Origin: Candidatus Aegiribacteria sp.
Lineage (GTDB): Bacteria; Fermentibacterota; Fermentibacteria; Fermentibacterales; JCC-6
Length of the DNA: 39,878 bases
NCBI GenBank assembly: GCA_023138735.1
Contig: JAGLOY010000063.1
Location: 1-39,878, forward strand
Direction of reading: 5' to 3'
The position numbers and the translations under genes are program-made. Positions within the stretch are counted from its first letter, which is position 1; every line of letters begins with the position of its first letter. Below are positions 1 through 39,878 of the stretch, one piece after another. The notes under the pieces were generated by a model. The model was not told the origin of the DNA. It saw only the letters and a program-made list of their open reading frames with translations, and did no database searches.

Positions 1-2589
1 GAGAAGAAAGCTTATCAGAACCTTATTCGGGATATGGATAAAAAGATATCATTCAATTTCTTCACCGATGAAGGTTTATTGCCGAATTACGCATTTCCAG
101 AAGCTGGTGTACAGCTGCGATCCATTATTTTCCGAAAACCGGAGAAGAAAGAGAACGAGAAGGGGCAGTGGGAAACCTTTACTTACGAATACGAACGCGC
201 TTCTTCCAGTGCCATCCGTGAGCTGGTTCCTGCCAGCACATTCTATGCAGGCGGCAGAAAAGTTACAATTGACCAAGTGGATATGAAGCTCTCCGATCTT
301 GAGGACTGGAGATTCTGCGACGCCTGTTCTCACATGGAGCTTGCGGACTCAAGTGATACGAAGACAGCCTGTCCAGTATGCGGGAGCACTCTCTGGATGG
401 ATGCCGGTCAGAAAAGACAGATGGTTCGGCTGCGGCAGGTGTACGCTTCAACCAGTGACCGTGCAAGCAGAATCGGTGACGACAAGGATGAGAGAACTCC
501 GCTTTTCTTCGACAGGCAGATGCTGGTGGATTTTAAGGGAGGGGATGTTACTGCCGCATGGAAGCTTGATACAGAGGATGTTCCTTTCGGCTTCGAGTTT
601 CTTCGGAAGGTTACGTTCAGAGACATTAACTTCGGTGAAAGGAGCCCGTTTGGAGAGCAGGTATCTATTGCGGGGAAAGAAATCCCCAGATCCGGATTCA
701 AGCTGTGCAGATCCTGCGGGAAAGTGCAGGATAAGAACGGTAAGGTCAAGCACGCGCTGACCTGTACCGCCCGGAAGAAGGAAGACGATTCCAACTTCCT
801 AACTACTCTGTATCTATATCGGGATTTTACTTCGGAAGCTGCTCGGTTCCTGCTGCCGGTTTCTTCTCTTGTTGCCTCTGAGAAGATGATTAATTCATTC
901 ATAGCTGCGCTTCAGCTCGGGCTTCGGCTCAGGTACGGCGGGGCTGTTGATCATCTGAGCATAACCACTGCCGATGAACCGGTGCCTGATTCGGAATTCC
1001 GGAAGAAATATCTTGTCCTGTATGACACAGTTCCCGGAGGTACAGGATACCTGAAGGACCTTATGAAGGAACCATCGAGACTGATGGAAGTCCTTCAGCT
1101 GTCGCTTGACAGGATGAAATCATGCAAGTGTACTCAGGATCCAGATAAGGATGGATGTTACAGTTGCCTTTATGCCTACAGACAGAGTTACGATATGCAG
1201 AACATTTCCAGGGATGAAGCTATAAGATTCCTGTCAGAAATACTTGTAGGAGAAAGCAAACTAAAACAGGTACGGTCTCTTCGGGAAATAAGCATCAATT
1301 CCCTGCTGGAGAGTGAGCTTGAGGAGCTGTTCATCGAAACGCTGTCTGAAACGAAGGAGGGTGAAGAGTTCTTCAGCCTTCGCAAGCAGATAGTGAACGG
1401 CAGTCCCGGCTACTATCTCAAGGCTGGATCCATGGCATGGCTCGTACAGCCGCAGGTTTCTCTTGGTTCGCATGAAGGTGTTTCGGTACCCTCGAGGGCT
1501 GATTTCGTGTTCAGGCCTGCAAAGCCTTCACCCGGTGTTAAACCTGTTGTCATTTTCACGGATGGATACTCTTATCACAGAGAGCGTATCGGTCTTGATA
1601 TGGCACAGAGAACGGCTATCATCAGGAGTGGTGAGTACAGAGTCTGGTCGCTTTCGTGGAACGACATCTCCCGAAACCAGGAAAACTGGTTTGTGGATTT
1701 CCTTTCTGTGCAAATGGCTCGGAATTCAGGATTGCTGGGAAGTCTGCTTGATGGATTCGGAATCAGGGAGATGGATTCACTCAGAAGCATGGACAGTTTT
1801 AAATGGTTCACAAAATATCTGGCTGAGCCTGATGAGGAATCCTGGAGTAAATACGCTTACGTACAGAGCCTTGTGCGAATGGATAACTCGATAGGTGCTG
1901 ATGAAAATCGGATTTTCCATTGGAAGGAGAATCTCTTAAAGTCTGCCGGAAGTATCGGAAGATCTATTGCTGATGAGGTAGACGGACCTGCGCAGTACGG
2001 AATGAAAGAAGAAGGTTCGTTAAGGATATTCCTGGCAGCTGATGATGAAAGTATCAGATCACGCATGCTTGCCGAAATGAAGGTACTCCTTCTTCTTGAG
2101 GACAGAATCATGTCAGGGAGTTTTCAGGAGGGATGGAATGGATACCTGCGGATGCTTAACCTGTTTCAATTCCTTCCGGGATGTACAGCTGTTTCAGCAA
2201 AGGGTGTTGAACAGGATATCTCAGTTGAAGCGACTTCTGACAGAGCTGCAGTTGCTGGAGCTGCTGCTTCGGTATCCCCCGAATGGGAAGAAGCAATGGA
2301 GCTTGCGGATCCCAAACTGAAACATCTCATGGATCGAATCCAGGAATCCGGTATCGATGCACCCGAGACAGGCTGGGAAATAACAGGTTCCGATGGAGCA
2401 GTTGCCGGTCAGGCTGAGCTTGCCTGGGAGAACTCGAAAGTTGCACTTATCATTGAATCACAAGATAAGTCTGCTGAAGAATTCCAGCGTCAGGGATGGA
2501 GAGTATTCTCACCAGAGCAGGCAGAGGAGAGGCCGGTGGCTTTCATCTCAGCTCTCCGCTCGGCACACGAAGGGGGCGGTCAGTCATGA
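1..2589 (+). CDS. Large DUF1998 helicase, C-terminal part (5' end outside window)
   Basis: The reading frame is open to the left edge, so the annotated protein lacks its N-terminus (probably the DEAD/DEAH helicase core); 862 residues are visible. Counting from the first visible codon, a Cys-rich stretch starts at C106 (CxxC...CPVC), another at C236, and the DUF1998 signature CKCTQDPDKDGCYSC lies near 375-389. Near 519-556 is a Vsr/DUF559-like nuclease fold: FTDGYSYH, then D..QR, then RSGEYRVWSLSWNDI. The extreme C-terminus (AELAWENSK...GWRVF) looks like a second, degenerate copy of that fold. DUF1998 helicases of this kind include DruE of Druantia and relatives of DISARM DrmB. The stop overlaps the next start by 4 nt, so the two proteins are likely coupled. 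Family call is strong; the exact defence type cannot be settled without the upstream genes. Confidence 0.85.
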   Translation, partial: EKKAYQNLIRDMDKKISFNFFTDEGLLPNYAFPEAGVQLRSIIFRKPEKKENEKGQWETFTYEYERASSSAIRELVPASTFYAGGRKVTIDQVDMKLSDLEDWRFCDACSHMELADSSDTKTACPVCGSTLWMDAGQKRQMVRLRQVYASTSDRASRIGDDKDERTPLFFDRQMLVDFKGGDVTAAWKLDTEDVPFGFEFLRKVTFRDINFGERSPFGEQVSIAGKEIPRSGFKLCRSCGKVQDKNGKVKHALTCTARKKEDDSNFLTTLYLYRDFTSEAARFLLPVSSLVASEKMINSFIAALQLGLRLRYGGAVDHLSITTADEPVPDSEFRKKYLVLYDTVPGGTGYLKDLMKEPSRLMEVLQLSLDRMKSCKCTQDPDKDGCYSCLYAYRQSYDMQNISRDEAIRFLSEILVGESKLKQVRSLREISINSLLESELEELFIETLSETKEGEEFFSLRKQIVNGSPGYYLKAGSMAWLVQPQVSLGSHEGVSVPSRADFVFRPAKPSPGVKPVVIFTDGYSYHRERIGLDMAQRTAIIRSGEYRVWSLSWNDISRNQENWFVDFLSVQMARNSGLLGSLLDGFGIREMDSLRSMDSFKWFTKYLAEPDEESWSKYAYVQSLVRMDNSIGADENRIFHWKENLLKSAGSIGRSIADEVDGPAQYGMKEEGSLRIFLAADDESIRSRMLAEMKVLLLLEDRIMSGSFQEGWNGYLRMLNLFQFLPGCTAVSAKGVEQDISVEATSDRAAVAGAAASVSPEWEEAMELADPKLKHLMDRIQESGIDAPETGWEITGSDGAVAGQAELAWENSKVALIIESQDKSAEEFQRQGWRVFSPEQAEERPVAFISALRSAHEGGGQS

Positions 2590-4691
2590 GTGAAATAGTA
2601 GTCGCACTGGGAAGTGATTTTCTGTCTGCGTATTCCAGAATACCGAAGAAGCAGCAGGGGAAAGTAAGGGAGTTCATCAGGAAGTTTAAACTGAATCCAA
2701 AATCTTCTGGTATTAATTACGAGCGTATACATGATTCTCATGACAGTCATATCTGGTCCGTTCGCATTGATCAGGCTTACCGCGGAATAGTTCACAGACC
2801 TGATAGCGGGAGTACTTTCATCCTTCTATGGGTCGATCATCATGATGAAGCTTACGACTGGGCGAGGAGACGCAAAGTTGTGATTCACCCGGAAACGGGG
2901 AGTCTTCAGGTTCTGGACGTTGAAGCTTCTGAAATGCCAGTTGAAATTTCTTCTGTTGAAAAAGAACTTTGCCTGTTCAGAAAACTGAAGGACAGACATC
3001 TCAGGCAGTTCGGTGTGCCGGAGATTTTGATTCCCAAAGTCAGTTCTCTTGTATCTGAGGAAGAACTTGAAGATATGTCAGCATCTCTGCCCGAAGAAGC
3101 GATGGAATGCCTGCAGATGTTCAATGAAGGTTTTGATCTGGATGAGATACTAAATGACGTAGCGTGTGATGGGAAAATAGATACTGATGATTATGGTTCA
3201 GCTCTTGAAAGGGACGGTTCGAAGCGTTTTTTCTGGGTAGTTGATGATGAGCTTGAGCTTGCGGAGATGCTTGCTGCTCCGCTTGAGAAATGGCGGGTAT
3301 TCCTGCACCCGTCGCAGAGAAGACTTGTTGAGAGGGACTGGAACGGTCCCGTGCGAGTACTGGGGGGCGCTGGAACAGGCAAGACAGTTGTTGCGATGCA
3401 CAGGGCAAAATGGCTGGCTGAAAACTCCTTTACCGGCCCGAACGATAGAATCCTGTTCACAACTTTCACTAGGAATCTCGCGGGAGACATCAGGGAGAAT
3501 CTCAGGAAGATCACCCCAGCAGATGTTATGAAGAGAATCGAAGTGGTTAACCTTGATGAGTGGGTCTGGAATTTCCTGAAGAGGAGCAAGTTCGGCTGCC
3601 GGATAGCATACGGAAAAGTAACGAAGGATGTATGGGAAAAGGCGCTGTCTCTTTCTCCTGAAGGGTATCAGGAATCTTTCTTCAGGGAAGAATGGGATAG
3701 AGTCATTCAACCTCAGGGAATTGATACTCTCAGGGAATACCTCACATGCTCTCGAACAGGCAGAGGAACGAGGCTGGCAAGAAGGCAGCGGAAAGATATC
3801 TGGCAGGTATTTGAGGAGTACAGAAGGCTTCTTGATGAGGCAGGTCTTCGAGAACCGGCGGATGCCATGCGGGATGTGCGGCATATCCTTGAATCAAAGC
3901 CGGGTATTCTTCCATATCGTGCAGTTGTCGTTGATGAAGCACAGGACATGGGTCCTCAGGAATTCAAGCTGATCCGGCAGATAGTACCCGAAGCAGGTAA
4001 TGATATTTTCATAGTTGGAGACGCTCACCAGAGGATATATGGGAAACGAGTTGTTCTGAGCAGAGCAGGCATAAACATACGAGGTCGAGGAAGAAAACTC
4101 AGGATCAACTACAGAACAACTGAGGAGAACAGGAATTGGGCTGTAAGGTTAATTAATGGACTTAGTTTCGATGATCTTGATGGAGGGATTGATGCTCAGG
4201 AGGGCTACAGATCTCTCGTGCATGGAGTGTCTCCTGAAATACATGCGTTTGAATCGTTCGATGAAGAGATCGAGTTTATAGTGAGCAGACTTGTTCCCAT
4301 GCTTGCCAGTCCCGGGCAGATGAGCAGTGTCTGCATCGCAGCCAGAACTAATTCACTCTTGAAGCAGTACGCTGATGAACTCGCTTCGCGCGGGATAGCG
4401 ACATGTTTTGTGAAGCGGAATCAGGAAGAGGATAGAAGTACTCCGGGGGTTCGACTGGCAACCATGCACAGAGTAAAGGGTCTTGAGTTTGATACAATGA
4501 TAGTTGCCGGTGCGAATGAAGGAGTTGTTCCACTTCCAACTGCTGTATTGGGCAGTGATGATATCACCCGGCGCGAAGGTGAAAAATCCGAGAAAGCACT
4601 GCTATATGTAGCAGCAACGAGAGCCAGAAAGCATGTGATCATAACTGGCTTAATACCATTGAGCAGGTTTCTTAAATATCAAGGTAATTGA
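2586..4691 (+). CDS. RelE-like domain fused to UvrD/Rep-type superfamily 1 helicase
   Basis: The start is ATG 2586, in an ATGA overlap with the upstream helicase stop and behind GGGGGCGG; the frame is open further upstream but lacks a better start. The protein has 701 residues. Residues 1-100 resemble RelE/ParE toxins (DFLSAYSRIPKKQQGKV..., GINYERIHD, SVRIDQAYRGIV, LLWVDHHDEAYDWA). The rest is an SF1 helicase: Walker A GGAGTGKT near 260-267, VVVDEAQD near 447-454, IVGDAHQRIYG (III), INYRTTEENR (IV), RLATMHRVKGLEFD (V) and VAATRARKH (VI, near 675). SF1 helicases of this type unwind or translocate on DNA; the RelE-like fold may bind RNA or ribosomes, or may only be a structural module. Pairing with the DUF1998 helicase argues for a two-helicase defence or repair module. 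Confidence 0.9.
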   Translation: MSEIVVALGSDFLSAYSRIPKKQQGKVREFIRKFKLNPKSSGINYERIHDSHDSHIWSVRIDQAYRGIVHRPDSGSTFILLWVDHHDEAYDWARRRKVVIHPETGSLQVLDVEASEMPVEISSVEKELCLFRKLKDRHLRQFGVPEILIPKVSSLVSEEELEDMSASLPEEAMECLQMFNEGFDLDEILNDVACDGKIDTDDYGSALERDGSKRFFWVVDDELELAEMLAAPLEKWRVFLHPSQRRLVERDWNGPVRVLGGAGTGKTVVAMHRAKWLAENSFTGPNDRILFTTFTRNLAGDIRENLRKITPADVMKRIEVVNLDEWVWNFLKRSKFGCRIAYGKVTKDVWEKALSLSPEGYQESFFREEWDRVIQPQGIDTLREYLTCSRTGRGTRLARRQRKDIWQVFEEYRRLLDEAGLREPADAMRDVRHILESKPGILPYRAVVVDEAQDMGPQEFKLIRQIVPEAGNDIFIVGDAHQRIYGKRVVLSRAGINIRGRGRKLRINYRTTEENRNWAVRLINGLSFDDLDGGIDAQEGYRSLVHGVSPEIHAFESFDEEIEFIVSRLVPMLASPGQMSSVCIAARTNSLLKQYADELASRGIATCFVKRNQEEDRSTPGVRLATMHRVKGLEFDTMIVAGANEGVVPLPTAVLGSDDITRREGEKSEKALLYVAATRARKHVIITGLIPLSRFLKYQGN

Positions 4692-4790
4692 TTGCGATTA
4701 GGAGGTAGAGTAGTGAATAGAATTTTCGAACCTCGCGGTTTCTTCAGTATAGCGGATCAAACGGTAGTTCTTATCTGAGGAGGGGATAGG

Positions 4791-5441
4791 ATGATAAACT
4801 GGGTGAATATCCTGACATCTGTTCTTTCGGGAAGTGTTGCAGCAGGTTTCGCAGTATGGCTCATTAAGAACATAGTCCAGGAGCGGATAAAACAGTCTAT
4901 TGAGAACGAGTACAAAGTGAATCTCGAACATATCAAGGCAAATCTTAAAGTCAGGTCGGATTATGAAGCTGGGATTCTAAGCAGTCATATTGAGAAATAT
5001 TGGGATTTAGGTGAAATAATCAATACGATTACCCATCAATCACTTCAGTTGCTCTCATGGGCTATCAGTACATATCAAATGGAGCTAAGGAGTGGGAAGA
5101 CTGTTGAGGAAAGTAATAAAACTGTAAGTATCAGTCTAAATCAAAAAGCCATGCCTATAATAGAAACTGCAATGAATCTGAAGAAGTACTATGTATTTCT
5201 TCCATCAGAGGTGATCGAAAAACTCAAGCACTTCGAGAGCATAGTCTGGTCAATACTAAAAGAAGGCAATTTTGAAGAACCCAAAGAACTTTTAATATCT
5301 TCAGATGATTTGCTTTGTTCTATCAGACTAACCACTGCACAGTTAATTAGCAATGAAATCGAATTATCGGATGTACTAAGAAATCTCCCTGAAGGCGGTT
5401 TTATGCCTGATTACATTAAACATGCAGTTGAAAAGAGCTAA
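4791..5441 (+). CDS. Membrane-anchored coiled-coil protein, unknown function
   Basis: This 216-residue protein starts at an ATG behind GAGGAGGGGATAGG. One N-terminal membrane segment (about residues 8-28, ILTSVLSGSVAAGFAVWLI) is followed by a charged, probably helical cytoplasmic region (QERIKQSIENEYKVNLEHIKA...) and a helical domain. I do not recognise a family. Small single-span proteins with a long helical tail are common beside defence genes. It lies 100 nt after the helicase pair on the same strand and may be its accessory. The 3' end overlaps by 3 nt the end of the convergent HNH relic. Confidence 0.75.
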   Translation: MINWVNILTSVLSGSVAAGFAVWLIKNIVQERIKQSIENEYKVNLEHIKANLKVRSDYEAGILSSHIEKYWDLGEIINTITHQSLQLLSWAISTYQMELRSGKTVEESNKTVSISLNQKAMPIIETAMNLKKYYVFLPSEVIEKLKHFESIVWSILKEGNFEEPKELLISSDDLLCSIRLTTAQLISNEIELSDVLRNLPEGGFMPDYIKHAVEKS

Positions 5442-5955
5442 CTGCTATATTGAATTGTACTGATCAATCCAGTGAGGTCATCGAGTGGTGTGTTTGAGCT
5501 GCGTTGAAGGGGATGAATCACAGTCCCATGGAAACGTATGAGCCATTCCTTGAAGCCTACGTTGCCTTGAGCAATCTCTGAGACTATCAGCCTTCTCTCT
5601 GTATCCAGGGAGAAAGCACCCTTGGCGAAAAGTTTGTTGTGTAGGGAGCAGAGGGCAAGGTCGTTGAATTCCTTGTCAGGGCCACCCGCCTGGTGCCACT
5701 TGATATGTGCGGCTTCCAGACCGATGGGGGTGTTTCACAATCGTACATTAAAGCCGCAAACAAGACACCTGTATTCGTAAGCTCTCAATACCCTCTCTCT
5801 GAAGTGAGGGGCACGGTTTCTGCGACCTGCATATAGCTGGTCAATCGGATGTGTAGAAGCTTCCATATCCAGGCCTACAGCTTGCAGGATATCGGAATAA
5901 AGAGTAGAAGGGAAGTTGTCACTTGCTATTTGTTTTCCCGATGCTGGAGCAAATT
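5438..5955 (-). pseudogene. HNH endonuclease relic (in-frame TGA, N-terminus missing)
   Basis: Read on the - strand, one frame from 5955 to the TAG at 5438-5440 gives a typical HNH endonuclease C-terminal half: HFRERVLRAYEYRCLVCGFNVRL, a stop, then NTPIGLEAAHIKWHQAGGPD, NDLALCSLHNKLFAKGAF and EWLIRFHG. The frame is interrupted only by TGA at 5735-5737, where relatives have a glycine, so a single GGA-to-TGA change would explain it. An upstream in-frame TAA (about 5953-5955) and lack of a start show the N-terminal half is gone. HNH proteins of this type are restriction-like DNases and occur in defence islands. Recoding of the TGA is conceivable but less likely than decay, given the missing N-terminus. 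Confidence 0.8.
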
Positions 5956-5967
5956 AATGTGCAATCA

Positions 5968-5996
5968 TTGACATGTATATGCTATTCAGCTATGTA
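5968..5996 (+). promoter_or_regulatory. Possible sigma70-type promoter
   Basis: TTGACA at 5968-5973, a 17-nt spacer and TATGTA at 5991-5996 lie in the gap before the small exported-protein gene at 6115. The -35 box is perfect and the -10 box matches 4 of 6. Predicted by eye only. Apart from this, 5956-6114 holds no visible gene. Confidence 0.35.
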
Positions 5997-6114
5997 AATT
6001 GGGGGTAAAAGTAATCATATGGGGCCGGTAGGATACTAACCATAGAGCGCCATGCCATCACAACAGAGGTACCAGCAATTGTAATCTCCTTCCGGACCGA
6101 TAGGTTGGGGGGAG

Positions 6115-6483
6115 ATGATGCATACTATCTGCACGAGCTTCCTGTTCACTCTCTGTACATTTACATTCAATGCTGCTCTTCAGAAGCAACCTAACAGTAC
6201 TCAATTAACCGACCAAATCACATTAATGGAACCAACCCATCGTGTCCTTCCGCTAAAAGTGAAGCACACAGATTTCTCGACTGAGAACATTGCCTCGATC
6301 ATGTCTTTGGTTCGGGATGGTTCTGGGAGTAACTCCGACAAACAATATCCTAAACATGTATTTCAGGAGTTTGGGACCTGGACAGATAGCCTGAAAGTGA
6401 CTACCAAGACCGGTTTGGTATTCATGGTTGTCAACGAGCAATACATCACAGGTGTAAAATGCATGCGAGAATATGAAACTTGA
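6115..6483 (+). CDS. Small probably exported protein, unknown
   Basis: 122 residues. The start ATG lies directly after TTGGGGGGAG, a plausible but very close ribosome-binding site; a second ATG follows immediately (MM). The first 20 residues (ICTSFLFTLCTFTFNAALQ) resemble a signal peptide. The remainder has no motif I recognise. It sits 42 nt before the membrane protein gene on the same strand and could be co-transcribed. Coding status rests on the ribosome-binding site and signal-like N-terminus, so moderate confidence. Confidence 0.5.
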   Translation: MMHTICTSFLFTLCTFTFNAALQKQPNSTQLTDQITLMEPTHRVLPLKVKHTDFSTENIASIMSLVRDGSGSNSDKQYPKHVFQEFGTWTDSLKVTTKTGLVFMVVNEQYITGVKCMREYET

Positions 6484-6539
6484 GATGAATGAAATACACT
6501 GTTCTATGAAGTGGTGCTAACTGATTGAGAGGGTCTGAA

Positions 6540-7436
6540 ATGGATAAATTGAAATTCACTGTCTACGATATATTCGGATATGTAATTCCAGGTCTAGTCC
6601 TAATCTGGTTTGCTAAAGTATTCGAACGCATGGTCAGTTGTGCGACACTCAGCGCAAGTATTCTTGATTATCAAATTACACTCGCAGATACCCTTATATT
6701 TCTACCCCTTGCATATGTCATTGGACATCTGTTACACGCAGTAACAAAAGAGTTGAATATTCCATCAAAGGATTCCCTGTTACAATATCTTCAGAATTGG
6801 AGTAATAAAAATCAATCTGATTTACATAGGAATTGTAAAGATGACAAAGCAAATGAGCAAAATAAACATGATAATCGGAAACAGTATTTTCCCCCCGACT
6901 TGTCACTCCTTAAGAAATGCATACAGAATGTTTTTGAAATTGATACTAACTCAACAGAAAATCTGACGAAGATTGAACTCGCCGATAAGTACTACTGGGC
7001 ATGTAATGTATATGTTCTTAAACATCATCCTGATTCGATCACAGAGACCTTCTATGGACTGTTTGGTTTTTACAGATCAATGTTCATAGTTGCATTTCTG
7101 ATTGGTGTTGTGTTTCTGTTATATACTCTCATACCTATAATTAGTAGTCTAGTATTATGGAAGTTCTTGTTATCCAGTTCGGATTTTGTTATTGGTATTA
7201 TTGCTCTTCTTGCTTTACTCTCATCTCAGTTTTTTAGATCCCGAATTAAAGATTTCAATGATTATCACTATGCTGCAGTGTTCACAGATTTCATTGTTAT
7301 TGCTCTTGAAAAAACTCCAAAAGAGGAAGAGAAGCAGAAGTATGAAGAGCGGTTTACGATCTGCGAAAGACTTATAAGATGTCTGAGTAGTATTTATTCA
7401 GGCATCAAGAAGGAATCAGCAAAGTCTGAGGAATGA
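6540..7436 (+). CDS. Four-helix membrane protein, unknown function
   Basis: ATG 6540 is chosen over an in-frame TTG at 6525 because GAGAGGG sits at the right distance; 298 residues. Hydrophobic segments lie near residues 12-30 (YVIPGLVLIWFAKVF), 45-65 (DTLIFLPLAYVIGHLL), 180-208 and 212-232, flanking a central soluble domain of about 110 residues. The N-terminal KFTVYDIFGYVIPG resembles membrane proteins often found next to phage-defence genes, but I cannot name a family. It lies between the helicase module and the phospholipase-D-like gene, 48 nt before the latter, so a membrane role in the same module is possible (inference). Confidence 0.75.
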   Translation: MDKLKFTVYDIFGYVIPGLVLIWFAKVFERMVSCATLSASILDYQITLADTLIFLPLAYVIGHLLHAVTKELNIPSKDSLLQYLQNWSNKNQSDLHRNCKDDKANEQNKHDNRKQYFPPDLSLLKKCIQNVFEIDTNSTENLTKIELADKYYWACNVYVLKHHPDSITETFYGLFGFYRSMFIVAFLIGVVFLLYTLIPIISSLVLWKFLLSSSDFVIGIIALLALLSSQFFRSRIKDFNDYHYAAVFTDFIVIALEKTPKEEEKQKYEERFTICERLIRCLSSIYSGIKKESAKSEE

Positions 7437-7484
7437 TAGAGAAACAAAGCACTTCTGAAATCAAACATTAGGAGGGGGAATATT

Positions 7485-9140
7485 ATGCGCGTCATGAAAA
7501 CGAATGGAGGCTTGAAAGTACACGCTATCGCCGGAACCTATGTTGTCATGCTTGGCTTCGATCTCGCTGAAGCGAATTGCGACGGGCTTCTCGGCTTTTC
7601 CATTCATCGCACCGATCACACGGAGAATGAGGCTTATTACCTATCGGGATCAAAAGCGTTTGCTGAAACCGATCCCGGGTTTCCCTCCGGTTCGAAATAC
7701 TCTACAAGGGACCATCCGATTCAGAGCTTTCAGTGGGCCGATTATTCTGCAAAGCCAGGCCATGATTATACGTACACGATCACCGCACTTAAGGGTACTC
7801 CGGCTGATCTTGAACCCTACGCGGAGACGGTAATCGATATCACAACTGAAAGTCCCGAATCTGGAGATCATGATATTTATTTCAATTGCGGGCTAGCGGC
7901 ATCGCAGGCATATGTTCGTCGTTTTGGTGACAGGGTGCCCGAGGATGTACCAAACCGAAAGGCATTCGAATGGTTGTCGCGTGGTTTGAACGAGGCACTT
8001 GAGGACTTCATTCGGTCGAGCAAACCTGGCCAGCACGCCCTCCGCATTGCAGCATACGAATTCAACTATGACGTATTCCTCAAAGTTGTGAAGGAAGTTC
8101 TGGATAAGGGCGTTAACATCCAGATAGTATATGACGCTCGAAAAGACAACCCGAAAATCCGCAATCAACAGGCGGTAGCCGCAGCCGGTCTTGCGAATGT
8201 AAGCCGTGAGCGGACAATACCGAAATCCTATATCTCCCATAACAAGTTCATTATAAAACTTCAGGATGGACAGCCATATTCGGTCTGGACAGGAGGCACG
8301 AATTTTTCTGAAGGAGGAATTTACGGTCACTCCAACGTCGCTCACGTTATTGAAGAACAAGCGATTGCCACAAAATTTCTTGATTACTGGACTGCACTTT
8401 GGTCCGATCCCAAGAGTACACCGCTCAAAGACAGCGTTGAGATGATTTCACCACTACCTGTTTCACCTCCTGTCGGAACGACTGTTCTCTTCAGCCCCCG
8501 CAAGAATCTTGACGCACTCGACTGGTATGCAAAGCTCGCAATGAACGCTAATGATGGACTTTTCATGACGTTCGCTTTCGGAATGAACGATATCTTCAAG
8601 AATGTATACGAAAATGGATGCGCACCGTTCCGGCTTGCACTGATGGAGAAGAAAACACGCTCTATGAAAGCCGGTCCAGCACGGGATGCGGAGGAACGCA
8701 AGATTCAAATATTGCGGAACATGCCGGAGAATGTTTTCGCCATAGGTGATTTTATCCGCACAAACGAGATTGATGGTTGGGTAAAGGAGAAACTCACAAA
8801 TCTCAACTCGCATGTGCGATATGTACACAACAAGTTTATGCTCGTTGATCCTCTCACGGACGATCCGATCGTGGTCGCTGGTTCTGCCAACTTCAGTGAC
8901 GCCTCCACTCGACGCAACGATGAGAACATGGTGATCACTAGAGGGAACAAACGGGTCGCCGATATTTACCTTTGTGAGTTCATGAGGTTGTACAGTCACC
9001 ATGCATTCCGGGAATCCCTGAAATGGCGCGAATCAAATAATCCACCGAAAGCGTTAAGAATTGATGATTGGTGGCGAGGGTATTTCGGAATGACTCCCAG
9101 ATCAACTCGAAGGAAATATTTCGCAAGATCGCAGGTGTAG
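7485..9140 (+). CDS. Phospholipase D-like protein with two HKD motifs
   Basis: 551 residues; ATG behind AGGAGGGGGAATATT. Residues 1-115 form a fibronectin-III-like beta domain with no signal peptide. Two HKD-type motifs follow: H252-N-K254 (SHNKFIIK) with WTGGTNFSEGG, and H448-N-K450 (VHNKFMLVD) with GSANFSDASTRRNDENMV, the usual two-lobe arrangement of one active site. The family includes phospholipases and nucleases; the family alone does not tell which, but a cytoplasmic location near helicases and an HNH relic makes a nuclease or membrane-damaging defence effector plausible. DISARM uses a PLD protein (DrmC), but this one is much longer and carries the extra N-terminal domain. Confidence 0.88.
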   Translation: MRVMKTNGGLKVHAIAGTYVVMLGFDLAEANCDGLLGFSIHRTDHTENEAYYLSGSKAFAETDPGFPSGSKYSTRDHPIQSFQWADYSAKPGHDYTYTITALKGTPADLEPYAETVIDITTESPESGDHDIYFNCGLAASQAYVRRFGDRVPEDVPNRKAFEWLSRGLNEALEDFIRSSKPGQHALRIAAYEFNYDVFLKVVKEVLDKGVNIQIVYDARKDNPKIRNQQAVAAAGLANVSRERTIPKSYISHNKFIIKLQDGQPYSVWTGGTNFSEGGIYGHSNVAHVIEEQAIATKFLDYWTALWSDPKSTPLKDSVEMISPLPVSPPVGTTVLFSPRKNLDALDWYAKLAMNANDGLFMTFAFGMNDIFKNVYENGCAPFRLALMEKKTRSMKAGPARDAEERKIQILRNMPENVFAIGDFIRTNEIDGWVKEKLTNLNSHVRYVHNKFMLVDPLTDDPIVVAGSANFSDASTRRNDENMVITRGNKRVADIYLCEFMRLYSHHAFRESLKWRESNNPPKALRIDDWWRGYFGMTPRSTRRKYFARSQV

Positions 9141-9218
9141 GAGTTTCAACATACCTTTTGGGTAATGCAATGCAAATGCTGATCTGATTGACTATCAATT
9201 CTCTGTACTCCAATTCTG

Positions 9219-10181
9219 TTAAGGAACAGAGCTTGGCCAGGTATCTGAATCGGTATTATTTGTCAGTCTTTGTTGATCGCTTCCATCCAGATTCATGCTG
9301 AATATTTCCTGTTTCGCGTTTATCAGGTTCCCAGGAACATCTGAAGCCTGAGTTGAAACAAATAGTCTTGAATCATCATCAGAGAAATCTATACCGCTTA
9401 TATTTACATCTGCGGGATAATCCAGGTCAATCATATTCAGGATTTCAATACTGGTGGCACTTGTGAATCGCGCAACATGAACTTGGTCATCAAACCCTAT
9501 ACCGAGAGAAACCCGAAATGCCAGATATCGACTATCATGAGACACAACCGGTATAGTTTCGGATTGGTTGGGAGTATTGGTGAGTTGGACTTCTGGCCGG
9601 TCATCCCAGATGTACTTGATGAAAAGGTCTCGATCATGATTGTCATCCCTGTCATATCTCGAGAATATGATATGTTTATCATCAATGGAATCAAGAGACT
9701 CATCATCCTGGTTCGTCCCAGGCGATGTGATCTGTGTTAGATTGCTACCGTCCAGATCTATCATGTAAATAGATGAATGCAACTGAGATGCAGGAGCAGT
9801 GAACAGGATGAACCATCCTCCTTCACCCCTGCTCCATCTTGGACAACCAGCATCAAATGGCACTCCTGGGATCACAGTAACATTATTACCGTCTAAATCC
9901 ATTGTATAGATATTATTACCTCCACTTAAGAAGACAATTCTCTTGCCGTCGTGACGCACATCCGGTGCATAATCCCATCTGTTTGGATCTGATATATTCT
10001 CAATATCCGATCCATCTGTATCCATCTTAAATATCTGGCTATTATTGAGAGTTGTATCAGCTGATATTTGCCAATGGGTATACACTACTTTCTTGCACGA
10101 GGAATTAAGAAGAAAGGAGATAATCACCAGCATAGTACAACTAATTAACCTAGTATACTTATATGTATGTAATGTAAGCAT
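9219..10181 (-). CDS. TolB-like beta-propeller lipoprotein
   Basis: ATG 10181 is preferred over GTG 10187 because AAGGAGG then lies 6 nt upstream; 320 residues. An N-terminal hydrophobic segment ends in a lipobox-like FLLNSSC, so it is probably a lipoprotein. The body has repeated PD40-type blades: QIFKMDTDGSDIENIS, NIYTMDLDGNNVTVI, SIYMIDLDGSNLTQIT, EIFSMNLDGSDQQRLT, each followed by a stretch like PDVRHDGKRIVFLS. These blades are typical of TolB-related periplasmic or surface proteins. A stand-alone gene: the left neighbour converges and the right neighbour ends 198 nt away. Confidence 0.88.
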   Translation of the reverse strand: MLTLHTYKYTRLISCTMLVIISFLLNSSCKKVVYTHWQISADTTLNNSQIFKMDTDGSDIENISDPNRWDYAPDVRHDGKRIVFLSGGNNIYTMDLDGNNVTVIPGVPFDAGCPRWSRGEGGWFILFTAPASQLHSSIYMIDLDGSNLTQITSPGTNQDDESLDSIDDKHIIFSRYDRDDNHDRDLFIKYIWDDRPEVQLTNTPNQSETIPVVSHDSRYLAFRVSLGIGFDDQVHVARFTSATSIEILNMIDLDYPADVNISGIDFSDDDSRLFVSTQASDVPGNLINAKQEIFSMNLDGSDQQRLTNNTDSDTWPSSVP

Positions 10182-10378
10182 TTGCACCCTCCTTTGTGAT
10201 TACTATCGTGGAGAATAACTCCTCTCTTGCATAAGTAACGAATCTGAGGATTCAATCTCCCTGAATTTAAGCATAAGCATAGCTTCCGCTAATTAGGTAT
10301 CCCATAGAGTTCCATTTAATGCTGAAGTGATATCTGCAAGTACAAGAGTCATAACAGGATTTGGGACTCAATACTGAC

Positions 10379-12262
10379 TTATCGGAGTTGTCCCTGCTTG
10401 AATATTCTGCACCTCCTTTTTAGTGGGTTTCTGTGTCCTCTTATCATGCCCAGCACATACCTTCCACCCAGCCACAGCCCGAGGGAGATTGTAAGCAGGC
10501 CTATGATCAACCTGAAATAGATCCTCACAACCGGGAGGAAGTTTATCAGGTCGGCAAAGATCATGACCAGAAGAAGCCAGGGCATGAGCATGAGCAGTCG
10601 GAAATCGATTTTCGCCTGTTTCCTTGCCTTCGTCGAATAATCAGGCTTGGGAATCTTCTCGATTTTTTTCAGGCGATATGAATACCGTTTATCGAAGACC
10701 ATCTCGAAGATGTCTTTCATAACCTTTCTATAGGAGAAGTACCCGGTATGGCAGGCGCCTGGATTTGGAAAACCCTGAGTACAGGCTACGCAGACGTTAT
10801 CTACGGTAATATCTGGAATTCTGAAATTCAGAACCGATTCAATGGAGCCACTTATGATATCTCCAACATCGTAGTAGTTAACCCAGTGAATCTCCTGTCC
10901 TGCTGAGGATGCGAAGGGGGGATCGGTAATCTTTCCCCGAATGTCCTCAAGCAGCTCATCCACTCTGGCATATTTACCCATGTCTCCTCCGAAGAAGTAA
11001 GCTATCTTGTCAATCGGGCTTCCAAGGGTCACGAAGTGGTCGAATTTCGAAAGGATTTTGGAGTAACTAGCCTTGTCTGCACCTCGCAGTTTAAGCATCC
11101 GTGAATACTCCTGCATGGAACTGAAGGCGATTGATGTGCCCAGGCTATGAGCAATGATAACTACTCGCTTGCATTTTTCATTTTCAACCACGTGCCTGAG
11201 CATATCTATGCCGCAGTTGAGTATCTGCTCTCTTGTCTTGTATCTTGTGTTTGTCTCTTCGTACGTACCCCAGAACTGAATGTCACCGACGTACTTTCGA
11301 AGGAAGTATCGCATATAGAACAGAAGGAATATGCCAGCGCCTATTAATATCCCGTTGATCAGGTCGTATGTGCGGAGATCGAGTGAGAACTTGATGCCCA
11401 GGGAACCCTCTACCGCTTCAATAATGCTCGAACTTAGACCAGGAAATCGGAGGATGACACTCCAGATGACAGCGGCCGCTAGAAGGAAGAGGAACAGGAA
11501 CAGAGTAAGAAGTTTGAAAATATTCCACAACTGCATCCTATCGAACGTTTTCTTCCATTTTTCCGCCGCCTCTATAAGGTTATTAATATGCTGTACATTG
11601 TAGTTATACAGGAAAGCCTTGAACTTCCTGAAAGAACCTCTGGGATACTTCATTCTCGCTTCTGATTTGGAGAACTCTGAATAGGCTTCCTCAAGCAGGT
11701 AAGCTTCCTGTTCGTATATCCCGCCATCTTCTTCGTTATGATCTTCTTTCTCTTCTTCTTTCTCTTCTTCTTTTTCTTTTTCTTTTTCGGTACTGATGAG
11801 TGTGCTCAAAGCCATCTTGTGAATGACCGGTCGGGTTCTCCATAAGCATACAATCCAGGCTTTCACCGTCTGGAAAGCGCACTTTCCAAGCCAGAGAAGA
11901 ACCTTGCCCGTCGGCACTTCCTCGGATGCAAGTGGTGCCCAATAAACTTCGTAGAATCTGTAAGAATCCTTTCGGTCTGATTGCCCGTCCTGCCTGTGCA
12001 GCTGCGTATCGACGAATGATACTGATTCTTCCTCGCCAACCCTTGATGTTTCTTCGCAGATGCCGTTGACCATGAATTCAGTATGATCGGTGCCGGTAAC
12101 AGGATTATTCTCCCTATTTAAGATGCAGCACGTCTCCAGGGAGTCGATAAGCCTGCCAGTTTCCTCGAAACGGCGCTGATTGCCTATTCCGTGGAAGTAG
12201 ATTACAGCAGTGTAACCCTCTTCCGCTTCAAGAACCCTCTGATCCTCCGATTGAACTTTCAT
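10379..12262 (-). CDS. Membrane alpha/beta-hydrolase with Glu/Lys tract
   Basis: 627 residues from ATG 12262; the ribosome-binding site (GGGGTGA) is weak. N-terminal VIYFHGIGNQRRFEETGR resembles the HG oxyanion motif of alpha/beta hydrolases, and VVIIAHSLGTSIAFS carries a nucleophile-elbow Ser373, as in lipases and esterases. A near-pure Glu/Lys tract lies near residues 157-175. Membrane segments occur near 247-270 and 300-318, between the two halves of the fold, and two more near the C-terminus (LLMLMPWLLLVMIFADLINF...). No signal peptide, so the catalytic part is probably cytoplasmic and membrane-bound. Substrate unknown; a lipid substrate would fit. It borders the putative defence region but faces the other way. 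Confidence 0.75.
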   Translation of the reverse strand: MKVQSEDQRVLEAEEGYTAVIYFHGIGNQRRFEETGRLIDSLETCCILNRENNPVTGTDHTEFMVNGICEETSRVGEEESVSFVDTQLHRQDGQSDRKDSYRFYEVYWAPLASEEVPTGKVLLWLGKCAFQTVKAWIVCLWRTRPVIHKMALSTLISTEKEKEKEEEKEEEKEDHNEEDGGIYEQEAYLLEEAYSEFSKSEARMKYPRGSFRKFKAFLYNYNVQHINNLIEAAEKWKKTFDRMQLWNIFKLLTLFLFLFLLAAAVIWSVILRFPGLSSSIIEAVEGSLGIKFSLDLRTYDLINGILIGAGIFLLFYMRYFLRKYVGDIQFWGTYEETNTRYKTREQILNCGIDMLRHVVENEKCKRVVIIAHSLGTSIAFSSMQEYSRMLKLRGADKASYSKILSKFDHFVTLGSPIDKIAYFFGGDMGKYARVDELLEDIRGKITDPPFASSAGQEIHWVNYYDVGDIISGSIESVLNFRIPDITVDNVCVACTQGFPNPGACHTGYFSYRKVMKDIFEMVFDKRYSYRLKKIEKIPKPDYSTKARKQAKIDFRLLMLMPWLLLVMIFADLINFLPVVRIYFRLIIGLLTISLGLWLGGRYVLGMIRGHRNPLKRRCRIFKQGQLR

Positions 12263-12632
12263 TCGTTCACCCCGAGACGACGGTTTTCATCGCGTCGCTG
12301 TATTCTTGCATTTTCCCCTCCATGAATAGATACACCTGTAACTTACAATAAAACTTAGACAACCGGAAGTGTTGCATATAGGTGATCTGCCACGGGTTTT
12401 CATACCACTCCTTCAGTTAGTTCAGGAGCGATGGCAAGACGATTTTCCTGAAATAGAGGTCGGGTAACAATTGAACTCGGCTTCACGGGAGACGTACATC
12501 TGTATAACGAATCTCCTGTTAATATCAGCCAGTAACGATGATTGACCAAGGATTTCTCAGGTTTCTCAGACGGTATGATCAGTTTCAGGAAGGAATCGAA
12601 GGTTTTGGGAGGAAATGGGCTTTGCGAGTGAA
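12263..12632. other. Gap without convincing gene
   Basis: The region upstream of the hydrolase gene contains a 78-codon - strand frame starting with TTG at 12636, but it has no ribosome-binding site and no recognisable protein features. Its right end includes part of a 60-bp repeat shared with 14735-14795. Confidence 0.5.
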
Positions 12633-12665
12633 TCAAGGGATTTCGGAAAAATCCATTATACTATT
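12600..12665 (-). repeat. About 60-bp repeat, copy 1
   Basis: On the - strand, ATGGATTTTTCCGAAATCCC, a short variable part and CGCAAAGCCCATTTC match the sequence at 14735-14795 with a few substitutions and one 3-nt gap (about 80 percent by eye). Both copies end a reading frame: here that of the degraded gene 12633-13180, there that of the truncated B12-binding gene. Confidence 0.6.
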
Positions 12666-13180
12666 ATTATCATAAGATTCCCTTATAGAACCTTCCAGGT
12701 CGATGGTGATGTTGAACCACCCATCACCGAAATAGTTAATCGGGATCATTTTCTCCAGGTTCAGACTGATTAAGTACGAATCCATTTTACCGTTGTAATT
12801 CCATTCTTTCATAACCGAGACGCCGCTGCCGGGAAGAGCCAATGTGATATCGCTGGAGGCCCGGAAATCCACTTCCGGTTTCAGTACCAAAAAAACTGAT
12901 GTTAATCCCATATGCCAGGCAACTCCCGGGACAAAAAAGTAAGTAATCCCTCCGGTTATACCAACTTATGCAAATGAGTTATCGCTGTTTACCAGGATAA
13001 CATAGCAGTATGGGTGCTGCCAATTAGGTACGTAAAATGAATTGTTGAAGACCGGGCTGGCGGGAAATTGCCAGCCTAGATCCACCACGAATCGACTGGA
13101 CCCGTAAATGAAAAAATTGACGGATACCAGGATAAAAATTAAAGAAAACTTATTTGAACAATCTTTCTTTGATGATTCAT
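12633..13180 (-). pseudogene. Degraded gene of unknown function
   Basis: An AGAGGAGG site and ATG (13180) begin a frame that stops after 13 codons. The adjacent frame then encodes a membrane-like start (FSLIFILVSVNFFIYG) and about 60 residues up to TAA at 12966-12968, and the same frame continues with ITGGITYFFVPGVAW and about 100 residues to the stop at 12633. A frameshift near 13145-13170 plus a nonsense codon would explain this. The assembled protein would be about 180 residues, with one N-terminal membrane segment and a beta-rich remainder. I cannot name the family. Confidence 0.6.
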
Positions 13181-13230
13181 ATTTCCTCCTCTTTACTCGT
13201 TATCATGATGGGCATCCCTTTCTCAGTATC

Positions 13231-14598
13231 TCAGTAAAGCCCTCCTTTCTTAAGTTTTCTTGCCATTGATTGATAGCCCATTTTGAATGAAAAGCTCAGG
13301 AACAAAAAGAGCGGGAACATATCCCGATGTTTCCAGGTGCGTAATAGAACATCACGCATCTTATAAGCTTTTAAACCGATCTTCACCACCGAGGTCTCAA
13401 GTTCTTCGGCTAAAAAGCTTTTAGGTATGAATACCGTCTTGAAAAAGTTATAATTTGACCATTGGGTACTGACGATTCGATTTTCTTGCTTCATATTATT
13501 GTAAATATCACTGCCGGGGAAAGGGGTTAGGGCACTAATGGATGGAAAAGTCAACTGCGTCTTCTTAAAAAATTCGGCAAGAATATCTATACTGTCCACA
13601 GAATCGTCGTCAAAGCCCAGGATATACATACCGAGAACGCCAATACCGGCATCGATAATCCTGCGCACATACAATTCCATGGTGTCCATATCGTTTTTAC
13701 CGGCTGCATAAATTTCTATATTTCTGGCCGACATCGACTCAATTCCCACCAAGAGCAGTACACATCCGGAATCATACATGGATTCAAGCAGTTCCTGGTC
13801 TTCTGCAATGTCAAGATTGACCTGTGCGGCCCATTTTTTCTTTGTATTTTTTACCACTTCGAGCAAATTTTTGAAATGAATTTTGTTAATTCCTAAGTTA
13901 TCGTCCACAAAGGCCAGGAAATTTTCCTCCACCGAATTGATTTCCTGTTCAATACTCTCAATGGATCTCATTCTTACATGTCTTCCAAATAGTTTGTGCA
14001 CCGTACAGAATTCACAATTATATGGGCAGCCGCGGGTTGTTTGGATCGGATGAATGGCGAAATATTTGCTTTTATCGATAGCGGAGAAGTCCGGAGTAGG
14101 AGAATCCTTCAAACTGGGATATTCTTCTGCTGTATAGAATTTTTTTAACTTACCCCGGGAAGCATCTTCTAGGACCTGGTGCCAATAACCTTCGGCTTCA
14201 CCGATACCAACTGAATCAGAGTGTAAAGCGGCCTCCTCTTGCATTACCGATGCATGACTGCCCCCGAGAATCACTTTAATTCCCTTTTTCCTGAATTGAT
14301 CAGCTACATAATAGGCCCTCAAGGCAGACGGCGTGTTAAAGGATATTCCAACTAAATCGGCTTCCAAATCAAAGTTGAGTTTATCGACCTGTTCGTCCAA
14401 TATGGTCACATCCCAATCAGCGGGAGTCAGACCGGCAAGTGTGGGTAAAGCCAGTGGTATCATTGCTTTACCTCTGCTATTGCTCAATGGACTCAGCAGA
14501 AGTTTAAGTGCGGCAAAACCAGTTTTTTTTAGGGCGGACATATTGAACAAATCATCAAAAGGTGACGATTCATAAGCATTAATTAAAATCAGCTTCAT
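13231..14598 (-). CDS. B12-binding radical SAM protein
   Basis: ATG 14598 (MKLILINAYESS) is chosen because AGAGGATC precedes it at normal distance; the frame extends 12 codons further without such a site. 455 residues. The N-terminal half is a cobalamin-binding-like Rossmann domain (DLVGISFNTPSALRAYY, VILGGSHASVM). The radical SAM cluster motif is C191-x3-C195-x2-C198 in RGCPYNCEFC, followed by a TIM-barrel region with FVDDNLGINK, GIESM and MYILGFDDDS. This is the BchE/HpnR-like class that does methylations or ring formation on unreactive carbons; the substrate is not predictable. Probably co-transcribed with the upstream truncated B12-binding gene. Confidence 0.9.
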   Translation of the reverse strand: MKLILINAYESSPFDDLFNMSALKKTGFAALKLLLSPLSNSRGKAMIPLALPTLAGLTPADWDVTILDEQVDKLNFDLEADLVGISFNTPSALRAYYVADQFRKKGIKVILGGSHASVMQEEAALHSDSVGIGEAEGYWHQVLEDASRGKLKKFYTAEEYPSLKDSPTPDFSAIDKSKYFAIHPIQTTRGCPYNCEFCTVHKLFGRHVRMRSIESIEQEINSVEENFLAFVDDNLGINKIHFKNLLEVVKNTKKKWAAQVNLDIAEDQELLESMYDSGCVLLLVGIESMSARNIEIYAAGKNDMDTMELYVRRIIDAGIGVLGMYILGFDDDSVDSIDILAEFFKKTQLTFPSISALTPFPGSDIYNNMKQENRIVSTQWSNYNFFKTVFIPKSFLAEELETSVVKIGLKAYKMRDVLLRTWKHRDMFPLFLFLSFSFKMGYQSMARKLKKGGLY

Positions 14599-14680
14599 TT
14601 TGATCCTCTTGATATTTCTAATCGTATTGTACAAATAAAGATGTACACAATCAATTTATCCCTTTCCAGATTAATCTATA

Positions 14681-15043
14681 TCAGCTTAACATGACGGTAA
14701 CAACGTTAATTTCATATAACATTGGATGTTTGGGGACGAAATGGGCTTCTTTGCGACTGAATATAGGGATTGCGAAAAATCCATTGTCCAATTGTTCTTT
14801 GTAACCTCTAGTCCTTAAAGCTCTAGCAAATTCACAGAACTCTCTTGCACGTCCTGTGAAAACCATGGAGAGGCCGACCAGTTCAGGTGACAGCTCCAAA
14901 ATCTGACTGACAGCGGTTGATGTATCACTCTGGCAGTTGAAGGGGATTATTTTAGCCAAGTGCCCATTTATCTCAAGAGCCGCAGCCATATAGCTTAATC
15001 CTAGATTCTCTTCCAGCTCTGCTCCAACAAGTGCTACTTTCAT
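14681..15043 (-). CDS. Truncated cobalamin-binding domain protein
   Basis: 120 residues; ATG 15043 behind GGAGGTATAGAG. Residues 1-83 match the N-terminal B12-binding domain of radical SAM proteins: MKVALVGAELEENLGLSYMAAALE, PELVGLSMVFTGRAREF, ALRTRGYK. After that the expected glycine-rich end of the domain and the whole radical SAM half are missing, replaced by about 37 unrelated residues (FFAIPIFSRKEAHFVPKHP...) partly encoded by the repeat at 14735-14795. It is therefore probably a remnant, though an intact start and ribosome-binding site mean a short protein may be made. Confidence 0.7.
   Translation of the reverse strand: MKVALVGAELEENLGLSYMAAALEINGHLAKIIPFNCQSDTSTAVSQILELSPELVGLSMVFTGRAREFCEFARALRTRGYKEQLDNGFFAIPIFSRKEAHFVPKHPMLYEINVVTVMLS
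14735..14795 (-). repeat. About 60-bp repeat, copy 2
   Basis: The - strand reads ATGGATTTTTCGCAATCCC ... CGCAAAGAAGCCCATTTC. It corresponds to the copy at 12600-12665. It supplies part of the foreign C-terminus of the truncated B12-binding protein, so its insertion or recombination here may have caused the truncation. Confidence 0.6.
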
Positions 15044-15055
15044 CTCTATACCTCC

Positions 15056-15078
15056 ACTGTACCGATTAACAGTACAGT
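15056..15078 (-). terminator. Intergenic hairpin, weak terminator candidate
   Basis: ACTGTAC (15056-15062) and GTACAGT (15072-15078) form a 7-bp stem with a 9-nt loop, 11 nt after the stop of the C25 protease gene and before the ribosome-binding site of the next gene. There is no U-tract on the - strand, so it may be an attenuator or processing site rather than a full terminator. Confidence 0.35.
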
Positions 15079-15088
15079 TTTGCTTCGC

Positions 15089-18000
15089 TCAGAAATTGAA
15101 GATCAGTCCTGCATGTATCAATGCAAACTGGACATCCTTACCGATATCGGCAGCATTAATGCCCTGGAAATCCATTCCCTCCTTGATGTAGTGGTAATCC
15201 AGACCGGCTGCCAGACTGATGAAATTGTTTATTCCGTAGAGGATACCTGCACCTACATTTCCTCCATACTTGCTTGATCCTTGCTCAGGGATGTAATATC
15301 CAGCTCCACCTCTGTAGTAAGAGGAAAATGGTCCCTGTATTCGAAGCCTGTACTGAGCATTAAGGTTTACATTTATCCAGTGAGTGTCGGCGATTGAACC
15401 ACTCGGCAAGTCTTTTCCATTGAAGTAAGTGTATCCGAAGAGGCCAACAATGGACAGGTTGTTCCTGAGATTCCATCCAGCATCAATGAACAGGCCATAT
15501 CCTGGATCGTAATAATTTGAATAGTCTCCGTAAGGAACTGAATATCCTCCGTGTATACTCCCGACCCATCGTCTCAGAGCCCTGGTTACCCTCAGATTGA
15601 CACCTCCGACCATTTGACCATTGATGAAACCTGTTACGGCAAATTCAGCTTCTGTTCCCGGTTCGACGTAAGTCCAATCTGGATTTACGACTATCTCAGC
15701 ATTTCCCTCTGAACCGGGCTCGAGAACCTGGGGATCGGGATGAACAACCATGGTTTCCCATAATGGCTCATCGGAACCTGTTTCATTCTGGTATAGTTGC
15801 CTGATCTCGAAATAGGTAGCACCCGCGTAGTCCGTAGGATTCCATACGCTAAGTGCTACGGTAGCTGGTGAGGAAGTTGGCCGGACATCACAGTTCTCCT
15901 GCCCGGAGTTATTACTGACATTTATATCTTCGATATGATCAATGAGTATTTTAATGCAGAGGTGTCCGGTTGTAGGGGGTACCCAGTCTATCTCGGCATC
16001 AGCAGATCCGTTTGCCGGAACATCCAGAGTTGCTGTATTGATTACATCCCAGACAGTCTGTCCGCTTCCATAATGAGCTGCTTTGAATGTAACAGTCACG
16101 TTCTCAGCCGGGAAATTCGATTTGTTATAAATTGTCGCAACTATTCGGTATTGGTTACCTACAGTGAGATTGTTTGAAGCCACAGGATTGTTAGCCGAAT
16201 CATAGAGCTGTATCTCAGGATTATTCCAGGTCGGGTTGTTGCCAGCATGTAAACCCCAGGTTGTGTTATCCCACTGGCTGTAGGTGTATAGATCGACTGG
16301 ATTAGGATCTCGCACCTGGAATACATCTACTGCGTAGCGGCCGGATGCCGTCCCTTCAGCGACAATATTGAAAAGCCCATGTTCATGAGAATTGGGGACG
16401 TAAATTGAATAGTATTCTACACCTATCTGACCGAATTCACCACCTGATGCGGCATGTATATCCTGGAGATGATTGTCGAAGTATATCTCGATATTTTCAG
16501 ATCCGGAGAAGTACTTTCCACCGAGGCTGAGCGGTTGAGTTACCGTCCCGTTATCGGGATTCAATCTGTTGATTACAGCTCCACCTGCGGAGACTTCAAT
16601 CGTGTTCAGATATGGCCGGAAGTTCAAAGCGGAAACAGTTATATCGAGTACTCCTGAAGAAAAACTGCGTGTGAAACGTGTCACTCCCAGAGCATTTGTG
16701 TAGCGAACGCTTTCGATCTCTCCATCCTGCATCAGACAGACTACAGCACTGTTGACAGGATTTCCTCCGGCATCCTCAACTCTGACAACAAAATCCTGTG
16801 TTCCGGTTGATCCAACTCCATCCGGATGATCCACAATCAATGTGGTCGGATTAGCAGTCCATACCGGCATTTCCGGGTCACCGAGAAGGTGGTACAATTC
16901 AAACTGGTATTTTAGATAGTTATCATCATCATAGACATTGGCCATGTATATCTTGCTGAATGTATTAATCTGTCCCATTCTCAGTAACGGTCCTGACGAG
17001 ACTCCGGGGAGCTGACCAGCCGTACCTGTTCCGGGATCGTCGAAAGAAGGCTGTGGGTTGAAGTCAGGCCAAATGGCTTCGTAAACTCCAAGCATCATGA
17101 AAAAACTATAGGTATAGCAGACGCGAGTGGAACCCAGAAAAGCTACTGCACCCCGATTATCGTTTCTAAGAAAATGCTCAGCGAAGCATTCCTCATCATC
17201 ATCAGTATCCCTGCCATTGATGGCTAACAGTACATCGTCATCCGTTTCGTTATCGAACCAGCCAGTTTCGCATGCAAATGAGAATACTACCGGGTTTAAG
17301 TCTGCATTTAGCAGATTGTCAACATCATTGTTATTAAATCTTGGCTGGCTCCATACATTCCGACCACCATGCCCACAGTAGGTTACAATGAAGTTACCGT
17401 CTTCAATGGCATCAGTGATATCGGCATCGTCACCGTCCCACGCGAAACCACCTGCTATTGTCAAAGCTGCAGGAATGTTAGAACCGTCTTCATATTGCTG
17501 GGGACCGTTGGCAAAGTTACCACTCTGGTCGTATATCCTGTTCGGATCATATCCGTTGTTATCGAGATATTCCCATATCTCTTCAGCGAATTCAATTATT
17601 AGGAAAGTTGATCTTTCCTGCCCATCCGAGTTGATATCCTCGAATAAGCAGACAAGTGATGTATTCGTATAATAGTCGACGTTCAGGGGGGGATTCTGCT
17701 CATAGCTGATTATCTTATCAACAACGGAATTACCCTGAGCGGCATCATCTACGGAGATTCGTCCGATGAATATATCAGGGAAGTAATCCTCACCGTCTGT
17801 TGTTACATAATATAGATCCGTTCCAATTTTTGCATTACTATAAGGCTCGTATGGATGATCTGTCCTGTAGCAGGTTGGTAATATCTCATTACCCAGATCG
17901 TCTCCCGTATCACCGAAGAGCAGAACGTAAGTTGGCGGGGGAGACCAGGTATCGTAGGCATTCTGAATGTACGCTTCAATGTCGAATTCATCCACATCAC

Positions 18001-19075
18001 CATCAATATCATCGTCAGGTATATCGGAGAGAAGGACAACTTCCGTTACCAGCCCTTTTCTTCGTTTCCACTCCCGAAACCTCATCACCGGCGTGTTGTC
18101 ATCTGTTTCGTCGAAGAATTCAGCAGTAGTGATGATTAAGTAATCACACCCGAGTTCTGCGTTCATACTGGTGTGGTCATCAAGTGTGCTGGCTTCATCC
18201 TCTTCATTAGTTGGAGCGTCGAAGCCAACTGCATCACCTGCCATCATGTAATAGGAAGGATACCATTTGATATCAGGAAGGCCGCTCAGGTCGTATCCTT
18301 CATAGAATCGATCCAGACTCTTATAGTTCAGGACAGAAGTCTGAAGTATCTGCTCAAATTCATCCGACTGGATCCTGGAGTCTATACGTTCTATCTGGGC
18401 CGGATGGCTGTACGTAAGTCTTACTTCGATATTTGAGAATACTACAAGATCCCCAGAGCGTGGATTAAACTGAACAGGATAGACTTTCAGGAAGAGTAAT
18501 CTGTGACCTCGAATGATCCCAATGTTCTCGGCTCTAACCTCTGCTGTTCTTTCAGGATAGTAAGCATCTGTGCTATAGACAGCTTGATCGATGATGAAGT
18601 CAGCCTCTGGTGAATCCGCACGAATGAGAGGTTCCTGGGCAGGATAAATGTTGTAACCTTCAAGTATTGTGGATTCGCTAGAATGGATTTCTACTTCGAT
18701 GTCTACTCCATAAGGTATCTCAATAACCTGTCCTATTATAGGTACTTCCGGCTTACCGATTTCAAAACCGGATGCATTCCCAGGAATGGATAACCGTTGG
18801 TAAGTTACCCCGTCGATTTCGATTTCGTGTACGTTCATTCCGGATACATCAAAATTAACCAGCATCCCCGTTGTTGTTTCATCTTTCATATAGCTGTTTG
18901 TACTGCCTGTTGCAGTCCGATAACCTCCGAACGAAACCCAACCCGTTTGAGGTTGCGCGATAGCAGATGACGCGAGAACAAGCAAAGTAAGGAATCCAGA
19001 AAAGAAGATGTGATGTTCCTTGCGCGAATTTCTGAATCGTCTTGCTGAGCCATTTCTCAATCTTATTGAAAACAT
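15089..19075 (-). CDS. Gingipain-like C25 cysteine protease with C-terminal beta-barrel
   Basis: 1328 residues; ATG 19075 behind CGGAGGG. A signal peptide ends near residue 41 (FLTLLVLASSAIAQ). A C25 propeptide-like region precedes the caspase-fold catalytic domain (about 300-720), with His569 in YCGHGGR and Cys602 in FSFACETG as the probable dyad. Ig-like beta domains follow (FVVRVEDAGGNPVNSAVVCL; a CARDB-like part with NVSNNSGQ). The last about 160 residues look like an eight-strand outer-membrane barrel (GSIHGGYSVPYG ... FALIHAGLIFNF) with a terminal Phe. Gingipains usually end in a type IX secretion signal; here the barrel may anchor the enzyme in the outer membrane. Confidence 0.9.
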   Translation of the reverse strand: MFSIRLRNGSARRFRNSRKEHHIFFSGFLTLLVLASSAIAQPQTGWVSFGGYRTATGSTNSYMKDETTTGMLVNFDVSGMNVHEIEIDGVTYQRLSIPGNASGFEIGKPEVPIIGQVIEIPYGVDIEVEIHSSESTILEGYNIYPAQEPLIRADSPEADFIIDQAVYSTDAYYPERTAEVRAENIGIIRGHRLLFLKVYPVQFNPRSGDLVVFSNIEVRLTYSHPAQIERIDSRIQSDEFEQILQTSVLNYKSLDRFYEGYDLSGLPDIKWYPSYYMMAGDAVGFDAPTNEEDEASTLDDHTSMNAELGCDYLIITTAEFFDETDDNTPVMRFREWKRRKGLVTEVVLLSDIPDDDIDGDVDEFDIEAYIQNAYDTWSPPPTYVLLFGDTGDDLGNEILPTCYRTDHPYEPYSNAKIGTDLYYVTTDGEDYFPDIFIGRISVDDAAQGNSVVDKIISYEQNPPLNVDYYTNTSLVCLFEDINSDGQERSTFLIIEFAEEIWEYLDNNGYDPNRIYDQSGNFANGPQQYEDGSNIPAALTIAGGFAWDGDDADITDAIEDGNFIVTYCGHGGRNVWSQPRFNNNDVDNLLNADLNPVVFSFACETGWFDNETDDDVLLAINGRDTDDDEECFAEHFLRNDNRGAVAFLGSTRVCYTYSFFMMLGVYEAIWPDFNPQPSFDDPGTGTAGQLPGVSSGPLLRMGQINTFSKIYMANVYDDDNYLKYQFELYHLLGDPEMPVWTANPTTLIVDHPDGVGSTGTQDFVVRVEDAGGNPVNSAVVCLMQDGEIESVRYTNALGVTRFTRSFSSGVLDITVSALNFRPYLNTIEVSAGGAVINRLNPDNGTVTQPLSLGGKYFSGSENIEIYFDNHLQDIHAASGGEFGQIGVEYYSIYVPNSHEHGLFNIVAEGTASGRYAVDVFQVRDPNPVDLYTYSQWDNTTWGLHAGNNPTWNNPEIQLYDSANNPVASNNLTVGNQYRIVATIYNKSNFPAENVTVTFKAAHYGSGQTVWDVINTATLDVPANGSADAEIDWVPPTTGHLCIKILIDHIEDINVSNNSGQENCDVRPTSSPATVALSVWNPTDYAGATYFEIRQLYQNETGSDEPLWETMVVHPDPQVLEPGSEGNAEIVVNPDWTYVEPGTEAEFAVTGFINGQMVGGVNLRVTRALRRWVGSIHGGYSVPYGDYSNYYDPGYGLFIDAGWNLRNNLSIVGLFGYTYFNGKDLPSGSIADTHWINVNLNAQYRLRIQGPFSSYYRGGAGYYIPEQGSSKYGGNVGAGILYGINNFISLAAGLDYHYIKEGMDFQGINAADIGKDVQFALIHAGLIFNF

Positions 19076-19175
19076 GATATCCCTCCGTTTTAACTAGCTC
19101 TAAACAGTTCCTTCTGTTTCAAATAGACATAAGTTCCATATATTGTTCGGGTTTTCGTATTCTTCCGCGGTTTCT

Positions 19176-19541
19176 TCATGGATTCACCCCAAAGTACGAA
19201 TAACCTGCAGCTACAGACACACCGATCCAGGAAGTTCCGATATCACTGATTGTTTTGTTCGCACCCGGGTATAACATTACGCCGACTACCAGGCATGACA
19301 GACCTGTCAGAATCCAGACAATTGCATAAATTAAGGCTAACCCCGTCGCTGGGCGGCTTGGCATGTTCTTGGTTCTATTCATAATAAGAAGAGGATTTTT
19401 TCCTCTTTTTGTTATAGCCAGTTTTGCTACAACAATCGCGAAGATAAGTCCTCCGACGTTGTTAACAATGAGTGTTATATTTCTGTGAAAATCGACTTTG
19501 TGACCAGGCTCCTCAGATGTAAAGACCAGGTACATCATCAC
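19176..19541 (-). CDS. Small membrane protein, start uncertain (possible frameshift)
   Basis: The listed frame begins at GTG 19541 (MMMYLVF) and gives 121 residues with three membrane segments (about 22-42, 65-88, 100-115). The same frame is open upstream for about 25 codons and encodes a fitting hydrophobic start (KRLLLLYTGTLAVMMYLV), but has no start codon there. The only good ribosome-binding site (AAGGAGAAAAGC before ATG 19615) opens a different frame that stops after 23 codons. Either one base has been lost or gained between 19545 and 19615, or translation starts internally. Function unknown. Confidence 0.55.
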   Translation of the reverse strand: MMMYLVFTSEEPGHKVDFHRNITLIVNNVGGLIFAIVVAKLAITKRGKNPLLIMNRTKNMPSRPATGLALIYAIVWILTGLSCLVVGVMLYPGANKTISDIGTSWIGVSVAAGYSYFGVNP

Positions 19542-19626
19542 GGCTAGCGTTCCTGTATAAAGAAGAAGGAGACGCTTGCGGCGATTATCTTTATTGCTCC
19601 ACTGCTGTTTCTCATGCTTTTCTCCT

Positions 19627-19797
19627 TTATATTGAATGAGTAAATTCTGCGTATCCTATTCCAATACAGAACTTTAATGTGTCTTCCACTTCAGATGTTA
19701 ATTCCAGGTAACGATTTGCATGTCTTCCCAAAAGAATGATCATTGGATTATCATCATCGTTGGCAGTTTGAATAGTTTTTGAGGTATTGCTTTTCAT
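19627..19797 (-). CDS. Possible 56-residue protein
   Basis: ATG 19797 to TAA 19627, encoding MKSNTSKTIQTANDDDNPM... and ending IGYAEFTHSI. It lies just upstream of the small membrane gene, whose AAGGAG site begins directly at its stop. The ribosome-binding site is poor. No family recognised; coding status is a guess based on position. Confidence 0.3.
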   Translation of the reverse strand: MKSNTSKTIQTANDDDNPMIILLGRHANRYLELTSEVEDTLKFCIGIGYAEFTHSI

Positions 19798-19800
19798 GAC

Positions 19801-20505
19801 CACTTATGACCCCTCAATAAGTGTGCTGGCAGGAAACAAAAATGCTGTCAGCTAAAACATTTCATATGAATGCTACAATGTATTAACCTCTCCAAACATT
19901 CTATTCATGGAATTTTGTGAATCTGTCAAGTGGTAAGCATTTTTATTCAATATATTGGACATAGAAGAATGATAAATATCCTATATGTAAAATATTTATT
20001 TTGGACTGCAGTGAGTGGTGACCGATTGCAATCTCATATATGCGAATTATATACATATATTGCTATAACAATACTTTGCAGCTCAAATCCCGTCAAATTG
20101 CCATCCGATTCGAAAGATGCCCTTATACTATTTTACATTATTGCAGTAATGCTGAATAATCATGCTATTCAAGACTGGAACCAGCAAATTGCTCGATATC
20201 GTCCAACCTGTTGATGTAGAGCGATTCGTTTTCAGTGTATTTCATTTTTCTTAATTTTAGTTGTTAGTGTAATCTGAGGACTGGATAAGCAGATATATAG
20301 CCTATTGCACTATGTAATATATGCTTAGACATTTTTCATCATCCTGCGTGGATCATAATAAGATCATCAGACGAAATTGACGTATTGACAAAGGGTAATT
20401 CTATTGGGAAACTAAGTGTAGTACTCTGAAGCAGGGGTAGGAATCGAGAGTATCAATTCAGATTTCGGGGAGTCCTGTTCCTCTTCAGGGGAGGGATGGA
20501 GGATT
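19801..20505. other. A+T-rich gap with one inverted repeat
   Basis: About 700 bp without a convincing gene; a 94-codon + strand frame (19930-20214) has no ribosome-binding site. CACTTAT (19801-19807) and ATAAGTG (19817-19823) form a perfect 7-bp inverted repeat just upstream of the small - strand ORF and might be an operator. The right end carries the GGAGG site of the protease gene at 20506. Confidence 0.5.
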
Positions 20506-21465
20506 TTGCATAACAGTACGGTGAAGTACCTTGATAATCTGAGTGAATACGTTGATAAGCATTATGAAGAATGGCTGGATCAATATCATAATGTTGTAGG
20601 AATCAGTATCAGTAATAAACACCGAGGTGAACAGAAGAAACGCTACTATGCAATTGTTTTTCATGTCATCGAGAAAACAAGAGACTTAAAAGATGATCAG
20701 ATGCTTCCATCATGTTTTATTGTGGATATACCTGGACGAGGTTCCGTTAGGGTTCCGACTGATGTGGTTGAAACTGGTGAATTCCAGCTATCTGGACTCA
20801 AGTCCTCCATTTCTCCAGGTTGCGCAGTTCGCAATACGGTTTCAGGAGAATGGGGAACCCTAGGGCCTGTAGTTGTGGATAATGAAAGTGGCGAGTATTT
20901 CATTCTCGGCAACATGCATGTTATGGGTAAGGAATATCTTGACAGGAATGTGTTCAGTATTTCACTGACAAAGAATGCACAGGTAGATACACTTAAAATT
21001 GAAAGTAATTCAGGTAATACAATTCCTGCGTATTTTACCGGTGGTACACTCGGGGGACCCTTTGATTTCGCGTTAGCCAGGGTAAGCAAAAAGAATCTTT
21101 CCAGAATCAGCATAGTGATTCCAAATATCGGAGAGCAAAGCGGTTTTGTGAATGTCGATTCCAGTATCTATCTTGGTATAAAAGTCCGAACATACGGAAG
21201 CGTCTCAAAACAGAAACTTACCGAAATCACTTCTCATAGCTCTGTAATCAATGTTTCCATAAACGATCGGATTACTACACTGACCGATCTTATACAGTTG
21301 AAACTGTGCTGCACGAGTGGCGATTCAGGTGGTCCTGTTTTCGATCGTGATGGTCGAGTATTTGGTTTAGTGGTGGGTATGGATAAGAGATTCAGTTATG
21401 CAGCGAAAATTGTTCATGCGCTAGACTACTTCAGAGTTAAATTGGCCTATGGAAAGAGAGTGTGA
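20506..21465 (+). CDS. Trypsin-like serine protease
   Basis: 319 residues, starting at TTG 20506 because GGAGG lies 5 nt upstream and no ATG or GTG in frame is better placed. The triad can be read as His138 (LGNMHVMG), Asp187 (PFDFALARV) and Ser274 (CTSGDSGGPVFDRDG), in the order of chymotrypsin-fold enzymes. No signal peptide is visible, which is unusual for the family and suggests a cytoplasmic enzyme or non-classical export. Residues 1-100 (HNVVGISISNKHR..., FIVDIPGRGSVRVPTDVVETGEF) resemble the leader seen in bacterial trypsin-like proteins that lack signal peptides. The next gene follows after 6 nt, so the two form an operon. Confidence 0.88.
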   Translation: MHNSTVKYLDNLSEYVDKHYEEWLDQYHNVVGISISNKHRGEQKKRYYAIVFHVIEKTRDLKDDQMLPSCFIVDIPGRGSVRVPTDVVETGEFQLSGLKSSISPGCAVRNTVSGEWGTLGPVVVDNESGEYFILGNMHVMGKEYLDRNVFSISLTKNAQVDTLKIESNSGNTIPAYFTGGTLGGPFDFALARVSKKNLSRISIVIPNIGEQSGFVNVDSSIYLGIKVRTYGSVSKQKLTEITSHSSVINVSINDRITTLTDLIQLKLCCTSGDSGGPVFDRDGRVFGLVVGMDKRFSYAAKIVHALDYFRVKLAYGKRV

Positions 21466-21471
21466 TGCCCT

Positions 21472-22929
21472 ATGAGAAGTCTATGCACATCAACCCTGCT
21501 TGCTTCTTTCCTTCTACTGTCAATTGTGCAGGCTAATACTGAATTTACGCTTCTGATTGATGAGGAGGAAAAACTCATTCGAGACGGTCAGATGTATGTA
21601 TGCAGCGACACGGCTTCTCACTTTCGACTTATAGTAACTGAAGGCAGTAGTGAAGAAATCTTCAGACTATATCGATGCGAAACAAGAACATCCGATTGTA
21701 GCGAAGGATTTATTGATACGTTCAGTATTGATGCACAGCTATTTGTGAGTATTGATGCCAATGAAATCAGCGGAATCGATAGCTGGTATAAGATCACATC
21801 TGACGATACATCAATGGATATCAGATTTGAGATTCTAAAAAAGAGTATTTATGAAACCAACACGCAGGCTATAGATACTATCCCTGCATCCTATCCTACT
21901 TCAACAGCCGCCGAATGGATAAGTGATAAATATCCTGAATTGATTCCAACTCCTTTTGGACTCGAGCTTCCTGCTTCCTGCACGGAAAGTGATTATTCTG
22001 GTTCCAGATTCACACATCTTTTCTTTGATCAATACGGCAATTCCCTTTGTTCAGTTGTTCCCCAGGGTATTCCGGGACGGCAGTACGTAGTACATGTGGT
22101 GTATCTTCACTCTGCCGATTCTGAACCGATGGATTTTCTCGTGAATCAGACAGCTGGAGAGTATCTCGATTCTTACGTTCTTCGTAATTCGGGATATTCT
22201 GATCCCTCTTCATTTATATTTACAGGATCGAATGGCGAAAATAAGTCCAGAGGACCACAGTACTGCTGGACTGAATCCGTGACCTGTTTGAACACTTCCA
22301 CTACCGATATCCAAATTGAGATTTCCGGCATTGTATACCAGCAAGGACTGGAGACTGCTGAAAATAGTATTTTGGTTGCATCCAGAAGTATTCATATGAC
22401 TCCGACCTATCATGGATCACTGGATATTGGACTAGTCAATTCCACGTTGTCTGATCCGGAATACTCTCTCGTGATGCAGACTGATTCAGTAGGTTTGCTG
22501 AGGATTTCGGATGATGGCAACCGAGGCATGGTAACTGTAATGGCTACTATGTATTCATCGCCCGTTATATGGATTCAAAGCCTGTTTGATAAAGAAATTC
22601 CAGCATACAAGCTATATGGAAGAAATTTCCTTGATGATCATAAGTGGTATCAGCGGTTTTACCCGACGGTCGGACTCGAACTTGGATCCTCTGCAATGGA
22701 GAGTTTCTTCATGGGTCTGAATTTTGAATTCGCCAGGGGAGGGAACCTATTCGGTGGTATTCATTATGGCAAAGTCTCAAGAATGAACCTGCCCGAGGGT
22801 TTCATCGAGGGTCAGACTCCAATGTCTGAAGAGGAGTTCAATCTGCTTCTTGAGGAAGAATGGGATATAGGCATGGCATTTGGATTGACGCTTGATCTGA
22901 AAATCCTGACGAACCTGATTGGCCTATAA
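21472..22929 (+). CDS. Secreted protein of unknown function
   Basis: 485 residues with an N-terminal signal peptide (LLASFLLLSIVQANT, cleavage near 22-24). The body is rich in beta strands and Ser/Thr. The C-terminal about 100 residues (FYPTVGLELGSSAMESFFMGLNFEFARGGNLFGGIHYG ... AFGLTLDLKILTNLIGL) alternate like outer-membrane strands and may form a small barrel. It begins 6 nt after the protease gene and is surely co-transcribed, so it may be the protease's substrate, anchor or partner (inference). No family recognised. Confidence 0.75.
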   Translation: MRSLCTSTLLASFLLLSIVQANTEFTLLIDEEEKLIRDGQMYVCSDTASHFRLIVTEGSSEEIFRLYRCETRTSDCSEGFIDTFSIDAQLFVSIDANEISGIDSWYKITSDDTSMDIRFEILKKSIYETNTQAIDTIPASYPTSTAAEWISDKYPELIPTPFGLELPASCTESDYSGSRFTHLFFDQYGNSLCSVVPQGIPGRQYVVHVVYLHSADSEPMDFLVNQTAGEYLDSYVLRNSGYSDPSSFIFTGSNGENKSRGPQYCWTESVTCLNTSTTDIQIEISGIVYQQGLETAENSILVASRSIHMTPTYHGSLDIGLVNSTLSDPEYSLVMQTDSVGLLRISDDGNRGMVTVMATMYSSPVIWIQSLFDKEIPAYKLYGRNFLDDHKWYQRFYPTVGLELGSSAMESFFMGLNFEFARGGNLFGGIHYGKVSRMNLPEGFIEGQTPMSEEEFNLLLEEEWDIGMAFGLTLDLKILTNLIGL

Positions 22930-23056
22930 CGTAAATCTCTGATAATCGTTGAGTTTAATCAGCCCATACTGTCACTGAATTCTTTTCACTTTCTTTCGTC
23001 TCATCGCCCATAGACATTTTGTCATCACGCTGAATCGAATCCTTGATTACGTTATA
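22925..23056 (+). repeat. Imperfect inverted repeat at gene end (attC-like, weak)
   Basis: TATAACGTAA at 22925-22934 overlaps the TAA stop of the preceding gene, and GATTACGTTATA ends at 23056; with a one-base bulge the arms pair over about 12 bp, with weaker pairing inside. Total length 132 bp. Ends of the type TAAC...GTTA and position on a stop codon resemble integron attC sites, but inverted repeats of this length arise by chance in 40 kb. The remaining gap to 23245 shows no gene. Confidence 0.25.
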
Positions 23057-23245
23057 CAGACAACTCATCTAGGCACGAGAACCACATCAATGCTTACAGT
23101 GAGTGTATCTGAGATCACCCTGTGTATAGACGACAGGATCAGATACTTAACGCATGCTGATGCCAGGTCTCAGTTGAATTCCATTGAACGATCCATAAGA
23201 TTTAACTGTAATTTAAGTTAGAGTATTACAGTCAACATCATCACC

Positions 23246-23306
23246 ACTCATAGATAACCGCGGAGCCTTTTCGTTTTCTAAGTTGAGACAGGAATATGCC
23301 GGAGAT
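23246..23306 (-). pseudogene. 3' fragment of an EamA transporter gene, copy 1
   Basis: Read on the - strand, this encodes the last about 20 residues of the EamA protein whose gene ends at 31475 (GIFLSQL.KRKGSAVIYE, then a stop), with few changes. It lies directly downstream of the first RRM gene's terminator. The same fragment follows the second RRM gene at 30734-30780, so it marks the end of the duplicated segment. Confidence 0.75.
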
Positions 23307-23309
23307 AAA

Positions 23310-23340
23310 GGAGAAGGGGAGGTACGAAGACCTCCCCATA
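23310..23340 (-). terminator. Rho-independent terminator of RRM gene 1
   Basis: On the - strand GGGGAGGT (23337-23330) pairs perfectly with ACCTCCCC (23323-23316) around a CTTCGT loop, followed by TTCTCCTTT. The same element follows the second RRM gene (30790-30811). Confidence 0.85.
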
Positions 23341-23368
23341 TATCACTTAGCTAGAATAATTCTAGTTA

Positions 23369-23623
23369 CTATCTTGGCTTGTCGTTGGCAAAATCCACTT
23401 TGAGCTGACGGCCGTCCATTTCCTGTCCGTTCATCGCCTCCATGGCTGCCTTTGCTTCTTCATCGGTTCCGAAGGTCACAAAACCGAACCCTCTTGACCT
23501 TCCTGAGTCTCTTTCGGTGATGACTTTTGCCTCTTCAATTGTACCATACTCCTCGAAAGCCTTGCTCAGACTATTATCATCCGTTGCCCAGGCTAATCCT
23601 CCAACAAACAGCTTCTTACCCAT
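23369..23623 (-). CDS. RRM RNA-binding protein, copy 1
   Basis: 84 residues forming a single RNA recognition motif: RNP2 LFVGGL at 5-10 and RNP1 RGFGFVTF at about 44-51, with the aromatic residues for RNA stacking present. ATG 23623 follows AGGAGTTAGA. The C-terminus lacks the glycine-rich tail of cyanobacterial Rbp proteins. Such proteins bind single-stranded RNA and often act under cold or other stress. A paralogue lies at 30840-31097; the two agree except in residues about 52-68 and the last few. The gene has a long structured leader and its own terminator, so it is monocistronic. Confidence 0.95.
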   Translation of the reverse strand: MGKKLFVGGLAWATDDNSLSKAFEEYGTIEEAKVITERDSGRSRGFGFVTFGTDEEAKAAMEAMNGQEMDGRQLKVDFANDKPR

Positions 23624-23800
23624 TCTAACTCCTGTTCCCCGGGACTTCCGTCCCTAAGTACCTGCGGCATCAATGCCGCTGTTGCCCCTAAAGCAGGGGC
23701 GTGCCAACCGGGATACGGCCCGGAACCGTGCTGTAACACTACAGCAATCTGATGTGAAACAAGCTCTTTTCACTTGTGCGATGATAGTTTTGGAATTAAC
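23624..23800 (-). promoter_or_regulatory. Structured 5' leader of RRM gene 1
   Basis: In the - strand transcript, hairpins can be drawn at GTGAAA/TTTCAC, CTGTAGTGTTACAG, CCGGGCCGTATCCCGG, CCCCTGCTTTAGGGG, CGGCATTGATGCCG and GGGACGGAAGTCCC, the last just before AGGAGTTAGAATG. The same leader stands before the second RRM gene (31098-31274) with a single base difference seen. The last hairpin could hide or expose the ribosome-binding site. No match to a named riboswitch; probably autoregulatory or temperature-sensing (inference). Confidence 0.75.
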
Positions 23801-23963
23801 GAGGAAGATGAGCGAGAGACTAAGTAAATCCTTCTAAACACTGCAACCAATAAAAATATCTATCTTTCACATTACAACAGTAATATACAATTAAGTTTCT
23901 AATATGCAATTCCTTAAAAAGTTTCATCCTAATAACTGTTGCCTAAGCAATGAAGGCTACGGA

Positions 23964-23992
23964 TTGACATCACATATGAGTAGTATATACTA
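23964..23992 (+). promoter_or_regulatory. Promoter with palindromic operator for XRE gene
   Basis: TTGACA (23964-23969), a 16-nt spacer and TATACT (23986-23991) make a strong sigma70-type promoter. The perfect 12-bp palindrome TAGTATATACTA (23981-23992) covers the -10 box, and the related half-site ACTAC repeats just downstream. An HTH protein bound here would block transcription, so negative autoregulation by the following gene is likely. Confidence 0.65.
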
Positions 23993-24013
23993 CACACTAC
24001 ACGGAGGTATTGA

Positions 24014-24370
24014 ATGGCAAACGAATTTGGCGAGTATGTAAGAGATAAGAGGGAGAGACTTCGGAAGACAGATCCTGCTTTCTCTATCCGCAGGTTAGCT
24101 GATCGGATCAACCTGGAGCCATCATACTTGAGTAAAATAGAGAGAGGGCTGGAGGCTCCACCTTCTTGCAAGAAGATCGTGCTGCTGGCCGAAGAGCTGG
24201 GTGAGGATTCTGATGTCATGCTGGCTCTGGCCGGCAAAGTTTCCGCTGACCTGCTAGAGGTCATTCGCAGAAGGCCGGCACTCTTCGGGATCATATTAAG
24301 AGAACTCAGGGATTTGTCTGATTATGCTATTCTTAGACTGGTCAGTGAAGCCCGGGATGGGAAATGGTAA
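24014..24370 (+). CDS. XRE-family HTH transcriptional regulator
   Basis: 118 residues; ATG behind ACGGAGG. The N-terminal Cro/CI-type helix-turn-helix spans about residues 8-68 (FGEYVRDKRERLRKTDPAFSIRRLADRI, recognition part PSYLSKIERGLEAPPS). The C-terminal half (LLEVIRRRPALFGIILRELRDLSDYAILRLVSEARDG) is helical and common in small regulators of this family. The overlapping palindrome upstream suggests self-repression. A lipoprotein gene follows after 54 nt on the same strand and could be under its control. Confidence 0.92.
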   Translation: MANEFGEYVRDKRERLRKTDPAFSIRRLADRINLEPSYLSKIERGLEAPPSCKKIVLLAEELGEDSDVMLALAGKVSADLLEVIRRRPALFGIILRELRDLSDYAILRLVSEARDGKW

Positions 24371-24424
24371 GAAAAATAGTATGACTGTAGTTGTGGTTCA
24401 CAGGATTGGCAATGGAGGGTCTGA

Positions 24425-25609
24425 ATGAAATCAGTAATGATCAGCTTAGGAATCATCGCTTTGTCTACCGGCTGCAGCGTCATGGGAAGCTCGGGGGAGG
24501 AAGGCAGCCAGGGAAGCGGAGAATGGGAGCATCCGGATTACGACAGTACCCTGATCGTGAGTAACATATCCGAGCTGCTAGATGCGGTGGAGTACGCCAA
24601 CGCCAATAGGAATGTGGAGATACTGCTGGAGGATGGCACGTATCAGCTGGATGGGATGCTATGGATAGATGGGTACAATGTGGGTTTCCGGGGTTATTCA
24701 GGTGACTACGTTGCAGTGGTCATCAGGGGAGAGGGCATGACCGGTGGTGTTTCTCACGTCTTCAATGTTCCCGGTGACTATTTTGCTGTGCAGGACATGA
24801 CAATCGGTTGGATAAGCAATCACGCAGTGCAGATACATGGCAACTCGGATGCGGATTATCCCTATTTCAACAACGTGAGGTTTGTGGATACCGGAGAACA
24901 GATGCTTAAGATATCCACGGATTTCAGCAGCAATTACTCGGATAACGGTATTGTGGAGAATTGCCGGTTCGAGTACAGTGCGGGAATCGGTCCCCAGTAT
25001 TACATTGGCGGCGTGGACGGCCATCAGTGCCGTAACTGGACTATTCGAGACTGCTACTTCTACGGGATTCGCAGCCCGGGAAGCGATCTCGCCGAACACG
25101 CGATTCACTTCTGGTCCGAGTCGGAGGGAACAGTTGTGGAGCGCAACCGGATCTCTGAGTGTGACAGGGGCATAGGGTTTGGTATGGGTGACAGCGGTCA
25201 CGGTGATGGTATCATCCGCAACAACTTCGTCCATACTACCCGGGATGTGGGTATAGGACTTGAGAACGCTTCGGGAGTGGATGTATACAACAACTCCCTA
25301 TATACCGAGAATTATGTGAACTCGATAGAATACCGCTTTTCTGGAACCTCCGGTGGGGAGATAATCAACAACCTCGCCAATGGCGCCATTGTATCCAGGG
25401 ACGGCGGGTCCGCCACTCTGGCAAGTAACGTGACCTCTGCTGAGTCCTCGTGGTTCATGGATGCTGATTCGGGAGATCTGCATCTTACATCATCTGCATC
25501 AGGTGTGGTGGATGCGGGGCAGACTCTAAGCGACGTTACTCTCGATTACGATTCCGAAGCAAGGCCTTCAGGCTCTGCTTTTGATATCGGGGGGGATGAG
25601 GTGTACTGA
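24425..25609 (+). CDS. Right-handed beta-helix lipoprotein
   Basis: 394 residues; ATG 24425 behind GGAGGGTCTGA. A short signal peptide ends in the lipobox LSTGC (Cys17), followed by a Ser/Gly/Glu linker. The body is a parallel beta-helix of the pectate-lyase kind: NVEILLEDGTYQL, FRGYSGDYVAVVIRGEG, YFAVQDMTIGWISNHAVQIHG, RFVDTGEQML, VENCRFEYS, TIRDCYFYGI, VVERNRISECDRGIGFGMG, IIRNNFVHTTRDVGIGLENA, VDVYNNSLYTEN. This fold occurs in polysaccharide lyases and surface adhesins; no catalytic site can be assigned here. A hairpin terminator follows at once. Confidence 0.88.
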   Translation: MKSVMISLGIIALSTGCSVMGSSGEEGSQGSGEWEHPDYDSTLIVSNISELLDAVEYANANRNVEILLEDGTYQLDGMLWIDGYNVGFRGYSGDYVAVVIRGEGMTGGVSHVFNVPGDYFAVQDMTIGWISNHAVQIHGNSDADYPYFNNVRFVDTGEQMLKISTDFSSNYSDNGIVENCRFEYSAGIGPQYYIGGVDGHQCRNWTIRDCYFYGIRSPGSDLAEHAIHFWSESEGTVVERNRISECDRGIGFGMGDSGHGDGIIRNNFVHTTRDVGIGLENASGVDVYNNSLYTENYVNSIEYRFSGTSGGEIINNLANGAIVSRDGGSATLASNVTSAESSWFMDADSGDLHLTSSASGVVDAGQTLSDVTLDYDSEARPSGSAFDIGGDEVY

Positions 25610-25610
25610 C

Positions 25611-25665
25611 TGGGCTGCTTTGGAAGCAGAGAACTGGATGATGGAATATCCAGTTTTCTATTGCT
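25611..25665 (+). terminator. Double-hairpin terminator, also a 55-bp repeat (copy A)
   Basis: CTGCTTTGGAAGCAG is followed by GAACTGGAT ... ATCCAGTTTTC, two hairpins immediately after the beta-helix gene stop; the second ends in TTTT. The same 55 bp with two differences stand at 27309-27363, before the antiporter gene. The gap from here to 25855 shows no other feature. Confidence 0.6.
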
Positions 25666-25855
25666 AAGAGACTCCAGAGGTGATTTTTCGGAATCAAGAT
25701 AGGTAGAAGATGAAATACCGGTAAGGGTGAATGAGCCTTGCACCGTAAGGACTGAAAGAAGAAAGATCATTGGAACCTTAATGGAATTGTATCAGGCGTT
25801 GGGATGAAACAATATACCCGTCTTCCATGAACTGGTCATCACTGCAGATCACCTG

Positions 25856-25896
25856 ATAAAAAAAGCCGCAGGTGGAAAAATGTTCCACCCGCGGCT
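25856..25896 (-). terminator. Strong rho-independent terminator
   Basis: On the - strand GCCGCGGGTGGAA pairs with TTCCACCTGCGGC (25895-25865; one internal mismatch), followed by TTTTTTT. It ends the transcript of the secreted-protein gene 25919-26584. Confidence 0.9.
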
Positions 25897-25918
25897 GATA
25901 AGAATTTGTCCGGCAGGA

Positions 25919-26584
25919 CTATTCTGAATAACCGACTTTGATTGAGCCCCAGGTTCTGCGCTCGAGGGCTGTTCCGTACCAGTAATAAACAGTGCCGTTC
26001 CATGAACGAAACACGAAAGTGCTGGCAGGAGGAAAACCCTGTGGAAGGCCACAGTAGGTGACGATATCAATGAAAGCATCGGAATAGGTGTTTGGTCCAC
26101 CGTTGGTGTACATGAATCCGCCAATACCTGAAACTGCTTCCTGGGCAGTGATTATGAATCCTACAGTTTCTCCAGCCTCAATAGTTATTGCATCGGTATC
26201 ATTGATATCAACATGCGATGGCACATCAACACCTGATGCTGTAATAACCTGTGAGGAAAGAAGGTTCCATCCGGCAGCACTGGTCTCGTATCCATAAGCT
26301 GTGCCTTCACGGTAGTAAATATCAATTGTGAATTCTGAAAGATCTGCATTATCGAGATTGATATCAAAGCCGTCAAGTATGATCTGCTGAGTGCCGACGA
26401 TGTCGAAGGAGTTTCCTGCGTAGTTGTTGTCGGATGCGAACTGAGTTGTGAGCCCGGCATCACCGGTCCCGTCAACGAGAGGTGCACATCCTGAGGATGG
26501 GGAACCCTCAGCACCACTGTCGGTAACAGCAAACGCTGAAAAGGAAACAACAAACGCAAGAGCAAAAACAAGAATTATTCTCAT
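25919..26584 (-). CDS. Secreted beta-rich protein, unknown
   Basis: 221 residues; ATG behind AAGGAAGG. A clear signal peptide (ILVFALAFVVSFSAFA) is followed by a beta-sandwich-like domain: FASDNNYAGNSFDIVGTQQI, LDGFDINLDNADLSEFTIDIYYREG, AITIEAGETVGFIITAQ. Similar all-beta domains occur in exported proteins of Planctomycetes and Verrucomicrobia; function unknown. The C-terminus ends in a short basic tail, without an obvious sorting signal. It has its own terminator, so it is a single-gene unit. Confidence 0.8.
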   Translation of the reverse strand: MRIILVFALAFVVSFSAFAVTDSGAEGSPSSGCAPLVDGTGDAGLTTQFASDNNYAGNSFDIVGTQQIILDGFDINLDNADLSEFTIDIYYREGTAYGYETSAAGWNLLSSQVITASGVDVPSHVDINDTDAITIEAGETVGFIITAQEAVSGIGGFMYTNGGPNTYSDAFIDIVTYCGLPQGFPPASTFVFRSWNGTVYYWYGTALERRTWGSIKVGYSE

Positions 26585-26950
26585 GACAACCTTCCTTATT
26601 TAAATGAATACCATAGTCCAAACCAATACTATCAGCAAAAAAACCTAAACTTAGTATAAATATCGGGATTCTTTTGTCAATGGGATGCAACTGGTTTCAA
26701 AAAGAACTTCTTAAGATGAACTGTGATTCTATGGTTTAAGCAGGAAAATAGATTGCGAAAATTCCAGGGACATCGATCGCTGTTTACCAGCACAGCAGAA
26801 AGAGACATGCCATCTGTAAAAACACTGTATCTGCTTCGATTGACTGCCAGCCTTTTACAGTTATGCAATCTATTTCCAGTTCATTAATCAGGAGTTGCGC
26901 GTTGACAAGGGGACATTCATTCAGAACTGCAGCATAGCGTTCATAGTTGT
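26585..26950. other. Gap, no secure gene
   Basis: Apart from the promoter region of the preceding - strand gene nothing is secure. A 69-codon - strand frame begins with GTG at 26993 (SEPSLNGYSTTLPDNYERYAA...) and reads like protein but has no ribosome-binding site and overlaps the transposase relic; it may be the tail of a lost gene. Confidence 0.4.
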
Positions 26951-26954
26951 CTGG

Positions 26955-27178
26955 CAGAGTTGTGCTGTACCCGTTCAATGAAGGTTCGGACACAGTGCTT
27001 TACCGGGGGGAGAACAATTTCACCCTGCCCTTGCAAGGAACTTCGACGTTGCAGACCCACTGGACTGGATCGCGAGAATAACATCACCATACCACGCAAG
27101 GGAGCGAAACAGGTCATATACTATGGAGCGTACTGCCAGGCGTGGATGGATCGTGAGCGCCGCCAGGGGATTTCATGA
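26955..27178 (+). pseudogene. IS91-family transposase relic
   Basis: Pieces in different + strand frames join into the C-terminal part of an IS91-type (Y2) transposase: SDTVLYRGE, then HPALARNFDVADPLDWIARIT, then IPRKGAKQVIYYGAY with a stop at 27176-27178. In intact relatives the same order is VxYR...FDPLDFIAxxxxHIP...xRYYGxYS. At least two frameshifts separate the pieces and the catalytic tyrosines upstream are absent, so this is a dead fragment. It shows past mobile-element activity between the duplicated RRM copies. Confidence 0.65.
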
Positions 27179-27308
27179 GTATTTGTCTCAGTAATGATCT
27201 TTGACCACTGATCTTTCAGGCGGTATGGTTGGTTTCCGGGATCACCCGGGAACCACAAGCTTCCGGCATATGGGTTTCAATCAGGAATCTATGGGCAATC
27301 GGGACGAA

Positions 27309-27363
27309 TGGGCTGCTTTGGAAGCAGAGAACTGGATGGTGGAATATCCAGTTTCCTATTGCT
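27309..27363 (+). repeat. 55-bp double-hairpin repeat (copy B)
   Basis: Copy of 25611-25665 with two substitutions, in the same orientation. It lies 16 nt before the antiporter start, in a strange place for a terminator. A further hairpin, GGTTTCCGGG/CCCGGGAACC, lies just upstream near 27231-27254. Together they suggest the remnant 3' end of a gene that has been lost, or a leader attenuator. Confidence 0.65.
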
Positions 27364-27378
27364 TATTCAGGAGTTTAG

Positions 27379-28611
27379 ATGCTTTCAGATCTCTATGCGG
27401 CACTACTTAATATGCGAGAAGTTTTCAGCCAGCATATAGTCTTCGGTTTAGGAATTCTTCTTACTGGAAGCTACTTCATGGGTAGGCTGGCTGAGAGGAT
27501 TAAACTACCGGCAATAACTGGTTTCATTCTGGCAGGATTGTTACTTGGTCCCTCATGCATGGGTCTTGTTCATGAACATCTTGATGAAGCCCTTGCTCCG
27601 ATAACTGAGATCGCAATCGCTCTTATCGCCCTGGTGATAGGCAGTGAGATCAGCCGTAAGATGTTCAGGATCATCGGAAAATCAATTGTAATAATTACCA
27701 TATTCCAGATCTTCGGTGCATTCACGCTTGTCACAACCGGTCTGGTTATTGCAGGAATGAGGCTGGAATTCGCTGCAATTCTTGGCGCTATCGCATCGGC
27801 ATCGGCACCTGCAGCAACTGTAGCAATTATCAGAGAATTGAAAGCGAAGGGACCGTTTGTTAACCACCTCTACGGAGAGGTGGCTCTTGGTGACGCGGGA
27901 AGTATTGTGCTCTTTGCTTCTGTCGTTGCCATTGCAGGGAATTTTCTCGGTTCGAACGTATCTCTTCTCCGCACTATCTCTCACTCAATTTTCGGAATAC
28001 TTGCTTCGCTTCTGCTGGGAGCCATTTCAGGATGGATACTTCATCTGCTTACCAGAAAAAGAAGGCGCATAAATGAAGTAATGATAATATCCCTCAGCCT
28101 TATTCTTCTTATTTCAGCGATTTCACATACTCTGAATTTGAGCTCTCTTCTTGCATGCATGACTGCAGGCGCTGTAATGTCTAACCTCTCACGGAACAAA
28201 CACAATATCCTTAGCTCTCTCGATTCGATATCACCTCCACTTTACGCTGCACTCTTCGCAATTGCCGGTACTGAACTGAGTATAGCTGTCCTGACCTCAC
28301 CAAATATTCTGCTCATGGGTGGAATTTTCGTTCTGGCCAGGGCTGCAGGAAAGATAACAGGAGTACATATTGGAGCATCAGCAGCTCATTCGGACCCTCT
28401 GATCAAGAAGTATCTAGGATACGGAATGCTACCACAGGCTGGAGTAGCTATAGGTCTTGTCCTGTTTCTTGATACGATGCCCTATTTTACAATTAATCAT
28501 GAAATAACCACCACTCTGATAAACATTGTACTATTCTCCGTATTTGTTAATGAGCTTGCTGGACCACCGCTCTCGAAATATGCGATTAGCAGAGGTTCTA
28601 TTCTGGAATGA
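27379..28611 (+). CDS. Kef/CPA2-type cation:proton antiporter
   Basis: 410 residues; ATG 27379 behind TCAGGAG. The protein is almost entirely membrane segments (about 12) with the Na+/H+ exchanger family pattern: GRLAERIKLPAITGFILAGLLLGP at 31-54, ASASAPAATVAIIRELKAKG (the conserved discontinuous-helix region), LYGEVALGDAGSIVLFA, FAIAGTELSIAVL and GYGMLPQAGVAIGLV. It lacks the C-terminal TrkA/RCK domain of KefB/C, as in many short CPA2 members. It exchanges K+ or Na+ for H+ across the inner membrane. A bidirectional terminator follows at 28690-28715. Confidence 0.92.
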   Translation: MLSDLYAALLNMREVFSQHIVFGLGILLTGSYFMGRLAERIKLPAITGFILAGLLLGPSCMGLVHEHLDEALAPITEIAIALIALVIGSEISRKMFRIIGKSIVIITIFQIFGAFTLVTTGLVIAGMRLEFAAILGAIASASAPAATVAIIRELKAKGPFVNHLYGEVALGDAGSIVLFASVVAIAGNFLGSNVSLLRTISHSIFGILASLLLGAISGWILHLLTRKRRRINEVMIISLSLILLISAISHTLNLSSLLACMTAGAVMSNLSRNKHNILSSLDSISPPLYAALFAIAGTELSIAVLTSPNILLMGGIFVLARAAGKITGVHIGASAAHSDPLIKKYLGYGMLPQAGVAIGLVLFLDTMPYFTINHEITTTLINIVLFSVFVNELAGPPLSKYAISRGSILE

Positions 28612-28689
28612 TTTAGGATATTTCCTGATACATTTCGCAGGAATCATGCAGTATTAAAGAACTCACTAACCTGTATGATGAATAGAGAA

Positions 28690-28715
28690 ACCGGGGTGTG
28701 CAGTGACACCCCGGT
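28690..28715. terminator. Bidirectional terminator between convergent genes
   Basis: ACCGGGGTGT (28690-28699) and ACACCCCGGT (28706-28715) form a perfect 10-bp stem with a 6-nt loop. The - strand continues with TTTCTC, fitting termination of the symporter operon; the + strand tail is weaker. Confidence 0.85.
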
Positions 28716-28743
28716 AATTCAATGGCCGTTGATGTGATTCTCG

Positions 28744-30204
28744 CTAGCCGTTGTCGCGTTCGTGCACCTTTTCCGGCATGTGCACTTTATGCATGAACTC
28801 CATCGTATCGTGCGGCGTCTTTCCGTCGATCTTGGAAACCGCCCAGATGGTGATGAAGGCCGCCGGAACGGTGATGATAGACGGGTTCATCAGCGATTGC
28901 AGCTTAAGCAGGCTGGTGACAATCATGACAGCAGAACCCACCATACCAACAATCATTCCAGCTAGTGCGCCCTTCTCCGTTGTGCCCTTCCACCAGACGC
29001 CCATCATCAGGACCGGGAAGAACGTGCTGGCAGCAATCGCGAACGCTAGACCAACCAGGAACGCAACGTTGTAGCCACGGAACACGAGACCGGTCAGGAT
29101 CGCAATGATGCCGACACCAATGGATGTCAACTTCGCGACAAGAACCTGCCGCTTGTCCGAAGCGCCTGGCACGAGCATCGTGAACAGATCGTGGGCAATG
29201 GCGCCAGTCGAAGCAATCACCAATCCTGCCACTGTGGACAGAATGGCTGCAAACGCACCTGCGATAACCACGCCCATCATCCACTCGCCTCCGACGTACT
29301 GTGCGAGCATTGGGAGTACAAGGTTCGTCGTTGGCGGAGAATTACCCAACAAGGAACGAGCAGCCAGTCCAACGACCGGAGTCATCATGTAGAACGTACC
29401 GATGATGAACAACGTCCACACAGCCGTCCAACGGGCCGAGCGCCCGGACGGGTTTGTATAGAATCGGATCAGGATGTGCGGCAATCCTGCTGTGCCCAGC
29501 ACTAATCCGAAAATCAACGCGAAGCTGTTCTTGAAGTCGAGCCACCTTCCAGGAACGGTGTACTCTTTCACTGTGCTCAGCAGGTTGCTGTAGTTGAAGT
29601 TGAACTTGCCCAGCGCGAGCGTCATGACGACGAACATCGCCGTCCAGAGCAGGATGCACTGAATGATCTGGTTATATGTGGTCGCTCGCATGCCGCCGAG
29701 TACGACATAGACGGTAATCAGCGTTCCCGCAATCGCTACAGCGAAGACATACTCCCACCCCAGCAGCAATCCCAGCAACTCTCCTGCGCCGACCATCTGC
29801 GGAACGATGTAGAACAGAGATACCAACAAGGTTCCAATCATGGCTGTGATGCGCAGCGGGCGGGAATGGAAACGGCCTGCAACGAAATCAGCAATCGTGT
29901 ATGCGCCGAATCGTCGAATCGGACTCGCCAGGAAGAGCAACAGCACGAGCCATCCACCAAAGAACCCGGCCGCATACCAGATGCCGTCATACCCGTATGC
30001 CCAAACGAGACCCGCGACGCCCAGGAACGAAGCCGCACTCATGTAGTCACCAGAAAGCGCAAGCGCATTCTGAATCGCGCTGATGCCCCGACCGGCAACA
30101 TAAAACTCAGCCGTGCTCTTCGTGTATTTGCGAGAAAGGAAGGCAACGATGATACTAATCGCAACGATTACACCAACCAGTGCAGTCGCAATTGGCTGTT
30201 GCAT
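28744..30204 (-). CDS. actP: ActP-like sodium:acetate/solute symporter
   Basis: 486 residues with about 13 membrane segments and the SSS-family features FYVAGRGISAIQNALALSGDYMSAASFLG, a GYDGIWYAAGFFGGW segment, GGMRATTYNQIIQ and SPPTTNLVLPMLAQ. ActP takes up acetate and other short monocarboxylates with Na+ or H+. It starts 1 nt after the stop of the DUF485 gene, the standard yjcH-actP arrangement. The gene is visibly richer in G+C than its neighbours (34 of 60 bases at 28801-28860, against 27 of 60 at 27901-27960 in the antiporter gene), pointing to recent acquisition. Substrate within the family is uncertain. Confidence 0.9.
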   Translation of the reverse strand: MQQPIATALVGVIVAISIIVAFLSRKYTKSTAEFYVAGRGISAIQNALALSGDYMSAASFLGVAGLVWAYGYDGIWYAAGFFGGWLVLLLFLASPIRRFGAYTIADFVAGRFHSRPLRITAMIGTLLVSLFYIVPQMVGAGELLGLLLGWEYVFAVAIAGTLITVYVVLGGMRATTYNQIIQCILLWTAMFVVMTLALGKFNFNYSNLLSTVKEYTVPGRWLDFKNSFALIFGLVLGTAGLPHILIRFYTNPSGRSARWTAVWTLFIIGTFYMMTPVVGLAARSLLGNSPPTTNLVLPMLAQYVGGEWMMGVVIAGAFAAILSTVAGLVIASTGAIAHDLFTMLVPGASDKRQVLVAKLTSIGVGIIAILTGLVFRGYNVAFLVGLAFAIAASTFFPVLMMGVWWKGTTEKGALAGMIVGMVGSAVMIVTSLLKLQSLMNPSIITVPAAFITIWAVSKIDGKTPHDTMEFMHKVHMPEKVHERDNG

Positions 30205-30205
30205 G

Positions 30206-30466
30206 CTAGTGTGCCTCCTCTTCTTTGTCCGTTCTCAAGACGTAGTACACCGTGATGACCCAAGCCACAATGTAGATGAAGAGCACCGAGTACACGTAGG
30301 TCACCGATAGGTTTCCGAACATGCTCCGCAGCATGAACCCTCCGGTAAAATGGTTCAGGACTGGGAGGATCAACGTCACGAAGAGGAAGCAGATACCTAA
30401 CCATATGCTCTTACGGAACTCCCTTGAGACGTATTCCTCCGTCGCTTTATCCTTGCTGCTATTCAT
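30206..30466 (-). CDS. yjcH: DUF485 membrane protein, partner of the symporter
   Basis: 86 residues, two membrane segments (about 20-42 and 58-80), highly charged ends (NSSKDKATEEYVSREFRKS, RTDKEEEAH). ATG behind AGGTGAGGT-like sequence. DUF485/YjcH proteins are encoded directly before actP and form a membrane subunit or helper of the symporter; this arrangement is kept here with no gap. Like actP it belongs to the G+C-richer block. The region upstream (30467-30733) holds no gene and should contain the operon promoter. Confidence 0.85.
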   Translation of the reverse strand: MNSSKDKATEEYVSREFRKSIWLGICFLFVTLILPVLNHFTGGFMLRSMFGNLSVTYVYSVLFIYIVAWVITVYYVLRTDKEEEAH

Positions 30467-30733
30467 ACCTCACCTTTCACCGACCTTGCGTCCCTGTACG
30501 GGGTGAAATCCCCAAACCATACGGGTACTGCCGATATGAGTATGTCCTTAGTGTTTACTTCTTACCGATAGGAAACTGGATTTCGCTCCCTCCGCGATTG
30601 GCTTTCGGACTTAGCCACGTAGTGCGTTTCCGCCTCCAGATCTAGCACCGAATCGTAACATATCCCGATTCCCGGAGTCGGTCAATGGAACTCCCGAACG
30701 AACAATTAAGAAGACCTTATGGAAGAGTGGTGT

Positions 30734-30780
30734 GCGGAGCCTTTTCGTTTCCTAAGTTGAGACAGGAATATGCCGGAGAT
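30734..30780 (-). pseudogene. 3' fragment of an EamA transporter gene, copy 2
   Basis: Encodes ISGIFLSQLRKRKGSA on the - strand, nearly the last residues of the protein from 31475-32385, cut off before the stop. It directly follows the terminator of RRM gene 2. Confidence 0.75.
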
Positions 30781-30785
30781 AAAGG

Positions 30786-30814
30786 AGAAGGGGAGGTACG
30801 AAGACCTCCCCTTA
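30786..30814 (-). terminator. Rho-independent terminator of RRM gene 2
   Basis: Same perfect 8-bp GGGGAGGT/ACCTCCCC stem as at 23310-23340, followed on the - strand by TTCTCCTTT. Confidence 0.85.
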
Positions 30815-30839
30815 TATCACTCAAAAAGAATAGCGCTAG

Positions 30840-31097
30840 TTAGGATCTTTGCTTGTCGTTGGCAAAATCCACTCTGAGCTGACGGCCGTCCATTTCCTGT
30901 CCGTCCATTGCCTTCTGAGCTGCAACTGCGTTTTCCTCAGTATCAAAGGTCACAAAACCGAATCCTCTTGATCTTCCAGAGTCTCTTTCGGTGATGACTT
31001 TCGCCTCTTCAATAGTACCATACTCCTCGAAAGCCTTGCTCAGACTATTATCATCCGTTGCCCAGGCTAATCCTCCAACAAACAGCTTCTTACCCAT
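30840..31097 (-). CDS. RRM RNA-binding protein, copy 2
   Basis: 85 residues with the same RNP2 (LFVGGL) and RNP1 (RGFGFVTF) as copy 1. Residues 1-51 are identical; about 52-68 differ strongly (DTEENAVAAQKAMDG here, GTDEEAKAAMEAMNG there), and the tail is KQRS rather than KPR. The changed part is helix 2 of the fold, which does not contact RNA in most RRMs but can bind partners. Own leader and terminator; monocistronic. Confidence 0.95.
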   Translation of the reverse strand: MGKKLFVGGLAWATDDNSLSKAFEEYGTIEEAKVITERDSGRSRGFGFVTFDTEENAVAAQKAMDGQEMDGRQLRVDFANDKQRS

Positions 31098-31274
31098 TCG
31101 AACTCCTGTTCCCCGGGACTTCCGTCCCTAAGTACCTGCGGCATCAATGCCGCTGTTGCCCCTAAAGCAGGGGCGTGCCAACCGGGATACGGCCCGGAAC
31201 CGTGCTGTAACACTACAGCAATCTGATGTGAAACAAGCTCTTTTCACTTGTGCGATGATAGTTTTGGAATTAAC
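31098..31274 (-). promoter_or_regulatory. Structured 5' leader of RRM gene 2
   Basis: Identical to the leader of RRM gene 1 from the start codon to the TTAACGAG box apart from one base next to the ribosome-binding site (31106 region: TTCGAACT against TTCTAACT on the + strand). All six hairpins are kept. Confidence 0.75.
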
Positions 31275-31474
31275 GAGAGAGATGATTCTGAAACTACGTA
31301 AATCCTTCTAAACACTGCAACCAATTAAAAATATCTATCTTTCACATTACAACAGTAATATACAATTAAGTTTCTAATATGCAATTCCTTAGAAAGTCCG
31401 GAATTGCAAAGCCGATGCTAACCGGTGAATAACCATAAATACATTCTGGATAAATGACACCTTGTGCGGAATAG

Positions 31475-32385
31475 TCACGACTCATAGATAACCGCGGAGC
31501 CTTTTCGTTTCTTGAGCTGAGACAGGAATATGCCGGAGATGATGATGGCCATTCCGATGATCTTTCTTTCCGTGAAACTGTCCCCAAGAATGAAATAGGC
31601 GGCTATGGCAGTAATGACGGGTATGATGTTCGTGAAGATAGTCGTTCTGCTTATGCCCAGCTCTCTTATGGCTACGGTGATGAAGATGAACGCCAGAGAT
31701 GAGCCTAAGAGGGCAAGCAAGAACAGGTCGATAATAACGATGGGGGGTGGATTCGCCGCAAGAGTTTGCTTCCATTCAAAACCGAGCATGAGAGGGAGGA
31801 AATAGATCCCTCCGAGCATGTTCTGAACCCTGACTATTGTCAGTGGGCGGTAGCGGTTTGTGAGGTTTTTCACAACGATGCTGTATCCTACTGCAGACAC
31901 AACGGCGAACAGCAGGAAGAGTATTCCCTTGGTTGATGCTTCGAGATGAGCACCTCTTGTTGTAGTGAAGATGAAAAGCCCAAGAAGGATATTATCAGGC
32001 CGAAGATGTTCAATACGGATAGCTTTTCCCTGTAGAAGAAATATGCGAAGAAGGGTGCGATCACTGGAATGAGCCCTATCATTATGGATGCCAGAGTGGA
32101 GGTGACCAGCAGCAGGCCGAAGCTCTCTCCTATGAAGTAACAGAAGGGCTGCAGGAATGCCAGGAGGAGGAATATGGGCCAGTCTTTCCTGGCAACTGTT
32201 TCATTCTTTCTGGTTATCTTTGCGTAAAGAGTGAGAATGATAGCGGAGATGATGAGCCTGAACAGAAGAGTGGTAAACGGACCGTAGTACTCGAATACTA
32301 TCTTCGTCCAGACGAAAGCGATACCCCAGAAGAGCATTGCTCCCAGCGTTCCCAGGTATACTCCGAGCCTCTTGTAGTTACCCAT
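31475..32385 (-). pseudogene. EamA/DMT-family transporter with frameshift
   Basis: Two overlapping frames make one drug/metabolite transporter of about 302 residues: the first (start ATG 32385, GNYKRLGVYLGTLGAMLFWG...) runs through FGLIISFLGF, and the second continues with LFIFTTTRGAHLEASTKGILFLLFAVVSAVGYS to ...GSAVIYES. One base is missing or extra near 31972-31985, next to a GGGCTTTTC run. Ten membrane segments in two EamA repeats are expected and present. The rest of the gene is intact, so the mutation is recent or a sequence error. Confidence 0.8.
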
Positions 32386-32636
32386 CTCTATCCTTGTTGA
32401 ATCCGGTTCCGTCCAGGATTTTCAGCTAATGATAATTCTGTTGGTTTTAGCATCGGTATTTCTTTCAATCAGCGACAATAGCACTTAGCGTAAAGATAGG
32501 GCAATAGTCGATGTTCTGGAATCGATAAAGATTCCTGCTGAATTCTTCCCCACTAGTCCGGACAGGGGTGCTGCAGTACATTAACAGTACATGCCGTTTG
32601 GGGAGTTCTTGTATTCATCGCGTTAATCGGAGGGAA

Positions 32637-33278
32637 ATGATAATGAGTGGTTTATCCAGGCTGATGCTGTCCATAGCTTTAATGACATTGGTAACCGGCG
32701 CCTTTGCGGATTCTCCGCTTACATCAACGGATTTCTATCATGCATACCTGGATGTACCGGTTGTTGCTGCATATGTGGAAAGTACAATGAACGAGGATAT
32801 CTTCTTCGTTCTGCATTCCAATGAATATGAGGTGGATGTAAAAGTTGCAGTCATCAATGCAATGGGATGGACATTTGAGGGGCAGGACAACGCAGCAGTG
32901 TATATGTACTTTTACTTTGATGCTTCAGGTCTGGATGTTGTTACCCCTGATGAGATGACTGGTGAGGAGCTGCTCTGTCTGGCTTACATGGTGAGTATGG
33001 ATGACTATTTCAGTATGCGTGCCATCGAACCTGGTAGCGCCGGTGTGCTGGGCATGAGCGGGGTAGAACTGGCAGAGGTTGCTGCAGAAAGGACTCCGGA
33101 TGATTTCACGGTGCGGATTATCAGTGCCCTGATACTTGCTCAGGAGGCCATGGACTCTGACTGGGGCAAGGTCTTCGAACTGGTGGATATTGTGATGAAG
33201 GAGGCACTTGTTCGTAACATGAGGAAAGCGGCTATTGATAACATCGTGGACTATATCGGACTCTATAACGGTTACTGA
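32637..33278 (+). CDS. Exported protein of unknown function
   Basis: ATG 32637 is chosen because CGGAGGG lies 5 nt upstream and a signal peptide follows at once (LSRLMLSIALMTLVTGAFA); the frame is open 23 codons further upstream without a site. 213 residues. The mature part is acidic and helical (DFYHAYLDVPVVAAYVESTM, LAYMVSMDDYF, IISALILAQEAMDSDWG). No family recognised. It diverges from the EamA gene and lies 59 nt before the kinase gene, so the two may be co-transcribed. Confidence 0.75.
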   Translation: MIMSGLSRLMLSIALMTLVTGAFADSPLTSTDFYHAYLDVPVVAAYVESTMNEDIFFVLHSNEYEVDVKVAVINAMGWTFEGQDNAAVYMYFYFDASGLDVVTPDEMTGEELLCLAYMVSMDDYFSMRAIEPGSAGVLGMSGVELAEVAAERTPDDFTVRIISALILAQEAMDSDWGKVFELVDIVMKEALVRNMRKAAIDNIVDYIGLYNGY

Positions 33279-33337
33279 TTCTCTGATTTGATGATTTGCA
33301 GTTATTGGCTGAACCGCTTGAGGGAGGATTTATCCGA

Positions 33338-33901
33338 ATGAAAACCATCGATGACATCATCGTGATCGGTCCTGTTGCTGTCGGCAAAACCTCCGTTGCC
33401 CGTTGCCTTGCAGAGCGGCTGGGAAAGCCCATGATCTCCATGGATGAAGTCCGCACAGAGTATTACAGCGAACTGGGCTACGATCCTGATGCCGCGCAGA
33501 AGCTCTTTGATATGGATGGGGCAGCCAGCCTCTGGTGCTACTGGAAAGCCTTCGATCCCTATTCCGTCGAGCGGATCCTTGCCGATTACCCAGGATACGT
33601 GATCGACATGGGCGGAGGAAGCACCATTCACGAACATGACGACCAGCTTGAGCGGGTGAAACGAGCACTGGCCCCCTACCGCAATGTTGTGCTTCTCCTT
33701 CCGTATCCGGATCGGGAAACCTCCCTTTTATTCCTGGACAAGAGAACAGGCTGGGGAGGGAAGGAGCGGAACGTTAACCGGAACATCCTGGAGCACCGAT
33801 CCAACTACCAGCTGGCGACCATCACTGTGTATACGGCCGACAGAAGCCCCGAGGAGATCGCGGAAGAGATACTGGAGATGATCCAGGCATCCGATCAGTA
33901 A
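33338..33901 (+). CDS. Shikimate-kinase-like P-loop kinase
   Basis: ATG 33338 (MKTIDDIIVIGPVAVGKTSVA) after GGGAGGA; an upstream in-frame start at 33296 lacks a site. 187 residues. Walker A GPVAVGKT at about 9-16, an acidic SMDEVRTEYY after strand 2, IDMGGGSTIH corresponding to the GGG substrate-binding motif of shikimate kinase, and an Arg-rich lid (RTGWGGKERNVNRNILEHR). The shikimate-binding Asp/Arg residues are only partly recognisable, so the substrate may differ; relatives include gluconate and nucleoside kinases. No other aromatic-pathway genes are nearby. Confidence 0.8.
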   Translation: MKTIDDIIVIGPVAVGKTSVARCLAERLGKPMISMDEVRTEYYSELGYDPDAAQKLFDMDGAASLWCYWKAFDPYSVERILADYPGYVIDMGGGSTIHEHDDQLERVKRALAPYRNVVLLLPYPDRETSLLFLDKRTGWGGKERNVNRNILEHRSNYQLATITVYTADRSPEEIAEEILEMIQASDQ

Positions 33902-34027
33902 CCAAAATGAATGTCCGAATTCAGATTAGCGCTTCATGTTGCTGATATATCATGAAAATTTGCTCTTTCGTATGTGGCAGTTCCATCCTTAAGACAAGAT
34001 TGCCGCAGGTAGATATTTCATGGTTAC
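33898..34027 (-). repeat. Inverted repeat joining two stop codons (attC-like candidate)
   Basis: GTAACCA (33898-33904) and TGGTTAC (34021-34027) are perfectly complementary; each contains the TAA stop of one of the convergent genes (kinase, cupin). The inside includes the palindrome TGATATATCA. The whole region is repeated next to the second cupin gene, though there the left arm has one change (GTTACCA, 37357-37363). It may serve as a terminator region or a recombination site. Confidence 0.3.
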
Positions 34028-34398
34028 TTACATTTTCTTGTATATCGATGTGGCTCATTGAAAAACGTCATATCTGCATATCCAGCGTATATCCTGGCTG
34101 AATGCTTTACTCCTTCAGGAATATAATATCGATCTCCTTTGGTAAATAAGTTCTTTTCACCATCAATTACCAACTCGATCTTTCCCTCCAGTACTATTCC
34201 CATTTGGGCTGCATGAAAGTGTTCTGGTAGAACAGCATCTTTTTCAAATTCCATAAACACTATCTGATGAGTGTCTGATTGTGAAAGATATGCAGTTATT
34301 CCATCCAGAGGGATATCAGCTTCTGGAAGATCTCTAATCGGTTCTGGAAATATTTGATTCATGAATATTATTCCTTAATCTTATGTTGTGCATTCTTT
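33908..34398 (-). repeat. Duplicated cupin unit, copy 1 (491 bp)
   Basis: Matches 37367-37857 over its full length with scattered substitutions and no net length change: 3' region, cupin gene, and upstream sequence to CATTCTTT. Copy 1 additionally has a VOC gene between this CATTCTTT and another one at 34710-34717. Confidence 0.9.
34024..34362 (-). CDS. Single-domain cupin protein, copy 1
   Basis: 112 residues, a small beta-barrel with the cupin metal motif: PEHFH (H48, H50), Gln53 in place of the usual Glu, and H87 in GVKHSAR; G-D-R-YYIPEG forms the second motif. Cupins of this size bind sugars or small ligands or act as enzymes; specificity cannot be told. ATG 34362 follows AGGAAT, a weak site. 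It lies downstream of the VOC gene in the same orientation, likely one operon. The copy at 37483-37821 differs at 6 of 112 residues. Confidence 0.88.
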   Translation of the reverse strand: MNQIFPEPIRDLPEADIPLDGITAYLSQSDTHQIVFMEFEKDAVLPEHFHAAQMGIVLEGKIELVIDGEKNLFTKGDRYYIPEGVKHSARIYAGYADMTFFNEPHRYTRKCK

Positions 34399-34712
34399 AT
34401 TTATTGAATTCGAGGAGTTCCACTGGAGCACCATCTTGGAGAATAAATGCAACTGCAACACCTGCACTGGGTGAGTTGGGCTCAATGATGATTTCTTTTC
34501 CTTCAATTGCTTTTCTAAGGTCATCCACTTCAAAGGCGACGTGTGCAATTTCTTTTACAATTTTTGGTAGTGTACACTTATCCCCATATCGCATCCATTG
34601 GATACCATATGGATTTGTTTCGTGATCCGTGCAATAGATGTCATAATCCTCAAGATATATTTCCCCATTTTTGTGGGATCTTTGTAGGAATACCTAAATG
34701 ATGATACTTCAT
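34397..34712 (-). pseudogene. VOC/glyoxalase-family gene, frameshifted in an A tract
   Basis: ATG 34712 behind AAAGGAAAG begins MKYHHLGIPTKIPQ and then leaves frame at the run of five A near 34664-34672. Removing one A restores a continuous protein: NGEIYLEDYDIYCTD, PYGIQWMRYGDKC, EIAHVAFEVDDLRKAIEGKE, VAVAFILQDGAPVELLEFNK, with the stop at 34397. About 104 residues, a single VOC module. The remainder is undamaged, so the change is recent, an error, or a phase-variable switch. Absent from the second cupin locus. Confidence 0.8.
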
Positions 34713-34723
34713 TCTTTCCTTTA

Positions 34724-34800
34724 TGCATAACGCTTCGAATGAGTCGCTCCAACACCCGAACCAAACACCAAAGAGAGTCGGCTCAATTCGATTGTTATTA
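34724..34800 (-). repeat. attC-like imperfect inverted repeat upstream of VOC gene
   Basis: TAACGCTTCGAATGAGTCG (from 34728) pairs with CGGCTCAATTCGATTGTTA (to 34797): TAAC/GTTA ends, a TCGAAT/ATTCGA block and GAG/CTC, with bases bulged on one side and a loop of about 30 nt. On the - strand it ends GCGTTATGC, 12 nt before the VOC start, as an attC core would before the next cassette. The core deviates from GTTRRRY at one position. The rest of the gap to 35109 holds no gene. Confidence 0.4.
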
Positions 34801-35109
34801 CCGTTTTGCCTTGTGTAGTCACTCTTCCTCGTTTACGCTACTCATTTCTAACACTAGCCTTAGTATACGAGGAAGTGTTCCGAATCAAACACCGCTGTTG
34901 CTCTACTGCTTTTGTTGCTGAACTAGGCACCATCTCGCAGCGCATATTCAAAGCCTAATATTTCTCATGATGGTCAGCATACTTCCAATATGTGATGTTA
35001 TCATGTATTATAGTCAAAAGGTGGTATATCATGACTGTATTGTGCATGTGATTAATTTAATATATCTAATTTGCAGGTTTGAATATTACTTTGCTCAAGG
35101 AGGACATAG

Positions 35110-36639
35110 ATGAAGAAATCTCAGAGTACTGATAAAGGGATCCATGCCAGGGAAATCCTGGGAATCAAGGATCTCCAAAACAGAAGTTCAAGCCTCTACA
35201 CCGATTTTCTTTGGAACAGGAAAAGGTTGTACAGTACCATGACCAAACCGAGTGTGACTCTTTCGGGGAAACCAGGCGTCAAGGCAGGGACATCAATCGA
35301 ACTGAATGTTGAGGGATTTCCCCTACCAGACGTAGATCTTTGGAACGGAAAATTGCTGTCGAACGAGAAGCACCAAAGTGCAGCTCCGATTCTTATCAGT
35401 TTCAGGGGATTGCACCATCCTGTCATAGTACCTGCAGTCTATGATGAGAAGCGTGGTAAGCTTCATGTAGAAGTGCCCGAGGATGCTGATGATGGAGCTG
35501 TAGTTGTCCTTTTCCCTGTAAGGGAATTCATGGGAAAACTGGATGAACTCGTAGAGGTTGATGAAAACAGATCGATTATCGACAGAGTCTTGGGAAATGT
35601 CGTAGCCTGCAATTGCGAGGAGGAGCAGGACGATGAGGAAGACAGTCCAGAGCTTTGTATGCACTATACCATGCCTAATACTGATCAAATATTTACAACA
35701 AGATATGTTACTTCATTTGCAGCAGTTATTCACATCAAATGCTCTGTCTGCAGTGTCAATTGTCCCAATGGTGCTATCTGCATTGACGAGGAGGGTGACT
35801 GCTACGTAGATGTGGAGTTCTGCCAGGGGCAATCATACAGGGCAGAAGTCTCATCTGAGAATATCACGACACCAGACGGAAGATCAGTGCGGAAGCAAGG
35901 CTTCGAGATCAAGTGCTGGGACTGCTTTGAAGGGAGTGAAGAGTACTCTTCTAAATGCAAAAAGCGAAAACTCCGGAAAGTTGCTTATGTCGGAAATCCC
36001 TGCTGCATGAATTGCCAGCCTGAAGACAGAAAGATACTTGGCCTTAACCTTCAACAGCTGTGTCCCTACGGGGCAGTGTCTATGTCCGGCGGATACAAAG
36101 TCGATCCGAAAATATGCGAAGGATGCTTCTTGTGCATCTACTACATCGCGTGCCAGAACAATTTCAGTTGTCTCGACATAAGCCAACGTACTCTGAGAAT
36201 GGTGGCATACTTAAGCAAACCTGAAACCAAATACTACTTTTATCCTGACAGTATAAGATTCATCCCAAGCGAGACAATCCAACTGTCTCCAGAGATGATT
36301 GCGGAGATGCTGGAGTACAAACTCATCCTCAACCTCGAAAGTGAGATTTCTTCAGAGCGGCTGCACTTCAATTTCAATGATGGAAGAATCTTTCATTTTG
36401 ATGAAAATCGAATTGAGATGGAAGACCACCTGAATATCACACTTCTCATCATGTCGGACTCCGGCACATTGGATTTGGTTGAACATGGTGATATTAGTCT
36501 CATATTCCCTATCAAGAACATAAACATATCCCCACACCAAATGGATGATATCTCACTTCTGAAGACGCTATACTTTACTACTGCTTTCGGGGTATTCGAG
36601 CTTCGCTCTCACATACTGTCACTTATCCCATTCCAGTGA
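35110..36639 (+). CDS. Novel Cys-rich ferredoxin-like protein
   Basis: 509 residues; ATG behind AAGGAGGACATAG. No signal peptide or membrane segment. Residues about 1-165 are beta-rich without known motif; an acidic patch (CEEEQDDEEDSPE) follows. Then Cys motifs: C211-x2-C214-x3-C218-P-N-G-A, a FCQG, CWDC, CCMNC, C318-P-Y-G-A and C336-x2-C339-x2-C342. The CPxGA and CxxCxxC patterns are those of 4Fe-4S ferredoxins, spread over two half-domains with long insertions. The last 130 residues carry no Cys cluster. Partner and reaction unknown; it stands alone between two unrelated genes. Confidence 0.8.
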   Translation: MKKSQSTDKGIHAREILGIKDLQNRSSSLYTDFLWNRKRLYSTMTKPSVTLSGKPGVKAGTSIELNVEGFPLPDVDLWNGKLLSNEKHQSAAPILISFRGLHHPVIVPAVYDEKRGKLHVEVPEDADDGAVVVLFPVREFMGKLDELVEVDENRSIIDRVLGNVVACNCEEEQDDEEDSPELCMHYTMPNTDQIFTTRYVTSFAAVIHIKCSVCSVNCPNGAICIDEEGDCYVDVEFCQGQSYRAEVSSENITTPDGRSVRKQGFEIKCWDCFEGSEEYSSKCKKRKLRKVAYVGNPCCMNCQPEDRKILGLNLQQLCPYGAVSMSGGYKVDPKICEGCFLCIYYIACQNNFSCLDISQRTLRMVAYLSKPETKYYFYPDSIRFIPSETIQLSPEMIAEMLEYKLILNLESEISSERLHFNFNDGRIFHFDENRIEMEDHLNITLLIMSDSGTLDLVEHGDISLIFPIKNINISPHQMDDISLLKTLYFTTAFGVFELRSHILSLIPFQ

Positions 36640-36734
36640 GATTTACACTGCAGATGTTTCTTCTTATAACTGTCGTCATAATGGGAGGGTATCAAGTACG
36701 AGATTACACCGGTGGAGGAATAAACAGACAGGTT

Positions 36735-37187
36735 TCAGGATTTGCGGGGCCGGTTACTGACCGGCTCCGCTATCTGGAAAACTCCGTCTCCAATGTGTTC
36801 GACTGTAACAAGCACTTCTCCGTTGTTCGCATTGAGTTCGAAAGTATCCCCATCCAGCCACTGAACAAATTCAATACGCCAGAACCAATCCGAACCTGCG
36901 GCCAGTGCCATATCGTAACAGGACAGTTCCCAGGAATCTCCATACTGGGCATTACCTTCAACCTCATCGAACCATATCTCATCGATGAAAATGATGAAAT
37001 CACCCCAGTGCTCGTACAGACTTACTCTGAGGATTTCATCCGAGCCCGGTCCCATTGTCATGAAGTAGATACCAGCGTCCATAGCAGGCATGCATTCTTC
37101 ACCCGCAAGGGATCCGTCAGCCAGAACCAGACCGGGGGGAAGGAGAAACAACGGACAAAAGCATAAGATCAGTATTCTCAGGTTCAC
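36735..37187 (-). CDS. Small exported protein, unknown
   Basis: 150 residues from GTG 37187, behind AGAGAGG. A strong signal peptide (LRILILCFCPLFLLPPGLVLAD) is followed by an acidic, aromatic-rich domain (LYEHWGDFIIFIDEIWFDEVEG, GSDWFWRIEFVQWLDGDTF). No family recognised. The final codons overlap a GC-rich hairpin (GCGGAGCCGGT/ACCGGCCCCGC, 36745-36771) that also lies downstream of the convergent Fe-S gene. An open frame on the opposite strand (36636-37166) is taken to be a shadow. Confidence 0.7.
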   Translation of the reverse strand: MNLRILILCFCPLFLLPPGLVLADGSLAGEECMPAMDAGIYFMTMGPGSDEILRVSLYEHWGDFIIFIDEIWFDEVEGNAQYGDSWELSCYDMALAAGSDWFWRIEFVQWLDGDTFELNANNGEVLVTVEHIGDGVFQIAEPVSNRPRKS

Positions 37188-37366
37188 GGTTCTTACCTCT
37201 CTTCAGTGAATCAGATATTCCAATTGGTTATCATGTGCTGCTCAGCTGTCTGCACAGCTCTGCAGTCTCTGATTCGGATTCTGTCTTGAATTCCTGCGCA
37301 AGGCTTTTTTCCAGACATCATTATGCTCCTCTACTGAAGTTTATATAACCTCAGCAGTTACCACAG

Positions 37367-37857
37367 TGAATGTCCGAATTCTGATTAGTGCTTCATGTTG
37401 CTGATATATCATGAAAATTTGCTCTTTTTTATGTGGCAGTTCCATCCTTAAGACAAGATTGCCGCAGGTAGATATTTCATGGTTACTTACATTTTATTGT
37501 ATATCGATGTGGCTCATTGAAAAACGTCATATCTGCATATCCAGCGTATATCCTGGCTGAATGCTTTACTCCTTCAGGAATAAAATATCGATCTCCTTTG
37601 GTAAAAAAGTTCTTTTCACCATCAATTACCAACTCGATCTTTCCCTCCAGTACAATTCCCATTTGGGCTGCATGAAAGTGTTCCGGTAGAACAGCATCTT
37701 TTTCAAATTTCATAAACACAATCTGATGAGTGTCTGATTGTGAAAGATATGCAGTTATTCCATCCAGAGGGATATCAGCTTCCGGAAGAATTCTAATCGG
37801 TTCTGGAAATATTTGATCCATGAATATTCCTCCTTAGTCTTGTGTTGTGCATTCTTT
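37367..37857 (-). repeat. Duplicated cupin unit, copy 2 (491 bp)
   Basis: Counterpart of 33908-34398. Here CATTCTTT (37850-37857) is followed directly by CCTTTTATGCACAACGC, which in copy 1 stands beyond the VOC gene (CCTTTATGCATAACGC), as if the VOC gene had been deleted between the two CATTCTTT repeats. Confidence 0.9.
37483..37821 (-). CDS. Single-domain cupin protein, copy 2
   Basis: 112 residues with the same metal ligands as copy 1 (H48, H50, Gln53, H87). The six differences (residues 2, 11, 38, 72, 79 and 109) leave the binding site unchanged. ATG 37821 is behind GGAGGAAT, a better ribosome-binding site than in copy 1 (AGGAAT), so expression may be higher although the VOC gene is lost here. 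Ligand unknown. Confidence 0.88.
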   Translation of the reverse strand: MDQIFPEPIRILPEADIPLDGITAYLSQSDTHQIVFMKFEKDAVLPEHFHAAQMGIVLEGKIELVIDGEKNFFTKGDRYFIPEGVKHSARIYAGYADMTFFNEPHRYTIKCK

Positions 37858-37976
37858 CCTTTTATGCACAACGCTCTGCATAACCAGAACAGAAATCTAT
37901 CATTCAATTACACCGTAGCTGTTTCTGGTCTATGCATGGGATCAACTGGGCACAATAATCCTTTTGGTCGAACCTC

Positions 37977-38597
37977 CTAGTTTTCATCAGAGGAAGACTC
38001 AAGATTGATTCCAGTGTAATATAGTATCAGTTGAGGATCAACTTCCGTGCCAGGCTCTTCTTTCGTATAAATCCAGAAATCCGAAACACTAGTAGCATTT
38101 GTGCCTATCCACAAACCGTAATTTGGGTATGCTTCATCTATCCATGCCTGTGCCCAGGTAGTAACATCAATGGTCCACCAGGCGTATTGCGGGGCAGGTG
38201 GTACAAGCCAATTGTGATAACCAGGTCTATTATTCCATGTGAGATCATTTTCCTCCCAATCATCACTACATTTGGCGATCCACACTTCGTTTGGTGGGAA
38301 AGTACCGACAGTTTCGTAGATGTATACAGCAACTATCGCGGAATCGATAGTAATACCTGAGTAAGGTGTAAGGTCAAACATAAGCGCCGTCCATACATGT
38401 TTTCCGCGGTTGGGGTCTAATTGAAGATTCAAACCACGCTTACCGATTCTTGAGTGACTCCAGGAACCATAGTTGTTGCTGGGAGCCCACTCCCATGCAA
38501 ACGAATCGTTGCTCGGATATACGGTTACAGTTCTGGCCTGTGGTACACAGGACACTGCAAGTAACAACACAATAGTTACAATGAAATACTTTAACAT
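37977..38597 (-). CDS. DNRLRE-domain lipoprotein
   Basis: 206 residues; ATG behind AAGGAGGGAAGAAC. Signal peptide with lipobox LLAVSC (Cys17). The mature part is one DNRLRE (CBM96-like) beta-sandwich: VYPSNDSFAWEW, WTALMFDLTPYSGITIDSAIVAVYIYE, CSDDWEENDLTWNNRPGY, TIDVTTWAQAWID, NYGLWIGTN, PQLILYYTG. Such domains occur in surface proteins and bind polysaccharides such as alginate in the characterised case. A membrane-anchored surface binding protein is the likely role. Single gene; its upstream gap to 39118 is divergent from the next operon. Confidence 0.88.
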   Translation of the reverse strand: MLKYFIVTIVLLLAVSCVPQARTVTVYPSNDSFAWEWAPSNNYGSWSHSRIGKRGLNLQLDPNRGKHVWTALMFDLTPYSGITIDSAIVAVYIYETVGTFPPNEVWIAKCSDDWEENDLTWNNRPGYHNWLVPPAPQYAWWTIDVTTWAQAWIDEAYPNYGLWIGTNATSVSDFWIYTKEEPGTEVDPQLILYYTGINLESSSDEN

Positions 38598-38602
38598 GTT
38601 CT

Positions 38603-39118
38603 TCCCTCCTTAAGTTTTACTGGTACTATTCTATTTCCACCCCAACAGAAATAGACCAATAACTATCCTTACCGCGTAGTACATCTCAAGGCTGATCGTA
38701 CATCCAGTTATTGTCTGAAACTGATGAAACTCAATCAACCTCAGTTCGGTACTCATTACGGTGTTTACAGACCCCCTGGCACTTCTCCTCTATAAACTCA
38801 CAATCCTATCCTATGAAGCTCTCGGCATTTCATATACACACTTCTGGCATAACTAATGATTATGCAGCTGCTGTTAAAGCCGTCTTCAACTTATATGAAT
38901 GAGCATATGATTCCTGCTATTATCAGTCAAGATAGTAAAATGATGCTGGTTTTTAATCAAATGAATCAAAACATCATCTAATACCGTTTTGAGCGTAGAG
39001 GATAGCATTGATCGGAGTTGATTTGTATTCCGGGCTGGTGGAACATACTGTGACAGCATTGTTATATCCTTTCACTGGTGAGTGAAACTCGATTCTCCGG
39101 CAGGAGAGGGGAGCTGAC
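38603..39118. other. Divergent intergenic region
   Basis: About 500 bp between the lipoprotein gene and the right-hand operon. A 63-codon + strand frame (38711-38902) has no ribosome-binding site and is not accepted. CAATAACT (38657-38664) and AGTTATTG (38706-38713) form a perfect 8-bp inverted repeat 57 bp across, of uncertain meaning. Promoters for both directions should lie here. Confidence 0.5.
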
Positions 39119-39577
39119 ATGAGAATAGTAATGGTATTGATACTTGCTGCGGCAGGATTGCTTGCAGCGAGTCAGGTGTTCTATATGAGTGTTGAGGAAT
39201 CTCTTGATTTTACGGAAGCCATTGTACTTGTTCGGGTTGAGCAGATCATTAATTTTCCGATGGATTACTTGGAGAGGATCGAGTACTACTTCAAGGTACT
39301 CGATGTTGTGTCTGGCCCGGATTCACTTGAAGGAGATTTCATTGCCTCTTACGAAATGCTGTTACCCAGGGCTTACACCGATGATGAGGGTAATGAAGTA
39401 TGGGAATCTCCCATTGTTACCGGTTCAGGATACGAGATATTCACAGAGGAAGGTGATACTGTGATAGTATTCCTTGAGCGTCTTCCGGACGATCAGTATC
39501 CTTTTGCCAGTGTTATTCGGGTAGATCCTGCAGACAGCCTTGGAAGTATATTAGTCCTGTTGAATCCGGAGGATTAG
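39119..39577 (+). CDS. Small exported protein, unknown
   Basis: 152 residues; ATG behind GGAGAGGGGAGC. Signal peptide IVMVLILAAAGLLAAS. The mature part (LDFTEAIVLVRVEQI ... YYFKVLDVVSGPDSLEGDFIASYEML ... EEGDTVIVFLERL) resembles short beta-barrel modules that begin with a stress on transport or surface display in many bacteria, but I cannot name the family. A second gene follows after 27 nt, so it is the first gene of an operon cut by the window edge. Confidence 0.75.
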   Translation: MRIVMVLILAAAGLLAASQVFYMSVEESLDFTEAIVLVRVEQIINFPMDYLERIEYYFKVLDVVSGPDSLEGDFIASYEMLLPRAYTDDEGNEVWESPIVTGSGYEIFTEEGDTVIVFLERLPDDQYPFASVIRVDPADSLGSILVLLNPED

Positions 39578-39604
39578 AGACCGTTCACAGGAATGGGGAA
39601 TTAG

Positions 39605-39878
39605 ATGATATTTATATTTTTTATGATGGTTTTTCTCACGAATGAGAGTACTCTGGATAGTTATCCCGAAATGTTCATGGTGACCGTCTGCGATGAACCC
39701 CTGAGCCTGACAACTGTGGACCTTGGAAGTTACATTGCGTACGTTGAGTGGCAGGAGGAATCAACAGAAAGCATCACCCTGGCAAAATCTTCAGATGGAA
39801 GTGTGGTCCAGAACATTTACCTTGGGGACTTGTCGGATAATTTACTGCTCGATTACGTAACACCCGAAGGAACCATAC
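39605..39878 (+). CDS. Probable exported protein, partial (3' end outside window)
   Basis: ATG 39605 behind GGAATGGGG; 91 codons visible. A hydrophobic start (IFIFFMMVFLTN) probably acts as signal peptide. The following sequence is beta-rich (EMFMVTVCDEPLSLTTVDLGSYIAYVEWQ, DNLLLDYVTPEG). It lies 27 nt after the preceding gene on the same strand. No family recognised. Confidence 0.6.
   Translation, partial: MIFIFFMMVFLTNESTLDSYPEMFMVTVCDEPLSLTTVDLGSYIAYVEWQEESTESITLAKSSDGSVVQNIYLGDLSDNLLLDYVTPEGTI

Follow-up and report, generated by a model that had tools for sequence, protein, structure and literature searches.

Does the overlapping pair of helicase genes at the left edge of this Candidatus Fermentibacterota contig belong to an undescribed antiviral system, to a variant of a familiar one or to something that has already been explained? 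The window, meaning the whole 39,878-nucleotide stretch analysed in this study (G000:C153:1-39878), begins at the first base of its contig. Its first open reading frame (ORF1, 1-2589, 862 amino acids) is open from that base, runs to a TGA at 2587-2589 and has no start within the contig, because the contig begins inside the gene. The second (ORF2) starts at 2586, so that the DUF1998 gene and the SF1 helicase gene share the 4-nt ATGA overlap that had been read from the letters at 2586-2589 and is indeed there. The original prediction took the pair for a candidate defence module and possibly a variant or new system. Its first part stands, the genes being orthologues of E. coli ARMADA II genes with experimentally demonstrated anti-phage activity; its second part falls, since the pair belongs to ARMADA Type II, which a 2025 study named and tested (PMC12458937). 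The window start almost certainly holds the 3′ half of an operon of ARMADA Type II (armA-armB-armC-armD), with the final part of armC and all of armD (Table 1), and the pair is a further representative of that type, not a new system. A system to which specialists gave a name only in 2025 had in this way been singled out by an independent reading of raw sequence.

ARMADA Type II was first described by Bell et al. in 2025, with E. coli NCTC 12900 and ATCC 8739 among its carriers (PMC12458937). ArmA is a BrxHII/RapA-like helicase, ArmB a PglX-like methyltransferase, ArmC a YprA helicase with a C-terminal Vsr nuclease and ArmD a RelE domain fused to a GajB-like UvrD helicase; in E. coli, armABCD blocks phage replication without cell killing or growth arrest, a direct and non-abortive mode of defence for which all four genes are required (PMC12458937). 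We treated the literature match as a lead and put it to homology, profile, tree and synteny tests, with the E. coli operon of L106 (NZ_CP010121.1) as the reference. This operon has every residue mutated in the published work (ArmA K136/D236, ArmB G605/N971, ArmC K110/D234 and ArmD K266/D454; N971 of ArmB falls in NPPW) and sits in a Zorya II-Druantia III-ARMADA array as described there (PMC12458937), while its armC is present in 521 of 5426 complete E. coli genomes.

Table 1 Coordinates of the arm genes and domains in the window, and of inserted genes in related loci.
Feature	Position	Strand	Basis
armC, 3′ part	1..2589	+	36% identity to E. coli ArmC, ArmC-profile score, tree; cut by contig start
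MZB/DUF1998 Zn-binding domain	904..1170	+	Pfam PF09369: 47.8 bits in protein, 53.2 bits in genome search
Vsr-type PD-(D/E)xK nuclease domain	1288..1695	+	51-sequence alignment; E441, D501, D521, H526, D533, R537 kept
C-terminal degenerate nuclease-like domain (residues 761-840)	2281..2520	+	PADLOC ZorE2 C-terminus match
ATGA overlap, armC stop / armD start	2586..2589	+	sequence
armD, complete, 701 aa, RelE-like domain fused to GajB/UvrD-like SF1 helicase	2586..4691	+	48% identity to E. coli ArmD
RelE-fold N-terminal domain of ArmD	2586..2930	+	AlphaFold2 model and Foldseek
SF1 helicase core of ArmD	3303..4688	+	Pfam UvrD-helicase and UvrD_C; alignment A1
armB-armC inserts	L030, L041, L044, L046, L054, L057, L063, L071, L081-L083, L085, L086, L095, L099		
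Fermentibacterota TA-type inserts (HicB, AbiEi, AbiEii, SoFic, DUF6088)	L156 1256-3789; L157 2345-4987; L019 3952-5298; L033 2289-3889		

ORF1 aligns over its full length with residues 1249-2099 of the 2113-residue E. coli ArmC at 36% identity over 872 amino acids (E 6e-177), and ORF2 shares 48% identity with E. coli ArmD. Against an ArmC profile built on the DUF1998 half, the window protein scored 650 bits, E. coli ArmC 593 and ArmC proteins spanning the region at least 466, compared with 70-76 bits for other YprA paralogues and 37 for E. coli DruE III. The tree, which like the profile covers the DUF1998 half of ORF1, nested the protein within the ArmC group beside other Fermentibacterota, with an SH-aLRT of 100 at its node. 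The PADLOC fingerprint of DruE, ZorE2 tail and GajB is common to the window proteins and to true ArmC and ArmD. As expected of ARMADA II, armC is followed directly by armD, a RelE-GajB/UvrD fusion, and the ArmC-clade helicase carries putative Vsr active-site residues in its tail. The likeness to E. coli thus extends over gene order, the ATGA overlap (15818/15821 in L106), the domain order of both proteins, ArmD K266, the YprA clade and the Vsr-type tail, whereas the degree of sequence identity and the phylum set the window genes apart. Unlike in E. coli, armA, armB and the armC helicase core lie out of view, and no Zorya or Druantia III neighbour was seen in the window. The range of ARMADA II now reaches Candidatus Fermentibacterota, a little-studied phylum that is not named in the main text of the 2025 description (PMC12458937).

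The visible part of ArmC corresponds to the E. coli protein from residue 1249 to its end, that is, to the OB-CON-DUF1998 canopy and the C-terminal nuclease region. A DUF1998 signature had been noted in ORF1, and Pfam recovered it at residues 302-390 under its later name, MZB, the MrfA Zn-binding domain (PF09369, E 2.4e-12). Beyond MZB, the Pfam search reached no family in ORF1, the Vsr-like nuclease region included. The nuclease, also proposed at the outset, is backed by a residue pattern across 51 aligned ArmC tails, in which E441...D501-F...F-T-D521-G...H526...D533 is invariant or nearly so, as is R537 (E41, D101, D121, H126, D133 and R137 in the numbering of alignment A2). These residues correspond to the active-site layout of Vsr (E, D, T/H, H, D), and the way they are ordered and spaced along the chain (E in a helix; DF; FTDG; H; D...R...G..RV...W) is that of Vsr endonucleases. 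At position 483 ORF1 has Q, where more than 90% of homologues in the 51-sequence alignment have E. An AlphaFold2 model of the 462-aa nuclease tail reached a pLDDT of 87; Foldseek returned no significant PDB neighbour for it, the nearest sensible one being TnsA, of the PD-(D/E)xK type, at a probability of 0.35, and a sequence-profile search of the PDB with the tail gave no match. Because the fold search gave no significant match, the basis for the Vsr call is the residue pattern together with the published description of ArmC, in which an active Vsr nuclease is predicted at the corresponding place and inactive EEP and Vsr domains often lie further on (PMC12458937). The extreme C terminus of ORF1 (residues 761-840) matches the C terminus of the PADLOC ZorE2 model (1.8e-12), as do residues 2021-2096 of E. 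coli ArmC at the equivalent place.

The second gene had been read as a RelE-UvrD fusion that lies outside Druantia and DISARM as usually described, and both statements proved right, the protein being ArmD. Pfam leaves no doubt about its UvrD part (PF00580, 1e-22; PF13361, 3e-20), while the N-terminal 115 residues adopt a RelE fold in an AlphaFold2 model (pLDDT 92) that Foldseek matched, at a probability of 1.00, to YoeB toxins and to the RelE proteins of T. thermophilus and M. tuberculosis; a profile search of the PDB by sequence gave weak YoeB matches for this domain. The helicase motifs are intact (GGAGTGKT with K266, DEAQD at 450-454, GDAHQ, TMHRVKGLEF and YVAATRAR), and the Walker A lysine is residue 266 both here and in E. 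coli ArmD, where it is essential. PADLOC assigned ORF2 to GajB and NERD+UvrD. A pair as diverged as this one helps to find the truly conserved residues, namely the Vsr set of ArmC and, in the RelE domain of ArmD, R60, R66 and WVDHHD.

The RelE-UvrD alignment, run against 84,980 species genomes, found 144 relatives, and the 80 that we surveyed are the best-scoring part of these, from about a dozen phyla, not a random sample. Within that set of the best 80 of 144, a scripted count found armD immediately preceded by a YprA-type gene in 69 of the 75 loci that could be assessed; one of the 69 (L100) has a DruE-like gene in place of ArmC and another locus (L043) adds a frame-split armC, which leaves the number of true ArmC cases at 69. 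The co-occurrence check put forward in the original prediction therefore came out in favour of the pair, which is widespread among these best relatives. The association exceeds chance, because the same order recurs across many phyla, often with the ATGA overlap, which was found in 23 surveyed loci. On the strength of that overlap, armC and armD are probably translationally coupled. The RelE-UvrD gene stands without an adjoining YprA gene in three loci (L058, L093 and L094). Plasmids also carry the operon: a complete armABCD-type order is present in Aulosira, in Haematobacter the order is the same except that an 849-nt gene separates armB from armC, and Tsukamurella apparently has a four-gene order, judged by gene sizes and annotation. 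Annotated phages yielded no relative of ArmD, and IMG/VR one.

Could the DUF1998-Vsr helicase and the RelE-UvrD protein form a new two-gene system, independent of armA and armB? We consider this highly improbable. The overlap and probable coupling of the two genes would suit it, as would the lack of armA and armB from the window's assembly and the state of two loci elsewhere in the phylum. In G023 (L155, G023:C63, 4295-6445), divergent, unrelated genes lie upstream of the armC start, and this start contains a single in-frame TAG at codon 35, which may be real, in which case armC there is perhaps decaying; in L033 (2289-3889), armD follows an AbiE-type pair and no armC is left. However, none of armA, armB and the armC 5′ half was found on any contig of the window's own assembly, and because that half is missing as well, a missing contig accounts for the lack of armA and armB, which is thus uninformative. 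The armC 5′ half must lie on such a contig, unless armC is a truncated remnant; the window arm genes could indeed be a remnant, though both reading frames are intact where visible. Sister genomes further speak against a two-gene system. Near relatives of ORF1 occur in G017 (83%; the same genus as the window), G025, G027, G030, G034 and G036, while armA was found in G008, G027, G029, G032 and G036 and armB in G027 and G029, and the E. coli system depends on the complete gene set (PMC12458937). A sister sequence (L019) has the Walker A motif of the YprA helicase core, ATGTGSGKT, in the half of the gene that lies outside the window. Apparent frame breaks near the armC start of G025 were dropped, as they were produced by a run of N.

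An assignment to Druantia, with the DUF1998 helicase as DruE and the RelE-UvrD gene as an accessory, is scarcely credible. DruE1 is the top PADLOC model for ORF1 (3.9e-20), and a DruE1-like helicase does adjoin a RelE-UvrD gene in L100, but true E. coli ArmC gives equal PADLOC hits, so these do not discriminate, and filing the locus under Druantia by its DruE hit was rejected. Druantia Type III (DruH-DruE) and the Type I DruE share with ArmC a YprA-family helicase, a Zn-binding DUF1998 region and a C-terminal nuclease-type domain, yet they form a separate clade (37 against 650 bits on the ArmC profile for DruE III and the window) and as a rule have no RelE-UvrD partner. The tail of ORF1 is Vsr-type, whereas DruE III has two PLD domains, and the C terminus of E. 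coli DruE III gave no BLAST match to ORF1. In place of a DruE-clade helicase with DruH, DruA-D or DruM/F/G as partners, the window has an ArmC-clade protein whose visible partner is ArmD; the clade and synteny tests refute the Druantia reading unless the missing N-terminal half proves to be DruE-type. In L100 itself (1266-12103; Acidobacteria RYN_26), a protein whose start resembles an Hsp70/DnaK-type ATPase, the 1717-aa DruE1-like helicase (703 bits) and the RelE-UvrD gene stand in a row, a possible Druantia-ARMADA hybrid.

That the genes are instead a housekeeping repair pair, a MrfA/YprA-like repair helicase with a UvrD partner and no role in defence, can be dismissed almost outright: both helicases are repair-type, and MrfA of Bacillus is a repair helicase, but the distribution is patchy (an ORF1 match at E < 1e-30 in 7 of the 42 genomes of the phylum), relatives turn up on plasmids and have Zorya, Druantia, CD-NTase, GmrSD and further defence genes as neighbours, the helicase carries a fused nuclease domain, and the E. 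coli orthologue is anti-phage.

Two further systems share modules with ARMADA Type II. DISARM (DrmA and DrmB) has the OB-CON-DUF1998 module together with a YprA helicase, and both systems have BrxHII-like and PglX-like genes, but in DISARM the module is a separate protein, DrmB, whereas in ORF1 it is fused to a nuclease tail and in sister sequences it is continuous with the helicase core; no DrmA or DrmB model of PADLOC matched ORF1. GajB of Gabija has the SF1 UvrD-type core of ArmD, but ArmD has an added N-terminal RelE domain, and no GajA match was found among the neighbouring proteins scanned. An ArmD-like partner does occur in a DISARM setting in Vibrio ezurae (L042, 331-12148), where UvrD-like genes, a NERD-helicase-like gene and a RelE-UvrD gene, its product 52% identical to E. 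coli ArmD, come after DISARM-type drmA and drmB.

For ARMADA Type II as found here, the following division of labour seems the most likely. The PglX-like methyltransferase ArmB and the BrxHII/RapA-like translocase ArmA would tell self from incoming DNA, and the YprA core of ArmC would load onto single-stranded or branched phage DNA, whose strand the Vsr-type nuclease would then cut. ArmD, a UvrD-type helicase probably co-translated with ArmC, may extend or feed the unwound substrate, with its RelE domain either docking the complex or acting on RNA. The analogy for ArmC is drawn from its YprA-family cousin DruE, which has been shown to load onto 3′ single-stranded DNA and to cut long DNA (PMC13192584).

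The space between arm genes is often occupied. At the armB-armC junction, 19 of the 36 loci with the armB end visible have the two genes adjacent (≤60 nt) and 17 have 0.5-3 kb between them, and the junction looks like an insertion hotspot within the operon. The cargo seen there, in a list that includes some loci with armB out of view, comprises YhcG/DUF1016, Schlafen-AlbA, GmrSD, a CD-NTase with AGS_C, AAA ATPases (HEC-01A, AbiL-like), Abi_2/AbiD, RhuM, PIN, an M78 peptidase and DUF2971. Fermentibacterota sister genomes, unlike E. coli ARMADA II, have TA-type genes between arm genes: HicB, AbiEi/AbiEii and SoFic-type genes separate armA from armB, and armC is preceded by DUF6088 together with an AAA gene. 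Because single unrelated defence or TA cassettes occupy the armB-armC junction, and in Fermentibacterota the armA-armB junction, ARMADA II may be an operon-sized defence island guarded by its embedded toxins, with RelE-UvrD as a portable partner of several defence systems; we offer this combined view tentatively, as plausible but somewhat short of probable. Cassettes inside arm operons offer a clue, open to testing, as to how layers of defence are put together.

More distant relatives of the RelE-UvrD gene were seen in two other settings. On a Thermus oshimai plasmid (L169, 7451-16149), a 30%-identical relative, annotated as a 3′-5′ exonuclease with its annotated start downstream of the match start, lies between brxL and a RecQ-type helicase gene in a BREX-like setting, and in Rhizobium a distant relative, also at 30%, lies beside a restriction-type cluster.

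Downstream of armD, the window encodes a 216-aa protein (4791), a Csx27-like membrane protein (6525) and a PLD protein (7485). The membrane and PLD genes had been suggested as parts of the system, which did not hold up: all three proteins are without a homologue in any other armD locus fetched, none of the 41 other genomes in the phylum has a relative of the Csx27-like gene, and we rejected these genes as system members for want of recurrence at other armD loci. The Csx27-like protein (6525-7436) matches the PADLOC Csx27 model at 4e-14 and falls below the cut-off of NCBIfam CAS_Csx27; a scripted search for a CRISPR link found no exact 20-mer repeats at 40-100 nt spacing within the window. The PLD protein (7485-9140, 551 aa) has two PLD stretches (PLDc_2, 4e-21), an N-terminal part without a family assignment and no more than a weak resemblance to DrmC. 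Just downstream of armD, on the minus strand at 5441-5950, a broken reading frame resembles the end of an HNH endonuclease (RVLRAYEYRCLVCGFNVRL*NTPIGLEAAHIKWHQAGGPDKEFNDLALCSLHNKLF, with a stop inside) and is apparently a decayed, stop-interrupted HNH gene.

Follow-up and report, generated by a model that had tools for sequence, protein, structure and literature searches.

Two described systems are precedents for the locus analyzed here. The Chlorobi-RRM motif has been listed as probably cis-regulatory (Weinberg et al., 2010, PMC2864571), and in Bacteroides the protein RbpB binds the rbpB mRNA, as reported in the portion of PMC11697453 cited here. RNA recognition by bacterial RRM proteins, and the control of their own levels, are little known. 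We analyzed a window (the whole stretch of DNA under study, 39,878 nucleotides of contig JAGLOY010000063.1 from Candidatus Aegiribacteria sp., assembly GCA_023138735.1) in which two RRM genes are each preceded by a structured leader. At the level of sequence comparison, the structure of this leader and its specificity for RRM genes are established, and the leader is probably a real control element.

Twin RRM genes share a nearly identical leader

The original prediction, that two RRM genes within 23260–31397 keep a near-identical leader, was confirmed: on the minus strand, a single base out of 177, A versus C at position –3, distinguishes the twin leaders (23624–23800 and 31098–31274). Genes A and B are single-domain genes on the minus strand of the same window (Table 1), and their products score 78–79 bits against RRM_1, for which the curated cut-off is 20.7, and carry the RNP1/RNP2 motifs (LFVGGL, RGFGFVTF). 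A third RRM gene of this genome lies on another contig and has a leader of a different type, D; relatives with the same RRM gene are named Candidatus Aegiribacteria, a genus of the FCB group. Strong divergence of residues 52–68 had also been claimed, and this stood in part. Seven of the nine amino-acid changes between A and B do cluster within residues 52–65, but in an AlphaFold model of RRM B (mean pLDDT 84.8), where helix α2 comprises residues 54–64, they map to this helix and its flanks. The RNP strands (model residues 4–8 and 43–51) have the same sequence in A and B, and thus the RNA-binding strands of the RRM proteins have not diverged.

Table 1. Coordinates of the features of the twin RRM loci, as positions in the window.
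Feature	Coordinates	Strand	Basis or remark
RRM gene A	23369–23623	–	84 aa; Pfam RRM_1 (PF00076), 78.9 bits
RRM gene B	30840–31097	–	85 aa; Pfam RRM_1 (PF00076), 78.3 bits
Leader/5′ UTR of A	23624–23875	–	putative 5′ end, from conserved –10 element 23882–23887; alignment of orthologues
Leader/5′ UTR of B	31098–31350	–	putative 5′ end, from conserved –10 element 31358–31363; alignment of orthologues
Hairpin P0	A 23759–23777; B 31233–31251	–	fold; seen in A-type leaders only
Hairpin P1	A 23729–23746; B 31203–31220	–	three pairs with two-sided changes
Hairpin P2	A 23708–23723; B 31182–31197	–	near-invariant core; possible CGG/CCG pseudoknot
Hairpin P3	A 23684–23700; B 31158–31174	–	fold and covariation alignments
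Hairpin P4	A 23664–23679; B 31138–31153	–	tandemly doubled in two homologous leaders
Terminal hairpin P5	A 23641–23654; B 31115–31128	–	hairpin near the same start-codon distance in 41/47 RRM genes
Ribosome-binding site AGGAG	A 23629–23633; B 31103–31107	–	sequence; conserved in all homologous leaders
Terminator hairpin behind gene A	23316–23337	–	terminator scan
Terminator hairpin behind gene B	30790–30811	–	by sequence, copy of that behind A
EamA gene 3′-end copy behind RRM A	23241–23306	–	sequence repeat
EamA 3′-end copy behind RRM B	30734–30780		sequence repeat
Source of EamA 3′-end copies	31475–31540

The repeated unit (23260–23922 and 30734–31397) is about 663 bp long and 93% identical. 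Codons 1–27 of A and B show no difference, six silent differences fall in codons 28–51, and third positions changed in 0 of the first 27 codons against 13 of 56 further on (p = 0.004). Since silent divergence between A and B (7/33) is similar to that between species, the duplication is not very young. In the alignment of orthologues each twin is a mosaic when compared with genomes G013 and G011, and this mosaicism relative to G013, together with the unchanged third positions of the first 27 codons, makes it likely that local gene conversion between the twins contributed. The 3′-end sequence of an EamA gene occurs in three copies in the window and nowhere else in the genome, and the copies behind both RRM genes resemble a trace left by tandem duplication; a related genome, G001, has three RRM genes of this type, one of them adjoining EamA. 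A frameshift from frame 0 to frame 2 splits the EamA-family transporter gene of the window (31475–32385, minus strand) and reflects either a pseudogene or an assembly error; the spacing of the two halves in G001 is that of a single frame. A second duplicate pair in the window consists of nearly identical 112-aa genes (34024–34362 and 37483–37821, minus strand) that are cupin-like by eye.

The leader is under selection across species

The mosaic copies, the identical stretch that runs on into codons 1–27 and the EamA 3′ ends behind both genes are what a functionless leader would also display, if its identity reflected recent duplication or gene conversion. We consider this explanation highly improbable, as it is already contradicted by comparison between species: the leader is kept where fourfold sites have diverged by 18–39%, and compensatory changes keep the hairpins in more distant genes. 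Compared to copy B, the leader differs at 2/177 positions in G013 (fourfold sites 6/33, p = 2e-4), 3/176 in G011 (9/34, p = 4e-6) and 21/175 in G016 (12/31, p = 7e-4). The leader therefore changes far less than fourfold sites and is kept by selection. Recent copying, to be judged from silent differences, had been named as what would refute a function of the leader; copying alone is insufficient, given that the leader lies below fourfold divergence in all three genomes. Relative to G016, the hairpin array differs at 13/124 positions, the promoter at 17/42 and the 5′ part of the 5′ UTR at 24/74. The proposal that the untranslated RNA is more conserved than the protein holds for the twin pair only; between copy B and G016, the divergence of the leader (12.0%; array 10.5%) is close to that of the coding DNA (12.6%).

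Hairpin architecture and covariation

A –10-like element, TATATT, is conserved upstream of both copies, and from this conservation the 5′ UTR is probably about 250 nt long, starting near the positions in Table 1, with the 177-nt leader as its 3′ part. Predicted hairpins P0–P5 are short, G+C-rich and arranged in tandem, the last ending 15–17 nt upstream of the start codon. Folding z-scores were about –2.0 to –3.6 for the twins and four other A/B-type arrays, and –4.8 for the D-type leader of the same genome. P2 and its flanks are near-invariant in sequence across homologous leaders, and the P2 core has no other copy in its own genome with up to three mismatches allowed. The pairs of P2 and of its possible pseudoknot hardly vary in an alignment of 20 leaders, so that covariation is uninformative there and the pseudoknot is a candidate. 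Some folds contain a GAAC-AGGA-GTTC hairpin with the ribosome-binding site in its loop; its sequence is conserved, no compensatory change was seen in it, and the sole difference between the twin leaders falls inside it.

Across this alignment of 20 homologues, pairing holds in 94.5% of cells and five pairs carry changes on both sides; the covariation score was reached by 0 of 500 shuffles, controls that take the leader sequences as independent and leave relatedness unaccounted for. When the partners were slid along this alignment, pairing fell to 29–48%. In D-type leaders, aligned separately, 98.9% of cells pair, and two-sided changes occur at four pairs. Such changes were found at 26 of 29 pairs in an alignment of 34 model matches, which is structure-fitted and includes weak matches and so is biased towards structure. 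Most of the genomes compared are metagenome assemblies. Covariation among related RRM leaders, the check proposed with the original prediction, was thus found in two separate alignments. Conservation beyond silent sites, these compensatory changes and a location at RRM genes only together uphold the view of a functional cis-regulatory RNA that comprises some six hairpins, of which the final one adjoins the ribosome-binding site. Binding by the RRM proteins themselves, also raised with the original prediction, is plausible.

At 41 of the 47 RRM genes of the order, a hairpin lies with the end of its 3′ arm 11–19 nt upstream of the start codon. Dinucleotide shuffles give an expectation of 4.3 of 47, and such a hairpin was seen at 26 of 199 other genes, whose start codons were mechanically chosen. 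The terminal stems differ (GGGAC/GTCCC, GAGGGT/ACCCTC, GGGGC/GCCCC and TCCCGGA/TCCGGGA), and their distance is mostly 14–17 nt. RRM leaders of the order are also better folded, with a mean z of –2.65 against –0.50 for other upstream regions (p = 5e-10). Bacterial RRM genes as a whole do not share these features: in other phyla, 73 RRM genes had a mean z of –0.61 against –0.25 for controls (p = 0.05), and 8 of these 73 had the terminal hairpin, against 4.8 expected.

RRM genes elsewhere have conserved upstream motifs of their own, namely GTGGTGTAGCGGA in Dojkabacteria, CCTCTTTAGCGGC...AGCCTTAAGGAGG in Bdellovibrio and others, and GATGGGATTCCCAC in SAR202-type Chloroflexi (loci L099, L105, L109–L116; L118–L120, L127; L073–L102). 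In another genus of the same family, RRM genes of the MNLYVGNLSW type (L055–L057) share a conserved leader of another kind, in which TCATCGCGAAGA-TCGGTT and GAAAGGGATAC precede the start.

The leader is found at RRM genes only

A covariance model of the leader was run on 42, then 27 genomes. In the 27 genomes of the lineage it gave 24 confident matches (at least 19.7 bits), and the next matches scored 17.2 bits and lower. All 24 lay directly upstream of RRM genes, a position shared with Chlorobi-RRM, and the leader is confined to the genes of one protein family, as would be expected of an autoregulatory leader. Twenty of the strongest matches are the model-building set, so the independent support is that other sites were not found and that held-out leaders were; ten leaders outside the set were recovered in register.

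No Rfam family reached its gathering threshold in the window. The best cis-regulatory match was sul1, which covers P2 and P3 at 17.3 bits against a cut-off of 36.2 (E = 0.7). Chlorobi-RRM (RF01697, cut-off 45 bits) had no match in the genome itself and only two in the 42 genomes, at 19.4 and 17.9 bits, neither of them at a known RRM leader. A riboswitch-like leader that recognizes a small molecule or some other factor acting in trans, with P2 as the sensing core, would account for the near-invariance of P2 and its flanks and for the possible pseudoknot, and the sub-threshold sul1 match over P2 and P3 points the same way. However, that match is of chance size, no Rfam family is at threshold, and the RNA is found at RRM genes and at no metabolic gene; we regard this reading as improbable.

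Masking of the ribosome-binding site, attenuation and temperature

We considered and discarded the idea that a distant anti-site masks the ribosome-binding site: over 47 genes, its pairing with the upstream region did not exceed that of shuffles (mean z –0.08) or of controls. In individual folds the pairing probability of the site ranged from 0.13 to 1.0, with differing partners. The suggestion that the leader senses temperature, as a thermometer masking the ribosome-binding site, is accordingly not supported, as the pairing is not conserved and stands at shuffle level in the 47-gene test. As for transcription attenuation, the terminator scan detected none within the leader and only the hairpin behind gene A. 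In D-type leaders (L001, L040–L045, L185–L188), a 13-bp long-range helix between ACTCATTTCTGAG and CTCAGAAAT-G-GAGT is possible at about –175 to –6; it would cover the ribosome-binding site and compete with the terminal hairpin, and is not general over the 47 genes.

The leader may also control RRM expression without the RRM protein, through mRNA stability, as a ribosome standby site or enhancer, or in a cold response, which we consider possible but rather doubtful. Such roles are consistent with the stable G+C-rich hairpins, which sit close to the 5′ end and next to the ribosome-binding site, and Rbp1, a small cyanobacterial RRM protein, is reported to be required for cold adaptability (PMC9333190). 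Against them, the near-invariant sequence of P2 exceeds what stability requires, and over the 47 genes no conserved partner masks the ribosome-binding site.

Proposed autogenous control and comparison with known systems

With our confidence about evenly divided, we read the leader as a cis-regulatory RNA that would place the RRM genes of Candidatus Aegiribacteria and its relatives under autogenous translational control; what binds the leader, and whether binding raises or lowers expression, we infer. Abundant RRM protein would bind the hairpin array, with P2 and the terminal hairpin as the likeliest candidate sites, and the bound protein would hinder 30S loading at the adjacent ribosome-binding site, thereby limiting its own synthesis. 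Autogenous translational control fits a leader that is found only at RRM genes and has neither a terminator nor a conserved masking partner. Because leader and RNA-binding strands are common to the twins, A and B would be controlled together. Against autogenous control, the hairpins could not be matched to any known RRM binding motif, a gene-specific stability or translation element would also account for specificity for one gene family, and the P2 core invites other ligands.

More tentatively, and a little short of even confidence, we propose an undescribed family of leader RNAs in which tandem hairpins, some of them doubled as units, would form a multi-site operator for RRM proteins and exert feedback on a paralogous RRM set across a whole candidate lineage. 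With its P2 core and its terminal hairpin, a conserved leader specific to RRM genes supplies concrete candidates for binding sites, and it would join Chlorobi-RRM as a new RNA family.

RbpB of Bacteroides thetaiotaomicron is likewise a bacterial RRM-1 protein; its own mRNA carries a binding site, and autoregulation was suggested (PMC11697453). The finding came from CLIP-seq, and according to that paper RbpB prefers AU-rich sequence, whereas the leader here is G+C-rich, and in the portion of that report cited here no conserved hairpin leader is described for rbpB. Chlorobi-RRM is, like the leader here, a predicted cis-regulatory RNA at RRM genes in an FCB-group phylum; the present leader is longer, strings together five to six hairpins in tandem, and gives no usable RF01697 score. 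The autoregulatory leaders of ribosomal-protein genes often resemble the rRNA site of the protein, and we know of no such resemblance for this leader. Ribosomal-protein leaders too are structured, belong to one gene family and lie beside the ribosome-binding site.
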